From an archaeon (GTDB lineage Archaea > Asgardarchaeota > Thorarchaeia > Thorarchaeales > Thorarchaeaceae): a stretch of DNA of 64,000 bases. A program made the translations under genes and the position numbers. The stretch lies in NCBI GenBank assembly GCA_024275415.1, contig JAJRZD010000059.1:1-64000 (forward strand), written 5' to 3'. Numbering within the stretch: the stretch's first letter is position 1; each line of letters opens with the position of its first letter. Under the pieces are notes generated by a model. It had not been told where the DNA came from and ran no database searches. It saw only the letters and a list, made by a program, of their open reading frames with translations. This document shows, one piece after another, positions 1 to 64,000 of the stretch.

Positions 1-434
1 GATACATGAACGCATTCCGAGCGCTGCCTATAGCAGGGCTGAGTGAGAATGGAGTGTTCGCATGTCATGGTGGAGTGCCTGAGCATGTTCATTCGTTAGC
101 AGACTTGCAGATTGGAAATAGGTATGCAATCAACTTTGAGGACCCAATCATCATGCAAGTCGTATGGAACGACCCCGTGGAGAGCGATGTCGAGTTCAGA
201 GAGAACATAAGAGGTGCTGGTATTCGAACCTATGGAAAAAGAGCATTCGATAGGTTCATGGAGGACTTGGATCTTACGCTGATGATCAGAGCCCATCAAG
301 TGTTCCCAGAGGGGTATAAGATGTTCTTCGATGGAAAGCTTCTCAGTATCTTCAGCACAAAATACAACGGACGCGTAACACCAAAAGTCGCAAGAATAGG
401 AAAGAACCTCATCTATGAAACCATCCCCATTTGA
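1..434 (+). CDS. PPP-family serine/threonine protein phosphatase, 3' part
   Basis: This is the C-terminal part of a metallophosphatase of the PPP (PP1/PP2A-like) family, which removes phosphate from phosphoserine or phosphothreonine. The reading frame is open to the left edge, so the first in-window ATG at 6 is probably internal. Visible family motifs are LPIAGL followed by the metal-binding HGG (residues HGGVP), the RAHQ segment that supplies a metal-binding histidine, and FSTKYNG near the end, equivalent to the S-x-P-x-Y region of eukaryotic PP1. The GDxHG, GDxxDRG and GNHE motifs must lie upstream, outside the window. It is followed by 121 bp before the next operon, so it probably belongs to a different transcription unit. 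The family call is secure; the substrate is unknown. Confidence 0.85.
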   Translation, partial: YMNAFRALPIAGLSENGVFACHGGVPEHVHSLADLQIGNRYAINFEDPIIMQVVWNDPVESDVEFRENIRGAGIRTYGKRAFDRFMEDLDLTLMIRAHQVFPEGYKMFFDGKLLSIFSTKYNGRVTPKVARIGKNLIYETIPI

Positions 435-555
435 GCACTCCCGAAATTTAGTAGTACGGAATATCATATTGGACTAAATTCTTAAGGCGCACAGCAAGTT
501 CTCTCGAATAAACCAGAGGACTATTTGATTTGCTAAGAAAAAGGAGCCGATTCCA

Positions 556-1638
556 ATGGTCAAAGTCGCAGTAGTAAAGACCTCACCAAAGACAGTCTAT
601 GAAGATATTGCTCGTGTTTTGGACGCCGCGGAATACCAGAAATTCGTTTCAAAAGATGTGGCGACAACCATCAAGCTCAATCTCTCGTGGAGTAAATTCT
701 ATCCAGCCTGCTCGACGAACCCCTATGTCTTTGATGGGTTACTGCGAAAGATGATCGCAGATGGGTTCAGCAACCGACGCATTCAGGCAGTCGAGAATGA
801 AACTGTTGTGACGAATATATTTGCAGGCACTCATGGGAACAACTGGTACCCTGTCATCAAGAAGCACAAGATCAAGTTCCTTCCTCTCATCCATGCCAAC
901 TATGTGGATGTCAAACTCCCACGAGAAACTCTCGTCCTTGAAGACACGTTTGGCGAGGTCATCGCTCCCAAGGAGATATTCGGCACAAATATCATCCATC
1001 TTCCAACTTTCAAGACTCACGGCCACACCCAGATGACTGGTGCACTAAAGGATTCCTTTGGACTGTATCTTACAAAGAATAGACATCTTGCACATCTCAA
1101 GATCCATGAGGTACTCGTCGACCTACTATTGCTACAGCAAACTATCTCCCATTCCGAATTCGTTCTGACAGATGGAACGGTAATGGGTGACGGCGCAGGT
1201 CCAAGAACAATGATTCCAAAGATTGGAAACCTACTACTGGCTACTAACGATATGGTGGCTGCGGACACGGTCCAAACAAAAATCATGGGCTTGGATCAGA
1301 AGAAGGTACACAAACTACAGATAGCCAAGGAACTCGGACTTGGTGAGTCAAATCTGGACAACATCGAAATAGTAGGGGATTTCGAGTCTGCAGAGGATCT
1401 TCCCAATTTCCACATGAGTCCAGGGAAAAGCCCTGTGATTGCCTGGAATCGTGGGTTCCTGAAGTTCCCCGGAATGGAAACGTTGTTGTTCCGCTCTCCA
1501 CTGATGTGGCTCCCGACACAGCTCTCCGGATTGTACCACGATGGGTTTTGGCTCCCTCTGAAGGGGAAGAAATGGGTGAAGTGGTTCCTTGAGGAAACTG
1601 AATGGGGCGAACTCTGGAAGACCTACAGCAAGAACTAG
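556..1638 (+). CDS. DUF362 domain protein
   Basis: A 360-residue soluble protein that looks like the DUF362 family, which in many archaea and bacteria is found alone or fused to ferredoxin domains. The order of features fits: an N-terminal VKVAVVKT strand, a KLNLSW segment, the central FKTHGHTQMTGALKDSFG block and an LTDGTVMGDGAGP block. No cysteine clusters are seen, so this is the ferredoxin-less form. Its biochemical function is not known with confidence. The start ATG is preceded by AAAAAGGAG about 10 nt upstream. Its TAG stop directly abuts the ribosome-binding site of the prenyltransferase gene, so it is the first gene of a four-gene operon probably concerned with lipid-linked or polyprenyl-phosphate chemistry (inference from the neighbours). 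Confidence 0.75.
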   Translation: MVKVAVVKTSPKTVYEDIARVLDAAEYQKFVSKDVATTIKLNLSWSKFYPACSTNPYVFDGLLRKMIADGFSNRRIQAVENETVVTNIFAGTHGNNWYPVIKKHKIKFLPLIHANYVDVKLPRETLVLEDTFGEVIAPKEIFGTNIIHLPTFKTHGHTQMTGALKDSFGLYLTKNRHLAHLKIHEVLVDLLLLQQTISHSEFVLTDGTVMGDGAGPRTMIPKIGNLLLATNDMVAADTVQTKIMGLDQKKVHKLQIAKELGLGESNLDNIEIVGDFESAEDLPNFHMSPGKSPVIAWNRGFLKFPGMETLLFRSPLMWLPTQLSGLYHDGFWLPLKGKKWVKWFLEETEWGELWKTYSKN

Positions 1639-1647
1639 GTGATGCGA

Positions 1648-2607
1648 ATGAATATCAAAGACTACTTGAGAATCATGCGGCCACACCAGTGGTACAAGAA
1701 CTTCCTAATCTATCTTGCAATACTCTTTGTCGATGTGCGGGAACCACTGCCTGCCATCCTTAACTTTGTCAACTATATTCCCCTCACACTGGGATTTGCA
1801 GCATTTTGTATGGTTTCAAGTGCGGGTTACATTTTCAATGATGTGAAGGACATCGAAGAAGACGCAGCTCACCCAGAAAAGAAAAATCGTCCTTTACCTG
1901 CTGGAACGATCAGTAGAGAAACTGCTCTGGTATTCGGTGCGGTTCTCATAGTCGCAGGGCTGACGCTGTCCTATTTCCTGAATGGGATATTCTTCATCAT
2001 GGTCATCTTGTACATCCTCAACTCACAGGCCTACAATTATTACTTACGCAAGTACGCTGTTGTCGATGTTGTTACTATTGGAACAGGTTTTATCATTAGG
2101 GCCATATCAGGAACCTTTCTGGTCGCAGTGCCATTCACATCTTGGCTCATCCTTGGTGTATTCTTTGTGGCATTGGTGCTCGGCTTTGGAAAACGCAAGA
2201 ATGAACTCATGTTAATGGGAGAAGATGCTGCCCTTCACAAGCCGGTATTCAAGCAATACAACATGGCATTCTTGGATCAGGCGGTGGGGATGTCGGCGAC
2301 TTGGCTTGTGTTTTTCTACACGCTCTACGTCTACCAGAACTTCGGGCAGTATTTCGATACTCAACCTGTCCTACTCACAGTCCCGATTGTCGCCGGTGTG
2401 ACTTTGCGTTACATCTACCTGATATACATCGGACATCCAGTAGGTAGAAAGCCACACCTTGCCATCAAGGACAAGGGAATGGTCGCGGGAATCATCCTTT
2501 TCGGGCTCATCCTTGCCATCACTGTCCTTAGGATTGGCGACCAGACCATCTGGACAATCATCTTCAACTACTTTAGTGGATTGATTCCAGAGCCTCCGGT
2601 CATGTAG
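1648..2607 (+). CDS. UbiA-family prenyltransferase, decaprenyl-phosphate phosphoribosyltransferase-like
   Basis: An integral membrane prenyltransferase of the UbiA superfamily with about eight to nine hydrophobic helices. The N-terminal RPHQWYKN and the aspartate motif NDVKDIEED followed by HPEKKNRPL are typical of the branch that includes decaprenyl-phosphate 5-phosphoribosyltransferase (DPPR synthase), which moves phosphoribose from PRPP to a polyprenyl phosphate. The second conserved region DVVTIGTGFIIRAISG is also present. Three nested starts exist (GTG 1639, ATG 1642, ATG 1648); I chose 1648 because AGGTGAT at 1637-1643 is a near-perfect anti-SD match at proper spacing. It sits between DUF362 and a PHP-domain gene with almost no intergenic space. 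The DPPR-like assignment is a subfamily inference; the UbiA assignment is firm. Confidence 0.85.
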   Translation: MNIKDYLRIMRPHQWYKNFLIYLAILFVDVREPLPAILNFVNYIPLTLGFAAFCMVSSAGYIFNDVKDIEEDAAHPEKKNRPLPAGTISRETALVFGAVLIVAGLTLSYFLNGIFFIMVILYILNSQAYNYYLRKYAVVDVVTIGTGFIIRAISGTFLVAVPFTSWLILGVFFVALVLGFGKRKNELMLMGEDAALHKPVFKQYNMAFLDQAVGMSATWLVFFYTLYVYQNFGQYFDTQPVLLTVPIVAGVTLRYIYLIYIGHPVGRKPHLAIKDKGMVAGIILFGLILAITVLRIGDQTIWTIIFNYFSGLIPEPPVM

Positions 2608-2622
2608 GAGTGAGGGACATCA

Positions 2623-3297
2623 TTGAATCGCCGGCTTTCTGCATTTGACCTTCACACGCATACACTGCACTCTAAAGACGGGTTGAACGACCCGAAAGGT
2701 CTCTTCAAGTTGATGAAGAAGAAAAATCTTCGGGGACTGGCATTGACCGAGCATTGGAGAGCGTCCACGCTGAAGGTGATCGAGAAGGACGACCGGTTCA
2801 TATTACCCGCATGCGAGTTCAAGACGACAGACTATGGCGAGGTCATCGGGCTCTTCCTATCAGACCACATCGAAAACAGGACATTCGAGGAGGTAGCAGA
2901 TGATGTCCATGCACAGGGAGGACTGGTCGTACTCCCACATCCGTGCGACCCTCTGAGGAAGCACACAGCCATTCGAAAAGGTCTCCCAGAGAACCTAATG
3001 AGAAAGCATGTAGATTTGATTGAGGGAATTAATTCCCGTTGTATCATCAACCTGTTCAATACATGGGCTCAGAAGCTTGCAAAGAGACTCGAAAAACCTG
3101 TCACGGCAGGCAGTGACGGGCACTCGTTCCTAGAAGTTGGGAACGCTCGGACTTGGTTGCAGGACATCAGTTGTCCAGAGGACATCTACACGGCACTCAA
3201 GAAAGGGAGAACCCAGATAACTGGACACTGCTCGATATTCCTTTACCATATCCCGACAATGCTATGGCAAAGATTGAGGAAGATTGCTTATGAATGA
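2623..3297 (+). CDS. PHP-domain metal-dependent phosphoesterase
   Basis: A 224-residue protein of the PHP (polymerase and histidinol phosphatase) superfamily. Metal-ligand motifs are in the expected order: HTHTLHSKDG near residues 11-20, ALTEH around 40, a CEF strand, VLPHPCD in the middle and GSDGHS near 165. Such enzymes hydrolyse phosphate esters using two or three metal ions; the substrate is not evident. The start is TTG at 2623 with GGAGTGAGG just upstream. The 3' end overlaps the ATG of the following UPF0104 gene by eight bases, indicating translational coupling. Being third in an operon with a DPPR-synthase-like enzyme, it could remove the phosphate from a phosphoribosyl-polyprenyl product, but this is inference only. 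Confidence 0.8.
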   Translation: MNRRLSAFDLHTHTLHSKDGLNDPKGLFKLMKKKNLRGLALTEHWRASTLKVIEKDDRFILPACEFKTTDYGEVIGLFLSDHIENRTFEEVADDVHAQGGLVVLPHPCDPLRKHTAIRKGLPENLMRKHVDLIEGINSRCIINLFNTWAQKLAKRLEKPVTAGSDGHSFLEVGNARTWLQDISCPEDIYTALKKGRTQITGHCSIFLYHIPTMLWQRLRKIAYE

Positions 3298-4321
3298 AAT
3301 AGATATAGAACAAGGAACCAAAAGTAGGTCTTTCATCAGTTTTGGTAAACTATTTGCGCTCATCATAGTAGGTATGGTCATCTATCTGTTGATGATGTAC
3401 CTTTCCAAATGGGAAGAAGTCGTTGGCATCATTGTAAACATGGAGTGGTACTGGATCATCCCCACCATGATGATGCTAAGTTTCCTGAACTATGTCATTC
3501 GGTATTTCAAGTGGAACTACTACCTAAAACGGATAGATGTCCACTTCTCCCATGCCGATAGCTTCAGCATCTTCCTTGCGGGTTTCACGCTGACGGTCAG
3601 CCCAGGCAAGATTGGCGAAGCAATCAAGGGATACTTCTGCAGGGACGTGGATGGGACACCAGTGGCCAAGACGATTCCTGTCGTAGTTTCAGAACGAGTG
3701 ACTGACCTGCTTGCCATGGTGTTTCTTGCAGCTTTCACGTTTCTATTCATTTTCACAGAGGGCAACCAGCTTCTGTTTGTTGTTGCGTTAGGAGGCGCCG
3801 TGGTCGTGGGCGCGTTCGTCCTGACCAATAAGACATTCTACAACAAGATTCTCAAACGGATGACCTCATTTGGCCCGCTGAAGCAGTTTCAGGACAGTTG
3901 CGATGTGATCGAAGACACTATGGTTCGCACACTCTCGCCCAAACCCATGATGGTCGGCGTGCTGATAAGCATCCCCGGCTGGTTCATGGAATGCATAGAA
4001 CTGTGGCTCCTTCTCTCAGTCCTCTCTGGAGCTGGTCTGCCATCACTCTCTGCTGCATCATTATTCATCCTTATCCAAGCGACCTTTGTCCATGCCAGCG
4101 CCTCTGCAATCGGGGCTGTCGCATTCTTCGCCCCCGGAGGACTTGGAGCATACGAGATATATGCTCCAGCAGTATTGACCTCGCTCGGTTTCATAGTGGC
4201 AGTGGCGACAGCAAGCACTATCTTGATCAGATTTGTCACTCTGTGGTTCAGCGTCGTCGTTGGGTTTGTGGCACTGGGCATTGTCACCTATCGGAACCGA
4301 AAACGGCATTGTGAAACTTGA
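3290..4321 (+). CDS. UPF0104 / lysylphosphatidylglycerol-synthase-type membrane protein (flippase-like)
   Basis: A polytopic membrane protein with about eight predicted helices. The signature PGKIGEAIKGYFCRD, followed later by a glycine-rich APGGLGAYE segment, matches the UPF0104/AglD-like family (the membrane domain of LPG synthetases without the catalytic domain). Members are implicated in handling polyprenyl-linked sugars or lipids at the membrane. ATG 3290 is preferred over TTG 3284 because GAGGAAG lies about 7 nt upstream and the ATGAATGA overlap with the PHP gene couples translation. It is the last gene of the operon and is followed by a strong hairpin at 4361-4387. The specific transported substrate is unknown. 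Confidence 0.8.
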   Translation: MNEIDIEQGTKSRSFISFGKLFALIIVGMVIYLLMMYLSKWEEVVGIIVNMEWYWIIPTMMMLSFLNYVIRYFKWNYYLKRIDVHFSHADSFSIFLAGFTLTVSPGKIGEAIKGYFCRDVDGTPVAKTIPVVVSERVTDLLAMVFLAAFTFLFIFTEGNQLLFVVALGGAVVVGAFVLTNKTFYNKILKRMTSFGPLKQFQDSCDVIEDTMVRTLSPKPMMVGVLISIPGWFMECIELWLLLSVLSGAGLPSLSAASLFILIQATFVHASASAIGAVAFFAPGGLGAYEIYAPAVLTSLGFIVAVATASTILIRFVTLWFSVVVGFVALGIVTYRNRKRHCET

Positions 4322-4360
4322 TCAATGGAAAAGTCATTTCCTAGCGTGTCCAGAAAAATG

Positions 4361-4387
4361 TAGAGTGGGGGAGGAACCCCCATTCTA
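4361..4387. terminator. hairpin between convergent genes
   Basis: A stem formed by TGGGGG (4366-4371) and CCCCCA (4377-4382) with an AGGAA loop; pairing extends outward through AGAG/TTCT with one G-U pair to about 11 bp. It lies between the convergent ends of the UPF0104 gene and the giant surface protein, so it could end transcription or stabilise 3' ends on both strands. Confidence 0.6.
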
Positions 4388-4397
4388 TCTGTACTAA

Positions 4398-7300
4398 TCA
4401 CTCCATCTTGATCCCAAGACTGTTAAGCAAAGCCTCAAGGTCAGCCTTGGACAGAGTCTTTGCTTCCTCAAGGATGACCTCGATCTCGGCAGGTGCCAGT
4501 CCCTTCGCGAGGAGCTTCTGCCTTATCTCCTCAACCTCTTCAGGACGGGACTCGAGTGCAGCTGTTTCAACTGGCTTCTCGGGCTCTCTTTCCCTTGCAA
4601 GCGTGTCAGCCCTGCGGGCTTCCTCCTGAGCAATGACTTCCCTGATAAAGCCGGGTCTCTCGCTTGCCTTCATCTTGGCAAGGTCAGCTCTGAACGCTTC
4701 GATCTCAACAGCACCCAGTCCTGTAATCTCAGCAAGACGATCAAGAAGCTCGTTCACTTCTGGGACATGAGCTTGAATGGTTTCACCCACAACGTCATCC
4801 GGTTCCTTCACAAGTCCTATGGGTTTGAGTTCGTCTTGGATTATGGAAAGGAGCGTCATCTGGCGAGTCGGGGCACGGGCGGGCCTTGGCACCTTTCCTT
4901 TCTTCAGCTCCTTAATCATCCGGTTCAGTGCGCGTATCTGAACAGGGATGCTCCAGACACGCACGTAGTAGTACATCAGCACGGCTCCAATGATGAGTAG
5001 CGAGCCGATACCATAAGTGGCATTCTGGACAAGCACCTGTTCTGGCGTAGGATTGGAATCAATCTGAAGGTCAATTGCCGCTGCTGCATAGTCGCCTCTC
5101 GAGAACTGTATGGTCAGGTCATAGATGCCACCCTGCTCCACGACAAAGTACAGCACATAAGTTCCACCGTATTCGTCTATAGTGCGAATGAAGGATGGAT
5201 AATAGATGACCGCATCTGGATTGTCTGCTGTCACAGTATATGTGATGGTTGCATCGGGAATCGTTCTACCGTGGTCAATATCGAGATATGATATCGTCAG
5301 TTCGATGGTCTGACCAGGTAGTGTTTGAATAAGAGAGGAATCGTGGCTGATAAGGACAAGATCCGTGTCTACCTGTCTCACAGTGACAATGATCTGATAT
5401 GGTGAGATTTGGTATAGAGGTTTGATGAACGAGAGGTCAATTGTATATTCACCTATGTCCAAATCTCCAGGAATCTCAAGGATGTAGCTACCATTCTCCG
5501 CTATATCAAGAACCACCTGCTCAAGCCCAACCCAGTTCGCAATACCTGACGCATCACTGACGAACTCAGATACGATAGTGTTGTTCAGGTTATAATAGAA
5601 TACCAACGAGTCGTTTACAGGGATGGATATATATCGAGGCCCTTGAACGACAACTGGGAATGCATTGAGGTCAAGTCGTACCTTAAGATATGCCGTATCG
5701 TAGTTCTGCAAGATGAAGCGTACCTCTACATCATACCTCTTCGGTGTAGTCACATTCAAGTTCACGGCAACCGAGTACGTGCCATTTCCATAATCAGTGA
5801 CTTCTCCTGATCCGCCATCCCAAGAAGCCCGAACATCTGCCCCTGAGAGGGGAACATCGTGAAGTGAGTCGTTCAGTGAGAAGACATATACTACTGTATC
5901 ACCAAAGTAGCCGGCCTTGGAGCTAAGGTCAACCTCTACTGTTGTTGGAATTGGTTGGATGTTCACAAGGAACCGCACAATCTTTGTTTCATAGTACTCC
6001 TTTGAAAATGTAATCTTGAGGTAGATTGATTGTGCTGGCAACGAGGAGGTGTCGATTGTTGCTACGTAAGAGCCATTAGGCAACTCAGTTAACGAACCTG
6101 TTATATTTGCGAGGGCATATGTGACATTTGCACCTCTAATCAGACCACCGCCGAGATTGTCAGTCAGCGTCAATAAAAGATCTAGGTCTTCACCGTAATA
6201 GCTAAAAATGCTCGTAGCCAAATTGGGAAGATTCAATGAAATGGGAATAGGGTCGACTATAACCACAACAACCAAGTCTAGGAAATCATAGTTATTGTGG
6301 AATGCAGACACCTGCAACTCGTATTGTCCTATAGCAAAGCCTACAGTGTCAATATTGCTGACATAATAACCGGGGGTTCCATTCGTGACCATGCTGTAAA
6401 TTGTATTATTCCACTCTGCGGTAATGACAGCGTCGGTTATCGGTTGGTTCCTGTTTGTATCGTTGAGATAGACCCAAATCTGTCGGGTCGTATTTGTAAT
6501 GATGTTTATGAACGTCTGCTCTGGGATCACGTAGCCGATAGCCTTGGAAATGATGAAGGTCATCGTTGTCTGCTTTGGTTGATAGAACTCCTTTGTGATA
6601 GTAATTTGCGGCTGAGACACTCCGAAGTCATTGTCGGTCGTGTCAACAACCGTAACATATGTCCAATTGAGTAGGTCGCTGAACACATAGATACTCCCAT
6701 TCCAATATAGTGTGGCATTCATCCCTGGTATGTAAGTCCCATACAACGGGTCTTTGACATCTATCTTGATTGTCAACTGGTCGCCCCAATCCGCATAGAC
6801 TGTTGTGCTGGCAAGGATGATCTCAGCCGATGCGTCCCCAGGCGTTACACTGACGGTTATGTTGGCAATCACATAGAAGGCCAGTTCTGCTTGGATAGTG
6901 AACACGTATTCCTGTGCTAGTAGTCCAGTTGTGTTTATTGTAATCCTATAAGCTCCAGAACCCAGGTCTTGGATTATTGCATCTGTCGAATATAGAGTTA
7001 CCCAGTCAGTGGTTATCGCAGCTCCTGAGATAGGAGAGCCATCCTGAGTGGTCGTAAAGGTCAGATTGACTAGGATAGGTTGCCCAACAGGTTGCGATGC
7101 TACGGAGGGAACCTCTGCGATAAGAATTGTCGGGATGAGGATAATCTTCGCTGGTATCTGGCTTGCCGAACGTGCACTGTAGAATGGAGACCCAGATATT
7201 GACACGCTGACATTGAAATATATGGTGCCGGTGTTACCGAACTGCGCTGTCGGGACTATGATTTCGTATAACCCCGAACCAAGGTCAGTGATGTAGTGAG

Positions 7301-10300
7301 TCGGGCTTGTCATATTCAAGAATGAAACGGTCACTATTGCCCCTTGGATTCCGCTGTCTGTCAGGAAATCAATGTACTCGAAGTTGATTGTGATGTTCTC
7401 ATAGTATGGAGTGTCCGCTACGAGCGGAAACAGTATCTGTGTGGGTCTCTCAGTAGTCGTGACTGATGTTGATATGCTCCGAGGTGCATAGTATGGTACT
7501 CCTGCACTTGCATCAATAGTCATCTGAATTGGATGACCTGTTACCAATGCACTTGGATTCAGGATTGTCGAGTTGAACGAGATAGTATAGATACCGCCCG
7601 ATTCTGTGAGTGTGTAATCTGTACTTACGATGACAGTCATCCCTGCGCCATGGGTTAATGTGATCTCGGCCTTGGTGATTGAGATGCTTATGCCAGTCAG
7701 GAAATCGGTATAACGGAACTTGAACACGACCAGCTCCAGGAAGGGGACTTCGCCAGGAGTTTGTGTGATGAGTATCTGGGTTGTTCTCTGGGTGACTCGC
7801 GAGTTCACGTTGGCACTGGCAAGGGCATAGAACGGAGAGCCGCTCCTTGAGATGTTGACCTGCAAGACGAACACACCCACGCTCCCAAGAGCGGTGCTAT
7901 CGATTTCGATGAGATACTCTCCAGTCCCAAGATCAGACACCCAATAGTTGGTGTTGATTAGCAGGGAAGATGAAGAGTTAGAACAGTAAACAACTACAGA
8001 GCCTCCAGATATTGGAGTGCTCGTCGAATCATCAAGATAGGTCACGATGAATGAAACGTTGTTCAGATATGGTGTAGGATCAGGGGTTTCATAGCCCAGC
8101 TGGGTTATCCGCTCAATGATAGTGAGTTCAAAGATTTCGATAGCATCCGAGGCAAAGTTGGATCCATCATAGATTATGGTCGCGTTGATGTAAAACAGCC
8201 CAGCGCTTGCAAAATAGGTGGTATTGATCTCTGCAAGATAATGTCCTCCACCTAGTGATGTGATGGTATACGCTGCTAATGAAAGGTTGAAACTAAGTAT
8301 GCCGGTCATGCCACTAGATGTCCCTGACACCAAATCTGTGTACACGAATTCGATGGTCACATTTTGACCCCATTGCGGAGCTGCAAATGAGAGATGTGTG
8401 AGCTGGGTAGACCGATACGTGACTGTCACCGAGAAGTCTTGAAAAGCCTCTTCATAGAACGGTTCACCAATCCATGTGATGTTAAGGGTCAAACTGCTCG
8501 TGCCAACGCCTAACGCAGAGGTGTCAATCCTCATGGTGAATACCATTGTCACACTGTCATACAACAGAGTAAATGGCACACCACCACCGACGATGCTGAT
8601 GTACAGATTGCTTGAGTTAGAAATCTTCTCCGACGTAAGGGAGTTTACATAGCTGAATGAGAAATCAGCAAGTTCGCCATAAGGTGTAGATCCAATTGGG
8701 GTGTAATCCACATAGGTTGGAATCCCAAGAACCACAAGTGTAACGGTGATGGTCTGATTTTCATAAAGGGGATTGATTGCCTTTCTCCAAAGGAAATCGA
8801 TTTGGAACTTGAAAGTTCTTGCAGCACCAAATAACGAGGCGTTCAGCTCAAAACTGTAGGTGCCACTTGTGTCTATCTCCGCTATCACAAAGTCTGCTTG
8901 AGTCACACTGTGTCCTGTAGTAATCGGAATAACAGAAATCAGCACATTGTTTGTGGAGTTCGATATCCTTGTGGCATTCACCACATCATAATAGACGAGG
9001 GTGAACGTGAAGTTGTCGAGATAGTTTGTTGCAGTCGGAGCTATCTCCAGATAGAGATCGGTTTCCGTTCCCAAAAGCCTGACCCTAGTATCCAGCACCT
9101 GTGAGTAGTAAGTCTGTCCACCCGTCCAAGAAGCTGTGATTGTCAGATTCTTCCATCCTATAGACGACCATTGTGAGCTCGATATAGTGATATTATAGTG
9201 TCCATCGCCCAGAGCTGAAACAGACGAGATGAAGGCTAGAGATGTTACATCAGGGGATGTGATATCAAAATCGACAAAGCCAGACCCATTCGTGATTCCT
9301 TGAAGCAAGTCTGTGTCTTGATAGAACACAAGAACCACAATGTCCTGCCCAATGGGGGTCTGCTCGATGGGAGAGTCGAGGACGAACTGGGTATTGTGTC
9401 TGCGAATCTCGACTCCTATTGAGAATGTGTGATTCTGGTAGTCCTTTCGAGTCACATTGAAGACCACATTGTAGAGGTTGCTTGGTGTGGTCAATGGGTC
9501 ATCGATCTCTGTGAATATCGTGACGTTGTACACGCCCGGGCTTGTTTCGACGACAGTGTAGTTTTGCTCACCCGTTGTGTGGAACGATGTCCAGTTGCTT
9601 GTGATTGCTGATGCCATCCCTGTGATGGGTTGGTCATTATCAGTGTCATACCATGTAATGGTAAACGAAGCAGACTCGCCAACTGGGATTGATAGTTGAT
9701 TTGCTGAATAGCTGACTGTGTTATAGACCTCACGGATTTCTACAAACATCAGCATACTTCGGGGTTCTACAAATGATGCACTTGCTGAGATCAAAACGGG
9801 ATAACTACCGAAAACTATCCCAGAAGTAGTAAGAACAATTTGGTACTGACCTGAACCAATCTCTGTAACCGTGTAGGAATTTGTCCAATTCGTCTGTATC
9901 GAGGCACCAAGAATTCCTGTCCCGTTGACATTCTTGAATTCCACAATGAACGTCTGGTCATTGCCGATAGGACCCTGAATCCCAGGATAATCAGGAGATG
10001 TCAGTTCAGCATTATAATTGACATTCACTGTCAGAACCGCATTCGCAGTATCAAAATTATTTGCAGTCCATGTTAGGTCGATTGTGTATTGACCCTTACC
10101 AGGGAGTAGCGAGGTATCAAGAACTTTGGTATACTGTCCATTACCACTATCATCGAAGGTATCGCTTCCCAAGACCCAGTTCATCGAGAGTGTACCTCCG
10201 GGAACGACCACCTGACTGTCTGTATCGTTGGCAGTGATGATGATCAGCAAGAGGTCACCATAAGTCACGTTCGTCTTCCAAGTACCTACTGCATCATCCG

Positions 10301-12161
10301 GATAGTTGATTGTCAATGCAGATGTGTGCGTGACCGAAAAGGGTCTTTTGAAAAATCCTGTCGACCTCCAGTCAGTATTTGTCCCTACATCATTGCTGAA
10401 TGCTTGAACCATCCAAGACCCAGCAGAAGCATTGGCTCCATCAAAAGTCAGCCATGGAGTAGTCGCATATCCTGAACCATCAGTTGTTGCGTTCACACTA
10501 TACCATTTTTGGCCTGTAGGGGTGTAAACAGTGAAATTGACCACAGAATTGGCGTAAGCAGCGCCTAGATTGGCACGGATCTGTGTGGAATTCCCAGCCC
10601 TAAGGTCAATTGTCCTGCTCCATACAAGTGCATTCGGATCATAAAGCTCGATGTCACTAATCATGTTTGGTGACTTGCTCAATATCCGCCAGTAACCGTA
10701 ACGACCTGCCTCAGTGGCAACATCATACGTAGACACATTTAGGAACCCATCACCTGGGTTTCCTCCATTCCATCCGGTGGTCAGATTCGTTGATGGGGCC
10801 AAAGGACGAGCTACAAAGTAGACATCCCTGTTGGCCGGGATGGTCATGTTGAAGAAGTATCGATTCGCGTAGCCTTGAGGAATATCTGCATAGAAATATG
10901 TGGAATAAGACGCATCAGTGCCGTTTTGTATCGAAAACCGCTCACCGAATGCTGTAGGATTAATCTCCTTCACAGTTCCAAAATCCAACCGCCGAGCGAA
11001 CATATTGATGTTAACATCAAATTCGACTATGATGGTTCGATTCGGCACCGGATTGATAGGAGTTGGACTCCAAGTGAAATTCATTCTCACAGGATCAGTA
11101 ATCCACGGAGTAGTTGGAGTTTCAACGATGAATCCAGAACCATAGCCCGTGTTATCTGTAACAGGATTCCCGTTCATCTCGAGGTTGAGGCTAGTGGGTG
11201 TGGCACGAGTCTTCAGATACAACTCGATGTTATCAAATTTCGCAGCTGGAAGAATGTTAGGCGCATAGCCATAGGTTCCTTTGCACCAGAGACCCACTTC
11301 AAGTGTGACACTTTGATCAGTAGGCAGGTTGAATGTGGATGTGGGAATAGAAACCAAACCTGAGTCGTACCATGTTTCCTCAGCGCCAATTTCTGTAAAC
11401 GACTTCTCCCAAGTCCAAGTGCTTTCGACTGTTAGATAGATCGAGAATGCTCCGGTCATCCCATAGTGTGTGTCATCTCTCGTATCGGCCCAATAGTCAG
11501 TTCTAAACCCGGCCCAAACAACTTGTCCGCGGGGAGCTGTCATTGTCTGTTGCGCCCAAGCTCGATCACCTCCAGAGTAGTAAAATGGTGAGCTTGCACT
11601 ATTAGAGTCAATGAAGAAATCAAAGCTACCATCTCCCGGGCCATGTCCGCTGGAGTTGTAGAGAGAAGTTTCTGATGAATACGACCCTCCATCTGTCGTT
11701 CCTCGGGTCCAACCAGTATCAGACCCTGTCAGGTCGGGGTTCTGTACCCAAGTCCGGTTCTCGGTAATCTCGGTCAAATCAGCACGGACTTGGTAGGCTT
11801 CCCAGTTGTTGCCAGTGGGGATATCAACTGTGACATTTGTTGTCACATTTGTCGGAAGGTAGGTCATCTGCATTGTGTTTTGGAGGGTCGTTGAGTTGCC
11901 GAATTCAGATGCGATGAGTTCCGTCGAGTCACCTTGCCACTCGACCCATCCCTGTTCAGTCAAGACAAACTTGTGAAGTGTTTCACCGGGAGCCACCTCA
12001 ATTGTTTCTCCATTGCCAATATCGACTAAAGATGAACCACCAGCACTATCATCTGAAACTCCCACTGTTCCAAGGTCAGGACCAAGAGCAGGACCCGCGA
12101 AGGTAGATAGTAGCATCAATAATCCTACGAGGATAACTGGAATCAGGCTTGTCTTCTTCAT
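4398..12161 (-). CDS. giant membrane-anchored surface protein with tandem Ig-like repeats (paralogue 1)
   Basis: A 2,587-residue single-pass surface protein. It has an N-terminal signal peptide (MKKTSLIPVILVGLLMLL, then a small-residue cleavage zone), a roughly 400-residue N-terminal region with aromatic and beta-rich character, and then a long series of about 90-130-residue beta-sandwich-like repeats. These recur as YxDxxxxxxIxGAxV...W...L.xGxYxIxIxTS and contain many N-x-S/T sequons. A hydrophobic helix (LLIIGAVLMYYY, about residue 2390) is followed by a cytoplasmic tail of about 188 residues rich in Glu/Arg helices. The start overlaps the stop of the upstream paralogue as ATGA, so the two are co-translated. 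The architecture suggests an adhesin or cell-envelope scaffold linked to the cytoplasm; the repeats resemble bacterial/archaeal Ig-like or macroglobulin-type folds. No enzymatic motif was seen. Function is not known. Confidence 0.8.
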   Translation of the reverse strand: MKKTSLIPVILVGLLMLLSTFAGPALGPDLGTVGVSDDSAGGSSLVDIGNGETIEVAPGETLHKFVLTEQGWVEWQGDSTELIASEFGNSTTLQNTMQMTYLPTNVTTNVTVDIPTGNNWEAYQVRADLTEITENRTWVQNPDLTGSDTGWTRGTTDGGSYSSETSLYNSSGHGPGDGSFDFFIDSNSASSPFYYSGGDRAWAQQTMTAPRGQVVWAGFRTDYWADTRDDTHYGMTGAFSIYLTVESTWTWEKSFTEIGAEETWYDSGLVSIPTSTFNLPTDQSVTLEVGLWCKGTYGYAPNILPAAKFDNIELYLKTRATPTSLNLEMNGNPVTDNTGYGSGFIVETPTTPWITDPVRMNFTWSPTPINPVPNRTIIVEFDVNINMFARRLDFGTVKEINPTAFGERFSIQNGTDASYSTYFYADIPQGYANRYFFNMTIPANRDVYFVARPLAPSTNLTTGWNGGNPGDGFLNVSTYDVATEAGRYGYWRILSKSPNMISDIELYDPNALVWSRTIDLRAGNSTQIRANLGAAYANSVVNFTVYTPTGQKWYSVNATTDGSGYATTPWLTFDGANASAGSWMVQAFSNDVGTNTDWRSTGFFKRPFSVTHTSALTINYPDDAVGTWKTNVTYGDLLLIIITANDTDSQVVVPGGTLSMNWVLGSDTFDDSGNGQYTKVLDTSLLPGKGQYTIDLTWTANNFDTANAVLTVNVNYNAELTSPDYPGIQGPIGNDQTFIVEFKNVNGTGILGASIQTNWTNSYTVTEIGSGQYQIVLTTSGIVFGSYPVLISASASFVEPRSMLMFVEIREVYNTVSYSANQLSIPVGESASFTITWYDTDNDQPITGMASAITSNWTSFHTTGEQNYTVVETSPGVYNVTIFTEIDDPLTTPSNLYNVVFNVTRKDYQNHTFSIGVEIRRHNTQFVLDSPIEQTPIGQDIVVLVFYQDTDLLQGITNGSGFVDFDITSPDVTSLAFISSVSALGDGHYNITISSSQWSSIGWKNLTITASWTGGQTYYSQVLDTRVRLLGTETDLYLEIAPTATNYLDNFTFTLVYYDVVNATRISNSTNNVLISVIPITTGHSVTQADFVIAEIDTSGTYSFELNASLFGAARTFKFQIDFLWRKAINPLYENQTITVTLVVLGIPTYVDYTPIGSTPYGELADFSFSYVNSLTSEKISNSSNLYISIVGGGVPFTLLYDSVTMVFTMRIDTSALGVGTSSLTLNITWIGEPFYEEAFQDFSVTVTYRSTQLTHLSFAAPQWGQNVTIEFVYTDLVSGTSSGMTGILSFNLSLAAYTITSLGGGHYLAEINTTYFASAGLFYINATIIYDGSNFASDAIEIFELTIIERITQLGYETPDPTPYLNNVSFIVTYLDDSTSTPISGGSVVVYCSNSSSSLLINTNYWVSDLGTGEYLIEIDSTALGSVGVFVLQVNISRSGSPFYALASANVNSRVTQRTTQILITQTPGEVPFLELVVFKFRYTDFLTGISISITKAEITLTHGAGMTVIVSTDYTLTESGGIYTISFNSTILNPSALVTGHPIQMTIDASAGVPYYAPRSISTSVTTTERPTQILFPLVADTPYYENITINFEYIDFLTDSGIQGAIVTVSFLNMTSPTHYITDLGSGLYEIIVPTAQFGNTGTIYFNVSVSISGSPFYSARSASQIPAKIILIPTILIAEVPSVASQPVGQPILVNLTFTTTQDGSPISGAAITTDWVTLYSTDAIIQDLGSGAYRITINTTGLLAQEYVFTIQAELAFYVIANITVSVTPGDASAEIILASTTVYADWGDQLTIKIDVKDPLYGTYIPGMNATLYWNGSIYVFSDLLNWTYVTVVDTTDNDFGVSQPQITITKEFYQPKQTTMTFIISKAIGYVIPEQTFINIITNTTRQIWVYLNDTNRNQPITDAVITAEWNNTIYSMVTNGTPGYYVSNIDTVGFAIGQYELQVSAFHNNYDFLDLVVVVIVDPIPISLNLPNLATSIFSYYGEDLDLLLTLTDNLGGGLIRGANVTYALANITGSLTELPNGSYVATIDTSSLPAQSIYLKITFSKEYYETKIVRFLVNIQPIPTTVEVDLSSKAGYFGDTVVYVFSLNDSLHDVPLSGADVRASWDGGSGEVTDYGNGTYSVAVNLNVTTPKRYDVEVRFILQNYDTAYLKVRLDLNAFPVVVQGPRYISIPVNDSLVFYYNLNNTIVSEFVSDASGIANWVGLEQVVLDIAENGSYILEIPGDLDIGEYTIDLSFIKPLYQISPYQIIVTVRQVDTDLVLISHDSSLIQTLPGQTIELTISYLDIDHGRTIPDATITYTVTADNPDAVIYYPSFIRTIDEYGGTYVLYFVVEQGGIYDLTIQFSRGDYAAAAIDLQIDSNPTPEQVLVQNATYGIGSLLIIGAVLMYYYVRVWSIPVQIRALNRMIKELKKGKVPRPARAPTRQMTLLSIIQDELKPIGLVKEPDDVVGETIQAHVPEVNELLDRLAEITGLGAVEIEAFRADLAKMKASERPGFIREVIAQEEARRADTLAREREPEKPVETAALESRPEEVEEIRQKLLAKGLAPAEIEVILEEAKTLSKADLEALLNSLGIKME

Positions 12162-15100
12162 TCTTTCATTCCTCCGAGTTGGTCGAGAAGTGCTTGTATC
12201 TCGGCCTTTGACAGGTGTCGAGCTTGTTCCATCATCAATTCAGCTTCGCTTTCCTCGATTCCCATCTTCAGTAGTTGCGCTTTCAGGTCTGCAAGCTCTT
12301 CTTCGCTCAGTCGGGCTTCTGCCTCTTCGGCTGCCCTAGCTGGAGCCTCGGCAGCATCCGCAATCTCCTTGGCACGTCGGGCTCGTTCCTGCCTAATGAC
12401 CTCATTGAGGAAACCACCACGTTCGCTTGGCTTCATCTTATCCAAGTCGCGTCGAAGCACAGCTGTGTCAGCCTCGGTCAACCCAACAAGTGTCGCAAGC
12501 TCTTCTAGTAGCCTCTCAGTATCAAGAGTTTCTACTTCCACGGAATACTCTGAGATGTCTTCGGGTGGTTTTACGATACCTATCGGTTCCAGTTCCTCAT
12601 TGATCCATTCCAGCATCATCTTTCTCCGTGAACGCACAGGCTTGGGAGATGGTATGCGACCCTTGGAGAGGGTCGAAATCATTGAACGGATCCACCTCAA
12701 CATCTTTGGAATTGAGAGTACCCTGAACCAGAGAGCGGCAAAGGCGAATAGTGCAAGAATGCCGATGGATCCCCATCTGAAAGCATTCTGAGCTGCAATC
12801 TGCTCTTCGGTAGCCACGGCATGTATGATGACCTTTGCAACTGAGTCCTCATGGTTGCTCGAAGACAGGGTAACGACGATTTCATAACGTCCAATATCAT
12901 TCAACCTGAAATAGAAGAAGTATGTGCCATTCGTGCCCTGATGCTCTTCATCTACTAACCTCTCAGCGTTCGTTCCTTCTGTACTATTGGTCGCATCATA
13001 GATTGGGATGTTATGGTCAAGATCCCAATAAGTCAAGTTTAGAATCACGAGTCCACCTGCAAATGCTGAAGGAGAGGGACTTTCGAAGAAAACAGTCGTA
13101 CGAATCGGTCGTATGGTAAGAGTCACTTCCATGACACGACGTTCATAATTCTCCTTGGAAAGAACAATTCTCAAAGAGTAATTGCCGATGGGTAAGGTCG
13201 TTTCTCCAGTAATATCAGGGCCAAAGAAGTACGTGCCGTTCCCTGCGTCTGATAGGGCTATAGTTCCAAACTCCCAGAATACGGTATTTATCGCATCTGT
13301 GACCCACTGATCATTGAGAGAGTCATAATAGCTGAATGACTGCGAGTAGTCATCACCCCACGGAATGACTGGATGTTCATTTCCTATGATCTCTGTAGGA
13401 ATTGGATTTACCAACAGCCGCACAATCACATTGGAGAACTTGTATCCATCTTTCTCGAAGCTTACTGTGATCTGATATGGTACTGAGCTCGAAACAAGTA
13501 GAGATGTATCAATTGTCATCGAGTATGTTCCGTTGTCATAGTCAGTCAGATTACCACCAAACGCTGAGAAGAGGAAGGTAGCATCTGCACCAGGTACTCC
13601 TTCATCAAAGCCAACGTCCCAGAAGTTGAACCTAAATGTGGCGTTCTGTCCGTAATACACATCAATCTGAGTATCAGTCAGGATGATGATTTCTGTGGGG
13701 GCATCGTCAATCTCGATGGTGAACTGGATGGATGAAGGAGCGTATCCTTCACGGGAGCTGGTGATTGTCAGAATCCATGTTTTTATTTCCAGACCGAGTG
13801 TGGAGATATTTGCCGAATAGTAGCCGTTGCCAATCTCAGTCAGATTGCCGATGATGTCGCCAAGACTGTAGGTTAACGTGGCACCTGTGATGGGCTGAGA
13901 AAGGTCTGTGTTGTTGAGGTAGACTGTTACCGTGAAGTTGTTATTTGCTACAACCTCAATATATGTCACAACGTTTGCTGCCACCATCTCGGTTTCAATC
14001 ACATTGACTTCCAGTGTGACTTGCGTATTGATATCACGGTAGTTTGTAGAACTAGCTTGGATGAGTATTTTATGACTGCCAACGATGACATCATTGATTG
14101 TGAACTGACCGACATAGCGATTCTCGGTTGATGACCAAATCAAAGAACCTGAACCACCAATCCATGAGAAGGTCACCACTCCGTTCGGGATATCAGTCCC
14201 GTTTGATTGGATCTCGTAATCCACATAGACTGCGACTGTATCACCATTGACCGTGGAGAACGGGGTCAGGTCAGCTGCAATCTTCGATGCAATCTTCTCA
14301 ATCCGTAATTGACTATCGAACTGCCGCACTTCATGGTTTACTTTCTCGAACTGGATTGTTAGTGAATAGTCCCCAGCATCGTAAATCTTGGAATTGAAGG
14401 TAGTCTGGTAGATCCCGTTTGCGACGTATGTGAACACGTAGGTATCACTCAAGATAGTTACATTTGTGACACCCCCTGCAATTGGGTTACCATTGAGTGC
14501 GTTGGTGATGTTCAACTGAATCGTGATTAAATCACCCCACAAAGGAGTTTCAGGTACTATGCTTACCTCAATGTTTACAGGGATAGCAGCCAGAAGAATC
14601 TCCACATCAATTGATTTGTTCACATGGATAAACTTCGATGCGTTTATCATGAACGGGTATTTCTGAGCATCGAGGCCTGACGTGTTTATGAGCAACTGAT
14701 AGATACCATTACCAAGGGGAGTGATTGTCATTATGGTGCTATAGGTCGTATTCCAGTCAGAAGTCACATTCGCACCATCGATTCCGATTCCAGTGTCGGC
14801 CTCTGTGAATGTCACATTCACCTCGACTATCTCGCCGAGGTAGTTGGTCGAGCCGCCACTTGTCTGAAGCGTGAGGACAGTTGCGACCGGGGTGAGAATG
14901 ACCGAATATGAGATGGCGGTCTTGTTTTGGTAGTATGGCGAACCAAACCATGTGATGTTCGCCCTGAAGAAGTAACGACCCATCTTCACAAATCCGGACG
15001 AGTTTACACGGATCGTGTAAGTCCCATCATTGTTATCGAACCACCAAAATTGGATGCTCGTTTCGTTCAAACATTCTACAGTGATCGATGCACCAACAAT

Positions 15101-18100
15101 ATCGGAACCTGATAGATAGTCGGAATACGTGATGATTGCGGTCATGTTATAGCCATATGATGCAGGAGGAGTGGAAAGAATCCCGCTCTGTGTTAGACGA
15201 CTTGTAATCGATGCCTGCGTCGAAGTAGTAGCATTCGCGTAGTAGGGAGACACATCACCCCAGATGAAGTCCAGCTGAATCAGAAGCGAATCCACAAGAA
15301 CCGATGTAATCAGCTGTGAATCAATCGATATCGAATAGGTCGTACCATCGTAAGATAGAGAGTAGGAGGTATCGGGCAGAGTTGTCCCTGACCCATAGCT
15401 CACGGTCAAGTGACTTTTAGTCAATGCTATGCTGGAACCAGATAGCCCATCAGTTGCCGTGAACTCGAAGGTGACATTCTCCAAGAAAGGTGTGTTAAGG
15501 GGAGACTTGGTCACAACCAGCCTTGCTTCTCGTCGTGATACCTCAATTGCAATATCACGAACGCGTTCAACATAATATGGTGCCCCGGTCCAATTCACAG
15601 TGATTGTGACTAGATATGAACCAAATGTTCCCAGAGCTTGGGTCGAAATCCGGATAACATATTCTCCTGTACCTAGGTCATCAACCCAGTAGTTAGTGTT
15701 CAGTTCGAGGGGTGTCGAGGCATTCGAGCATTCAGCAAAGACGTTGGCAGATACAATGCCAGTCCCGTTGCTGTCATCAATGTAGTTGACAGAGATATTT
15801 GCCAGTGTCAGGTACGGAGCCAAATCGGGCAGCTCGCTTGTGAGCTGGGTTCGCCGCTGAACGACAGAAAGGTAGAACGAATCTGTTGCGTCATTGCAGT
15901 ACCGGATTCCTCCGTACGCTATTGAAACATTGATATGATAATAGCCTAGGACTGCAAAAGCAAAAGTGCTCAGCTCTAGCGAGTATGTGCCATCGCCATT
16001 GTCAGTAACCCAGTAGAACCCACTTAGTGACGCGTCTAACGTAAGTGTACCACCATTCATCCCAGTTGTTGTATAATCGTCGAGGTCGCGATAGGAGAAA
16101 AGAATCGTGACATTGTTCCCATACTGCACAGGAGCATAGGCTCCGTGTGTTAACTCAGTATATCGATATCGCGTTGTGATTGAGATAGATATCCCTGTGC
16201 GGTTCTGATAATAGGGTACTCCACTCCACTCGATAGATACCGTGAACGAATTCTCTCCGGGAACCCAAACAGAGGTGTCTACCTCTATGAAGAATATCCC
16301 AGTTAAATCACCATCATAGTAAATCGTGAAGCCGTAGCCAGGGACTGTGATTGTGAGGTTGGGCGCATTCAGTATGACATTACCGGTCAACACATCTTTG
16401 TACGTCAGTGACAAGTTAACCAGTTCATCATAGGGAGTGAGAGGCAATGGATTCCATTCTACCGTGGTAAGCCGATAGGTGGAATATACAGTCAGCTGGA
16501 GGGATTGGTTAGCATAATACGGAAGGACACCTTTTGTCCAGTTCATCCACACACGGAGGTCACAGCCAATGAGTCCACTCAGATAGGACGTATTGAATTC
16601 AATCCGGTATTCTCCAGGGCTGTTGATGTAGTCGACCTCGGTGATGACCATATTCTGCTGAGTCAAAGCCTGCCCAGCAGTCAGTACCTCAACATAGATT
16701 CTTACGTTCCCCAGATATGCACCAGTGCCATTAACAATCCCTGTGTCGTTTCCAAGATCATAATAGATGATTGTGAAAGTCACATTCTCACCGTAAGGAG
16801 TCATAACAGGACTCTCGCCGATGAAAATGTCAGTTGGAGCCTCGATGATTCTCGCGGTCACATCAAGCGTTTCATTGGTGTACTTGACGGTGGGCCCCGT
16901 CCAATTAGCATAGATATGTAACACTTGAGACCCTATGCTTCCCCATTGTGATGCATCAATATAGATGATGTATTCCCCAGCCTCGGTGCCATTCTGAACA
17001 GTAAAGACAAGCCCAGGCAGAGTGTCACTCACAACATCGATCCGCACGTTATATCCGACAATACTCCCATTCTCAATACCTGTGTCCGCGTCTGTATCGA
17101 AGTAACGTACAGAGATCGAGATATCACCTGTATACGGCGTGGGATCTACGGGGTTAACAAGATAGAACGATGTCAGATGAGTTCGCAGTTCAACTGTCAC
17201 TGTGAAGGTATGATTTTGCACGCCATATTGCTCGACATTGAAAACCACAGTATATACTCCAAGAGTATCAAGGTCAGAGGAGTAGATGTCTACTGTATAG
17301 ACGCCGGGTGTAGCAGATTCTGTCACAGTGTAGTTCATATCACCAGATTTGTGGATAGCAGACCAGTTGCTCGATATCGCGCTTTCAGCACCTGTGATAG
17401 GGGTGTTATGGTCTGTATCAGTATACGTAATGGTGAATGAGGTAGTGTAGCCTACAGGTAATGAGAGTACGCTCGTTGAAGGGATTGCAGAGGTGAAGAG
17501 CTCACGGACTTGCACCGATAGCAAGATGGTGCGTGATTCAAAGAAATCTTTCTCGGCGGTTATTGCTACCACATAGGTTCCAAGGGGAACGGTATTCGTT
17601 TGAAGGCTGATTAGGTATTTCCCTGGCGTCACGCCATCAGGTGTGACTGTATAGGTGTCCAACGTCCAGTTGATACTAATTGTAGCAAGGTCAATCCCCG
17701 TGAGTGTTTGATCCTTGAACTCCACTGTGAGTTCAGCATCGTACCCCTGTGGCACGTCGACGCCGGGTGCCTCAGCAGAAAAGAGGTCAGTGGTGTATAT
17801 AGCATTGATCGTAAAGGTCGCCACTATTGGGTCATAATAGCTCTTTGACCAAGAGAGGCTGACATCATATTGTCCATTTGATGGGAGAGTTGTCGTATCT
17901 AGTGTGACGCTATACTCACCCGTTCCCAAGTCACTCATCGTCCCTGAGCCTCCTGCCCAGTTATAATTCAGAGTGCCTCCACTTAGTAAGTCACCATTGT
18001 CTGAATCATTCACTCGAACCTGAAGAAGCACAAGATCCCCATAAGTCACGTTCGTTGTCCAAGAAACAACTGCATCCACAGGGTATTTCACATTCATCGA

Positions 18101-19957
18101 AGTGGAATGCTCGATATCGAATGTCCTAGTGAAGAAGCCTACGTTATGAACCTCGGCCTGTGATATAGCATCAGTGCTGAATGCCTGTACCTCCCAAAGT
18201 CCCACAGAGGCATTTGCTGCGTCCAGATTGACGAAGGGAGTGATGGCATAACCACTACCATCAACGGTTCCTTGAAGTGTGACCCACACAGAAGTATTCG
18301 GAGAGTAGACTGTGAATGTAACGACATCATTGGTGTAGGTTGGTGAGAGCGTTGCTCGGAATCTGGTGTCCTCATTGGCTCGGAATGTATGAGTCCTAGT
18401 CCATTGCGCCAGTGTGCTATCCCACACCTCAACATTTGTAATCATATTAGGCGAAGAACCCTTCAGCAGCCAGAAACCATTCTGGTTTGTTTGGGTTATC
18501 TGAAACACAGAGATATTGACTAGACCGTCCCCCGGATTCCCATAACTCCATCCTGATGTGAGATTGACAGTACGAGCGTAGGGTTGAGCAACGAAGTCAA
18601 TATCCCTATTAGATGGTAATGACACATTGAAGTAATACTTTGAAGAATAGCCACCGGGAACGGCAGCATAATGGTTGGTTTCCCAACGCACATCGGTACC
18701 ATTCTGAACTACATAGTTGTCGCCCAGAGTAAATAGCTCGGTGTTATTGATGGTGAGAACATTATACCGTCGAGCCCAGACTGTTACGCTCACATCAAGG
18801 GCGATGTTTATGTCGAGATTAGGGTCAGGCGGGTTAGGTATGGGGGTCCAAGTGAAATTAGCGAATGCCGCACCTCCAGTGAATATATTTGAGGTATCGG
18901 TGGCCGTCCCAAGTCCAAAGATTGGAGTTGATCCGGAGAAAACATCATTGACAGAAACCCCATTCATCTGCAGGTTGATATTGGATGGCGTTGCCTTCGC
19001 AGTGATATATACAACAAGGTTGTCGACACGGGCCTGAGGTTCTGTGTCGGGCCTCCACCACTCAAAGGCAGTGGTACGCAGTCCAACCCATAAGGAAATA
19101 TTCGGTAATGTCAGCGTGCTGACATCAACTGTAACATATCCAGATGAAAACCACGTTGCCGAGGCAGCCATGGAGTCAAATTCCATACTCCAGAGATAGG
19201 TCCCACCATTATCGGGGTCACCAACTGACACGAAAATCTCACAGAACCCTGTCAGTGAACTCCAAGTGATGTCGGCCCAATAGTCAAGGGAGATGCCAAT
19301 CTGAGTCACATCGCCTCTATCAATCGTAAGGTTTTGGACGGCGTATGCCTTATCACCAATGTCATACCAATAACCATAGAGCCCTCCTCCTGCGTCATAG
19401 TAATAACCATCCAGTTGAAATTGCGCGGCGCCACCTGGATTTCCTCCGGTTGAAATCCACTGAGAAGTGAACGGAGGGTTGCTTATGTTGTAGATTGATG
19501 GTTCATCATGAGTATACCAATTCCAGTCAGTATCAGCGTCAAACCCTGAGTTTGCGACCCATGTTCGATTCTCGGTAATGCTTGTGACATTAGTGAAGAC
19601 CTTATAGCCCTCCCATCCTGTACCGAGTGGCACTTGCAGGCTTGCTCCTGATGTTGTTTGTGTGCCAGAATCATAGTAGAGTTGGACATTGGAGAACGAG
19701 TCGGTTCGGTTACCATACTCTGATGCTGATAGAGAATCGCTTGTCCCAGTCATCTGCGTCGGTACATCGGAAAGTCGATATTCATAGACAGTTTCATCAG
19801 ATCCAATCTCTATGAGATCCCCAGAGTCAGTTTCATAATAGTTGGATCCATCTTCATTTGGTATCATCGCTCCTTGCTGTAATGGGAAGAGAAGTATACC
19901 GGTCAGCAATGGGAGAATGACTCCAAAAAATAGGATAATCTTCTTTCTGTGACGCAT
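12158..19957 (-). CDS. giant membrane-anchored surface protein with tandem Ig-like repeats (paralogue 2)
   Basis: A 2,599-residue paralogue of the gene immediately downstream, with the same architecture: signal segment (KKIILFFGVILPLLTGILLF), N-terminal beta-rich region containing the shared motif ITENRTWV, long Ig-like repeat array with many N-glycosylation sequons, membrane helix (SIGILALFAFAALWFRVL, about residue 2400) and a tail of about 189 residues. The tails of the two proteins align residue by residue at SIP...KG..P.P, PIG.VK.P.D, KMK.SERGGF.NEVI.QE.ARRA and LSKAE...LL..LG. The stop codon overlaps the next ATG by 4 nt. It is the promoter-proximal gene of the pair, with a 175-bp intergenic region toward the divergent cupin gene. 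Tandem duplication with divergence of the repeat array but conservation of the tail implies a conserved cytoplasmic partner (inference). Confidence 0.8.
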   Translation of the reverse strand: MRHRKKIILFFGVILPLLTGILLFPLQQGAMIPNEDGSNYYETDSGDLIEIGSDETVYEYRLSDVPTQMTGTSDSLSASEYGNRTDSFSNVQLYYDSGTQTTSGASLQVPLGTGWEGYKVFTNVTSITENRTWVANSGFDADTDWNWYTHDEPSIYNISNPPFTSQWISTGGNPGGAAQFQLDGYYYDAGGGLYGYWYDIGDKAYAVQNLTIDRGDVTQIGISLDYWADITWSSLTGFCEIFVSVGDPDNGGTYLWSMEFDSMAASATWFSSGYVTVDVSTLTLPNISLWVGLRTTAFEWWRPDTEPQARVDNLVVYITAKATPSNINLQMNGVSVNDVFSGSTPIFGLGTATDTSNIFTGGAAFANFTWTPIPNPPDPNLDINIALDVSVTVWARRYNVLTINNTELFTLGDNYVVQNGTDVRWETNHYAAVPGGYSSKYYFNVSLPSNRDIDFVAQPYARTVNLTSGWSYGNPGDGLVNISVFQITQTNQNGFWLLKGSSPNMITNVEVWDSTLAQWTRTHTFRANEDTRFRATLSPTYTNDVVTFTVYSPNTSVWVTLQGTVDGSGYAITPFVNLDAANASVGLWEVQAFSTDAISQAEVHNVGFFTRTFDIEHSTSMNVKYPVDAVVSWTTNVTYGDLVLLQVRVNDSDNGDLLSGGTLNYNWAGGSGTMSDLGTGEYSVTLDTTTLPSNGQYDVSLSWSKSYYDPIVATFTINAIYTTDLFSAEAPGVDVPQGYDAELTVEFKDQTLTGIDLATISINWTLDTYTVTPDGVTPGKYLISLQTNTVPLGTYVVAITAEKDFFESRTILLSVQVRELFTSAIPSTSVLSLPVGYTTSFTITYTDTDHNTPITGAESAISSNWSAIHKSGDMNYTVTESATPGVYTVDIYSSDLDTLGVYTVVFNVEQYGVQNHTFTVTVELRTHLTSFYLVNPVDPTPYTGDISISVRYFDTDADTGIENGSIVGYNVRIDVVSDTLPGLVFTVQNGTEAGEYIIYIDASQWGSIGSQVLHIYANWTGPTVKYTNETLDVTARIIEAPTDIFIGESPVMTPYGENVTFTIIYYDLGNDTGIVNGTGAYLGNVRIYVEVLTAGQALTQQNMVITEVDYINSPGEYRIEFNTSYLSGLIGCDLRVWMNWTKGVLPYYANQSLQLTVYSTYRLTTVEWNPLPLTPYDELVNLSLTYKDVLTGNVILNAPNLTITVPGYGFTIYYDGDLTGIFFIEVDTSVWVPGENSFTVSIEWSGVPYYQNRTGISISITTRYRYTELTHGAYAPVQYGNNVTILFSYRDLDDYTTTGMNGGTLTLDASLSGFYWVTDNGDGTYSLELSTFAFAVLGYYHINVSIAYGGIRYCNDATDSFYLSVVQRRTQLTSELPDLAPYLTLANISVNYIDDSNGTGIVSANVFAECSNASTPLELNTNYWVDDLGTGEYVIRISTQALGTFGSYLVTITVNWTGAPYYVERVRDIAIEVSRREARLVVTKSPLNTPFLENVTFEFTATDGLSGSSIALTKSHLTVSYGSGTTLPDTSYSLSYDGTTYSISIDSQLITSVLVDSLLIQLDFIWGDVSPYYANATTSTQASITSRLTQSGILSTPPASYGYNMTAIITYSDYLSGSDIVGASITVECLNETSIQFWWFDNNDGTYTIRVNSSGFVKMGRYFFRANITWFGSPYYQNKTAISYSVILTPVATVLTLQTSGGSTNYLGEIVEVNVTFTEADTGIGIDGANVTSDWNTTYSTIMTITPLGNGIYQLLINTSGLDAQKYPFMINASKFIHVNKSIDVEILLAAIPVNIEVSIVPETPLWGDLITIQLNITNALNGNPIAGGVTNVTILSDTYVFTYVANGIYQTTFNSKIYDAGDYSLTIQFEKVNHEVRQFDSQLRIEKIASKIAADLTPFSTVNGDTVAVYVDYEIQSNGTDIPNGVVTFSWIGGSGSLIWSSTENRYVGQFTINDVIVGSHKILIQASSTNYRDINTQVTLEVNVIETEMVAANVVTYIEVVANNNFTVTVYLNNTDLSQPITGATLTYSLGDIIGNLTEIGNGYYSANISTLGLEIKTWILTITSSREGYAPSSIQFTIEIDDAPTEIIILTDTQIDVYYGQNATFRFNFWDVGFDEGVPGADATFLFSAFGGNLTDYDNGTYSMTIDTSLLVSSSVPYQITVSFEKDGYKFSNVIVRLLVNPIPTEIIGNEHPVIPWGDDYSQSFSYYDSLNDQWVTDAINTVFWEFGTIALSDAGNGTYFFGPDITGETTLPIGNYSLRIVLSKENYERRVMEVTLTIRPIRTTVFFESPSPSAFAGGLVILNLTYWDLDHNIPIYDATNSTEGTNAERLVDEEHQGTNGTYFFYFRLNDIGRYEIVVTLSSSNHEDSVAKVIIHAVATEEQIAAQNAFRWGSIGILALFAFAALWFRVLSIPKMLRWIRSMISTLSKGRIPSPKPVRSRRKMMLEWINEELEPIGIVKPPEDISEYSVEVETLDTERLLEELATLVGLTEADTAVLRRDLDKMKPSERGGFLNEVIRQERARRAKEIADAAEAPARAAEEAEARLSEEELADLKAQLLKMGIEESEAELMMEQARHLSKAEIQALLDQLGGMKE

Positions 19958-20023
19958 TTTATTGGGACCTCCATCTAGTCTATCATCAGCTATGTTCTCT
20001 GCAAAAGCAGAGGAAGTCTTACC

Positions 20024-20033
20024 TATAAATATA
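20024..20033 (-). promoter_or_regulatory. candidate TATA box of the giant surface-protein operon
   Basis: TATAAATATA (TATATTTATA on the minus strand) lies about 70 nt upstream of the ATG at 19957, in the divergent intergenic region. Start of transcription would fall near 19995-20000 and give a leader of about 40 nt. Assigned by sequence and position only. Confidence 0.4.
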
Positions 20034-20132
20034 CACTGTCACAAACAGGTCAAAAAATCGAAATATATCCCGAATTTTCGAAATAGCGGTTTTCAGAACG
20101 GTACAATAATATCTGACGTACATATAGTGTGC

Positions 20133-20492
20133 ATGGTTAAAGTGAGAGTCCATAAAATAGTCAATGCAGAAATTGCAAGCAGAGCGGGGTATCAAGCTCG
20201 ATATATCGCAGATGTGCGTCTACAAAGTCCAATCGCAACTGTGGGAGTGATACAAGTCGAAATCAAACGGGGAAGGAAGACAAGTCCGCATACACATGAA
20301 CATCTTGAAGAACTGTTCATACCGCTTGGTAGGACGAAGATGGGAGTTGGCGAGTCAATCATAGAGTTGGAGCGTGGGGATGTGGTCATTGCGGAACCGG
20401 GCGAGAAGCACTGGTTCGAAACGTATCCGGACGAGGATGTGATGGTAATCGCCCTCAAACTACCCAACCTAAAGGACGACAAAATCCAATAG
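20133..20492 (+). CDS. small cupin-domain protein
   Basis: A 119-residue single-domain cupin. The two conserved cupin motifs are visible: HTHEHLEELFIPLG (motif 1, with metal-binding His, His and Glu) and a second motif VIAEPGEKHWFE with the PGxxH pattern. Small cupins bind a divalent metal and serve as isomerases, epimerases, dioxygenases or ligand-binding proteins; the sequence does not discriminate among these. I chose ATG 20133, where homology to the fold begins; the open frame extends upstream to 19962 but that segment (about 57 codons) covers the divergent promoter region. It ends 4 bp from the convergent end of the small membrane protein gene. Confidence 0.75.
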   Translation: MVKVRVHKIVNAEIASRAGYQARYIADVRLQSPIATVGVIQVEIKRGRKTSPHTHEHLEELFIPLGRTKMGVGESIIELERGDVVIAEPGEKHWFETYPDEDVMVIALKLPNLKDDKIQ

Positions 20493-20496
20493 GTCA

Positions 20497-20916
20497 CTAG
20501 AGTGGCTCGTCGTCATCCTCATCAAAAGATAGGTCAATCGAGCCAGGTCGCTTCTTTGACACGGTGGGTACTGCACGGAATATTGCCCTTGTGAGTAGTT
20601 TCCATTCCTGATATCTGTGGTGTCGTCCAAGCACCCCTGCAAGGGTGATCACAATGAAGACAACAGAGCCAAAAAGAACCATTTCCCAGATAGAGGAAAA
20701 GTGAGCTGAGGCGGTCATTAAAGCTACAACCGCTACAGCGGACACGATGATAGTGTTGAGATAGCAGTCACAGGTTATATTGAGTTCTGGTGGTCCCAAC
20801 TGGAAATCCTCTGGATCCGAACCCGGTGCTCGGTTCAGGTAATAGTTGAAGACTGCTGCAAGAAGCGTCCCAATTATAATAAGAGCCCCAGTAATGATAT
20901 CCATGTTATTGCACAT
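20497..20916 (-). CDS. small membrane protein with acidic C-terminus
   Basis: A 139-residue protein with three hydrophobic segments (about residues 5-25, 53-70 and 77-97), and a cytoplasmic-type C-terminus that ends in a very acidic run (DLSFDEDDDEPL). I do not recognise a family. It begins 6 nt after the stop of the PIN-domain gene on the same strand and probably forms an operon with it, so the two products may act together at the membrane (inference). ATG 20904 is an alternative start giving a slightly shorter N-terminus. Confidence 0.6.
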   Translation of the reverse strand: MCNNMDIITGALIIIGTLLAAVFNYYLNRAPGSDPEDFQLGPPELNITCDCYLNTIIVSAVAVVALMTASAHFSSIWEMVLFGSVVFIVITLAGVLGRHHRYQEWKLLTRAIFRAVPTVSKKRPGSIDLSFDEDDDEPL

Positions 20917-20922
20917 CCAGAT

Positions 20923-22731
20923 TCAATGTTCAGGTTCTGTGATCTTAAGATAGCTGAATCCATACTCTCCTTCGTATGATATCTCAGACGACTTACTCGG
21001 AGTGATTATACACACGACCGAATATGTCTTTCGAACCGTGTCATCTGCCTCAACAAGACTGAACTCTCCTTCAGTCAACGCGACCTTGTGGCCGGACTTT
21101 AACGTCTTTAACAACGGGTGCTGGGAGATATCGATCCCGACTCTGATGTGAAGCTGTTCGTTCCTAACAACAAGCATCTCCATGTCATTGACCTTCTCGA
21201 TCGTGAGGACATCCATCCAACCTTTGAACTCATCAGGGAGTTTGGACAACGGTACAGGCTTCTTGTAGGTCTTGATATTGACGGGAGATAGGTTTCCTTG
21301 CACTTCGTTGAGGATAGGTGTGATACTGTTGGTAGACCAGCCTTTCTTGACAAAGAACTTCAGTGCGTGCTCGGCGTATTTCTCAAGGGCTGCCTTGAGC
21401 TTGTCGTGTGCCGAGGATGATACTTTGTACAGCATCAGGAAAGACGAGAGTGCTGATTCTTCCTTGCCATAGGCGACACCAATCTTGTACGCTGTTTCGG
21501 CTAGCTGCCATGCGTTCTCGTAGTCATTGAACAGTACTGAATACTTGGCGATGTCATTCAGCATCGCGATTGTGACCTCTGGATACTCCAACTTGTTCTT
21601 AGTCAGTGAAAAGCCGCCCATGAACTTTCTGAGGATTTGCATCGTGACATAGAGACCCTCTGATGTTTCCATCATGTCCTCAAGTCCCAATCGCTTCAAC
21701 AGACTGTCATAGAGGCTGTAGTAATAGTCGATCTCCTCATAGTCCTCACGGATAAGTGCGATGACGATACGGACGAAGAACACGGATGCTTTCAGGGAGT
21801 CGTCTTTCACCCCTGTGAACATGAGCAGTCTGAATGCCTCATCACTAATTGCAAGGGCATCCTCAACACCTTCCCGTGTGCCACGATAAAGGTGACATAT
21901 CATATCCAGATAGTAAAGGAATAGCGTCAGGTCAGCAGCATGACCAACAAGCTTCTCATGGGTTTCGTTGTTCTCGGTGAGGGTGGACACGATGAGCAGC
22001 CGTTCGATCTCCGTCTGGACAGCCTCGATTTCTCGTGATAGCGAATCATATTTGCCCAGCTTGAAATCCTCGAACATCGTCGGGATGCCAGCCTTGATGT
22101 CCTCAAGAAAATCAAGAACGAAAAGTGGTTGTCCATGGGTCAAGTCACTGTCAAGTTGGCCTGCGGGTCTCTTTACTTCCCGCAAGACACGCATGGCATG
22201 CTCTTCGATAATCCGTATCCTTGTTACCGGGTCGTATGCCTCTCTACGAGCGATGCTGTATCGTACTTCCTCACCGTAGATACGTTCACGTAATGGAGCG
22301 AGCTTCTTCTTCATTGATTCATCATCAATGGACTCCATCAGTTCTAGGAGGAATGCAGAGCCAACGATGCCAACAATCTCCAGATTGAGGTCTTGAATAG
22401 TGTTCAAGAGTTTCAGGTCGCTGGTGACAATCTTGGAGTTCTTATTCCTCATCGCAGCTAGAACGAGTGACATGTCATTGGGTTGGGGAAGCGAGGACTC
22501 GGGACGGTTGAAGCTGCTAATCAGTTCCTTGATGTCCTTCTTGAGAGTTTCATCGATCTCGACGACCTGCTCTACCTCTCGACGGAGGTACCACCGGAGC
22601 TCTTGAAATACCTGACGTGTTACCCAAAGTTCTATCCCCAACTGATTCGCAGCTTCCTTCACTAGGAAGACATCCTTTGGACGCTCGCTGAATCCGGAAA
22701 TAAAGAAGTTTGCATCTAGATAGGCTCGCAT
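20923..22731 (-). CDS. PIN-domain protein fused to a long helical-repeat region
   Basis: A 602-residue protein. The first 135 residues form a PIN-like nuclease domain: YLDANFF with D6, E44 in the VFQELRWYL helix, D86 in PNDMSLVLAA, and D105 in KIVTSDLKLL, the usual four-acid Mg/Mn site of PIN RNases. Residues about 140-470 are alpha-helical and look like TPR-type solenoid. The last 100 residues are beta-rich and end with a short strand pattern. PIN domains cut RNA as toxins or in RNA processing, but this long single gene without an antitoxin neighbour fits a stand-alone RNA-processing or sensing role better than a VapC toxin. It appears coupled to a small membrane protein downstream. Confidence 0.75.
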   Translation of the reverse strand: MRAYLDANFFISGFSERPKDVFLVKEAANQLGIELWVTRQVFQELRWYLRREVEQVVEIDETLKKDIKELISSFNRPESSLPQPNDMSLVLAAMRNKNSKIVTSDLKLLNTIQDLNLEIVGIVGSAFLLELMESIDDESMKKKLAPLRERIYGEEVRYSIARREAYDPVTRIRIIEEHAMRVLREVKRPAGQLDSDLTHGQPLFVLDFLEDIKAGIPTMFEDFKLGKYDSLSREIEAVQTEIERLLIVSTLTENNETHEKLVGHAADLTLFLYYLDMICHLYRGTREGVEDALAISDEAFRLLMFTGVKDDSLKASVFFVRIVIALIREDYEEIDYYYSLYDSLLKRLGLEDMMETSEGLYVTMQILRKFMGGFSLTKNKLEYPEVTIAMLNDIAKYSVLFNDYENAWQLAETAYKIGVAYGKEESALSSFLMLYKVSSSAHDKLKAALEKYAEHALKFFVKKGWSTNSITPILNEVQGNLSPVNIKTYKKPVPLSKLPDEFKGWMDVLTIEKVNDMEMLVVRNEQLHIRVGIDISQHPLLKTLKSGHKVALTEGEFSLVEADDTVRKTYSVVCIITPSKSSEISYEGEYGFSYLKITEPEH

Positions 22732-22914
22732 TAATCATGTCTCCGCTCAGATAATAATGTCTAGACTCACTCAGGAATGGTTCTGCTGAAGAGCTTGCTT
22801 GTTGGTTTTCAATGCCCATAAAGCACTTTCGCTATGAATGCTCTTGATTTCAATTCGGCATCATACGGTAAAAAGATTCCTTTAGGTAAAGAGATTCCTG
22901 TATGGCATGGCGGA

Positions 22915-24105
22915 TTAGGGAGGTGAAAAATCTGGGTACGTTTTGATATGACCAAAGAACTCCTGAATAGGTCCTGCAAGGAAATACTCGAAGTTGAGTA
23001 GGACTCCAAGGAAATGAGCAATTAGCAACCCGATAATCATAAAGCGATATTTCCTCATATCTTCACTATCTTTCAGATAGAACATTGGAATTACCACCCA
23101 GTAATAATACCACATAAGAACCCATGAAACAAATATCAACACCAAAGGCAACAGGAAAATGATGACCATCCTGACATCCCGTTTCCGGAGTTTAGGACGA
23201 GGAAATGGAATTCCGTGCCACGACCCTGTATCAAGGATACCATAGAGCAACACGACTACCAGTACTAAAGGTGCTAGGACTGCAACTGGGTTATTCCATA
23301 TCAGCCCGATATAGAATGGATTCTGAATGGTTGCAGCGTAGTTCGGATCACTTGTGAAATGAGAAACCAATGCGCCATACCCTACGCCTGCCAACATGAG
23401 AGGGACGAATAGGATACCGGCAACAGCTCCGAAAGCGAGAATAGTAATTGGATCCACCAGAAACATCACTGGCAATATCATAATGGGATATGCCTTTGTG
23501 TGAAATGCCAACCCTAAGAATGCGTTGCTCAACCACCTTCGCTCCTGCCTGAAAAGCGATAGAGATACTAGCCAGAAGAAATCCGCCAGTGGATCTGCCT
23601 TCCCGAATCCTACTGACATGAAGAACCCAAAGAAGTAATAGAACCCCCCCATGAACCAGAACCATTTTCGATCCCAGTAGTTCTGACCGATATACAGGAA
23701 CAAAATGATATTGAGGTGGAATATCAGGGTGAACAAGACATTCGCGATGTAGTGGGGGCCATACCATCCGGGCTCTAGAGCTGCGAGTCCAGCATAGACA
23801 AGAAGTGTTATGATAGGATATTCATATGAAACGTTCAGGACATCTGTGAGCAGATGGTCTGATGGGACTGCATACGTTTCATTCAAGTCCTTGTCAGTGC
23901 GATTGAATACCTCCAGACCCTCAATAAGAAACACTTGTCCATAGAGCATGTTTCGGTTCCGATCCCGCTCGATTATAATCGAGTCGATTACGGGAATCAG
24001 GATAAATGAAAGCGTTAGTGAAAGCAAAAGTAGATTCCGATATTTCCGGATGACCTTTCGGAGAGGAATGGTAGCTCCCATTTTCACATCCCATATTCCC
24101 ATCAC
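22915..24105 (-). CDS. GT-C-type membrane glycosyltransferase-like protein
   Basis: A 396-residue polytopic membrane protein with about nine to ten hydrophobic helices and an early luminal loop containing acidic residues and aromatic patches. The segment YFFGFFMSVGFGKADPLADFF and the HTKAYPI motif resemble GT-C folds such as GT87/mannosyltransferase-like proteins, which use polyprenyl-phosphate sugars. No clear DXD pair identifies a subfamily. Starts at 24105, 24102 and 24081 are all possible. It is divergent from the acyl-CoA synthetase gene. Given the glycosylation-prone surface proteins nearby, a role in sugar transfer outside the membrane is reasonable, but this is inference. Confidence 0.6.
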   Translation of the reverse strand: MMGIWDVKMGATIPLRKVIRKYRNLLLLSLTLSFILIPVIDSIIIERDRNRNMLYGQVFLIEGLEVFNRTDKDLNETYAVPSDHLLTDVLNVSYEYPIITLLVYAGLAALEPGWYGPHYIANVLFTLIFHLNIILFLYIGQNYWDRKWFWFMGGFYYFFGFFMSVGFGKADPLADFFWLVSLSLFRQERRWLSNAFLGLAFHTKAYPIMILPVMFLVDPITILAFGAVAGILFVPLMLAGVGYGALVSHFTSDPNYAATIQNPFYIGLIWNNPVAVLAPLVLVVVLLYGILDTGSWHGIPFPRPKLRKRDVRMVIIFLLPLVLIFVSWVLMWYYYWVVIPMFYLKDSEDMRKYRFMIIGLLIAHFLGVLLNFEYFLAGPIQEFFGHIKTYPDFSPP

Positions 24106-24210
24106 GCCTGTGATGAATTATAAAAGGGATTGGGTCGGCGTGATTGGTCCTATGACACTACTCTTAAATGCCACATAATCCTCACCGCGAGCATTGGAGA
24201 CAGGGATAGA

Positions 24211-25650
24211 ATGGACAGTTCTGAACCACGATACTCACTACAGGAAATGCTTGACATCAGATCAGTGGCAATTGTGGGAGTTTCCCAAAAGATGGGGTAT
24301 TACTGGGCACATTCCATGCTGCAGTGGGATCATGGCCTGAATGTCTGGCTTGTTTCCAGAAGTGGCGGAGAGGTTCTGGGTAAAACGATATTGAAAGACA
24401 TTAGCGAGATTCCTGAGACAATCGACTATGCTATAATCGCAGTGCCAAAGAGATACGTGGCTGAGGTACTGAAACAGGTTTCAGAGAAGGGCGCCAAGGG
24501 TGTGACAATATTCACAAGTGGGTTCTCTGAATTGGGCATACCCGAAGGAGTCCAGTCTGAACAACACCTTAAGGAATTGGTCATGGGATCGAAGACCCGT
24601 GTCCTCGGCCCCAATTGCATGGGGTTGTGTTATCCAAGATTGGGATTTGCATTCATGCCCACTGCCAAGAGAGGGATTGGCAACATCGGGTTTATGTCTC
24701 AATCAGGGGCGGTCGCAATCACCACATACACGACAGGTGTTGAATCAGGGTTGGGCTTCAGTAAAATCTTCAGCTTTGGAAACTCGATTGATGTCACTCC
24801 TACTGAGATAATGCAGTTCTATGTGAATGATGACGAAACTGAGGTCATTGGTGGATATATCGAAGGCACAAAAGAGGGCAAGGAGTTCTTCGACGCGATG
24901 AAGGATTTGGCATCAAGAAAGCCCATGGTCATCCTGAAGGGAGGGAGATCCAATGAAGGGTCCAGAGCGGCGTCCTCGCATACAGGCGCGTTAGCAGGTA
25001 GCCGCGAAATATGGGAAGCCGCCTTTCGGCAGGCGAATGTCCCCATAGTGCGAACTCTTGAAGAAATGGTGGCTACCTTGAGCGTCTTCTCGCTATGCCC
25101 ACCACCCCGCTCGCCAAATGTGGGTATTATTGCCATCAGTGGTGGTACGAGTGTCATATACACCGATCTGTGTATAGAGCATGGCCTTGCTGTGCCTCAG
25201 ACTTCAGATGAAACCATCAGCAAACTAGATGATCTGATCCGTGATGTTGGCACAGGACTCAAGAATCCAATTGACCTTGCTGCTGATTATTATGACGACG
25301 CTACGATGAGGAAGGTAATCGCACTCGTTGGTGCTGAGAAGAATTTTGACTCCATCATCTTAGAGGCAGATGTGCATAATCTGTATCAGGTCGCAACAAT
25401 CATGAACGCACAGGATGTCTTGGGCAGCTATTGGGATGCAATGGCAGATACCGCCAAGAAGGTGATGACCGAGTATAACAAGCCGGTCGTGGTCGCCATT
25501 CCAGAAGTCGCGTATCCTGAAGCACGAGTCACCGCTTGGAAGTCATTTGTTAAAAGGAACGTTCCTGTGACGCGAAACATCAATGAGGCGATAATCGCTC
25601 TTGCAAGAGTTTCAGAGTATTATATCAAAAGGGACAAACGCACAAAATAG
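24211..25650 (+). CDS. acyl-CoA synthetase (ADP-forming), alpha-type subunit
   Basis: A 479-residue protein of the NDP-forming acyl-CoA synthetase superfamily. The N-terminal CoA-binding Rossmann domain starts at SVAIVGVSQKMGYYW; the succinyl-CoA-ligase-like domains follow, with NCMGLCYP, the MSQSGAVA loop and the phosphohistidine motif SSHTGALAGS. These enzymes make ATP or GTP from ADP/GDP and acyl-CoA, releasing the free acid, a key energy step in archaeal peptide fermentation. Only the alpha-type part is present; the ATP-grasp beta subunit is not adjacent, so it must be encoded elsewhere. I chose ATG 24211 because the preceding 27 codons of the open frame cover the promoter region and lack family similarity. 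The acyl substrate is unknown. Confidence 0.88.
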   Translation: MDSSEPRYSLQEMLDIRSVAIVGVSQKMGYYWAHSMLQWDHGLNVWLVSRSGGEVLGKTILKDISEIPETIDYAIIAVPKRYVAEVLKQVSEKGAKGVTIFTSGFSELGIPEGVQSEQHLKELVMGSKTRVLGPNCMGLCYPRLGFAFMPTAKRGIGNIGFMSQSGAVAITTYTTGVESGLGFSKIFSFGNSIDVTPTEIMQFYVNDDETEVIGGYIEGTKEGKEFFDAMKDLASRKPMVILKGGRSNEGSRAASSHTGALAGSREIWEAAFRQANVPIVRTLEEMVATLSVFSLCPPPRSPNVGIIAISGGTSVIYTDLCIEHGLAVPQTSDETISKLDDLIRDVGTGLKNPIDLAADYYDDATMRKVIALVGAEKNFDSIILEADVHNLYQVATIMNAQDVLGSYWDAMADTAKKVMTEYNKPVVVAIPEVAYPEARVTAWKSFVKRNVPVTRNINEAIIALARVSEYYIKRDKRTK

Positions 25651-25677
25651 TATTCTCCTTGAACACCAAGAGAGATC

Positions 25678-26799
25678 TTAGTTGATGCTTGCAATACTGT
25701 ACACATAGTCTAGAAGTCCCTTAGAAAACCTTTCAGGAACAACAGGACCGTCGAGAGCGACCTCCATGACATCCAGTTCATACCCTAGCTGTTCAATATT
25801 CGTCCTTATGAGGGCAAGTCCTTTCATGTCGGTCGTCAACCCGAAGTTGAGAGCCCCAAGCAGCTCCGAGCCATAGTGAGTCATCCAGAGGGGGAACAGG
25901 TTTACCCGATTACCACCAACATGGACAGATATGTCCTGTAGTTCCAATTCACGTGCTGAAACAAGCAACGGCACCAATTTCGACGCACGTGTGTGTGTCA
26001 TCCGATGGGCATCGAAAAAAAGGGTGGAGCCCCCTTGTTGAAGCTGTTGTTCAACCAGTTCGATGGCCCTGTCGTAGATACTCTGTTGTAGCGGATAGAA
26101 ATCGTCTTCATCGTCAACACCCTGAATCAATTGTCGAGGGTCACCATCAAGACCAGCCAGCTCAGGCATATCGAATCCCTCAAGAATCCCTTTTTGTAGC
26201 CGGAACCATTTCCGCGGTCCCAGCTTGTCGATGAAGTGCAGAATCGAATCTCGTACCTTACGCCATCCATGGGCTTCAATGAGTTGTTCGTATTTTACCC
26301 ACGTTATCCGGGGTGAGGTGATGGTTCGAGAGCCCTCTGGAGTACACAAGCTTATCCGAGTAGTATCTTTGCCGCTGAGGACATAACGCAGTGTATGATC
26401 CAGATTAACGGTCATACCTTCATCAAGTCTGACACATACATGGTGGATGACAGGACTCAAGTTGATGCTCGGCATTCTGTTCATCGAGAGGTCAATCTCC
26501 TCCAAGTTGTCCAAGTTCCTGAGCGGCCACAGGTCAACGTGCAATAGATGGTTATGGTCTAGCCGTAGTCGTTTCAAGGAAGCTACTTCTTCGAGGGGGG
26601 AAAGATCAATCGACTTTAGCTGATTGCGCGATAGGTCAATTGTTTCAAGTACGCTGCACTCTCTGACCTTAGTGAGGTCTATCCGATGTGCCATCCGGTG
26701 GGAGAGGTTGAGGTGTCTGGTATCGAGAGGGATATCCTTCTCAATCTGACGCCCATGCGTCCCGTCATACACTATTGAGAAGGATCCCATGCAATTCAC
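25678..26799 (-). CDS. leucine-rich-repeat protein with C-terminal domain of unknown function
   Basis: A 373-residue soluble protein. Residues about 25-125 hold four LRR units of about 23 residues of the form LETIDLSRNQLKSIDLSPL, the same IDLSPL type as in the protein at 61008-62033. The remaining roughly 240 residues are a mixed alpha/beta region that I do not recognise, with an acidic patch (GVDDEDDFYP). LRRs mediate protein-protein contacts. The gene starts 10 bp after the stop of the PLP-enzyme gene on the same strand and may be co-transcribed with it. Confidence 0.75.
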   Translation of the reverse strand: MNCMGSFSIVYDGTHGRQIEKDIPLDTRHLNLSHRMAHRIDLTKVRECSVLETIDLSRNQLKSIDLSPLEEVASLKRLRLDHNHLLHVDLWPLRNLDNLEEIDLSMNRMPSINLSPVIHHVCVRLDEGMTVNLDHTLRYVLSGKDTTRISLCTPEGSRTITSPRITWVKYEQLIEAHGWRKVRDSILHFIDKLGPRKWFRLQKGILEGFDMPELAGLDGDPRQLIQGVDDEDDFYPLQQSIYDRAIELVEQQLQQGGSTLFFDAHRMTHTRASKLVPLLVSARELELQDISVHVGGNRVNLFPLWMTHYGSELLGALNFGLTTDMKGLALIRTNIEQLGYELDVMEVALDGPVVPERFSKGLLDYVYSIASIN

Positions 26800-26809
26800 C
26801 GGTCAGTGG

Positions 26810-28312
26810 TTACAGCAGTCCGACGTGTTCGTTGAACTCGAGAATCAGCTCGTCGATCTTGGGGATGCTCCTCTGGATGGAACCCCAGTACCCGTCATAG
26901 TCGTACCACTGCCTGTCAAGTTCCTCGACTTCGAAGCCTTGCTGCTCTATCCACGTGAAGTACTTCAAGTGGTGGATACGCTTTCTGTCATAGTAGGTGA
27001 GTTCGACCATCGCATCAGTCCTCTGACCGAGCAGCCTGCTGTGGTAGTCGCGAATCGCATCCTCTCGCGAGTATTTGCCGTGTGCTGCGGTCGCTTCCGC
27101 CAAACGTGACTGGTACATCTCCATCGAATCTGTTGCAACGGTAAGGACAACATCATTTGAGGAGAGCTCAAAGTATTTTGCGTACTTGACGCTCATCAAG
27201 ATGTTAGCGATGCTCGAGATGCCCAGAAGATGAAGCTGTGCCACTAGGCTCTCATCCACTCCAATGTCGTCTACCAGATACTTCTGACCTGCTGGTTCAT
27301 TGAACAGCCTGATGAGGTTCATCGGGTCGTTATCATCAATTGCAATGACCAGATCAGTGTTCTTCACGTTATGGATCCACGGGACATGCTTATCACCAAT
27401 CCCCTCTATCCGGTGACCACCATAACCGTTGAGCCACAGGGTGGGGCATTGGACTGCCTCTCCAGCAGCAATCTTGGACATCGGGAATTGCTGCTTCATG
27501 AAATCCCCGGATGCGATTGTCCCTGCGGAGCCCGTAGTCAGACACAGACCATGATAGTTGTCATTGCCTAGCTCCTTCTCAAGAACGTCCTTCATAGCGT
27601 TCCCAGTGACATCATAGTGGAAAAGATAGTTCCCGAACTCAGCGAACTGGTTGAATATGAACACATCGTCCCTTGTCCGCCTCAGCTCCCAGACCTTGTC
27701 ATAGATCTCCTTGACATTGCTCTCGCAGCCAGGAGTGGCAATGACCTCACTCGCTACAGTGCGGAGCCACTCGAATCGTTCCTTGGACATCTCCTCTGGA
27801 AGAATGGCTATGCTCTCACAGGCCAACAGCTTTGAATCATATGCGCCACCCCGACAGTAGTTGCCGGTGGATGGCCAGACAGCCTTGTGCCGAGTCGGGT
27901 CGAACTGACCAGTCACCAGTGGTGGGACAAGGCAGCCAAATGCGGCACCGACCTTGTGGGCGCCAGTGGGGAACCATTTCCCGATAAGCGTGATGACCCT
28001 TGCATCAACACCTGTAAGCTCTCGTGGCAGCTCGATGTAGTTAGGTGTCGTCCGGAAAAGCCCACCTCTCTCAACAGGCTCGTTCTTCCAGGTTATCCTG
28101 AATAGATTCTCTGGTGTGATATCCCACAGACCGATATCCCGAAGCTTCTCTTTGATAGCATCGGGACTGGACTCGGGATGCTTCATCTGTTCGAATGTCG
28201 GGATGACGATACTTCGTTCGCGGCACCTCTGGATTGTGCGCTGCAGCTGCTCTTTATTCTTGGTCAAATCGATCATTACAGTTTCCTCGGCTGCTCTGAA
28301 TGCACTCATCAT
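26810..28312 (-). CDS. TrpB-like PLP-dependent enzyme (fold type II)
   Basis: A 500-residue pyridoxal-phosphate enzyme of the tryptophan synthase beta/cysteine synthase superfamily. The PLP-lysine motif PTGAHKVGAAFG closely parallels the HxGAHKxNxA of TrpB, and the phosphate-binding glycine loop is TTGSAGTIASGD. Other conserved blocks are WPSTGNYCRGG and ATPGCESN. It is longer than TrpB (about 400 aa) and lacks a TrpA partner nearby, so I would not call it tryptophan synthase; a beta-replacement or beta-elimination reaction on another amino acid is more likely. Starts ATG 28312, 28309 or 28276 are possible; the third begins MIDLTKN. It probably forms an operon with the LRR gene downstream. 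Confidence 0.8.
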   Translation of the reverse strand: MMSAFRAAEETVMIDLTKNKEQLQRTIQRCRERSIVIPTFEQMKHPESSPDAIKEKLRDIGLWDITPENLFRITWKNEPVERGGLFRTTPNYIELPRELTGVDARVITLIGKWFPTGAHKVGAAFGCLVPPLVTGQFDPTRHKAVWPSTGNYCRGGAYDSKLLACESIAILPEEMSKERFEWLRTVASEVIATPGCESNVKEIYDKVWELRRTRDDVFIFNQFAEFGNYLFHYDVTGNAMKDVLEKELGNDNYHGLCLTTGSAGTIASGDFMKQQFPMSKIAAGEAVQCPTLWLNGYGGHRIEGIGDKHVPWIHNVKNTDLVIAIDDNDPMNLIRLFNEPAGQKYLVDDIGVDESLVAQLHLLGISSIANILMSVKYAKYFELSSNDVVLTVATDSMEMYQSRLAEATAAHGKYSREDAIRDYHSRLLGQRTDAMVELTYYDRKRIHHLKYFTWIEQQGFEVEELDRQWYDYDGYWGSIQRSIPKIDELILEFNEHVGLL

Positions 28313-28690
28313 CGGGGTTGTTCTCTGAAAAAGGCTTTCGGAGTGACGAATTGCATGATACCAGAAAGGACTGCATATCTATGACAACCAAGACCAGTGT
28401 CGGTCAAATCCTAGAAGGCCCTCGTGTTGACTAGCATCGAGAAGCCGTCCTTCTCAGATCCTACGTTCTCTGTCATCCAGTCCCTCATCGCTCTATCGGA
28501 GGCGGTGGTGGTCGTCCTCCTCCACCTATCGAATGGTCGCCCCTAACGTGACCTTAATAACAAGGGGATGCCGAGTAAAATCGTTCACACATGCAAGACT
28601 CAAACTCTATTCTTATGGAGCGATGTGCAGATTCGGATGTGATTGCCTGTGTGCTACATCTATCGTCACCATATGTAGGCAGTGATATGA
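28313..28690. other. intergenic region between divergent genes
   Basis: A 378-bp non-coding stretch between the divergent PLP-enzyme and ppdK genes, so it should carry both promoters. TATA-like CCTTAATAAC occurs near 28551 and TTCTTATGG near 28611. A GC-rich block near 28500-28526 (GGTGGTGG...CCTCCTCCACC) could fold into a hairpin. No RNA gene is recognised. Confidence 0.4.
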
Positions 28691-31426
28691 ATGGGAAAAA
28701 AAGGTAAGAAATACGTCTACAAGTTTGGGGCCGGACAAGCTGACGGCCGAGCCGATATGAAAGATATCCTTGGTGGCAAGGGAGCTTCACTTGCAGGAGC
28801 TACACTGATGGGCCTGCCTGTCCCACCAGGGCTTACGATTTCCACAGAAGCATGCAATATCTACCTCAAAGAAGGCGGATTGCCTGAGTCAATCAAGAAG
28901 GAGATCATTGAAGCCCTCCATTGGGTCGAGAATGTGATGAGCAAAAAGTTTGGAGACCCTGAAAATCCGCTACTGGTATCCGCTCGTTCGGGAGCAAGAC
29001 AGAGTATGCCGGGCATGATGGAAACCGTATTGAATGTGGGACTCACATCCCAGACCATTCCTGGACTCATCAAAGTGACAAACAACGAGAGGTTTGTCTA
29101 TGACTCTTACCGGCGGCTCATAATGATGTATGCGGATGTAGTCATGGAAAAAGCCGAAGGCATCGAGCCTGAAGAGGGACAAGGCATCCGGCAGCAGTTG
29201 GAATGGATAATGTCGAAAAAGAAACGAGAGATTGGAGTGCAGAATGATACTGACCTCTCTGTCGATGACCTGAAGGATCTGTGTAATCTTTTCAAGGAAC
29301 GAATTGAGCATACCTTAGGAAAGCCTTTCCCTGATGATCCAATGGAACAGCTGTGGGGTGCAATTGGAGCGGTCTTCAAAAGCTGGGGCGGTGGCAGGGC
29401 AGTCGCATACCGCAGGATTGAGAACATCCCTGACAAGTGGGGAACCGCATGTACCGTTCAGAGCATGGTATTTGGTAACCTTGGCGACAACTCTGCCACT
29501 GGCGTCGCCTTTACCCGAGACCCAGCTACCGGTGCAAACAAGTTCTATGGCGAGATGCTTTTCAATGCCCAAGGCGAGGATGTCGTCGCAGGGATCCGGA
29601 CTCCCAATCCTATGAACGAAGACTCCAAGAATGACCAGAACAAACACCTTCCGACCCTTGAGGAAAAGATGCCCGAGATATACGATGAACTGAAAAAAAT
29701 CCGAGAAAAACTGGAGGATGAAACGAAAGACATGCTGGATATCGAGTTCACCATCGAGCAAGGAAAACTCTTCCTAGTCCAGCACAGGGTCGGGAAAAGG
29801 ACTGCAACAGCTGCGTTGAACATTGCCATGGACCTATTAGAAGAGGGGATGATTGACGAGAAGACTGCGATCCTTAGACTGGCGCCCGAGCAACTGGGAC
29901 AACTGCTATTCCCCATTCTTGATCCTGCCGAAGAAGCAAAGCATTCGCCTATCGCAAAAGGACTGCCTGCTGGTCCAGGTGGTGCGGTAGGCCAGATAGT
30001 ATTCACTCAAGAAGATGCTGTCAAATGGACGAGTGAGGGGAAGAAAGTAATCCTCATCAGAGAAGAAACGAGCCCCGAAGATATCGAAGGGATGCGGGCA
30101 GCCGTAGGACTGTTGACTGCACGAGGTGGGATGACCAGCCACGCAGCATTGGTGACACGTGGATGGGGCAAATGTTGTATCGTTGGAGCGTCGGAGCTGG
30201 AGATAGACCCCTTTGAGAAGAAGATGTCAGTTGATGGCAAGATTTACAGTGAAGGGGACGTGCTGACATTGAACGGCACACTTGGACTTGTCTATGAAGG
30301 CGAGCTTCCTATGATGGATTCTACAAAGAACCCGAGGCTCCAAGAGTTCATGTCCCTAGTTGACAAGTACAGACGACTTGGCGTTCGTGCGAATGCCGAA
30401 ACACCAGAGGATGCCAAAATAGCCCTCGACTTCGGTGCCGAAGGAATTGGTCTTTTCAGAACCGAACATATGTTCTATGGCGAAGGGTCAGACGAGCCCC
30501 TCTTCCTTCTGAGGAAGATGATAATGAGCAATACTAAGGCTGAACGGGAGTTGGCTCTGGAAGAACTAATGCCATATATGAAAGCAGATGTCAGGTCAGT
30601 TCTGGAAATCATGGACGGAAGACCGGTCACTATCAGGTTGCTTGACCCGCCACTTCACGAGTTCGTCCCGAAAAGCAAGATTGGCCAAGAACGTCTGGCA
30701 CTTGCATTGGACATCGATATCGATGAAGTACGAAAACGAGGAGATGCACTACATGAGAGTAACCCAATGATGGGACATCGAGGCGTGCGACTGGGAATCA
30801 CTGAGCCCGAAGTCTATGAGATGCAAGTGAGAGCAATACTCGAAGCAGCAGCAGAAATGCTCAAGGACGGCAAGAAAGTCAAACTTGAGATTATGATCCC
30901 TGTCACTGTGGGCTCTGCAGAACTGAGGGCTATGAAGATGGCTGTTGACAGGATATACGAAGAGGTCAAGGAAGAGCAAGGAATTGACATCGACTTCTTG
31001 TATGGCACGATGATCGAACTCCCGCGTGCCTGCATGCGAGCTGCTGACATGGCAGAGAGCGCAGAGTTCTTCAGCTTTGGAACAAACGACCTGAGCCAGA
31101 TGAGCTTTGGCTTCAGTCGGGACGACATCGACTCTTTCTTGCCAAAGTACCTTGAGATGCACCTACTTCGAAACGACCCCTTTGTCAGTATTGACAAAAG
31201 AGGTGTCGGTCAGCTTATCGAGATAGCTATCGAGCGAGGACGAAAGACACGTCCAGACATAAAGCTAGGTGTGTGTGGTGAGCACGGTGGTGATGCGAGG
31301 TCGGTGGAGTTCTTCCACAAGATTGGCCTGGACTATGTATCATGTTCGCCGTTCAGACTCCCCATTGCAAGGCTGGCTGCTGCCCAAGCTGCAATCAAAG
31401 AAGAACGTGGGCTTCCATACCTCTGA
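28691..31426 (+). CDS. ppdK: pyruvate, phosphate dikinase
   Basis: Interconverts pyruvate + ATP + phosphate and PEP + AMP + PPi, linking glycolysis and gluconeogenesis in the cytoplasm. At 911 residues it is full-length (family about 870-950). The N-terminal ATP-grasp part starts with GGKGASLAGATLMGLPVPPG, the swivelling phosphohistidine domain has the catalytic histidine in GGMTSHAALVTRGWGKCC, and the C-terminal PEP/pyruvate TIM barrel ends with GVCGEHGGDARSVEFF and a conserved SCSPFRLP. GGMTSHAA and the G-x-C-G-E-H-G-G-D signature separate it from PEP synthase. The start ATG 28691 follows a purine-rich stretch. A strong hairpin with a T-rich tail follows the stop. No regulatory protein kinase/phosphatase gene is adjacent. 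Confidence 0.95.
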   Translation: MGKKGKKYVYKFGAGQADGRADMKDILGGKGASLAGATLMGLPVPPGLTISTEACNIYLKEGGLPESIKKEIIEALHWVENVMSKKFGDPENPLLVSARSGARQSMPGMMETVLNVGLTSQTIPGLIKVTNNERFVYDSYRRLIMMYADVVMEKAEGIEPEEGQGIRQQLEWIMSKKKREIGVQNDTDLSVDDLKDLCNLFKERIEHTLGKPFPDDPMEQLWGAIGAVFKSWGGGRAVAYRRIENIPDKWGTACTVQSMVFGNLGDNSATGVAFTRDPATGANKFYGEMLFNAQGEDVVAGIRTPNPMNEDSKNDQNKHLPTLEEKMPEIYDELKKIREKLEDETKDMLDIEFTIEQGKLFLVQHRVGKRTATAALNIAMDLLEEGMIDEKTAILRLAPEQLGQLLFPILDPAEEAKHSPIAKGLPAGPGGAVGQIVFTQEDAVKWTSEGKKVILIREETSPEDIEGMRAAVGLLTARGGMTSHAALVTRGWGKCCIVGASELEIDPFEKKMSVDGKIYSEGDVLTLNGTLGLVYEGELPMMDSTKNPRLQEFMSLVDKYRRLGVRANAETPEDAKIALDFGAEGIGLFRTEHMFYGEGSDEPLFLLRKMIMSNTKAERELALEELMPYMKADVRSVLEIMDGRPVTIRLLDPPLHEFVPKSKIGQERLALALDIDIDEVRKRGDALHESNPMMGHRGVRLGITEPEVYEMQVRAILEAAAEMLKDGKKVKLEIMIPVTVGSAELRAMKMAVDRIYEEVKEEQGIDIDFLYGTMIELPRACMRAADMAESAEFFSFGTNDLSQMSFGFSRDDIDSFLPKYLEMHLLRNDPFVSIDKRGVGQLIEIAIERGRKTRPDIKLGVCGEHGGDARSVEFFHKIGLDYVSCSPFRLPIARLAAAQAAIKEERGLPYL

Positions 31427-31440
31427 TGATTATCCCACAT

Positions 31441-31494
31441 GAGTCGATTGACGCAAGCATCTGCAAAACGTCAATCGGACTCCTATTTCTTTTA
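31441..31494 (+). terminator. hairpin terminator after ppdK
   Basis: Arms GAGTCGATTGACG (31441-31453) and CGTCAATCGGACTC (31469-31482) pair over 13 bp with one bulged G and a 15-nt loop, followed by the T-rich CTATTTCTTTTA. It lies 15 bp after the ppdK stop and before the convergent gene that ends at 31521. Confidence 0.65.
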
Positions 31495-31520
31495 TGCAGG
31501 CAAGCACCATCAGTAGCGTA

Positions 31521-32087
31521 CTATATTCCCCTTCGAATCCAATTGACAAGTTCTGCATGCATCAAATTCTCTTCCATGAACACATCTCGGTATTCAGGAT
31601 TCCTGAGCCGGAGCCAGACACAGGTAATGCCTAAATCGAAACCGATGATTTTCACATACATTTCAAGCTCGCTTGGTCTAAAGATTAAGATTGCAAGGAT
31701 CATGCTTACGCCCAGCAGCACGATGACAAGCGGAAGTCCAATGGAAACAGGTCGCCCTAATGATAGGTCACCACTAGCAAAGATGACCTCAACCAACAAC
31801 AAGGAGATAAGAATACCAGTAGTGGCCGCACAAAGGCACTTGCCACGTTCGCGTTCGTCGTCTGGCTGGTAATGCTCATCGCAGACGTACACGAGCATGG
31901 ATCTAGTTCCAGGACCCGAAAGCCTAGCACCCTTGTAAGTCCTGACAGGGCCCTCACGGGGGGCTACCATAATACGTGAGCGTCTTTTAGCACTCCCACC
32001 ACATACCGGGCAGATATGTGGAAACCGAGCCTTGTCGATGTCTATGCGAACCAAAGGTTCCTCGAAATATTCAGTCCATTCAGGCAT
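31521..32087 (-). CDS. membrane protein with N-terminal zinc-ribbon-like motif
   Basis: A 188-residue protein of unknown function. An N-terminal cytoplasmic-type region carries CPVCGG (about residues 26-31) and a later VCDEHY, giving CxxC and CxxH pairs that could bind one zinc ion. Two adjacent hydrophobic helices follow (about residues 88-105 and 113-135), then a C-terminal region of about 50 residues. The gene is convergent with ppdK. I do not recognise a named family. Confidence 0.6.
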   Translation of the reverse strand: MPEWTEYFEEPLVRIDIDKARFPHICPVCGGSAKRRSRIMVAPREGPVRTYKGARLSGPGTRSMLVYVCDEHYQPDDERERGKCLCAATTGILISLLLVEVIFASGDLSLGRPVSIGLPLVIVLLGVSMILAILIFRPSELEMYVKIIGFDLGITCVWLRLRNPEYRDVFMEENLMHAELVNWIRRGI

Positions 32088-32249
32088 AGCATTTGAGCTA
32101 GCAGTGTCAATGAATACATTAGTATATCGGAGAAAGCAGAATTACAAACAGTCACTGGATTGACTGCTGATGCCAGTAGGGCACACGCCTGAAAATTCAT
32201 CTCAAAAGCCATAAGTCCTCAACCCGAACTTGTTTCCGGTGAAGGCTGG

Positions 32250-32933
32250 ATGCAAGTGGGGATAGTAGTTGGGATACTTCTTCTGTTTGCTCTGTGCCTT
32301 ACCATCATAACTGTCTGTATGGTATCGAAAGCTTGTTTGGATAATTCGCGTCCAACAACAGATAAGATATACAGCTGGATCGATGACTTTGGGGGGTCAG
32401 CGAGAAGACTCAAACTGCGGTATGTTTCAGACCATAATGTTGCCAGCAGCGAATCCGCTGTGAGTGCCGGAGAAGGTGCCCTAAAAACCAGACTGAATAT
32501 TGATGATGAAGCCCACTATGATCCAACAGCAGAGCCTGAGTTACCATTTGGAAGGTATGGGAAGCCTAGGTACACGCCAAAAGAGGTTTCATCGCTTGGA
32601 CTGGAACTTTGGACTTCCCGGATGCTCTCATGGAGAGAGTCCCTTAGTATTGACAAGAAGTGCAGACTCCTATTCAAAGAAGCAAAGCATGAGCTGGAAC
32701 GGATTGGTCTGACAATCATTGATTCGCAGGAAACGTCTGAGGGTATCCTCTATACGGCAGATATCAATGCCAGCGGTTATGATAGGTCTATCAATGAGAG
32801 AGTTATTGTTAAAATCCGGATCTACGGGACACATGGATCAAGAACCTGTGTGGTCGAGATCTCGGTTTTTTCGCGGGACAAAGAAGCTGTCATCCAGTTA
32901 GCAGAACAGGTCAAACAAGCTCTCTGGCAATAA
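32250..32933 (+). CDS. membrane-anchored hypothetical protein
   Basis: A 227-residue protein with one N-terminal hydrophobic helix (VGIVVGILLLFALCLTIIT region, residues 3-24) and a soluble remainder. The C-terminal 100 residues (beginning near WRESLSIDKKCRLLF) look like an alpha/beta domain with strands ILYTADIN, ERVIVKIRIY and CVVEISVF. I do not recognise a family. It has its own unit, about 160 bp downstream of the divergent zinc-ribbon membrane protein gene. Confidence 0.55.
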   Translation: MQVGIVVGILLLFALCLTIITVCMVSKACLDNSRPTTDKIYSWIDDFGGSARRLKLRYVSDHNVASSESAVSAGEGALKTRLNIDDEAHYDPTAEPELPFGRYGKPRYTPKEVSSLGLELWTSRMLSWRESLSIDKKCRLLFKEAKHELERIGLTIIDSQETSEGILYTADINASGYDRSINERVIVKIRIYGTHGSRTCVVEISVFSRDKEAVIQLAEQVKQALWQ

Positions 32934-33357
32934 TAGATATCTCAGAAGCTATGAAACCAATCGGGAATCTATTGGGATTGATTTGGAAAACAGGAATAGC
33001 AGCATTGGAAAGGAGTGAGAGAGAAATAACACGACCAATCAATCATGCTGGCTCTACACCCATGCTGCCATTCCTGTAAAGAAGAGAATAGGCTTCACTA
33101 GTCCTGTATCTTGAAAGAATATCATTCTAATTCTTGAACACACCTGCCCAAGCTTTAGAACAGTAAATAGTGGCGTAGAAGTAAGAACAGCCGTTCCCGA
33201 TACAGTGATGTTCATCTATGGCAGCATGGTATCTGACCTCCAGAAGCGGATATAGTGCGGAAGACAACGGAAACAGCAGGATCTTGATGGTCACATCAAT
33301 CGTGATGGTTCAAACCACCCATCTCAAAATAGTACTATTTTGGAGGATAATCTGGGA
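32934..33357. other. intergenic region with an 18-bp perfect palindrome
   Basis: A 424-bp stretch before the MNT-HEPN module with no convincing gene. At 33325-33342 is a perfect palindrome, CAAAATAGTACTATTTTG, immediately followed by GGAGG (33342-33346). The palindrome could be an operator for the downstream module or a hairpin that hides the ribosome-binding site. Confidence 0.5.
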
Positions 33358-33423
33358 ATGGTCGAATGGCGTGACGAAACCAACGGCAGACTGATAACCA
33401 TACGTCAAGATACAATGACCTGA
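33358..33423 (+). CDS. possible 21-aa leader peptide coupled to the MNT gene
   Basis: ATG 33358 opens a 21-codon frame (MVEWRDETNGRLITIRQDTM, then T) whose TGA overlaps the ATG of the nucleotidyltransferase as TGATG. GGAGG lies 11 nt upstream, directly after the palindrome at 33325-33342. This is too short to assign by homology. It could be a translational coupling leader or the remnant of a longer gene, since the frame stays open upstream to a stop at 33253 without another good start except TTG 33340. Confidence 0.35.
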   Translation: MVEWRDETNGRLITIRQDTMT

Positions 33424-33779
33424 TGTTTCAATCCATCAAAGAATTCCGTGAAGCACAAGACAAGCGAAGGATCAAACTCGAAGCTGAAGTGAGAAGGCTT
33501 GTCCTAAAGCTAAGCGAACTAGGTGCAATAAAGCTCATCCTTTTCGGTTCTCTTGCTAGCGGAAAGATCACGCCTTGGAGCGACGTAGACCTTCTTGTGA
33601 TCGTTCCCAACCATGAGAGTAGCAAAGAGTGGAGACGGATAATATATGAGGACTTGGAACGGAAAGTCGCTGTAGATGTCCTTGTGTTCACCGAAGAAGA
33701 ATATCATGCGAATCTTGTTCATAGTAGCCTGCTGCAAACGATTGCACAGACGGGAGTTCTGATATATGAACGGAAATGA
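33423..33779 (+). CDS. MNT-type nucleotidyltransferase (HEPN/MNT module)
   Basis: A 118-residue minimal nucleotidyltransferase of the DNA polymerase beta superfamily. The motif LFGSLASGKITPWSDVDLLV gives the GS loop and the two catalytic Asp residues in DxD. In characterised HEPN/MNT modules the MNT protein acts as antitoxin by adenylylating the HEPN RNase. Its last 14 bases overlap the start of the HEPN gene, so the pair is co-translated. The order MNT-HEPN is opposite to that of the second module at 57.7 kb. Confidence 0.88.
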   Translation: MFQSIKEFREAQDKRRIKLEAEVRRLVLKLSELGAIKLILFGSLASGKITPWSDVDLLVIVPNHESSKEWRRIIYEDLERKVAVDVLVFTEEEYHANLVHSSLLQTIAQTGVLIYERK

Positions 33780-34173
33780 ACTTGACGGAGCAAGGAGATG
33801 GCTCATCCAAGCCGAGGACGAGCTTGAAGATGCCCGCCTGCTCCTCGAAGCGAAACGGTATTACCTGACGTTGTACCTGAGCCAGCAGAGTGCAGAGAAG
33901 GCGCTGAAAGCATTCCTTTTTAGCCAAGGTGTGAAACCGATACTCACTCATTCTGTCAGTGATCTCCTCAATCTATCTGCAGAAATCGATCCCTCTTTTG
34001 AGAAATTGAAACCATCTGGTCGTTTGGATGACTACTATATTCCCACTCGGTATCCAAACGGATTGCCCGGTGGGATTCCCTCGCGATACTATCAAAATGC
34101 TGATGAGGCACAGCGAGCCATCGTACTGAGTGAGAAGGTCATAGAAAAAGTCCGCAATGTCATTGATAGGTGA
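33766..34173 (+). CDS. HEPN-domain protein (HEPN/MNT module)
   Basis: A 135-residue all-helical protein of the HEPN family. Typical elements are the LIQAEDELEDARLLLEAKRY first helix, the SQQSAEKALKAFL second helix and the YYIPTRYPNG segment in the last third. HEPN partners of MNT proteins are RNases or degenerate RNA-binding subunits; a clear Rx4-6H catalytic motif is not obvious here, so activity is uncertain. The start lies inside the end of the MNT gene (14-nt overlap). Confidence 0.85.
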   Translation: MNGNELDGARRWLIQAEDELEDARLLLEAKRYYLTLYLSQQSAEKALKAFLFSQGVKPILTHSVSDLLNLSAEIDPSFEKLKPSGRLDDYYIPTRYPNGLPGGIPSRYYQNADEAQRAIVLSEKVIEKVRNVIDR

Positions 34174-34370
34174 AACCATGAATCTTTGGTCACCACGACC
34201 ACGCCTGGATCACAATTACTTCAACAACGCGTGTTAACAAGGTGCTCGACTAGAAGATTCCCGATCGGATACAATGCGGATACTGGGAGTCGGGCGACCA
34301 AAGCCCAAGTCGATACTGTTTTTACTTGCCGTTCACATAGAACCTTATAATCGCGTTTGGAGATAGAGGC

Positions 34371-35513
34371 TTGAAGGTTCTAGTGCTTGGTTCTGGTCAG
34401 ATGGGCAAGGGTGCAGCATATGACCTCGTACGTAATGATAAGGTCGAACAGGTGATTTGTGCAGACATCAACGAGTCGATGGCAAAAAGACTGGCGGACG
34501 AAATGGGTGGCAAGGCCATTGCGAAAAGGGTTGATGCAAAAAACCGTGACCAGCTTGTTAGTGCTTTCTCTGAGGTTGATTCGGTCATCAGTGCTGTTAG
34601 TTACACAGTCAATCTCTTGCACACAGAAGTCGCCATTGAAACTGCGACTCATATGTGTGACCTTGGAGGAAACCTGAGTGTGGTGAAGGATCAGCTCGCA
34701 TTGCATGACAGGGCAAAGGATGCTGGGATTACAGTGGTGCCGGATTGTGGGCTTGCTCCAGGAATGGTGAGCGTCCTCGCGCGGGCTGGGATCGAGGCAT
34801 TGAACAGTGTAGAGGAGGTCAAGATCCGTGTGGGAGGGCTACAGCAAGAACCGAGACCACCGCTGAATTATGCTCTGATATTCTCTGTCGAAGGGCTCAT
34901 CAACGAGTACGTCGAGCCATGTATGGTGTTGCGTGATGGGAAGATAACATACGAAGACCCGCTTGTTGGGTTCGAGCAGGTAGAGTTCCCTGAGCCTTTT
35001 GGCACTCTTGAAGCATTCAATACGAGTGGTGGGACTTCGACCCTGCCTCTGACCTATGAGGGGAAGATAAAGAACCTAGACTACAAGACCTTGCGGTATC
35101 CCGGTCACGGACACAAGATGTGGTGCCTGATGAAGCTGGGCTTGATGGATGGTGAGGAACAGGACTTTGATGGCGTCCGCATCGCCCCACGAAAGGTGTT
35201 GGAGAAGATGCTGGAGAATAACCTCCCTGAGTCAGGGAAGGATGCCACTCTCGTCCGTGTGACAGTGTCTGGTTGGAAAGGAACCGAGTCACGCCAACTC
35301 ATTTATGAGATGATCGACTATTTTGATGATGCGAGTGGATTGACCTCTATGATGCGCACGACATCGTTCCCGGCAGCGGTGACTGCGGTGATGATGGCTG
35401 ATGACACCATTGTTGACAGAGGAGTCCTTCCGCCTGAGCGATCGATACCTCCTGAACCTTTCATCAAGGCGTTGCGTGAAAGAGGATTGAACATAGAATT
35501 CAAGCAGATTTGA
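34371..35513 (+). CDS. saccharopine dehydrogenase-like NAD(P)-binding oxidoreductase
   Basis: A 380-residue protein with an N-terminal Rossmann fold (VLVLGSGQMGKGAAYDL) and the layout of the saccharopine dehydrogenase superfamily: ADINESMAKRL after the second strand, a VISAVSY segment, LGGN around residue 95 and a substrate-binding domain with PDCGLAPGMVSVLA. Members reduce or oxidise saccharopine or related amino-acid adducts; which substrate applies here is not visible. The start is TTG 34371 with GGAGATAGAGG upstream. It precedes threonine ammonia-lyase on the same strand by 67 bp, suggesting amino-acid catabolism. Confidence 0.8.
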   Translation: MKVLVLGSGQMGKGAAYDLVRNDKVEQVICADINESMAKRLADEMGGKAIAKRVDAKNRDQLVSAFSEVDSVISAVSYTVNLLHTEVAIETATHMCDLGGNLSVVKDQLALHDRAKDAGITVVPDCGLAPGMVSVLARAGIEALNSVEEVKIRVGGLQQEPRPPLNYALIFSVEGLINEYVEPCMVLRDGKITYEDPLVGFEQVEFPEPFGTLEAFNTSGGTSTLPLTYEGKIKNLDYKTLRYPGHGHKMWCLMKLGLMDGEEQDFDGVRIAPRKVLEKMLENNLPESGKDATLVRVTVSGWKGTESRQLIYEMIDYFDDASGLTSMMRTTSFPAAVTAVMMADDTIVDRGVLPPERSIPPEPFIKALRERGLNIEFKQI

Positions 35514-35580
35514 AGGTGGTTATGTATCTGGTCTTCCTCGTAGGAAACAATATCAGCAACCACAATACTATGTTGATGCA

Positions 35581-36813
35581 GTGAAATTGATGACTGCGTT
35601 CAAACACATATTTGAGAAGACACTTGAGGCGCGGGAAATCCTGAAAGGGATTGCCCACCGGACGCGACTAGACCACTCGTCCACGTTCTCAAGACTTTGT
35701 GATGGCGATGTGTATTTGAAATTGGAGAACCTGCAAAAGACAGGCTCGTTCAAGGTACGAGGAGCTGCGTACGCGATGTCCCAGCTCAGTGACAAGGAGA
35801 AGGAAGCAGGGGTCATTGCAGCATCAGCTGGAAATCATGCACAGGGTGTAGCATATGCTGCCACACGGCTAGGAATCAAGTCGACCATCGTAATGCCTAT
35901 CTTCTCCCCGATTGCCAAAATACATGCGACCCGGGCCTATGGAGCTAAGGTCATTCTGCACGGGACAACATTCGATGATGCTCTCGCATTCGCTCTTGAA
36001 ACCTCTGAAAAGACAGGGGCCACATTCCTGCACCCATTCAATGACGTAGATGTTATCGCAGGACAAGGAACCATCGGGTTGGAGATCTTGGACGAACTCC
36101 CTGATGTAGACGTAGTTGCCGTCCCAGTCGGAGGCGGAGGGATTTCCGCAGGTATCGCCGTTACGATGAAAGAACAGAAACCCGAAGTGGAGGTATATGG
36201 AGCTGAAGCAGCGACTGCAGCCTCGCTTCAGGCATCGCTCAAGGCAGGGCGGGTCACGACCGTACAGGGCCTCGACACCGTATGTGACGGTATCGCAGTC
36301 AAGACCATTGGTGACAAGACGTTCAATATCGCCAAGGAACTGTTGAGTGGTGTTGCTACAGTCAAGGATCTTGAAGTTACGAGAACGCTATTCCTCCTTC
36401 TGGAACGAGCGAAGATTGTCGTTGAGCCTGCTGGGTGTGTGGGTCTCACGGCCTTTCAGTTCAAACACATCGATATCAAGGACAAGGTAGCAGTCGCTGT
36501 TCTCTCAGGTGGGAATATCGACATGAGCTTCATGGCGCGGGTCGTCGAAAAGGAACTCTACCGTCTTGGGCGTTCAGTGAGGCTCAAAGGTACGATTCCT
36601 GATAGGGTGGGCACACTGAACAAGGTGATTGGTATCGTGGCAGAATCGGGTGTGAGTGTTATCGAGTTGAATCAGGACAGGACTGATCCCGACATCGCTC
36701 CGAACAAGACTGACCTTACAATGATTCTTGAGGTCCCAGACGAATCGGCTGTCGAGAAGCTTCTTAGACTTCTAGACGAGTCCGGTTTCAGTTTTCATCG
36801 GTTTGAGGACTAG
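35581..36813 (+). CDS. ilvA: threonine ammonia-lyase with C-terminal ACT domain
   Basis: PLP enzyme that deaminates L-threonine to 2-oxobutyrate and ammonia. The PLP lysine is K58 in the TGSFKVRGA motif, the substrate loop is SAGNHAQG, the PLP phosphate-binding glycine-rich loop is VGGGGISAG and the C-terminal part of the barrel has LSGGNID. Residues about 330-405 form an ACT domain (LKGTIPDRVGTLNKVIGIVA), which usually gives allosteric control by an amino acid. At 410 aa it has the size of the ACT-containing short form (tdcB/ilvA type). The start is GTG 35581; ATG 35590 is an alternative. Its 3' end overlaps the convergent gene by 26 bp. Confidence 0.92.
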   Translation: MKLMTAFKHIFEKTLEAREILKGIAHRTRLDHSSTFSRLCDGDVYLKLENLQKTGSFKVRGAAYAMSQLSDKEKEAGVIAASAGNHAQGVAYAATRLGIKSTIVMPIFSPIAKIHATRAYGAKVILHGTTFDDALAFALETSEKTGATFLHPFNDVDVIAGQGTIGLEILDELPDVDVVAVPVGGGGISAGIAVTMKEQKPEVEVYGAEAATAASLQASLKAGRVTTVQGLDTVCDGIAVKTIGDKTFNIAKELLSGVATVKDLEVTRTLFLLLERAKIVVEPAGCVGLTAFQFKHIDIKDKVAVAVLSGGNIDMSFMARVVEKELYRLGRSVRLKGTIPDRVGTLNKVIGIVAESGVSVIELNQDRTDPDIAPNKTDLTMILEVPDESAVEKLLRLLDESGFSFHRFED

Positions 36814-37756
36814 AGGTAGTCTTCTTGCTCCTAGGACGAAGTGTCGTGTAAACCAACAACACTCCCGCCACCCCAATGAAAACGAACGAATATGCCCTGA
36901 GATAGTCAGCGTAAATCTGATACCAGAAGACCTGAGCATCCACTTGTAGGGTTCTTGCGAGTTGTGCTGTGCCTTGGAGCCCGCTCACCATCCATGTGCT
37001 GGTTTCGTGGACGATTGCAGAATCCAGTGTGTCAGACATGCTGGTTGACCGCCCAGTGGTCAGTCTAAAGGCTGTCAGGTTGTCAAGGCTTCCATAAGTG
37101 ATGCCCACTTCGATTTCTGTCATCCCCGAAACCGCTTCCATGATGCCCGTTCCCTTTGTCAGGCTCTGACTATCATCCTTTCCCACTGCAATAAGGAGAT
37201 TGCCTTCGACCACACTGAACGATTCATCTGTCAGTCTGCCCAAGTCACCGAATGCTACGACTGCCCTTGGCGTGTCTGAGTATTGCATCATCCTGAGCGC
37301 GACCTGAATCCCTTCGTCATGAGCGAGGATACCAAAGGTCTCTTGATTCACTTCATAGGTACTCCTTACGAAATCTAGGGCTCTGAGGTACGTCGTTGCG
37401 GAATCATTCAACGTGCTCTCATCCAGCAATCCCATGGCAATCTCTAGCTTTCGGGACTCGACAGAGATGACTGTCATGTTCCTCCTTGCAAGCTCGATGT
37501 TGAATGCGAACAGGGTGTCAACTGACTCACCTGTTCCGTAGATCGAAACGACCACAGGAGTCAGGGTTTCAATTGTTGGATAGTAAGGGCGGTAGACTAC
37601 GACAGAAACGTTTGTGCCATCATGATTCAGGACAGACTTGCGAACCACCTCCAAATCGCCAAGCCCTCTCTGAACGCTGTACGAGAGAATGAATGATGAT
37701 GAGAGAAGCGTGATGCCTATCAGCAGCATCGCATAGAAGACCCTTTTGTCCAACAT
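36788..37756 (-). CDS. membrane-anchored alpha/beta-hydrolase-like protein with degenerate nucleophile
   Basis: A 322-residue protein with an N-terminal membrane helix (about residues 8-26), an extracellular-type region, and a second helix near the C-terminus (FVFIGVAGVLLVYTTL). The middle resembles an alpha/beta hydrolase: strand VVVSIYGTGES, a helix, then LAHDEGIQVALRMM where a serine hydrolase would have G-H-S-x-G; here the nucleophile position is D147. A Ser-to-Asp change occurs in epoxide-hydrolase-type enzymes, but in this context loss of activity is equally possible. It converges on threonine ammonia-lyase with a 26-bp overlap. The fold call is moderate and the function unknown. Confidence 0.6.
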   Translation of the reverse strand: MLDKRVFYAMLLIGITLLSSSFILSYSVQRGLGDLEVVRKSVLNHDGTNVSVVVYRPYYPTIETLTPVVVSIYGTGESVDTLFAFNIELARRNMTVISVESRKLEIAMGLLDESTLNDSATTYLRALDFVRSTYEVNQETFGILAHDEGIQVALRMMQYSDTPRAVVAFGDLGRLTDESFSVVEGNLLIAVGKDDSQSLTKGTGIMEAVSGMTEIEVGITYGSLDNLTAFRLTTGRSTSMSDTLDSAIVHETSTWMVSGLQGTAQLARTLQVDAQVFWYQIYADYLRAYSFVFIGVAGVLLVYTTLRPRSKKTTSSPQTDEN

Positions 37757-37843
37757 CGAATCACCAATTGGATTGCCTCGTCTGTCGAATGAGATAAACT
37801 CATCGGTTCCATGTGGGTCTTAGGATAGAACCATGTCCATAAA

Positions 37844-37901
37844 AGTTGCATGATTTTAGTTAATTTTATATATGGGTGACGAGTTGCATATAATTGGTTA
37901 A
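37844..37901 (+). promoter_or_regulatory. TATA box flanked by 20-bp direct repeats
   Basis: A TATA box (TTTTATATAT, 37864-37873) lies between two direct repeats of the form AGTTGCATNNNNTTNGTTAA at 37844-37863 and 37882-37901 (38 bp start to start). The second repeat covers the likely transcription start, so bound repressor would block initiation. The HTH protein encoded 6 bp further on is the obvious candidate binder. Confidence 0.6.
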
Positions 37902-37906
37902 CTAGT

Positions 37907-38380
37907 ATGTTCCCGTTCAAGAGCTTGCGTTATCCCACACCAGAACAGAGCAAGATCTGGTTCAGACGAAAACAAGGAAAAGCGCCATCCGCCATTGCGA
38001 CAGAAATGGGTGTTTCCAGGCCCTACGTGAGTCAGGCACAACGGATAGCAGAACGACGCATTGAAGGCTTACTTAGACATATGGCATCAGCAAACCGCAT
38101 TGACTTGAAGCACATCAGTCCCCAGCATGGCATTGCAGTAGGCGAGTGTCCTGCTCTGAACACGACTGTGTACTTTACCTATACATCAGCAATGGGTGTC
38201 CAAACATGGTATCGTCATCAAGGGGATTGCAAGAAATGCAATATGATTGCTAGTTGTAATGAAATCCTGAAGACGCTCTCTAAGGAATGGGGCATCAAGA
38301 TTCCCAAGGACAAGGCACCTACAGAGGTGGGTGTACAACTATTCGATAAAATTATGGAGGAATTAGGTTGGACGAAATAA
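37907..38380 (+). CDS. HTH-domain transcription regulator with cysteine motif
   Basis: A 157-residue protein. Residues about 10-50 look like a helix-turn-helix of the sigma-r4/DUF134-like kind (TPEQSKIWFRRKQG, then IATEMGVSRPYVSQAQRIAE). The C-terminal half contains CKKCNMIASC, a potential metal or redox site, plus GECP earlier. The start ATG lies about 34 nt after a TATA box, so the mRNA is nearly leaderless, and no SD is seen. It overlaps the following membrane-protein gene by 13 bp, which starts behind GGAGG. It probably represses its own promoter through the flanking repeats (inference). Confidence 0.7.
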   Translation: MFPFKSLRYPTPEQSKIWFRRKQGKAPSAIATEMGVSRPYVSQAQRIAERRIEGLLRHMASANRIDLKHISPQHGIAVGECPALNTTVYFTYTSAMGVQTWYRHQGDCKKCNMIASCNEILKTLSKEWGIKIPKDKAPTEVGVQLFDKIMEELGWTK

Positions 38381-38727
38381 AATCGGTAGCACCGTTTGAG
38401 ATTTGCCGTATCCCCCCAAAGCCAACGGTCAGGACTCATTATTTGAACCATGGAACAATCAAGTTCATGAAACAGCGCAAGGTCATCACATTCATGATAG
38501 TGGTATTGATTGGTGTCACAGCATGGGCTCCTTGGATAACTGAGGATTACGCTCGAACTGCGGTCGTTGAAAGTTTGGGCGGAGAGGATGCCCAGTACTT
38601 CTATCTTGGTGAGAATGTGACAATATCAGAAATCCCGATTAGAACCGTCAGAGTTCCCTTTGCGATCCTGGTCTACTTTCCGAGTGAGGCGATGTTCATT
38701 GTTACTTTTTGGGGTGCTGTGATCTGA
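38368..38727 (+). CDS. membrane protein coupled to the HTH regulator
   Basis: A 119-residue protein with two hydrophobic segments (about residues 40-55 and 95-118) and a short extracellular-type loop between them. TTG 38368 is preferred because GGAGG lies 7-8 nt upstream and the frame overlaps the regulator gene by 13 bp; ATG 38467 would give an 86-residue protein that still holds both helices. No known family is recognised. Pairing with an HTH protein suggests a membrane sensor/regulator unit. Confidence 0.6.
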   Translation: MDEIKSVAPFEICRIPPKPTVRTHYLNHGTIKFMKQRKVITFMIVVLIGVTAWAPWITEDYARTAVVESLGGEDAQYFYLGENVTISEIPIRTVRVPFAILVYFPSEAMFIVTFWGAVI

Positions 38728-38870
38728 GTGTCACTATCAATGAATACGAACAAATGATATCCAGTAATAGTTGCAGCCTACTACTCTTATAGTGAGTGTT
38801 CCTCCGATGAGATTTCAGTACACGCAATCATCAACTGGAGGAACATCGTTGCCATGGAGTCTGCTCTGGT

Positions 38871-39824
38871 TTAGTAACTTACACCGAGCTTCTTGGAAAG
38901 CCTCTCTAACATATCCTTGACCATTGCTGGAAGGTCATAGTCTGGTTTCCAACCCCATTCATCTCGTGCAGCACTATCATCAATAGACTTTGGCCAACTC
39001 TCAGCAATCTGCTGTCTGAAATCCGGTTCGTACGAGATCTCAAATTCAGGGATGTGCTTCTTTATCTCGGCTGCAATCTCTTCTGGTGCGAAGGACATCG
39101 CCGTGATGTTGAAGCTCCGGTGGACAAGATTCTCTGCTGGCGCCTCGATGAGGTCGATGGTACACTTGATACAATCAGGCATATACATCATCGGCAGGTA
39201 CGTTCCCTTGTCCAGAAACGAAGTGTACCGTTTGTTCTTCAGTGCCTCGTAGAATATCTCAACGGCATAGTCTGTTGTCCCACCCCCTGGCAAAGCCTCG
39301 GAGCTGATGATGCCAGGGTATCGCAGCGAACGAAAATCAAGACCATATCTCTTTACATAGTACTCGCCCCACAGTTCGATGAACACCTTCGAAACGCCAT
39401 ACGCTGTGGTAGGGCGCATGATCACATCGTTGGGGGTGTTGTCCTTCGGTGTGCTGGGGCCAAAGGCTGCAATAGAACTCGGGATCATGACTTGATCGAG
39501 TCCAAGTATCCTCGTCGCCTCAAGCACATTGTAAGCTCCTACTATATTTGTGTGAAAGGCGAGTTGTGGATTCTTCTCTCCCGTACCAGACAGAAGTGAG
39601 GCGTTGTGGATAATGATGTCGATGTCCTGATCGACAAGCATCGCATGAAGCTGGTTCGTGTCCATCACATCGAGCTGGAGATACGGACCATCCTCCTTCA
39701 GGACTGCGGGAGGCTTTTTCCTACCTGTGGCGATGACATTCTCGCCACCATATTTCTGCCTCAGAGCGCCGATAAGCTCAGTTCCGATTTGCCCATAACT
39801 GCCAGTCACAAGTATCCGTTTCAT
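38871..39824 (-). CDS. tdh: L-threonine 3-dehydrogenase, SDR type
   Basis: Oxidises L-threonine to 2-amino-3-oxobutyrate with NAD+. It is an extended short-chain dehydrogenase related to UDP-galactose epimerases: the nucleotide-binding GSYGQIG is at residues 8-14, SSIAAFGP forms the catalytic Ser region, TTAYGVSK carries the YxxxK pair, and the SDR-TDH specific blocks LRYPGIIS and PGGGTTDYAVEIFYEAL are present. At 317 residues it is full-length. The partner KBL (2-amino-3-ketobutyrate CoA ligase) is not seen nearby. With threonine ammonia-lyase 2 kb away, the organism appears to break threonine down by two routes. Confidence 0.92.
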   Translation of the reverse strand: MKRILVTGSYGQIGTELIGALRQKYGGENVIATGRKKPPAVLKEDGPYLQLDVMDTNQLHAMLVDQDIDIIIHNASLLSGTGEKNPQLAFHTNIVGAYNVLEATRILGLDQVMIPSSIAAFGPSTPKDNTPNDVIMRPTTAYGVSKVFIELWGEYYVKRYGLDFRSLRYPGIISSEALPGGGTTDYAVEIFYEALKNKRYTSFLDKGTYLPMMYMPDCIKCTIDLIEAPAENLVHRSFNITAMSFAPEEIAAEIKKHIPEFEISYEPDFRQQIAESWPKSIDDSAARDEWGWKPDYDLPAMVKDMLERLSKKLGVSY

Positions 39825-40106
39825 CGTTGACCACTGGGACTGAGCGCAAAACTTCCCCGTTAAAAGAGTTGGCTTTACGTTGGAAAAGAAATCATCAGGT
39901 GCGTTTCATCCTTTTGTCGGTTCGACATCCATCGATTAGGGGAGAGAACAATGTTTCTCGTATCATTGTCATCAGGGTGGGACGATTCTATTCATCCGGA
40001 CTGAACGAGATGCGCTTCCACGACCTCAAGGTGGTCACATTCAGCCAACACGGATCCACTTTGTTTCTGCTCGGAGTGTTCACGTTGCCCAATGTGCCAA
40101 ATGATA

Positions 40107-40967
40107 CTAGTGCCAGTTAATAGCAGGCATCGGTCGCGGAGGGATCTTCCTGAAGTCGTGTTTAGGATAACCCAATGCAAGAGCAGCTCTTAGTCCGTAG
40201 CCATCAGGGACGCCAAGGGATTCGGATATCTCCTTGTTATGATCTGCAATTCTGATGAAGAATCCGCTCATCGTAGTCCCGATTGAGAGAGAGCGAGCCA
40301 ACAATCGGATATTGGCTATTGCAAGATAGGCATCAGCCTCGGCAAACTCCCTTTCGGGATTCAAGAACAGCATCACTACTGGCGCATTAAAGAAGATTCG
40401 ATCCCTTCCATCATTTCGCCAATCGCTGACTGTCCTATGAAGCTCTGGCAGAAACCTCTTGACCGTGTCATAAGCGTCTCTCTTTCTTGCAAGTTTTGAA
40501 ATCGTACCCATAAATGGCCGTTCGACTAGCCTTGTTGTGGACTCGACCGCATCAATGGCTTGGTCTACCAATCTGGTGAGTTTCTCACCTTGATAGACCT
40601 CAATGATCATCTCCCTCCTGTTATGAGCTGTTGGAGCAAGACTGGCAGCCTTTATGAGTGCCTGGAGTGTATCTTCGGGGATTCGTGTTTCCTTGAATCG
40701 TCTTATGCTTCGTAACGAAGCCATATCATGTATCAGTCGTTCTGATTCGATGGCTTCAGATGCAGCGGGTAGTTCGTCAGGATATGATTCATGGATAATG
40801 GCATTTCGTGGACAGATTGCCACACAGTGACCACATGTTGTACATGTTTCTGGTGATGTCACAACCGTTCTTTCACCTTCCAAGGTGAATACATTTCCAA
40901 CGCAGACCTTCTCACACTGTCTGCACTTGCTACCTAAACAATTTTCGTCGATTGATATTTCTGTCAT
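40107..40967 (-). CDS. ferredoxin-nitroreductase fusion protein
   Basis: A 286-residue protein made of an N-terminal 2x[4Fe-4S] ferredoxin (CLGSKCRQCEKVC and CTTCGHCVAICP) and an FMN-binding nitroreductase domain from about residue 80 (RSIRRFKETRIP, then AASLAPTAHNRR). The ferredoxin would supply electrons for FMN-dependent reduction of an unknown acceptor. Fused nitroreductases of this type are widespread in anaerobic archaea. It is divergent from the TrmB-type regulator at 41105, which is a candidate for controlling it. Confidence 0.88.
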   Translation of the reverse strand: MTEISIDENCLGSKCRQCEKVCVGNVFTLEGERTVVTSPETCTTCGHCVAICPRNAIIHESYPDELPAASEAIESERLIHDMASLRSIRRFKETRIPEDTLQALIKAASLAPTAHNRREMIIEVYQGEKLTRLVDQAIDAVESTTRLVERPFMGTISKLARKRDAYDTVKRFLPELHRTVSDWRNDGRDRIFFNAPVVMLFLNPEREFAEADAYLAIANIRLLARSLSIGTTMSGFFIRIADHNKEISESLGVPDGYGLRAALALGYPKHDFRKIPPRPMPAINWH

Positions 40968-41104
40968 TCTATATCGCCTTGTGGACTCTTGGGAGGCACT
41001 CTAGATCCAGACTCTGCTAGTCAGAAACACCTCACCATACAGTTATGGATGAACCTAGTGTTTTTAAGGAAATTACTCACATTTTCACAACTGAGAGTTG
41101 AAAA

Positions 41105-41905
41105 ATGGAAACACTGGAAGACCTCGGACTTACCAAATATGAGGCGCAGGTCTATCTTGCCTTACTATCATCGGGGCTTGACACTGCGAGGAACCTATCA
41201 TCAAAGTCACAAGTTCCCACGGGGAGGATATACGATGTTCTGCGGTCGCTTGTGAACAAACGACTGGTCATCAAGCAAGATTCACGGCCGTTGAAATATA
41301 TGCCAGTTCAGCCACGGAATGCAGTAAAAACGCTTCTCCAGAGAAAAACTGAAGAATTGCAGACGCTCAAGGAAAAGGCAATCCTGATAGAAGAGCAATT
41401 GAATGTGTTCTCGAAGACAACTCCGGATGAGAGCCTCTTCTGGAGCGTCAGCATTGGGGAAGACTTGAACTGCAATGGTCACAGGATAGCAGAGGCGGAA
41501 AAAGAGCTGCTTTGCTGTATCGAACTCGATTCAAAAAGATGTGACGAGTGCATACCAGATATGTTGCATTTTCTTGAGATCAAATCTGAACTGGCGGAAA
41601 AAGGAGTCGATATGAAAATACTTGTGGGTGCTAGAGATGAAAAGATAATCAGGAATGATGTACTCCCACATGCACTGCCATACTTGGAGCGGTTAAAACA
41701 TGTGCCAATTCGGGTGACAGAAGCTGTTACCACAAGCTTTGATATCATTGATAAAGAGAAGGTCATTCTGTGGGTAAGAAACCCAACGAATCCTGATAGA
41801 TATTTAGCAGCAATCTACATCTGGCAAAAGAAACTTGCTGACGAACTCAGAAACCGATTCAATGAGGTGTGGGAAACAGCAAGAGTGTTCCACATAGAAA
41901 AGTAA
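41105..41905 (+). CDS. TrmB-family transcriptional regulator
   Basis: A 266-residue archaeal regulator. The N-terminal winged helix-turn-helix is typical (LEDLGLTKYEAQVYLALL, then a recognition helix around SQVPTGRIYDVLRSLV), followed by a coiled-coil segment and a C-terminal TrmB-type domain. These proteins sense sugars or other metabolites and repress or activate nearby genes. A TATA-like TTTTTAAG at 41062-41069 fits a start about 12 nt before the ATG. It is divergent from the ferredoxin-nitroreductase gene. Confidence 0.85.
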   Translation: METLEDLGLTKYEAQVYLALLSSGLDTARNLSSKSQVPTGRIYDVLRSLVNKRLVIKQDSRPLKYMPVQPRNAVKTLLQRKTEELQTLKEKAILIEEQLNVFSKTTPDESLFWSVSIGEDLNCNGHRIAEAEKELLCCIELDSKRCDECIPDMLHFLEIKSELAEKGVDMKILVGARDEKIIRNDVLPHALPYLERLKHVPIRVTEAVTTSFDIIDKEKVILWVRNPTNPDRYLAAIYIWQKKLADELRNRFNEVWETARVFHIEK

Positions 41906-42285
41906 AGAGATAAGAAAAGTCCGTTACAGGGATCTTCTTTCTCTTCTCGGTAGAGCTGAGTGCATCTGGTTTCGTTACAGATGGGTTGTCTGGTAGCCAC
42001 GCGCCTCCGCCGATGGCAACCACCTTTCGTTTCGCCAAAAGGAGGATGACAACCACCGCAACCACAGCCCCTATCCCAGTATGTATTGGATTAAATGTTC
42101 TTATTAAATTGGCAGATGAAGGTTAAAGAATGTAAGTTTTGCAACAACGATAGCATGTTCTACTAAAAAACAACCACATTGCCTCTTTAGAAAGGGCTTG
42201 CTTGAGCCTAGTAGCATCATATATCCAAAAGCACGGCCCGTTCTGTATGAAAGGTAATTGACATAGCTCCTGTTGTACATCTGTA
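41906..42285. other. intergenic region with a possible surface-protein C-terminal relic on the minus strand
   Basis: A 380-bp stretch without a certain gene. On the minus strand, from the stop near 42136 down to 41859, one frame reads PIHTGIGAVVAVVVILLL followed by AKRK, which is how archaeal surface proteins end: a hydrophobic anchor followed by basic residues. No upstream gene continues into it, and the last part overlaps the TrmB gene, so it may be a decayed fragment or chance. Confidence 0.3.
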
Positions 42286-43050
42286 CTACATCAGGATTCT
42301 ATAGAACACATGATAGGACTGAGGATTTGAATATCCCAGCTTCAACGCGAGATGAATCGACTCCTCATTGGCAGCATCCCAGTCTGGAACCAACCCACTT
42401 CTGAGAGATGATTCGATTAGCATCGCGCTGGCGCTTGTTGCCAACCCTTTTCTTTGAAACCTTGGTAGGGTGTTGACTTGGATCTCAAAACGTGTTCGAA
42501 AGGGAAAGCAAGTTCGAGCTAGACTGACCAAGTTACCATCGCGGAGGACGCCGAACCCAAAACCACGATTCAAGAAATCATCGTATGAATTATAGAAGAG
42601 CAAGATGTCACCTAACAGACTTCGAGAAGACTGTTCAAGCAGCGCTAGGTCAAGTGGACGAATGACATACTCGGACGGCAGAGCTTCTTTCAATTCAATT
42701 ATCCTTGAAAGATCTAGGGAGTCTGGATTCATCCGCGTTCTTCGTTGTTTGCGAAGCGACGATCCCCATTCCTCCTTGAGGACTGATTCCCATCGCGTGT
42801 TAGGCACCATAAGAAGCCTCATCGGGGGGATTTCGTGAACTACCTCCCTTGCCTTTGCAGAGTTAGGGTCACCAGCAATGAAATTCATGACTCTGTAGCG
42901 GAACAGTACGATGTTCGGACTGGATGGTGAGTCCACGAACACTGTACCCAGCCCCATGTCCAACCACTGCAATGCCATGTTCTGGACATGGGAGAGTGAC
43001 TCAAGAAGTTTGACTACTGGGCCACGGTCATCTTCTGTGTATTCAATCAT
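42286..43050 (-). CDS. GNAT-type acetyltransferase
   Basis: A 255-residue acetyltransferase of the GNAT superfamily. The C-terminal third has the acetyl-CoA-binding motif A as TLPRFQRKGLATSASAMLIE, followed by DWDAANEESIHLALKLGY, a typical GNAT ending (the N-terminal half resembles the GNAT_acetyltran PF12746 layout). The acceptor is unknown. ATG 43050 is preferred over GTG 43065 because GGTGAT is positioned about 7 nt upstream. Confidence 0.75.
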   Translation of the reverse strand: MIEYTEDDRGPVVKLLESLSHVQNMALQWLDMGLGTVFVDSPSSPNIVLFRYRVMNFIAGDPNSAKAREVVHEIPPMRLLMVPNTRWESVLKEEWGSSLRKQRRTRMNPDSLDLSRIIELKEALPSEYVIRPLDLALLEQSSRSLLGDILLFYNSYDDFLNRGFGFGVLRDGNLVSLARTCFPFRTRFEIQVNTLPRFQRKGLATSASAMLIESSLRSGLVPDWDAANEESIHLALKLGYSNPQSYHVFYRILM

Positions 43051-43094
43051 CAGCCAAATCACCAACTGGAACTAGGCCAAGGGCCGGCTTGGAC

Positions 43095-43538
43095 TCAATC
43101 GAGCGGATGATCAGTATAGCGAGGGACGTTATTCTTGAGCCAGTCTGGCACTTTTGCCCTATCCACCTTATCGGAGAAGGGGATATACGGCTTGATGTCT
43201 ACCACCGGCGTCCCATCAATCGCATCGATCTGGTCAATGAATATTCTATGAAGCTCGCTATCTATGCTGACTATCTTGACCGTCGTCATGCCAATAGGTG
43301 TAGGACGGCCAGGGGATCTACTTGCAAAGACGCCAGACAGGGGTGCACCCTCAATAGGTGGATAATTCTGGAGGTGCATGCGAGCCTCATCATTGTCCAT
43401 ACCGGTAATCCACCAGAGGACGATGATGTGTGAGAACTTGTCTAATTCCAATGTCCCAGGCCAATATGTGGGGTTCATCTGGATGTGAATTCCACCATCC
43501 TCGGGTTTAATAATATGTCCTATTGCCGTTGCTTTCAC
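43095..43538 (-). CDS. TrmO/TsaA-family tRNA methyltransferase (UPF0066)
   Basis: A 147-residue beta-barrel protein of the TsaA/TrmO family, whose E. coli member N6-methylates t6A37 in tRNAThr using SAM. Family blocks GVFASRSPGRPTPIGMTTVKI and DGTPVVDIKPYIP are intact; archaeal homologues (VirR/TrmO-like) are of this size. It is the upstream neighbour of the GNAT gene on the same strand, separated by about 45 bp. Confidence 0.88.
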   Translation of the reverse strand: MKATAIGHIIKPEDGGIHIQMNPTYWPGTLELDKFSHIIVLWWITGMDNDEARMHLQNYPPIEGAPLSGVFASRSPGRPTPIGMTTVKIVSIDSELHRIFIDQIDAIDGTPVVDIKPYIPFSDKVDRAKVPDWLKNNVPRYTDHPLD

Positions 43539-43661
43539 GAGTTCAACCTCTCAAGTAAATAGGTATACAGATACATATGAGAGCTTAGGTCATACCACGA
43601 AAATAGGAGCTGGTACAGCAGCAATGGACATCCTTATTTATCCGAAAGGAAAGGACTCTTC

Positions 43662-43961
43662 GTGGTGCCATCAATGAGAATCAAGGCAGTTCTTCGAGAT
43701 AACCAAATCTTAGGCATGGAACCAGGAAGCAAAGACCGGATTGTTGCAACGGCCATGAAGAACTTGGACAGGATTGTTAGCCAGTCCAGCATCCTGAAGG
43801 TCATGGGCTTAAAGCAAGATGCAAGAGCGACCATGCTGGAGGCACTAAAGGATAAGGACATCCACATCTGGCTGGCAAATGAAGCCCAGCAAGATATCAT
43901 ATATCTGAGCAAGGAAGACCTACCTGATGACTTTGAGATTGCAGGATACAAGTGGCAATAG
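43662..43961 (+). CDS. hypothetical protein, 99 aa
   Basis: A small soluble protein of unknown function. It starts at GTG 43662 (or GTG 43665 / ATG 43674), behind the purine-rich AAAGGAAAGGA. Strand-like segments IKAVLRD and IHIWLANE, the DIIYLSKEDLPDDF stretch and a Lys/Asp-rich composition indicate a compact alpha/beta protein. The stop is 4 bp from the convergent end of the TPR gene. No family recognised. Confidence 0.5.
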   Translation: MVPSMRIKAVLRDNQILGMEPGSKDRIVATAMKNLDRIVSQSSILKVMGLKQDARATMLEALKDKDIHIWLANEAQQDIIYLSKEDLPDDFEIAGYKWQ

Positions 43962-43964
43962 CCA

Positions 43965-44699
43965 TTAGCTTGAACGCTCAATCTCGTTCATCGGTTCCTG
44001 TAAATAGGACGGCAATGGCAAGTTCAGGCGTTCAAATCGTTTCCGCACATCCCTTACTTCATAGATGACGCGGGAAAGATCCTCTTCTACATCTTCAACG
44101 AGTGCTGTATCTGTTGTAGAACCAGCTAAAGTTTTCAATCGTTTCAAGATAATGTACTGCTCAATGAAGTAACTCGCTAAAGCAGTGAGTAAATCGCTAT
44201 CAGCAGGATTGTCTACGAGACCAGAGGCAATATCATCTTCAACCCGTTGGAGCAAATACAGAAGAGGGTCGTATGCCTGACGTTCTTTTGGGAAATCCTT
44301 GATATGTTGTCGTGCGGCTCCCAATGCTTTCTCGGTGTTTCCTTCGTCGTACCACAGCCTGCAAAGATCATCAAGGACTGTGTGACCCGGAGGACAATTC
44401 CTCAGGAACTCCGTAAAGAGGGCTTCTGCCTCATCGACCCGCAACGAGTTGTCGAGCATCCTTCCGAGTGAAGAAACCGCTCTCTCATGACAAGGGTTTC
44501 TTGCGATAATGTCACGGAGCATAACCTCTGCCTTGCTATCATGTCCCTTTCTAGAGAGAATGATGGCAAGCTCGGTTCGCAGGTCAAGGTTCGCAGAAGC
44601 GTCTTCCAGAGCTCTCCGGACGAGTTGCTCTGCTTTGTCCTCCTCGCACAAGACACAGAGTTCCTCTGCTCGCTCAATGACATCCTTTGGGTCTTGCAT
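43965..44699 (-). CDS. TPR-like helical repeat protein
   Basis: A 244-residue all-helical protein. The N-terminal 150 residues contain about four 34-residue tetratricopeptide-like units (A-E-Q-L-V-R-R-A-L-E, A-I-I-L-S-R-K-G-H..., etc., with the characteristic small residues at positions 8 and 20 and Pro near the end). The last 90 residues form longer helices, possibly a coiled coil. TPRs are scaffolds for protein binding; the partner is unknown. Short intergenic region to the divergent cysS gene. Confidence 0.7.
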   Translation of the reverse strand: MQDPKDVIERAEELCVLCEEDKAEQLVRRALEDASANLDLRTELAIILSRKGHDSKAEVMLRDIIARNPCHERAVSSLGRMLDNSLRVDEAEALFTEFLRNCPPGHTVLDDLCRLWYDEGNTEKALGAARQHIKDFPKERQAYDPLLYLLQRVEDDIASGLVDNPADSDLLTALASYFIEQYIILKRLKTLAGSTTDTALVEDVEEDLSRVIYEVRDVRKRFERLNLPLPSYLQEPMNEIERSS

Positions 44700-44866
44700 C
44701 CTTCCGCCTCGCCTGTTCGATGGATTATTTCCTTAAGAGGCTACGGGAGTCACTACGAGAGTTCCTATCCAAGCTCTTATTTTCTGTTCTACATCCTATA
44801 TCGAAGGCAATATTTACAGGCTTTTTTTTATTCTGAGCCTGCACTACACAGTCAGGGGAACCCATT

Positions 44867-46303
44867 ATGCTGAAGGTATACAACACTCTTTCCCGCTCGA
44901 AGGAAGAATTCGTGCCACTTGTCGAGAACCAAGTACGGATGTACGTGTGTGGTCCGACGGTCTATGACTACCCGCACATCGGGAATGCCAGATCATTTGC
45001 GGTATTCGACACTATCAGGAGATACCTCGAGTACAAGGGATACCGAGTGTTCTATGTGACTAACTTCACCGACATCGATGATAAGATGATCAACCGTGCC
45101 AACGAAGAAGGGATCAGTGTCCAAGAACTGGCTAGCAAGTATATCGCCGAGTATCTGGTCATCGCAAGGCAGTTGAACCTCAAGCCTGCAACAGTGAACC
45201 CCAGAGCAACAGAGCATATTGACGACATCATAGACATGGTGCAAAGAATCATCGAGAAAGGGTACGGCTATGTGGTGGATGGCGATGTCTATTTTGATGT
45301 CAGCGAATGGAAATCCTATGGGGTGCTTGCCAAGCTTGCCAGCGAGGATCTTGAGGCTGGTGCTCGTGTTGATATTGACGAGCGGAAACAGGATCCCCGC
45401 GACTTAGCATTGTGGAAAGCAGAGAAGCCAGGAGAACCCTCATGGGATAGCCCATGGGGAAAAGGTAGGCCTGGTTGGCATGCAGAGTGTTCGGTGATGG
45501 GCAAGTACTATCTCGGACTGCCATTCGATATCCATGGCGGCGGGCAGGATCTTACGTTCCCACATCACGAAAACGAGATTGCCCAGTCAGCATCAGCATA
45601 CGATGTCGAAACCCCTGTGAAGTACTGGTTACACAACGGATTCCTGACGATAGACTCCGAGAAGATGTCAAAGTCCGAAGGCAACTTCTTCACAGCTAGA
45701 GAGGTTCTAGACAACTATGAACACCAAGCTGTGAGGCTGTACCTGATCTCGGGTCAGTATCGCCAACCACTGGATTACAATGCCAAGGCAATCAACCAAG
45801 CAATCCAGAGTCTGGAACGAATCCGTAATGCTGTGGATACAATTCGAGGCAGAATCCTAATCCTTGAGAGAAGTGGTGGACGAGTAGCCGAAGCTGACAA
45901 GAAGCTCAAAGAGGCGATTGACAAACTTCAGGAAGGCTTCGAAAAAGAGATGGATGACGATTTCAATACCCCTGGGGCACTTGCAGAGGTCTTCACCTTC
46001 ATCAAGGCTTCTAACACATTGACGCCAAAGGTCGGGAATACGGCTGTTCTTCGAGAGGCGCTTGCTGTGCTTTCCGAGTTCCTCATGATTCTGGGAATTG
46101 ACCTTCAAGCCGAAGAAGGCGGACAGGATGCGGGCATCTCATCTGCGAAGCTGAGTGCCACCATTGAGCTTTTGCTAGAGATAAGAGAGCAGGCGAGAAA
46201 GAATAAAGATTGGGCCATGGCGGACCTTATCAGGGACAGGCTTGGAGAGATAGGGATAGAGGTCGCAGACACAAAAGATGGTCCTACATGGAAGGTGAAT
46301 TAA
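44867..46303 (+). CDS. cysS: cysteinyl-tRNA synthetase
   Basis: Class I aminoacyl-tRNA synthetase that charges tRNACys with cysteine. At 478 residues it is of normal bacterial/archaeal length. The class I HIGH motif is HIGN at residues 37-40, the zinc ligand region starts with CGPTVYDYPH at residue 28, the HHENE motif is intact and KMSKS is present as EKMSKSEGN near residue 268. The anticodon-binding helical domain follows. The upstream sequence has a T-run, CTTTTTTTTA (about 44819), that may serve as the TATA element. Confidence 0.95.
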   Translation: MLKVYNTLSRSKEEFVPLVENQVRMYVCGPTVYDYPHIGNARSFAVFDTIRRYLEYKGYRVFYVTNFTDIDDKMINRANEEGISVQELASKYIAEYLVIARQLNLKPATVNPRATEHIDDIIDMVQRIIEKGYGYVVDGDVYFDVSEWKSYGVLAKLASEDLEAGARVDIDERKQDPRDLALWKAEKPGEPSWDSPWGKGRPGWHAECSVMGKYYLGLPFDIHGGGQDLTFPHHENEIAQSASAYDVETPVKYWLHNGFLTIDSEKMSKSEGNFFTAREVLDNYEHQAVRLYLISGQYRQPLDYNAKAINQAIQSLERIRNAVDTIRGRILILERSGGRVAEADKKLKEAIDKLQEGFEKEMDDDFNTPGALAEVFTFIKASNTLTPKVGNTAVLREALAVLSEFLMILGIDLQAEEGGQDAGISSAKLSATIELLLEIREQARKNKDWAMADLIRDRLGEIGIEVADTKDGPTWKVN

Positions 46304-46395
46304 GTATATTCCCATTAAAAACATAAGGTCAAAACAATATGTGATATTGCTCAATACTGGTAACCAAATGAGATAGTGGATTTCGACACAGCCTG

Positions 46396-46845
46396 ATGGG
46401 ATCTAAGAGACCGGTGACAACTGACATGAAAGGAATAATAGTCTTTGATGAGGCAGGGATTCCACTTGCCTCCATAGGATTCGAGAACCTTAAGGTCAAT
46501 CCCGGCCTGTTCTCATCATTCATGTCAGCAATGCAGACCTTTGCCTGTAGCCTGTCAGGTGGCGAGGTGAAAGAACTCGAGTACGGGAATGTCAGAATCC
46601 TTCTTGGGCATGCCAGAGGGAATCAGGTCATAACTATCCATTCGATTGTTGACAATGATGCTGACTGGAACCATGGCACGGTGCTGGAGCTGATTGAGAG
46701 CAACGATTTCGCGTTGGATGACAACTTCCTTTCACTTCTACGCGAGCTTCTTTCAGATGCAAGAGTGTCCATTGAGGAAGCCAAACGCGGAATCAATGGC
46801 GTCAACATTTTTTCAGAAAGACACAAACCACCAATAGGCGAATGA
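46396..46845 (+). CDS. longin/roadblock-like small domain protein
   Basis: A 149-residue protein with the alpha-beta pattern of the longin/roadblock superfamily: MKGIIVFDEAGIPLAS strand pair, a helix (SSFMSAMQTFACSL), VKELEYGNVRILLGHARGNQVITIHSI as three strands, then a C-terminal helix pair. Such domains in Asgard archaea and Thermococci partner with small GTPases. ATG 46396 is the upstream start; ATG 46426, ten codons later, has a better-placed GGTGA. No GTPase gene is adjacent. Confidence 0.6.
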   Translation: MGSKRPVTTDMKGIIVFDEAGIPLASIGFENLKVNPGLFSSFMSAMQTFACSLSGGEVKELEYGNVRILLGHARGNQVITIHSIVDNDADWNHGTVLELIESNDFALDDNFLSLLRELLSDARVSIEEAKRGINGVNIFSERHKPPIGE

Positions 46846-46922
46846 CATTAACAAGCTGTCGGGTCATAGTTCGGAGAATTGTGGATCAATCCCCGAAAAG
46901 CAAGAACTGTGTTGCTCTTCAT

Positions 46923-47159
46923 TTATGGTGAAAGCACATCGTTGACCAACCGTTCCTCTATCGGCTTGAAGTCAAGATACTTCAGTACCACTCTTTCAAT
47001 GAACCCATATCTGAATTCCTCGTCCTTGCTGATCAGGAGCTTACCTTTGATGACTTCATACTTGAAGAAGAGAGGTGCTTGATTTAGGACTCGGAGGTCA
47101 ATCGGCAGTCCCACTTGGGCCTCGATCTCGATTCCCAGTTTCTCAATCATAAATCTCAC
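46923..47159 (-). pseudogene. C-terminal half of an MNT nucleotidyltransferase (MntA-type), N-terminus lost
   Basis: A 78-residue frame that matches only the second half of an MNT-type antitoxin: DLRVLNQAPLFFKYEVIKGKLL followed by RYGFIERVVLKYLDFKP, the conserved C-terminal segment of MntA-like proteins. The GSxxxG and DxD catalytic motifs that belong about 60 residues upstream are missing, and no HEPN gene is adjacent. A possible re-start at ATG 47150 behind GGTGA would still give a product without catalytic residues. It is best read as the remnant of a broken HEPN/MNT module. Confidence 0.65.
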
Positions 47160-47225
47160 CCTTCAATTTCATGCCATTCAATCCTCTGATAATAAAGGGT
47201 CGGATTTCGATTCCGTTTCTTCAAA

Positions 47226-47360
47226 TTAGTTGAACACTCCAGCAAAGATAGCGGCGATGGTGAAGCTAACCACACATAAGATAACATTGAGAATTGTAAG
47301 TCCATAATGCGTTCTTGCTTGGACTGCCTGCCATTTATCTCTAAATGCCGATAACCCCAT
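47226..47360 (-). CDS. small membrane protein, 44 aa
   Basis: An ATG at 47360, preceded by TGGAG at good spacing, opens a 44-codon frame with one hydrophobic helix, LTILNVILCVVSFTIAAIFA, preceded by a polar N-terminus (MGLSAFRDKWQAVQARTHYG). A hydrophobic helix at this length, a proper SD and the same strand as the flanking genes make it a likely small membrane protein. Too short for a homology-based call. Confidence 0.45.
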   Translation of the reverse strand: MGLSAFRDKWQAVQARTHYGLTILNVILCVVSFTIAAIFAGVFN

Positions 47361-47549
47361 ACTTCTCCAAACATTTGTCCTGCTTTCTTGGTCAGAGGAC
47401 ACTTCTCAACGATCGCTGAAGTTATTGAATTTGTTCCGGAGCCGCGCCATAGGAGTAATACACCTGTAAACAGAAATTCTAAGCCTATCTGCCAATTAGG
47501 AGCATTTGATGAATGTTTTTGGAGATGTGAGAGAGCAGATCCATAGTTC

Positions 47550-47915
47550 TTAGATGATTCCGGAAATATCCCTTAACTTGCCCCAAATGGCAAAAGGGCA
47601 AAGCAGAAACAGACTAGCAAAAACCACAGCACGCTCTGCAATCAAATCGGGGTATTTGAACAAAAACATCTGATGAACCAAATACCCTGCAATAGAAAAC
47701 AAAAACCTCGCTACGGTAATGGAACCAAGCCAAAAGGTGTACCACTTAGCTCTCGACTCGCGACACATGGATCCCATCCTCTTCGCAAAGGCACCGGATT
47801 CTGTCCCTTCTATGAACTCAGTTGTCTTATCAGTAACTTCGATTCCTAGGAATAGGAAAACGACTCCCAGTATCACAATGAGGTTGAACAGCGTAAAATC
47901 AGGCTGGACTTGCAT
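47550..47915 (-). CDS. small multi-pass membrane protein
   Basis: A 121-residue protein with three hydrophobic segments (residues 8-24, 63-80 and 90-106). A loop between helices 1 and 2 is acidic (EVTDKTTEFIEGTESG). The start ATG is 7 nt after the stop of a candidate small ORF (47922-48065) and is preceded by GGTGAG. No known family is recognised. Confidence 0.5.
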   Translation of the reverse strand: MQVQPDFTLFNLIVILGVVFLFLGIEVTDKTTEFIEGTESGAFAKRMGSMCRESRAKWYTFWLGSITVARFLFSIAGYLVHQMFLFKYPDLIAERAVVFASLFLLCPFAIWGKLRDISGII

Positions 47916-47921
47916 CTCACC

Positions 47922-48065
47922 TCAAGTCCTATAGGTATAGAAATGTGGGAAGAAGATGCCTGTGAATACCAATCCCAACATGATAAAGATTACCCTTGTT
48001 GCCTTTGTGATAGCCAGAGCAGCTTTTATGGCGTCAACAGAAACTCGTAGAAAGAACCCGAGCAC
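47922..48065 (-). CDS. possible 47-aa membrane protein upstream of 47550-47915
   Basis: GTG 48065 opens a 47-codon frame ending in TGA just ahead of GGTGAG and the ATG at 47915. The product has one hydrophobic segment (VIFIMLGLVFTGIFFPHFY). There is no clear SD for the GTG, so the start is uncertain. Position and spacing suggest it is co-translated with the following membrane protein. Confidence 0.35.
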   Translation of the reverse strand: MLGFFLRVSVDAIKAALAITKATRVIFIMLGLVFTGIFFPHFYTYRT

Positions 48066-48348
48066 TCGCGATAGTACAGCAGTGTGGACGAGGTACTAAG
48101 ACTTGTGGTTTCCCTGACACGTTTCTGACCTCACAGAGTCACTCGATTGCCGTTCAATGGGAGCACAACACTCTGGTGCACACATGTGCGCAAGAAACAA
48201 TGAACGGTCACGATAACTGCATATATCCTGAAAGAAATGATCCATATCTGAGTGGCGATACTCAACACATTGCATCGATGAATTAGATACTAGTGGCGGA
48301 CGTATTCAAGCTTCCTGTATTGTGTCTATTGTTGGACACACTGGAACT
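48066..48348. other. intergenic region
   Basis: A 283-bp stretch upstream of the minus-strand membrane ORFs and downstream of the larA-like gene. It contains an inverted repeat CCGTTCA (48150-48156) / TGAACGG (48201-48207) with a 44-nt spacer, and CACATGTG near 48181. No gene is recognised. Confidence 0.35.
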
Positions 48349-49737
48349 TCAGTGGATCTGGTTCTTGACATTGATAAGAAGACCAGGGTCATCCAACACG
48401 TAGATTCGTGGGTTCTCTATCCCAGTTTCTTTTGTGAACCTCTCGACCAGCTCACGAAGCAGGCGCTGGCTGTCATCGGGAGAGTTCGGGTTGCATGCCT
48501 CCATTCGATAGACATTCCGCAGCTCGTCAGGATCCAGCTGTGTCACCACCTTGATGTTCCCTTCTGCCACATCAAGTAGTATCCGGAACAAGTCAGGGGG
48601 TTTCTGATTCCCGATCTTGAACGTCTGCTCAGAGCCATATGTTTCAATGACATAGCGCAAGGCATCCCGCACTTCAAGGTCTTTTGCAGCCTGCATGGCG
48701 TTGGCGTAGGCATCGCTTCCAATACCATCCTGACAGGGAGCCAGCAAGACTATCCAGCCCTTGCGGTCGTGACGGACTGCATTCCACGCAGCATGGATTC
48801 CCTTTCCTGCCTGGTATAGGTTCAGTCCTAGCTCGCCAACAGAAACGAAGACGAGGTCACCAGGCTCGTCTACATCCACAACCCTTAACCGTTTTAGTGG
48901 TTCAGCAGCGGCTTTGTGACATGCAATAAGGTCTCCAGCCTGTAGGTACACAATCTCTCCGTGATGCACGATGGTATCCACGCAGAACATCGGGAGGTGC
49001 TCGCCAATCTTTGTGGAAATCTCAATCATATCCTCTATGACAGGGTTTCCGTTACAATTGCCAAGCCGACATCCTTCCACGAACCCGCGTTCCAAATCGA
49101 ACATTCTTGGATGATTGACGCGGATGGTTTCTCTTCCAGCAACACCAGGACAGAATAGTTTGACAGTCCCAGCTTGGCCTGCAAAGTAATGGTATTCACT
49201 GTCTGAGAGTGGTAAGACCAGACACGATTCCATAACCCGTTCATCAATATAGATGGGGGTTCCTCTGTTCGTCTTCCCGAGAAGCTTGTTGCCAGAGTCG
49301 CAGTCATGGATGAGCACATTGTCTTTCCATTCGGCGTAAAGTTCTGAACCAAGGATCCTCGTTTCAATTGCATCATCGCTAGGTGGCTTGTGGGATCCGC
49401 TGGCAATGATAATCCTGATATCATCCCGTGGTACTCCGAGAGATTGCAACCTCTCTGTCATGTGGGGGAATAGTGCCCTCGTGTGTATGTTTGGACGGGT
49501 ATTGTCATCCACGATAATCATCACTGGCTTGCCCGGAACATACACTTCCTTGACCAAGTCATCGAATGGCTTAGAACCAATTGGGTTGGCAAGCACCTCA
49601 TCCAACTTGCTCTTGATGTCAGTGAAGTCCGGAATGAATTCTCCAATCTACAAAACGGTCACATTCTCGAAACTGGTCGGAATGAACTCGTCAACAACGT
49701 GGCTTCCGTATTTGAGCGGTGTCTTGTGATAGGACAT
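48349..49737 (-). CDS. LarA-family (DUF2088) nickel-pincer enzyme gene with an in-frame TAG at codon 30
   Basis: Homologue of lactate racemase LarA, which uses a nickel-pincer nucleotide to isomerise 2-hydroxyacids. The active-site motifs are present: IIIASGSHKPPS (His equivalent to LarA H108), DSEYHYFAGQAG (H174 region) and TVKLFCPGVAGRETIRVNH (Lys and His). The gene begins at ATG 49737 behind TTGGAGAAG, runs 29 sense codons (ending ENVTVL), meets TAG at 49648-49650, and then continues in the same frame with IGEFIPDFTDIKSKLDEVLANPIGS, which aligns with the normal LarA N-terminus. Only a downstream TTG/GTG (49605 and beyond) would bypass the stop and it lacks an SD. Either a recent nonsense mutation, an assembly error or readthrough. 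No larB/C/E genes are nearby. Confidence 0.75.
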
Positions 49738-49818
49738 CGTCTTCTCCAACCTAAATAGGGTACTAGATTCTATGTAACCGTTTTGGTGGAGCCCGCATGG
49801 ATGTTCGATACAATACTC

Positions 49819-49853
49819 TTATATTCACACCATGAAAGTTAGAGTTGACTAAC
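49819..49853 (+). promoter_or_regulatory. feo operon promoter with DtxR-like palindrome
   Basis: TATA-like TTATATT at 49819-49825 is followed by the inverted repeat GTTAG-AGTTGA-CTAAC (49838-49853) located where transcription should start. The spacing and the TTAG/CTAA arms resemble archaeal and bacterial DtxR/MntR/SirR operators, fitting iron-dependent repression of the feo genes. Assigned by sequence alone; the cognate repressor is not in the window. Confidence 0.55.
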
Positions 49854-49883
49854 ATTAGATACTGACAGCTCAGAGGGTCGCAT

Positions 49884-50270
49884 ATGGATACTGACGACAC
49901 AGCTGGAAAACATCATGCTGAAGGAGTTTCTGTCCTTTCAGAGATACCCGCTGGTAAGGAATGCAAACTGGTTGATGTCGTCGCAGGTGACCGTGAGCAT
50001 CCTACAGGAGGGAGGAAGCACCGTAGAAGAGGACACCTCTTTGTCCACACAGATGAAGAGTCAGACTGGCATTTTTTCCATCCAAGAAGGATGGCAAAAA
50101 GGCGAATCATGCGAAGGTTACTGGATCTCGGGATAACGACGGGCTGCTCTTTCAAGGTCATACACGGTGGGTGAAAGGGCCCTGTCCTAATACAAGTAAG
50201 AGGGACAAGGGTCGCACTGGGACAAGGATTAGCACGGAAAATGCTAGTGAGAGTGGTAGATGGACAATGA
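49884..50270 (+). CDS. feoA: FeoA-like SH3 protein with a His-rich insert and an in-frame TGA
   Basis: A small SH3-like protein that assists FeoB. The start VSVLSEIPAGKECKLVDVVAGD and the later RRLLDLGITTGCSFKVIHGG are normal FeoA elements. Between them is an extra stretch of about 36 residues (36-71) rich in His and Arg. TGA at 50172-50174 stops the frame right after IHGG, yet the same frame then continues with KGPVLIQVRGTRVALGQGLA and ends at TGA 50268-50270, which is the missing C-terminal third of FeoA and overlaps the feoB start as ATGA. One G-to-T change (GGA to TGA) would explain the break. Readthrough, mutation and sequencing error cannot be separated here. Confidence 0.7.
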
Positions 50271-51082
50271 CAATCAAAGTGGCACTTATCGGCAACCCTA
50301 ATGTGGGCAAGTCGGTGGTCTTCAATAATCTAACAGGGCTGAAACAACATACAGGAAACTGGCCAGGAAAGACGGTCGAGGTCAAACGTGGCAACTTCGA
50401 ATACAAGGACCACGATTTCGAAATCATCGACCTACCGGGCGTGTACAGTCTGAGCGCATTGTCGGATGACGAGCAGGTCGCACGGGAGTATCTTATCGAC
50501 CATCGCCCTGATGTGGTCGTTGATATCCTGAACGCAAGCCAGTTGGAGAGGAATCTCTACCTGACATTGCAGCTTGTCGAATTACAGGTCAACCTTGTGA
50601 TAGTCCTCAACATGTACGATGTGGTTCGGGCAAGAGGTGATACCATCGATATAGGCAAGTTGTCAGAGTTACTAGGAGCACCGGTCATTATGACTACTGC
50701 TACCAAGAAAGAGGGGATGGACGAGCTGAAACAGGCAATCTTGGATGTAGTGCCAGAACACACACATCTCCTAGAGGATGGAGAGCGGATTCCCAGCGAG
50801 CATTTAGCGGGTGATATCAATGGTAAAGACCACTTGCATTACCATCCCCGTCACCACCATCATGGGGAATTCGAGAAACTGAAACCGCCGTCTATCAAGT
50901 ACAAGCCTGAGATAGAGCGAAAACTGAAGATGCTCGTGAAAGTCTTGGAATCACGAAAGGATCTTTTTGACCGATTCCCTCCTCGATGGCTTGCCTTGAA
51001 AATACTGGAAGGCGATGAAGAGGTCATGGGGTTCGTCAACACTCCAAACTTGCGGAGAAAGGTCATGGAGGTACTCAGATGA
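50267..51082 (+). CDS. feoB: FeoB GTPase domain protein (N-terminal half of split FeoB)
   Basis: The cytosolic G-protein part of the ferrous-iron transporter. G1 is GNPNVGKS, G3 is DLPG, G4 is NMYD (FeoB-type), and the GDI helical region follows to the C-terminus. It is 272 residues and stops at TGA 51080-51082, which overlaps the start of the membrane part as ATGA. A His-rich segment at residues 189-199 (HLHYHPRHHHH) lies between the G domain and the GDI part. The ATG overlaps the end of the feoA frame. Confidence 0.88.
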   Translation: MTIKVALIGNPNVGKSVVFNNLTGLKQHTGNWPGKTVEVKRGNFEYKDHDFEIIDLPGVYSLSALSDDEQVAREYLIDHRPDVVVDILNASQLERNLYLTLQLVELQVNLVIVLNMYDVVRARGDTIDIGKLSELLGAPVIMTTATKKEGMDELKQAILDVVPEHTHLLEDGERIPSEHLAGDINGKDHLHYHPRHHHHGEFEKLKPPSIKYKPEIERKLKMLVKVLESRKDLFDRFPPRWLALKILEGDEEVMGFVNTPNLRRKVMEVLR

Positions 51083-52398
51083 ACGGACATGGACTCTCAC
51101 TGGAAAAGGAGTTCGATGATGAGATCTTTTACGAATCGCAACTGATGCTTGCCGATGAGAGATATGAGGTCATTAGTGAGATACTATGTCAGGTCTACCA
51201 GCCCGGGAAAAGGAAATGGGTGGTGAGCGATACCTTGGACAAGGTATTCTTGCACAAGTATCTCGGATTACCAATCTTCCTTCTCATCGTCTGGGCAATG
51301 TTTCATTTCACGTTTCAGGTAAGCGAGGTCTTCATGGCAATGATCGAAGTATCGCTTATCTGGCTTTCAGGCTTCACGGAGCAAATCCCGATTCCATGGC
51401 TTGCATCCCTGCTGACTGAAGGGATCATTGGAGGTGTTGGGTTCATCCTCGTGTTCCTTCCACCAATCCTTTTCATGTATATTGCCATCTCCATGCTGGA
51501 GGACAGCGGGTATCTGGCACGAGCTGCATTCGTCATGGACAGGATCATGATGAAGATGGGTCTCCACGGTAGGTCATTCATCCCGTTGCTACTCGGCTTC
51601 GGGTGCAGTGTGCCTGCTATCATGGCGTCAAGGACAGTTGATGGGCAGTCCAACCGGCTAGCGACCATTCTTGTCACTCCTTTGATGTCCTGTGCTGCAC
51701 GGCTTCCGGTCTATGTCCTCATCGCAGGGGTGTTCTTTCCAGACTATGCTGGCACAATGATATTCCTGATGTATATCCTTGGCATCGTGATGGCAGTCCT
51801 GATGTCCCTGATATTCAAGAACACGATATTCAAAGAGAAGACATCTCCCCTGCTGATGGAACTCCCAATGTACCAGATCCCCACACTGCACGGGACCCTG
51901 ACCCATGCATGGGAGCGAGGCTTTCTCTTTCTCAGGAAAGCAGGCACCTATCTACTCGGCGGCGCCATAATCCTCTGGTTTACCGCAAATACGGGCCCCG
52001 CAGGATTCGGTGTTCCAGTCGGAGAGTCCTATGTCGCAATGTTTGCGAGCCTGATAACTCCAATCTTTGAGCCTCTAGGGTTCCCGTGGCAGGTGGTCGC
52101 GGCACTTCTTTTCGGGCTTCTTGCAAAAGAGGTCGTGGTCGAATCTCTTGGGATCATATTCTCCGTTCAGGGTGAGTCCGCTGTCGGAGCGAGTCTGGCT
52201 CTGCTGCTTGGACCCGTTCAGGCACTTGCCCTAATGGTCTTCGTCTTGTTGTATACACCATGCATTGCTACTCTTGGAACCATAAAGAAGGAAACAGGAT
52301 CGTGGAAATGGACCCTGTTCTCTCTGGGATACCAAGTGATCCTCGCATATATTGGGGCTCTGGTAGTTGTATTAGTAGGAGGGTTCCTCTTTGGCTGA
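51079..52398 (+). CDS. feoB: FeoB membrane permease part (C-terminal half of split FeoB)
   Basis: The membrane half of FeoB, 439 residues, with about eight helices arranged as two Gate motifs and a FeoB_C/FeoB-associated Cys pattern: LLGFGCSVPAIMASRTV in the first Gate half and VLLYTPCIATLGTIKKETG in the second. These pore Cys residues are characteristic of FeoB. The first 60 residues correspond to the link between the GDI domain and the membrane domain. The ATG overlaps the stop of the G-domain gene by 4 nt, so the two halves are translationally coupled and should reassemble. Downstream genes overlap or abut. Confidence 0.9.
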   Translation: MNGHGLSLEKEFDDEIFYESQLMLADERYEVISEILCQVYQPGKRKWVVSDTLDKVFLHKYLGLPIFLLIVWAMFHFTFQVSEVFMAMIEVSLIWLSGFTEQIPIPWLASLLTEGIIGGVGFILVFLPPILFMYIAISMLEDSGYLARAAFVMDRIMMKMGLHGRSFIPLLLGFGCSVPAIMASRTVDGQSNRLATILVTPLMSCAARLPVYVLIAGVFFPDYAGTMIFLMYILGIVMAVLMSLIFKNTIFKEKTSPLLMELPMYQIPTLHGTLTHAWERGFLFLRKAGTYLLGGAIILWFTANTGPAGFGVPVGESYVAMFASLITPIFEPLGFPWQVVAALLFGLLAKEVVVESLGIIFSVQGESAVGASLALLLGPVQALALMVFVLLYTPCIATLGTIKKETGSWKWTLFSLGYQVILAYIGALVVVLVGGFLFG

Positions 52399-52858
52399 TG
52401 ACGATACTCTTCCGAGGTGGCCATTCCTCTACAATGTGCTGTTTGGAACGCTTTACCTGACAATCGGTATCACAGATATCTTGAGTGCACTGGGGATATC
52501 CATTTTCCCCTTCCGTCCCAAAGACATCATGTCGCCTCTCATGCTACTTATCACAGGTATCGTCTTTCTAGCTGGAACCCCGATGCTCAAGAGGCGTGAT
52601 GAAGAAGGTTACGCATTCACGCTCGTGGCGACCATTCTGGCTGCCATCCTTTTCGCGCTCCAAACATTGGTTCTTATCTCAAACGCGTTGGGTTGGGTTC
52701 TTGGACTTGAAGATTGGACAGAGTGGAACGTCATTTCAGATATCACCCCAGCGGTGTGGCTCTTCTTCCTAGTCGCAGTTGCATTCTGGATACTAAAGAC
52801 AACCAACCGGCTTGGTGGTGATAAGGGGATATTCCCTGCATCTATAGGAGGTAGTTGA
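52391..52858 (+). CDS. feo-operon membrane protein
   Basis: A 155-residue protein with four hydrophobic helices (about residues 15-32, 46-62, 77-97, 117-138). It starts at TTG 52391 inside the end of feoB behind GGAGG, so it is coupled to the permease gene. I do not recognise a family; its place between the permease and a FeoC-like gene suggests a role in assembling or regulating the iron transporter. Confidence 0.65.
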   Translation: MADDDTLPRWPFLYNVLFGTLYLTIGITDILSALGISIFPFRPKDIMSPLMLLITGIVFLAGTPMLKRRDEEGYAFTLVATILAAILFALQTLVLISNALGWVLGLEDWTEWNVISDITPAVWLFFLVAVAFWILKTTNRLGGDKGIFPASIGGS

Positions 52859-53125
52859 ATGCTAAAAGAGATACTCCAGTGCATGTTGTCAGACGGGTTG
52901 ACCAGCAAGAAACAGATAGCAGAAAAGATAGGCGTGCAGCCAGAAACCCTCGATGACATGCTTCGTCTTCTTGTCAAGAGAGGTATGCTGAAGGTCTCAG
53001 AGTGCGAGCCTGTCGAACAACCAAAGTGCGCAAGCTGTCCCATATCAGAAAGTGGCTGTACTAGCGATATCTGGGGGCAGGCATATTACGTGACCGACCG
53101 GGGTAGACGTTATGCACAACAGTAA
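52859..53125 (+). CDS. feoC: FeoC-like winged-helix protein with cysteine cluster
   Basis: An 88-residue winged-helix protein. Residues about 1-50 form the HTH (LTSKKQIAEKIGVQPETL as the two helices, then LLVKRGMLKVSEC as wing), and a cysteine group (C-x8-C-x2-C-x6-C, from SEC to SGC) follows, as in FeoC proteins, which bind a Fe-S cluster and modulate FeoB. It starts directly after the membrane protein gene (TGAATG overlap) and ends the operon. Confidence 0.8.
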   Translation: MLKEILQCMLSDGLTSKKQIAEKIGVQPETLDDMLRLLVKRGMLKVSECEPVEQPKCASCPISESGCTSDIWGQAYYVTDRGRRYAQQ

Positions 53126-53177
53126 TGGTGTTTGTAGAATTATCTTGCTCGATGTCAAAATGGAATTTATTGTGAAA

Positions 53178-53234
53178 CACACTTTCTGACGGCCCTGTAA
53201 TGGTTCGAATAATGTGAAGGAAAGTCAGAGTGTG
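53178..53234. repeat. imperfect inverted repeat after the feo operon
   Basis: CACACTTTCTGAC (53178-53190) and GTCAGAGTGTG (53224-53234) are inverted with a two-base gap in one arm and 33 bp between them. It lies 50 bp after the feoC stop and could be a terminator or a regulatory fold. Confidence 0.35.
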
Positions 53235-53359
53235 AAATTGATCATATCACATAATTATTATCTATTTCAAAAGAAAATGTCCCATGAATTAGATCAAAAG
53301 ATGTGGGCTATTAGACTTGTCCAAATCCTGATTAAAAAGGCATTCTAGATGTTTTTCTT

Positions 53360-53884
53360 TCAATCATAGTTTCTCCAGTAATATTCAAAGTCGTCAATCG
53401 ACTGAAAATCCCCTTCTTTTCGTAGGATTCGATCTAAATCTCTTACAGAACCTATGTGTTTTGTCGTTCCTGTGCCAGTCGATTTCGATGCGAGCCTCCA
53501 TTTCTCAGCAACCACGACATATCTAATATCGACCATATTTACACTTGATTCAGCTGGTTCCCACTTGTATATCAAACCAACAATCACATGCCTTGTGAAC
53601 TCGTTGTATGGTCTTTTGCAGCCTCGCATTTTAACATCTGGATTCCTGAAGTATCCCGCACGACTACCCAGCGTAAAACCTGATATGCTATTCACGCCTT
53701 TCAGTCTACAAGTTTTTATATCAAATGCGACCAATTCATTTCCAAAATCCGCACCAGAAATCGTGAGATCCGGATACTCCCTATCGCCACCTCTCTCATA
53801 AGACAGTCCTAAATCATCCAGCGTCTTTTCAATTTCATACACAGTCATTTCTTCAAGTATTGCTGTAATTAGGGTTGATTTCAC
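53360..53884 (-). CDS. EcoRV-family type II restriction endonuclease (orphan)
   Basis: A 174-residue protein that aligns with the EcoRV family. The catalytic PD...DxK motif has D39, D55 and K57, the same 16- and 2-residue spacing as EcoRV D74/D90/K92, within YPDLTI and AFDIKT. Further EcoRV-like blocks are GFTLGSRAGYFRN and, in the DNA-recognition loop, GTGTTKHIGS (EcoRV GSGNTTNIGS), followed by the ending DDFEYYWRNY. Asn185, which reads the target bases in EcoRV, is Thr here, so specificity may differ. It is about 70 residues shorter than EcoRV, is AT-rich, and has no adjacent methyltransferase. Confidence 0.75.
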   Translation of the reverse strand: MKSTLITAILEEMTVYEIEKTLDDLGLSYERGGDREYPDLTISGADFGNELVAFDIKTCRLKGVNSISGFTLGSRAGYFRNPDVKMRGCKRPYNEFTRHVIVGLIYKWEPAESSVNMVDIRYVVVAEKWRLASKSTGTGTTKHIGSVRDLDRILRKEGDFQSIDDFEYYWRNYD

Positions 53885-54264
53885 TGGAAGATCACATTCG
53901 AACCTTGAATAATGTTAAAAATCTAAGACCCTGAAGGAAGTTGACTTGAAAATTGCCACTCCAACTATCGGATAATGGACTTGTTCCACAGAGCCCCCCT
54001 CAGACAGAAAACTTAAATACAAAACTATCCAAATCAAGAACCGCGCCAACAGAACAATGCTAGTTGATAGTAGAGCCGAAAGGTTTATATATTAGTTTTT
54101 CTATATAAGTATTGCGAAAGGCTGTGCCTTTTGATATAAATGTAGCGGATACAACGGGGCGATAGACGATAGAGAAGCACCACCTTCTACTCTCTTTGTT
54201 TCACACCAAAGTTGACTTCATAGACCACTCCCCGACCTGCTCTATATATATGGGGTGATATGAA
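53885..54264. other. intergenic region upstream of tfb genes
   Basis: A 380-bp non-coding stretch. It holds several TATA-like boxes: TTTATATATT (54084-54093), TATATAAG (54102-54109) and TATATATAT (54243-54251) close to the tfb start. No structural RNA or ORF is convincing. A long leader of over 100 nt would result if the first boxes are used. Confidence 0.45.
54084..54109 (+). promoter_or_regulatory. tandem TATA boxes for the first tfb gene
   Basis: TTTATATATT (54084-54093) and TATATAAG (54102-54109) are both consistent with archaeal TBP sites. Two overlapping promoters, plus the TATA-like run at 54243-54251, suggest complex, possibly autoregulated, transcription of the tfb gene. Confidence 0.4.
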
Positions 54265-55227
54265 ATGTCCTCACGAACAGACCGGAAGAAGCGTGCAGAA
54301 AGACACGCGCGAGATCAAGAGGAGTTCAGGTGTCCAGAATGTGGTGGTACTGATGTTGTTCAAGACCTTGAAAAAGGTGAAAGGATCTGCGCCACCTGCG
54401 GACTCGTTTTGAGCGACCACAGGATCGACACCGGGCCCGAATGGAGGGCATTCACCTCTGACGAGAAGGATGCTCGGTCAAGAGCGGGTGCCCCGACAAA
54501 CTATGCAATCCATGACAAAGGCTTGTCAACTATGATTGACTGGCGCGACCATGATTCATCTGGAAAGAAGTTCTCCGCTAAGAAGCGTTCGGAGATCTAC
54601 AGGCTTCGCAAATGGCAGATTCGAACCAGAGTCCACTCCTCTGTCGATAGGAATCTGGCACAGGCGATGTCTGAGCTCGAGAGGCTGTCCTCACAGCTGG
54701 GACTCACGAAAAGCATCAAGGAGCTTGCAGCTCTCCTGTACAGGAAGCTCATCATCCGAAGACTTGCACGGAGCAGGTCGATAGATGCGATGGTCGGAGC
54801 TGCGATATATGCGGCGTGTCGGCTGAGGGAGTCACCAAGGTCGCTTGAGGAGATCGCTCGACACTCACGCGTCACCAAGAAGAAGATTGGTCAGCACTAC
54901 CGGCTTCTCGTGGAGAAGCTCAAGCTCAGGATGCCCATCTCGGATCCTGCGAACTATGTTCCGAGATTCATCACACAGCTTGGACTTCCTGGAGAGGTAC
55001 AACAGAAGGTGCTGGAGATTCTGACGCTGGCAAAGGAGAACCGAACACTTGTGACTGGCCGTGACCCGCGAGGGCTGGCTGCAGCAGCGATATACATCGC
55101 GTCAATCCTCACTGATCACAGGGTGACCCAGCGAGATATTGCCATGGCTGCGGGAGTCACAGAGGTAACAGTTCGCAACCGATACAAGGAGCTCGTGAAC
55201 AAACTCAACATCACGATGGCTCCCTAG
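54265..55227 (+). CDS. tfb: transcription initiation factor TFB (TFIIB homologue), copy 1
   Basis: Basal initiation factor that bridges TBP and RNA polymerase. At 320 residues it has the N-terminal zinc ribbon with C23, C26, C42 and C45 (CPECGGT...CATCGLVL), the B-finger/reader region GPEWRAFTSDEKDARSR, and two cyclin-like repeats in the C-terminal half (first around RNLAQAMSEL to HSRVTKKKIG, second from about PGEVQQKVLEIL onward, with GRDPRGLAAAAIYIA). It is the first gene of a tandem pair with a very similar copy 87 bp downstream. Confidence 0.93.
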   Translation: MSSRTDRKKRAERHARDQEEFRCPECGGTDVVQDLEKGERICATCGLVLSDHRIDTGPEWRAFTSDEKDARSRAGAPTNYAIHDKGLSTMIDWRDHDSSGKKFSAKKRSEIYRLRKWQIRTRVHSSVDRNLAQAMSELERLSSQLGLTKSIKELAALLYRKLIIRRLARSRSIDAMVGAAIYAACRLRESPRSLEEIARHSRVTKKKIGQHYRLLVEKLKLRMPISDPANYVPRFITQLGLPGEVQQKVLEILTLAKENRTLVTGRDPRGLAAAAIYIASILTDHRVTQRDIAMAAGVTEVTVRNRYKELVNKLNITMAP

Positions 55228-55314
55228 GAGATATCCTAGTAGGTGATCATCACAACCCACGAATCAACGCACGCGACATGTGATCGCACTACATAGGAGA
55301 GAGATCTAAACAAT

Positions 55315-56295
55315 ATGGTATCTACACTTGGAATAGGAATGAAGCACTCACGGAAGAGAAGGAACACCAACAACATTCTGGAGGGGCACATCAAAGCCTG
55401 CTCTGAATGTGGTGGGACTGAGATCATCCGTGACAACGAGAAGGGGGAAATTATCTGCGCGACATGCGGTCTGATCCTAAGTGACCATCGCATCGATTCT
55501 GGTCCAGAATGGAGAGCCTTCACCAGTGATGAGAAAGACGCACGTTCTCGAACAGGAGCACCAACCAACTTTGCCCGCCATGACAAGGGACTTTCCACTG
55601 TCATCGATTGGCGCGACCATGACTCACAAGGGCGTCGCTTTACTTCGAAACAACGCGCTCAGATATACCGCCTGAGGACGTTGCATATCAGGACTCGAGT
55701 CCACGGTTCGCTCGACCGGAATCTTGCCCAGGCAATGACCGAAATGGACAGACTAGCATCGCAGCTAGGACTCTCTAAGGGTATAAAGGAGCTATCAGCG
55801 ATGCTTTATAGGAAGCTCATCGTCGGACTGAGAGCCAAGATCCGTTCAATCGACGCGACTGTCGCAGCATCAATCTATGCGGCTTGCAGACTGAGGAAAT
55901 CACCGCGCTCTCTTGAAGAGATTGCCAAGTTCTCACCAGTTTCTAAGAAGAAGATTGGTGCACACTATCGGATGCTAGCGACCAAGATGAAACTGCGAAT
56001 GCCTATCCCTGGCCCGGAGAACTACGTTTCAAGGTTCATCTCAGACCTAGGCCTTCCACCGGTGGTACAGAAGATGACCCTTGAAATCATCGAGCGAGCC
56101 AAGGAGGTCCGGAACCTTGTGTCCGGGAGAGACCCCCGGGGTCTTGCAGCAGCATCTATCTACATTGCGGCAATCATCACGGATCAACGAGTCACACAGC
56201 GAGCAATTGCTAGGACTGCTGGGGTCACTGAAGTCACTATCAGGAATCGTTACAAGGAGCTCGTGAAGAAGCTCGAACTCGCTATAGTTCCTTAA
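55315..56295 (+). CDS. tfb: transcription initiation factor TFB (TFIIB homologue), copy 2
   Basis: A 326-residue paralogue of the preceding gene. Zinc ribbon C29, C32, C48, C51; B-finger GPEWRAFTSDEKDARSR is identical over that stretch; both cyclin repeats are present, with conserved blocks such as RKSPRSLEEIAKFSPVSKKK and GRDPRGLAAASIYIAA. Differences concentrate in the N-terminal 20 residues and recognition-helix area. The start is ATG 55315, or ATG 55339; AGGAGAGA lies upstream. Followed by a hairpin at 56306-56333. Tandem tfb genes usually serve different promoter classes or conditions. Confidence 0.93.
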   Translation: MVSTLGIGMKHSRKRRNTNNILEGHIKACSECGGTEIIRDNEKGEIICATCGLILSDHRIDSGPEWRAFTSDEKDARSRTGAPTNFARHDKGLSTVIDWRDHDSQGRRFTSKQRAQIYRLRTLHIRTRVHGSLDRNLAQAMTEMDRLASQLGLSKGIKELSAMLYRKLIVGLRAKIRSIDATVAASIYAACRLRKSPRSLEEIAKFSPVSKKKIGAHYRMLATKMKLRMPIPGPENYVSRFISDLGLPPVVQKMTLEIIERAKEVRNLVSGRDPRGLAAASIYIAAIITDQRVTQRAIARTAGVTEVTIRNRYKELVKKLELAIVP

Positions 56296-56305
56296 TGGAA
56301 CATTG

Positions 56306-56333
56306 GATGGCCGTAACACTGTTTGCGGTCATC
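56306..56333 (+). terminator. hairpin after the tfb pair
   Basis: GATGGCCG (56306-56313) pairs with CGGTCATC (56326-56333), one G-U pair, followed by the T-rich TCCTCATTTTC. It is 11 bp after the stop of tfb copy 2 and before the convergent Nudix gene. Confidence 0.5.
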
Positions 56334-56392
56334 TCCTCATTTTCTTTCGGACTGGAAAACTGTCGTGTAAGAACAGTAATCAGAATGCTAGC

Positions 56393-57049
56393 TCATTTGT
56401 GAGAGCTGTCAATCGCCTCAAAGAACTTCTCGGTGAGGAAAGCCCTATAGAGGAACCCTCCCCAGCCTGAATGCTTCATGAGGGTCGAGATGTCGCCGAG
56501 CAGCTCCTCCCTCGATGACACTTTCACATCAAAGATCTCGTACGTGTCGATAGGCTTCATCTCACCACCGACCTCACGCGCCAGAAAGACAAGAGAGCGC
56601 CATGGGATGATACCCTCGGCACACCGAACGTCAAGTGTGAGGTCAAGTACGAAGCGGTCAAGCTCGATGTCCAGCCCTGTTTCTTCTTTCATCTCTCTCT
56701 TGGCAGCCTCTTCGATCGGCTCACCATCCTTCGCACCTCCCGATGGCGCACGATAGATGCCAGTCCTCGAATAGGCGTGCTTCTGGATAGTGACATAACC
56801 TCCGTCCTTGGGAATGAAACAAGTAATATCGTGTTGTCGTCCTTTCAGGGAAGACCTACGGACGAGGTCACACTCGAAATCCAAGAAGTCAGCTGCAAAA
56901 TGAAACTTGAGAGGAATGCCGAACTTGGAAACTAGCAGTTCATATTCCTTGTCTGTGATGTCGTTCAGGATGCCTCGCCAGATGTCCCAGAGAACGCAGG
57001 AACAAAAGCATTGTGATGTGTAGCAATCTTTTTTCGGGTGTATGTACAT
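56393..57049 (-). CDS. Nudix hydrolase
   Basis: A 218-residue Nudix protein that hydrolyses a nucleoside-diphosphate-linked compound. The Nudix box fits GX5EX7REUXEEXGU exactly, as GGAKDGEPIEEAAKREMKEE followed by TGL. It is longer than a minimal Nudix (about 150 aa), with about 90 extra N-terminal residues. The start is uncertain; the first in-frame ATG 57049 is used, though the Cys-rich first 25 residues may be untranslated. It is convergent with tfb and divergent from the macro-like gene, with only 52 bp between them, so both may work on ADP-ribose-type compounds (inference). Confidence 0.85.
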   Translation of the reverse strand: MYIHPKKDCYTSQCFCSCVLWDIWRGILNDITDKEYELLVSKFGIPLKFHFAADFLDFECDLVRRSSLKGRQHDITCFIPKDGGYVTIQKHAYSRTGIYRAPSGGAKDGEPIEEAAKREMKEETGLDIELDRFVLDLTLDVRCAEGIIPWRSLVFLAREVGGEMKPIDTYEIFDVKVSSREELLGDISTLMKHSGWGGFLYRAFLTEKFFEAIDSSHK

Positions 57050-57101
57050 AATCTACGCAGGTATATTCAGGATGTCGAGTCATAAGAGAGAACGGTGAGG
57101 G

Positions 57102-57584
57102 ATGGTTATGAGCAAATGGGAATGGGAATTCGGCAACCTTCGGGTGACACTCAGGATAGGTCCTGTCGACGATTCTGGGATGGGGCTCGTCGTGAAGTCT
57201 AGGAACATCCCGTTGGGCATGCATGCTGGAGGAATAGATGGCGGATTCAAGATCTCAGTCCAAGAAGCCTCCAATGCTGAACATATCGAGTATTGGCCGG
57301 CAATCACAATGCTTGACCAGGATAGACGACAGGCTATCAATCAGGCGGTCTGTCAGGCACTGTCGAAGGCAGAGGAAAGCAATGCGAAAGAAGTAGGGAT
57401 CTACACGATGGGGCTTGAAGTCTCCAGAGTGCCCAGTTGGGAGGTAGCAGAGGAGATAGCAAAGGCAGTGTATCAACATTCCATGAATGATTGCTCTGTC
57501 GGGCATGTGGTGGTCGTGGCAAGCTCGCCAACCCAGATGAGCTCGTTCCAATACGCCTTTGACAACGCTTCAATTCTCATTTAG
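57102..57584 (+). CDS. macro-domain-like protein
   Basis: A 160-residue alpha/beta protein. The central GGIDGGFKISVQEASNA and the later IYTMGLEVSRVPSWEVAEEI with VGHVVVVASS as the last strand have the pattern of macro domains, which bind or hydrolyse ADP-ribose derivatives. The usual GDIT/GxGxF signatures are weak, so the family call is moderate. It is divergent from the Nudix gene and precedes a HEPN-MNT module by about 120 bp. Confidence 0.5.
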   Translation: MVMSKWEWEFGNLRVTLRIGPVDDSGMGLVVKSRNIPLGMHAGGIDGGFKISVQEASNAEHIEYWPAITMLDQDRRQAINQAVCQALSKAEESNAKEVGIYTMGLEVSRVPSWEVAEEIAKAVYQHSMNDCSVGHVVVVASSPTQMSSFQYAFDNASILI

Positions 57585-57703
57585 GAGTTGGATCGGTATT
57601 CAAAGTAAATGCATACAAGTGATAAGAACTCGATCAGAAAGACTGCACTATCCAACAAGCAAGTACATATGGTTCTACCCAGTGAAAAGGATTGAAGGTG
57701 GAA

Positions 57704-58099
57704 ATGTTGAATGCTGAAAGGGGGTTTGGCAAAGCACAGATGTATAGAGATATTGCCCTCGAGTCAATTGAAAAGAAAAGATTCGACTTTGCCGGATTCT
57801 CAGCTCAACAGGCAGTAGAATTCTTTCTTAAAGGATTCCTGATCGAACTTGTAGGAGTTCGGCCATACACGCATTCGCTCCCTGAACTGTTAGCGGCCCT
57901 TAACGAAGCAGGTATAGAAAGTCCTCCCGATGTCAAGGACTGTGTGAAAAGTCTTGCAGAACATTACATTCAGGCCCGCTATCCTGATGCTCGCGTGACA
58001 GAATATGACCACGAGGAGGCAATTGAAGCCATCAAGTGCATGGAGGTGACCCTCGATTTCCTTACCAAAATTCATACGGAGTCTTCGAAAGGCAAATGA
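57704..58099 (+). CDS. HEPN-domain protein of second HEPN-MNT module
   Basis: A 131-residue all-helical HEPN protein. The first helix has FGKAQMYRDIALESIEKKRF, the second FSAQQAVEFFLKGFLIELVG, followed by THSLPELLAAL and ARYPD near the end. ATG 57704 is chosen for its GAAGGTGG ribosome-binding site; TTG 57692 is an alternative. It precedes its nucleotidyltransferase partner, opposite in order to the 33.4-34.2 kb module. Confidence 0.8.
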   Translation: MLNAERGFGKAQMYRDIALESIEKKRFDFAGFSAQQAVEFFLKGFLIELVGVRPYTHSLPELLAALNEAGIESPPDVKDCVKSLAEHYIQARYPDARVTEYDHEEAIEAIKCMEVTLDFLTKIHTESSKGK

Positions 58100-58127
58100 A
58101 AGGAAAACAAAAGACTTCGATGACTTC

Positions 58128-58484
58128 GTGAGCCTGCTAAGAGACCGTCTGATAGAACGCGGGAGCGCACTCCTCTTTGGCTCAAGAGCGCGTCAGGACT
58201 CTCACTGGATAAGTGATTTTGATGTGCTTGTGCTACATGATAATGTGGACAACGCTGACTCATTACGTTACTGGGCAAGGGGATACAGTGTAGACCTCTT
58301 TGTCATTGACTTGGCATCGACCAAGGAAGAGATAGAAAGAATGAACACTGTGCTCCTTGATGCATTGCTAGAAGGCGTCATCTTGTTCGATGATTTGGAC
58401 ACGATAGAGGAACTGAAAGAGTTCACCCTGGATATGGTCAGGACGCGAGGATTAAAAAGGCGTAAAGATGGGGGGTATTGGTAA
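58128..58484 (+). CDS. MNT-type nucleotidyltransferase of second HEPN-MNT module
   Basis: A 118-residue minimal nucleotidyltransferase. The catalytic motif is LFGSRARQDSHWISDFDVLV with the GS loop and DxD aspartates. GTG 58128 is the start with the best fit to the family N-terminus; the upstream open frame has no SD-supported ATG. In such pairs the MNT subunit can adenylylate the HEPN RNase and silence it. It is followed by a long non-coding stretch. Confidence 0.82.
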   Translation: MSLLRDRLIERGSALLFGSRARQDSHWISDFDVLVLHDNVDNADSLRYWARGYSVDLFVIDLASTKEEIERMNTVLLDALLEGVILFDDLDTIEELKEFTLDMVRTRGLKRRKDGGYW

Positions 58485-58828
58485 CAGCCGTTCGAAAGAA
58501 AGTCCCCACTATCGGCCTGCAATGGTTCATCTATCCTAGGATAAGGCTAATACGGAAACTATCTTCCGGAGATACTCCGGAATCAAACAGAAACAGCAAA
58601 AGGGCGGGGACATATGTCATTTTATCATAACCTTTGACAAAATACGAACTCCGATCATCGGGATGTGATAGTACACATGGTCATGCAATACAAGCCATTT
58701 CATTTCATTGCATATTCTGTTTGTCTTTGCAAGTCCTAGTAGCTCGATTAATGTCATATAGATTGTATATGCTCATTACATCCAAATGATGATCCTCCTA
58801 CCCCGCCTCCTGAAAACCGATAGGCCTG
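58485..58828. other. intergenic region with a strong hairpin
   Basis: A 344-bp gap between convergent genes. It holds the perfect stem TTCCGGAG-ATA-CTCCGGAA (58564-58582) and the palindrome TATCCTAGGATA (58532-58543), then an AT-rich part. No gene is recognised. The hairpin may end transcription of the HEPN-MNT module. Confidence 0.45.
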
Positions 58829-60247
58829 TCACGCTAAGAACGTGATGGCTTCCTCTTCGAACAGGCACCTTGAGAGGTCTACGTATGGGTCCACCATCAG
58901 GGACACGCCCCGCCCGAAGGTTATAGTACAGTCAGGTGCGTCCTGCATGAGGGGGGACACCACCACAGGCACCGGGCGTTTCGGGTCTGGGTTCTTGTCA
59001 CTATGGAGGTACACGTGCCTGAGCGTGGCACCGCCCACGTGATCCAACTGGACTGGGGACGCCCCTCTGAAGTCACTCAGGTCAAGGTAGAGGCGTTCCA
59101 ACGACTTGAACTTTACCAGGGGGAACAGGGACTTTTCTGACGTGGGGGCATAGTGAAGTTCCCGCACTCCCGCGCAGTCGTCCACAGTCAGGAACCATAC
59201 CCAGTCAAGTCCAGCCTTGCCGGACAGGGACAGACGGTTGATGTTGGATGCACGCATGAAGGCATGTGGGTCGAAGACTGGGACATCACACCCGTAGGCG
59301 AACTGTGTCAGGTGAGGGAACGTCCCCTCTGAGGGCACGAGTTTGTCCCCGTCCAGTCCGCACTCGTCCACGACCAGCACTTCGAGGTTTTTGTGCTGGG
59401 CGAGGGACGGTACGTTGTGCAGCACAACACCCATCAGGTCAAGAGTCATGATCTGGGTACATCCAGACAGGATGTCAAGGTCGAAGGGATGCCTCCCCCT
59501 GAAGCGTTCGATACTGCGGACTATGAGGGGGCGGTAGGTGCCCACGCATACATGACGTGCCTCCTGCGAGTCTATCGTTTTCTTGTCGTAGGAGTGGGGC
59601 AAGATCGACAGCACCCTGCCGTTCCATGTCGGGTCAAGGTCCGACATATAGTGCTTCGCAGCCGACATCTCGGCAAGGCACTCTTTTTTCTGTTCATTCC
59701 ACAGGTGTACAAGACCTCTTAGTGCTAGGAGCAGGGTTCTACCCGAGGAACTGCTCCTGACCTGACGGGCATAGGAGATGACCTCCTCGAAGCCTTTCCG
59801 TTCCTCAACAAGGACGTCCCCGAGGGCCTCGAAGGCGGACATGACCACCATCACCTGTTGGAGGAGTTCGTTGTCGTACGTGTCCCCTTGCCTCGCAAGC
59901 AACCCCATGGTGTACTCGCCGCGGTCGTATAGTTCTGCGGTCCTGAACCGGGTATCATCGATGCTCATTACAGCGTGGTGCAACACCCTGATGTTTGCTT
60001 CCTTCAGTACGGGCACGTCGGACAGGGATATGGCTGCTCCTTTCCTGAGTAGAGACCGTGGGGCGAAGGAGTCTCTTTGTCCCCCCATATGTTCTTGGAG
60101 GGTGTGTCCGTTGTAGGTGTGGTAATTGATCCTCTGGAGTGCCTTCAAGGCGTTGCCAAGGTAGTCCTTGGGCACCAGCATAGTACAGATGTCCTTGTAG
60201 AACGCGTACGCTGCAGAATAGGGGTCGGACTTGTCGAAAGGAAGCAT
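58829..60247 (-). CDS. hypothetical protein with LRR-like C-terminal half, GC-rich
   Basis: A 472-residue protein. The N-terminal half is helical. The C-terminal half has leucine-rich strands of the form LDILSGCTQIMTLDLMGVVL and LARHKNLEVLVVDECGL-type, similar in flavour to LRRs but irregular. I do not recognise a family. The nucleotide composition is clearly GC-richer than the neighbours and codon use leans to C/G endings (for example runs of CCC, GGG and GAC), which points to a foreign origin. It lies just downstream of a TFB-like gene on the same strand, separated by about 30 bp. Confidence 0.55.
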   Translation of the reverse strand: MLPFDKSDPYSAAYAFYKDICTMLVPKDYLGNALKALQRINYHTYNGHTLQEHMGGQRDSFAPRSLLRKGAAISLSDVPVLKEANIRVLHHAVMSIDDTRFRTAELYDRGEYTMGLLARQGDTYDNELLQQVMVVMSAFEALGDVLVEERKGFEEVISYARQVRSSSSGRTLLLALRGLVHLWNEQKKECLAEMSAAKHYMSDLDPTWNGRVLSILPHSYDKKTIDSQEARHVCVGTYRPLIVRSIERFRGRHPFDLDILSGCTQIMTLDLMGVVLHNVPSLAQHKNLEVLVVDECGLDGDKLVPSEGTFPHLTQFAYGCDVPVFDPHAFMRASNINRLSLSGKAGLDWVWFLTVDDCAGVRELHYAPTSEKSLFPLVKFKSLERLYLDLSDFRGASPVQLDHVGGATLRHVYLHSDKNPDPKRPVPVVVSPLMQDAPDCTITFGRGVSLMVDPYVDLSRCLFEEEAITFLA

Positions 60248-60277
60248 CGTGTATCATCAATCTTTCTTTGAAAGCTC

Positions 60278-60970
60278 TTATAAAGACAAGCACTCGTCCC
60301 CGACAGTTGCCAACGGACAGGCACCACTCGTTGGCAACTCTGTGAGGGGGATGTAAATACGACTGGTCCTATAACCAATAAACAACGAAGCTATTATGCT
60401 TTGTAGGATGGACATACCCCTGTGTACCCCCTGTCTGGCTGCCAGGCGATATATGTGTAATGCCCTATTAATGATCGCAGGGGGTGTTTGTAGTTGGGAT
60501 GTGAACACGCGCATATCGCTCCACGCCTGTATCAGGTTGCGTTGGAACGAATCAGTATGGACTTCTGTAGTACGGTGGCGCTGCCAATGCGAAGCAGTAC
60601 CTATTTTGAAGAAGGGGGCGACATTCCCTCGTATCCTATGGGTTTTGTCGAGGTTTTGTGGTACTTTTGGTTCCCACAGCCAGTCTGGAAAATCCCCTTC
60701 GTTACCGAAGACGAGTCCACAGTTATCCTGTTCATGTCCTAAGTCGTCCTGTCCCGTTTGGACGAGTATCTCCTGCATGTCCCTGCTCTCGTGTCCTTTC
60801 TCGTCGATATGGAACTTTTTGAAGTAACATACGGGACACTGTAGTGGATAGAGTTTTTTTACTGGGTCTTTTTGTGCTTCGTAAATCGGTTCTTTGCAAT
60901 GACGACAGACGAACCGGAGGACTACAGGTTCACCTACCACCGGTGTGATGGCAGTGATTTTCCCCAGCAC
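60278..60970 (-). CDS. TFB-like protein with a zinc-binding N-terminus and a single cyclin repeat
   Basis: A 230-residue protein related to TFB. Cysteine pairs C22/C25 and C45/C48 form a zinc site, followed by a segment with CGLVFGN that echoes the TFB ribbon end (CGLVL), and a linker with some resemblance to the B-finger. The region RNLIQAWSDMRVFTSQL through IIASLFIGYRTSRIYIP aligns with cyclin repeat 1 of TFB (RNLAQAMSEL...GAAIYAACRL...), but the protein stops before the second repeat. A 10-bp inverted repeat sits inside the last 60 bp. It could be a truncated gene or a specialised short factor. Confidence 0.6.
   Translation of the reverse strand: MLGKITAITPVVGEPVVLRFVCRHCKEPIYEAQKDPVKKLYPLQCPVCYFKKFHIDEKGHESRDMQEILVQTGQDDLGHEQDNCGLVFGNEGDFPDWLWEPKVPQNLDKTHRIRGNVAPFFKIGTASHWQRHRTTEVHTDSFQRNLIQAWSDMRVFTSQLQTPPAIINRALHIYRLAARQGVHRGMSILQSIIASLFIGYRTSRIYIPLTELPTSGACPLATVGDECLSL
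60305..60339. repeat. inverted repeat at the end of the TFB-like gene
   Basis: AGTTGCCAAC (60305-60314) and GTTGGCAACT (60330-60339) form a perfect 10-bp inverted repeat with a 15-nt spacer. Being inside the last codons of the TFB-like frame, it may be a terminator, and then the annotated end of that protein would be artificial. Confidence 0.5.
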
Positions 60971-61007
60971 CTGGATAAATTTGTCCTAATGTCCTGCGTC
61001 ATGGTAG

Positions 61008-62033
61008 TTAATAGAAGACCACTTGAACATCCTTCAACCGCTCCCTCAACGGCCATGTTTTATCCATGACCGTGGATCGATACTTTTCTGCAATCCGAAT
61101 GTTCACATGTGCATCCACGGTCAGGTATTGGAACTCTTTGCAGTTCATTAGAGGAGTGAGATCCAATTCATCAAGCATATTGTCCTCCAGCCGTAGATTT
61201 TTCAATGTCGTCAGTTCGGATAGAGGAGAAAGATCGATGGATTCAAGCCTATTGCCATCCAACTGTAGATTCTCCAATGTCGTCAGTTCGGATAGAGGAG
61301 AAAGATCGATGGATGAAAGGCTATTCCCGTGAAGGTCAAGATATTCCAATGGGCACTGTGAAAGAGGAGTCAGATCCAACTTTCTCACGTCAGCACATCC
61401 TGCGACTGTCAAACGTTCAAGGTTCTCACACTGAGGTAATGTGACAGGAGTTCTGTTTTTGACGATACTACCAAGCATATGCATCGGATGAAGCAAATCC
61501 CCTAAGAACAATGTTCGCAGTGACCTTGAACCTGACAATGGCGTGAGATCAAATTGATAATGTGTCACTGTGTTGATGAAGAGTCGCTCTAGCGAGGGAC
61601 ACTCTGACAGTCCGTCTAAAATGATGGACTCTATAGGGCCCTCTACCTCGATGTTCTTAATACTCGCACTCCGCCTCAACGGGCTCAAATCCACCGAGTT
61701 CATCTGTGAACCACGAACTTGAAGATTCAACCTCTCAAAAGTCGGGAGCTTGCAAAGTCCTTCTAAATCGATTGCCTGCATGTTCTGAGCTCTGCTCACT
61801 GAGAACCCCCGAAGGTTGTCAAATTTGCTGAACAAACTAGTGTCAATGAATTCATTCTTAATGTAGAAAGAGGAGATATTCTCGATATTCGGAGCAATGT
61901 CTACGACTTGTTCTACAAGTTTTTCATCAATGTATATCTGTGAGAAAGTGCAATTTTTTATATCATCAGGCACTTCCTTGACTGTGAGCGTGCCATCTTT
62001 GAGCACATCGGGACTTATTGTCAAATTATCCAT
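61008..62033 (-). CDS. leucine-rich-repeat protein
   Basis: A 341-residue soluble LRR protein with about nine units. The regular core is of the form IDLSPLSELTTLENLQLDGN; two adjacent units are almost identical. An N-terminal capping region with strands precedes the LRRs, and a short helical tail follows. It shares the IDLSPL repeat type with the protein at 25678-26799. LRR proteins bind other proteins; no partner is suggested by context. Confidence 0.8.
   Translation of the reverse strand: MDNLTISPDVLKDGTLTVKEVPDDIKNCTFSQIYIDEKLVEQVVDIAPNIENISSFYIKNEFIDTSLFSKFDNLRGFSVSRAQNMQAIDLEGLCKLPTFERLNLQVRGSQMNSVDLSPLRRSASIKNIEVEGPIESIILDGLSECPSLERLFINTVTHYQFDLTPLSGSRSLRTLFLGDLLHPMHMLGSIVKNRTPVTLPQCENLERLTVAGCADVRKLDLTPLSQCPLEYLDLHGNSLSSIDLSPLSELTTLENLQLDGNRLESIDLSPLSELTTLKNLRLEDNMLDELDLTPLMNCKEFQYLTVDAHVNIRIAEKYRSTVMDKTWPLRERLKDVQVVFY
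61203..61314 (-). repeat. 72-bp tandem repeat inside the LRR gene
   Basis: A stretch of about 40 identical bases occurs at 61203-61242 and 61275-61314, exactly 72 bp (24 codons, one LRR unit) apart. Identity at synonymous positions indicates a recent unit duplication. Confidence 0.75.
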
Positions 62034-62101
62034 AGTTGTAGAACTCTATGTGGGACATATGAATTTACAGCCTGAGATGGCGCTATAAGACAATCTGATA
62101 G

Positions 62102-62476
62102 TTGAAGAAACAGAGTTCCCGATTAGTAGTTCATCTCACAAAGAAATGCTTCATTCTTGCTCGATTTCCAAAGGATGGTCATTTGCCGATGAATATCGTC
62201 GCGCTGTTTATGTGGAAACACCCGAGCATACAGTATAGCAATCGTTGGCCCGGGTGTGATAGAAGAGGTTTCATACTTTCTGCAAGCGAGGTTCAAAAGA
62301 AAGAAGAAAACAAATCTGGTGGTTACGATTGCATAATCATCCAGTTCATGGACATAGACAATATCAAAAAGGCACGCATTACAACTCCCAAATTCTTTAC
62401 CTCAGAGTATGATCATGTCAAGTACCAAAGAGCCATTATTCAGATGGCTAAGATGTATGATGAGAGGTTTGGGTAA
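62102..62476 (+). CDS. hypothetical protein, 124 aa
   Basis: A 124-residue soluble protein of unknown function starting with TTG 62102. Strands CIIIQFMDI and VVHLTKKCFIL are visible, with a Lys-rich middle. The stop is 2 bp from the convergent end of the methyltransferase gene. Possibly an accessory factor of the neighbouring methyltransferase, but no motif supports this. Confidence 0.4.
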   Translation: MKKQSSRLVVHLTKKCFILARFPKDGHLPMNIVALFMWKHPSIQYSNRWPGCDRRGFILSASEVQKKEENKSGGYDCIIIQFMDIDNIKKARITTPKFFTSEYDHVKYQRAIIQMAKMYDERFG

Positions 62477-62477
62477 A

Positions 62478-64000
62478 CTATCGATTGTACCGCCTACCAC
62501 GCAGCATTAGAGCACCTTTTCGCAGTAGCTCGATGTCAGCGGCAGACAGCCCAAGGTGGTTCTGCAGTATGATGGTGTCAACCAGTGTTGTTGCCTCATC
62601 CATGTTCTTACTTCGAAGGAGCTCGTCAACCTCACGGACTAGAGAGCTCATCGTTTTTGAAGACATGTCAGGGATCGCAATGAAGGTCTTTTGAGCCTCG
62701 CCAGGCTCAAGCTTCAACATGCCTCCACCCATGCTATGCCCTTCGATCTCAGTACTCAATAATGTCAAACTAGTTATCCAAGATACTGCAAGTTCGTTCA
62801 TCGACACTTCTGCATTCTCTTTCAGGCGAACTATGAGGAGTGTGTTGGGCGCCACGACATCGGCTGTATTGGAAACCAGTTTTGCACGTTTTCCGCTCAT
62901 ATAGGTCAACAAGCCATCGCAAGAATAGACATGAGGGACTACATACCACGGCGACCGAACTCTACATTTGTAGGACTTGTGAACACCATGACGCTCACCA
63001 TATCGTATATAATCGAGAACAGAAGAGGGGAGTATGCCCGATGCACGGGATAAGTCAAGGAGGAAGTTTGCTGAACCACGACCGATAAGGGATTCCCAAT
63101 CGTGTCGAGTAAACAAAAGCCCTGATAGCTGAGAACCTGTTCTGACACAGGGAGTTAGATACTCCTCAGGGATATGCCATGTTTCTGCATCCTCCTTTGT
63201 CAAATGAAAGAAGTCATTGTTGCCGGTTACATAGCCGATGTTCACAATTGCAGCATCACCAAGACGGATGACCTGTCCACTTGATTTTAAGCGATTGTAC
63301 AATTTTATCGTGTCAGCGGGCAACAGGTATTCCAGAAGTCGCGATTGTCCTGATACTATGTTAGAGATGGATACAGGTGTCTTTCCACGGAGAGGCAGTT
63401 TGAGAGTCTTGAGCGATTCCAGATCAACAATTGACATGGATTGAGGAGGATGTCGAAAGCCGTCACACAAGAGCAATAGCGCATCCTGTGACAAGTCAGG
63501 GAATATCCTTCGTCTAAATGTGATGAGGATGACCTCTCGAAAGGACTGCGAGATAAATCTCAAAACAGGCTGAGCGTACGAAGCATGCATCAACTCTGCG
63601 GGGACGACCATCGCCAAACGGCCGCCTGCACGGAGAAAGCTAGCTGCATGAATCAAGAACGGCGACCATGACGAACTCAGACCATTCAGAGTAACTCCAA
63701 GATTACGAACACGTGCCATAGCCTTCTCGCGTACACGACCTTTGAATCTTTGATATCGGATGAAAGGCGGATTGCCAGCAACAACATCGACAAGTGGAAT
63801 GTCTGGTTGTTCAAGGGAAGTCCCATTCTCTCCTAAGACATCAAAAAAATCAGCTTTGATGAGATTGGCTTGGGGGATCTGAGAAAGACGGCTGACAACT
63901 GAGTCATAGACATTATGATCTATTTCAACACCATGAATCTGGTGTGGTTCACCACCAATCTCTTTCAATCGCTCACACGCGGCATCGAGAAAGACACCAT
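62478..64000 (-). CDS. N6-adenine DNA methyltransferase, Eco57I/TaqI-like, 5' end outside the window
   Basis: A class I SAM-dependent adenine-N6 methyltransferase of the TaqI/Eco57I type. The frame stays open to the window edge (GVFLDAACERLKE, end of motif I, then HGVEID), so the N-terminus is missing. The catalytic motif NPPFIRYQ (NPPF) is present, and the C-terminal half is the target-recognition domain with TRD features such as YIRYGERHGVHKSYKCR and the late SMGGGMLKLEP block. Such proteins are stand-alone methylases or parts of type IIG enzymes; no nuclease domain is visible in the window. It is 8.6 kb from the EcoRV-like gene. Confidence 0.85.
   Translation of the reverse strand, partial: GVFLDAACERLKEIGGEPHQIHGVEIDHNVYDSVVSRLSQIPQANLIKADFFDVLGENGTSLEQPDIPLVDVVAGNPPFIRYQRFKGRVREKAMARVRNLGVTLNGLSSSWSPFLIHAASFLRAGGRLAMVVPAELMHASYAQPVLRFISQSFREVILITFRRRIFPDLSQDALLLLCDGFRHPPQSMSIVDLESLKTLKLPLRGKTPVSISNIVSGQSRLLEYLLPADTIKLYNRLKSSGQVIRLGDAAIVNIGYVTGNNDFFHLTKEDAETWHIPEEYLTPCVRTGSQLSGLLFTRHDWESLIGRGSANFLLDLSRASGILPSSVLDYIRYGERHGVHKSYKCRVRSPWYVVPHVYSCDGLLTYMSGKRAKLVSNTADVVAPNTLLIVRLKENAEVSMNELAVSWITSLTLLSTEIEGHSMGGGMLKLEPGEAQKTFIAIPDMSSKTMSSLVREVDELLRSKNMDEATTLVDTIILQNHLGLSAADIELLRKGALMLRGRRYNR

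Follow-up and report, generated by a model that had tools for sequence, protein, structure and literature searches.

In the 64,000-nt stretch of a Thorarchaeial contig analysed here (the window), two overlapping genes, A and B, encode paralogous single-pass surface proteins of matched length, whose distal halves, judged from phylogenetic trees, have a common history separate from that of the rest of the locus. We put the chances at about even that the two proteins pair as a heteromer on the cell surface, in a device for adhesion or recognition whose two chains have matched distal specificity. The surface architecture proposed by a first-pass annotation of this DNA, and the pairing of the two genes across the class, were borne out by hydropathy, a repeat HMM and a survey of gene junctions.

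The annotation had described two consecutive giant open reading frames overlapping by ATGA and had called them translationally coupled. Its coordinates were correct; the present analysis adds that the pair lies on the minus strand and is transcribed in the order A to B (Table 1). The coupling is likewise corroborated by relatives: A is followed by B in 17/17 Thorarchaeial genomes in which the junction could be recovered, with an overlap of 4 nt in 14 and of 1 nt in three of them, and GGAGG or a similar site lies within the last codons of A at most of these junctions. B itself was matched in 44 of the 47 genomes of the class. A Guaymas Thorarchaeota contig (L002) appears to cross another A-B junction, carrying the C-terminal part of A and the start of B. 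The conserved genes downstream (TyrRS, flippase-like, PHP, UbiA and DUF362) were taken as synteny, outside the A/B system. The tyrosyl-tRNA synthetase gene that lies 3' of B in most relatives is missing here (window 4322-4397), and the flippase-like gene comes next. Also near the pair, a gene at 22915-24105 weakly matches GT87-like glycosyltransferases (E 8e-4); together with downstream LPG_synthase_TM and UbiA genes it possibly points to glycan assembly.

Table 1. Features of the A/B locus, in window positions
Feature	Position	Strand	Remarks
Gene A, first of the pair	12158..19957	-	2599 aa ORF; kept in Thorarchaeia
A signal peptide / N-terminal hydrophobic segment	19868..19957	-	hydropathy
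A head, residues 33-617, with jelly-roll-like segment	18107..19861	-	fold inferred; without library match
A residues 158-160, propeller insertion site of orthologues	19478..19486	-	propeller absent in this genome
A 17 Ig-like domains	12800..18106	-	repeat HMM; AlphaFold pLDDT 96, Ig fold
A membrane helix	12704..12775	-	hydropathy
A cytoplasmic tail, 181 aa	12161..12703	-	most conserved part
GGAGG ribosome-binding site, within A 3' end	12171..12175	-	9 nt upstream of B start
ATGA overlap	12158..12161	-	B start and A stop
Gene B, second of the pair	4398..12161	-	2587 aa ORF; kept in Thorarchaeia
B signal peptide / N-terminal hydrophobic segment	12072..12161	-	hydropathy
B head	10326..12065	-	homologous to A head
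B 17 Ig-like domains	5034..10325	-	repeat HMM; colinear with those of A
B membrane helix	4956..5027	-	hydropathy
B cytoplasmic tail, 185 aa	4401..4955	-	hydropathy

The anatomy first read from the letters held up in both proteins. A signal peptide, one C-terminal membrane helix and a cytoplasmic tail of ~180 residues were recovered by hydropathy, and the proposed Ig-like repeat array resolved into 17 units each in A and B. The N-terminal region is also present in both (~580 residues), the term beta-rich describing the appearance of its sequence only. The reported richness in N-glycosylation sequons amounts to about twofold the shuffled expectation (67 in the A ectodomain against 32.5 +/- 5.0, and 65 in that of B against 29.2 +/- 4.8). 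Prediction of single repeats, which the annotation had suggested, gave an Ig fold: AlphaFold, supplied with an alignment of the window's own 34 repeats, modelled one repeat as a beta-sandwich of Ig topology (pLDDT 96), which matches Ig domains best, titin M3 among them (TM 0.53-0.67); a palladin Ig domain and the S-layer protein SbsC are further matches. The head, modelled from a two-row alignment, reached a pLDDT of 39, and the jelly-roll segment placed within it is proposed from sequence. When the whole proteins, their heads and their tails were compared with Pfam and NCBIfam, no family scored above its curated cut-off, Ig, adhesin and S-layer families included, and no relative of A came up in a sequence search of the PDB; weak PDB matches of the head and tail profiles were judged to be chance. 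Mean pairwise identity is 0.61 in the tail and 0.52 in the head, which makes the tail the better conserved of the two.

A and B of the window are paralogues over their full length, with 35% identity in an end-to-end alignment. Repeat k of A is 38% identical to repeat k of B and 26% identical to the other repeats of B, which argues for duplication of a whole gene; the two arrays, which the annotation allowed might prove unrelated, are related position by position. Class-wide, mean identity is 52% within A, 51% within B and 33% between them, and the two form separate, fully supported clades, a tree by which the A/B split is older than the sampled class. A and B from one genome are no more alike (33%) than A and B from different genomes, and on this ground recent gene conversion was rejected. 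The number of Ig-like domains is exactly 17, with conserved spacing, in 35 of 36 proteins, the remaining one scoring 16 in an array with an unchanged end point; short-looking pairs in two genomes (G034 and G006) proved to be assembly gaps (runs of N). Several further giant proteins per Thorarchaeial genome (2000-5900 aa; e.g. G000:C1:60000-71068, locus L114) combine Ig-like repeats with a cytoplasmic tail of the family seen in A and B.

The heads are modular. In 8 of 18 A proteins an NHL-type propeller of ~290 aa is inserted at one head site (PF01436, E 6e-25 in one orthologue); none was seen in any B protein, the lengths of which leave no space for one. The A protein of genome G018 is closest over residues ~50-600, propeller included, to that of G005, a member of a different genus, and from about residue 750 on to its own genus; no corresponding switch of affinity was seen in its B. 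By these comparisons the head was exchanged in A alone.

It is improbable, in our estimate, that A and B instead have a structural role, as the two building blocks of a surface coat or of an S-layer-like lattice, with the constant length setting its thickness and the distal variation reflecting escape from viruses or grazers. Conserved cytoplasmic tails, found here on both chains, are unusual among S-layer proteins, and the modular insertion of a propeller suits display more than packing. The twofold sequon excess, the constant protein length, the presence of the pair in nearly all Thorarchaeial genomes and the known occurrence of Ig domains in S-layers (SbsC being a fold match of the repeat) would all fit a coat, as would the composition of archaeal S-layers, given in one source as one or two proteins (PMC5744192). 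In a cultured lokiarchaeon, however, cryo-tomography showed complex surface proteins, for which a role in cell-cell contacts was proposed, and no highly ordered S-layer (PMC9834061).

The main support for a matched pair comes from trees built separately for A and B from distal (residues 330-1250) and proximal (residues 1570-2590) segments, with eight concatenated neighbouring genes as the reference. Genus labels, including g8, were set beforehand, and a type II group was named only after the first tree had been seen. In the distal A tree the three g8 species (G016, G021, G025) group with G037 of genus g11 (support 100/100), and the two of them with a full-length B (G016 and G021) do so in the distal B tree (100/100); monophyly of g8 is rejected in both (p-AU 1.5e-5 in the A tree and much smaller in the B tree). 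In contrast, g8 holds together in proximal A (100/100), proximal B (100/100) and the neighbour genes (97/99), where the grouping with G037 is rejected, and the tails of A and B also follow the genus tree. Identity switches within domains 7-9 of A and domains 6-9 of B; on the DNA, the exchanged A and B blocks are separated by the proximal half of A. Since the distal trees conflict with the proximal halves, the tails and the neighbouring genes, the distal halves of the two proteins have a deviating history in common, which lends new support to a joint function. The pattern probably reflects one ancestral event. The window genome is sister to G037 in the neighbour-gene tree, but in its distal halves it is closer to the other type. 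A chimeric assembly was ruled out as the cause of the mosaic, which diverged genomes have alike within single ORFs. The A-B distances give a correlation of r 0.98, compared with 0.27-0.48 for neighbour genes; when the type-split genomes are removed, the excess of A_i-B_i over A_i-B_j shrinks to 0.84 vs 0.77 (domain-matched).

The source of this pattern could also be hitchhiking, in which the whole locus was transferred and the proximal halves then recombined with resident alleles, with no functional match between A and B, an account compatible with the other readings of what the proteins do. A single ancestral event could indeed explain all g8 genomes of type II. We nevertheless think it unlikely, as A and B would each need a crossover of their own at roughly the same domain number, and the 3' half of A keeps the exchanged blocks apart. 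Less likely still, A and B might each have a binding target of their own, among environmental polymers or the cells of syntrophic partners, and be paired for dosage only: heads of the jelly-roll-like or NHL-propeller kind are modules that typically serve binding, and the G018 exchange touched A alone, but the coincident distal histories and the equal, constant lengths run against it. Chance as the origin of the two reading frames is excluded by ~50% amino acid identity across the class, the same repeat count and overlaps of 4 or 1 nt at every recovered junction.

Upstream of A, on the same strand and at a distance of 122-469 nt, 21 loci in 20 Thorarchaeial genomes encode a secreted, C-terminally anchored protein of ~725 aa with the motif HExxHxxGxxH. 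The motif is present in 14/14 of these proteins, and in three copies not adjacent to A; a putative Met-turn reads exactly S.MGY, 24 residues downstream, in 5 of the 14, with other letters in the rest. No Pfam match was found, and the product is predicted to be a metzincin-type metalloprotease. In the window genome the gene is not beside A but on contig C25, and it is also away from A in G013 and G037. In genus g8, a surface protein of ~1165-1218 aa with a LamG-like head is encoded near the pair (L052:885-4382); its cytoplasmic part, roadblock/longin-like by eye, has no Pfam match.

On a wider scale, the head profile has matches in 114 of 228 Asgard genomes and the tail profile in 94. The annotation had also considered that homologues might turn out to be single genes of well-known function; those found in other Asgard families are uncharacterised. 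In genus g51 of family f20, which is probably Lokiarchaeia, tandem pairs of ~1240 aa proteins are joined by a 4 nt overlap or a 2 nt gap and carry 5+5 domains (9 of 10 proteins, the tenth scoring an extra match in its head), and a pair in family f19 has 4+4. In the head tree the f20 partners cluster together, as do the Thorarchaeial ones, and a single origin of both kinds of pair, with A joined to the first f20 gene, is rejected (p-AU 7e-6). By this tree, tandem pairs of equal domain number arose independently in other Asgard families, ancient concerted evolution being what may alternatively have produced the topology. In about 13 genomes a gene with a predicted gelsolin-like domain (profile matches to 7c2f, E 2e-4, and 7whg, E 0.0066) lies 3' of the f20 pair or of the homologue of its second gene, 94-328 nt past the match. 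A Pfam gelsolin match was not found for this protein, and no gelsolin-domain gene was seen at the Thorarchaeial A/B locus; the resemblance to the Asgard gelsolins of those PDB entries concerns the neighbourhood in another family. Around the f20 pair we also observed a conserved 148 aa protein 3' of the gelsolin-domain gene (L088:15092-15538, with counterparts in L086, L087 and L089), longin-like by eye and without a family or PDB match, and upstream three related single-pass surface proteins in tandem (~520-550 aa; L088:2-5008). A short juxtamembrane motif, V..S(V/I)PK..R....M...L..G.IP.P, recurs in the tails of single-pass proteins of several Asgard families and could be a sorting or anchoring signal.

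Weighing these data, the recognition pair is favoured by the overlapping junctions with their embedded GGAGG, the separate clades, the constant 17 domains, the shared distal history with its A-B correlation, the independent equal-number pairs and the gelsolin and protease neighbours. The exchange of the G018 head counts in its favour, and its occurrence in A alone against it. Also against it, the co-inheritance signal comes mostly from one type split, the protease gene is not adjacent here, head and tail have no library name, and no gelsolin link was seen at the Thorarchaeial locus. If A and B do form such a pair, coupled translation would supply them in fixed proportion, and after export they would sit next to each other in the membrane, each held by one helix. 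Ig-like domains are spaced by about 4 nm, and equal stalks of 17 of them would hold the heads about 70 nm off the membrane. The distal part (the head and about domains 1-8) would bear the matched specificity, changing in both chains together, while the conserved tails would report or anchor the contact within the cell; in most Thorarchaeia, the complex may be trimmed or shed by the metzincin-type protease that is encoded next to A and anchored in the membrane. The fixed stoichiometry, the physical pairing, adhesion or recognition itself, the intracellular coupling and the shedding are what we infer from the observed features. More specifically, though doubtfully, the locus might serve archaeal allorecognition of self, kin or partner, through coupled receptors ~70 nm long with matched, exchangeable distal types, the Asgard relatives of which are genetically linked to a gelsolin protein that would regulate actin.

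The closest working analogue, with no homology claimed, is TgrB1/TgrC1 of Dictyostelium. These two linked genes each encode an adhesion glycoprotein that crosses the membrane once and carries Ig-like (IPT/TIG) domains; the proteins vary mostly at their N-terminal ends and must match in allele (PMC5288501, PMC4404348). A and B resemble them in being linked, in encoding surface proteins with one membrane helix and Ig-like domains, and in co-inherited distal variability, which here is between species and comes mainly from one exchange event. They differ in that the Tgr genes have a common 523 bp promoter region and encode proteins under ~1000 aa, while the variation of A and B is that seen between species, with one genome per species compared. 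The bacterial giant adhesins SiiE, Bap and MpAFP likewise extend a binding tip on long arrays of ~100-residue Ig-like repeats, but are single genes; the arrays of Bap and MpAFP are described as highly polymorphic or near-identical (PMC4647330, PMC4083281), whereas A and B are paired and have diverged, sequon-rich repeats numbering exactly 17 and a C-terminal membrane anchor. Archaeal S-layer proteins share glycosylation, Ig-like domains, surface anchoring and, sometimes, two components; A and B differ in their conserved cytoplasmic tails, size (~2600 aa) and modular heads. No description of the A/B family was found in the open-access literature searched.

Overall, the A/B family offers concrete and widespread candidates for Asgard surface proteins of cell-cell contact. 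Its matched distal halves lead to a specific, testable prediction on how partners are recognised. In another Asgard family, the neighbouring gene with a gelsolin-like domain is a genetic clue that could connect surface contact with actin. If the proposed pairing is true, paired surface recognition would be present in the archaeal group closest to eukaryotes; were the locus indeed one of allorecognition, the gelsolin link would be analogous to the joining of surface recognition to the cytoskeleton in eukaryotes.
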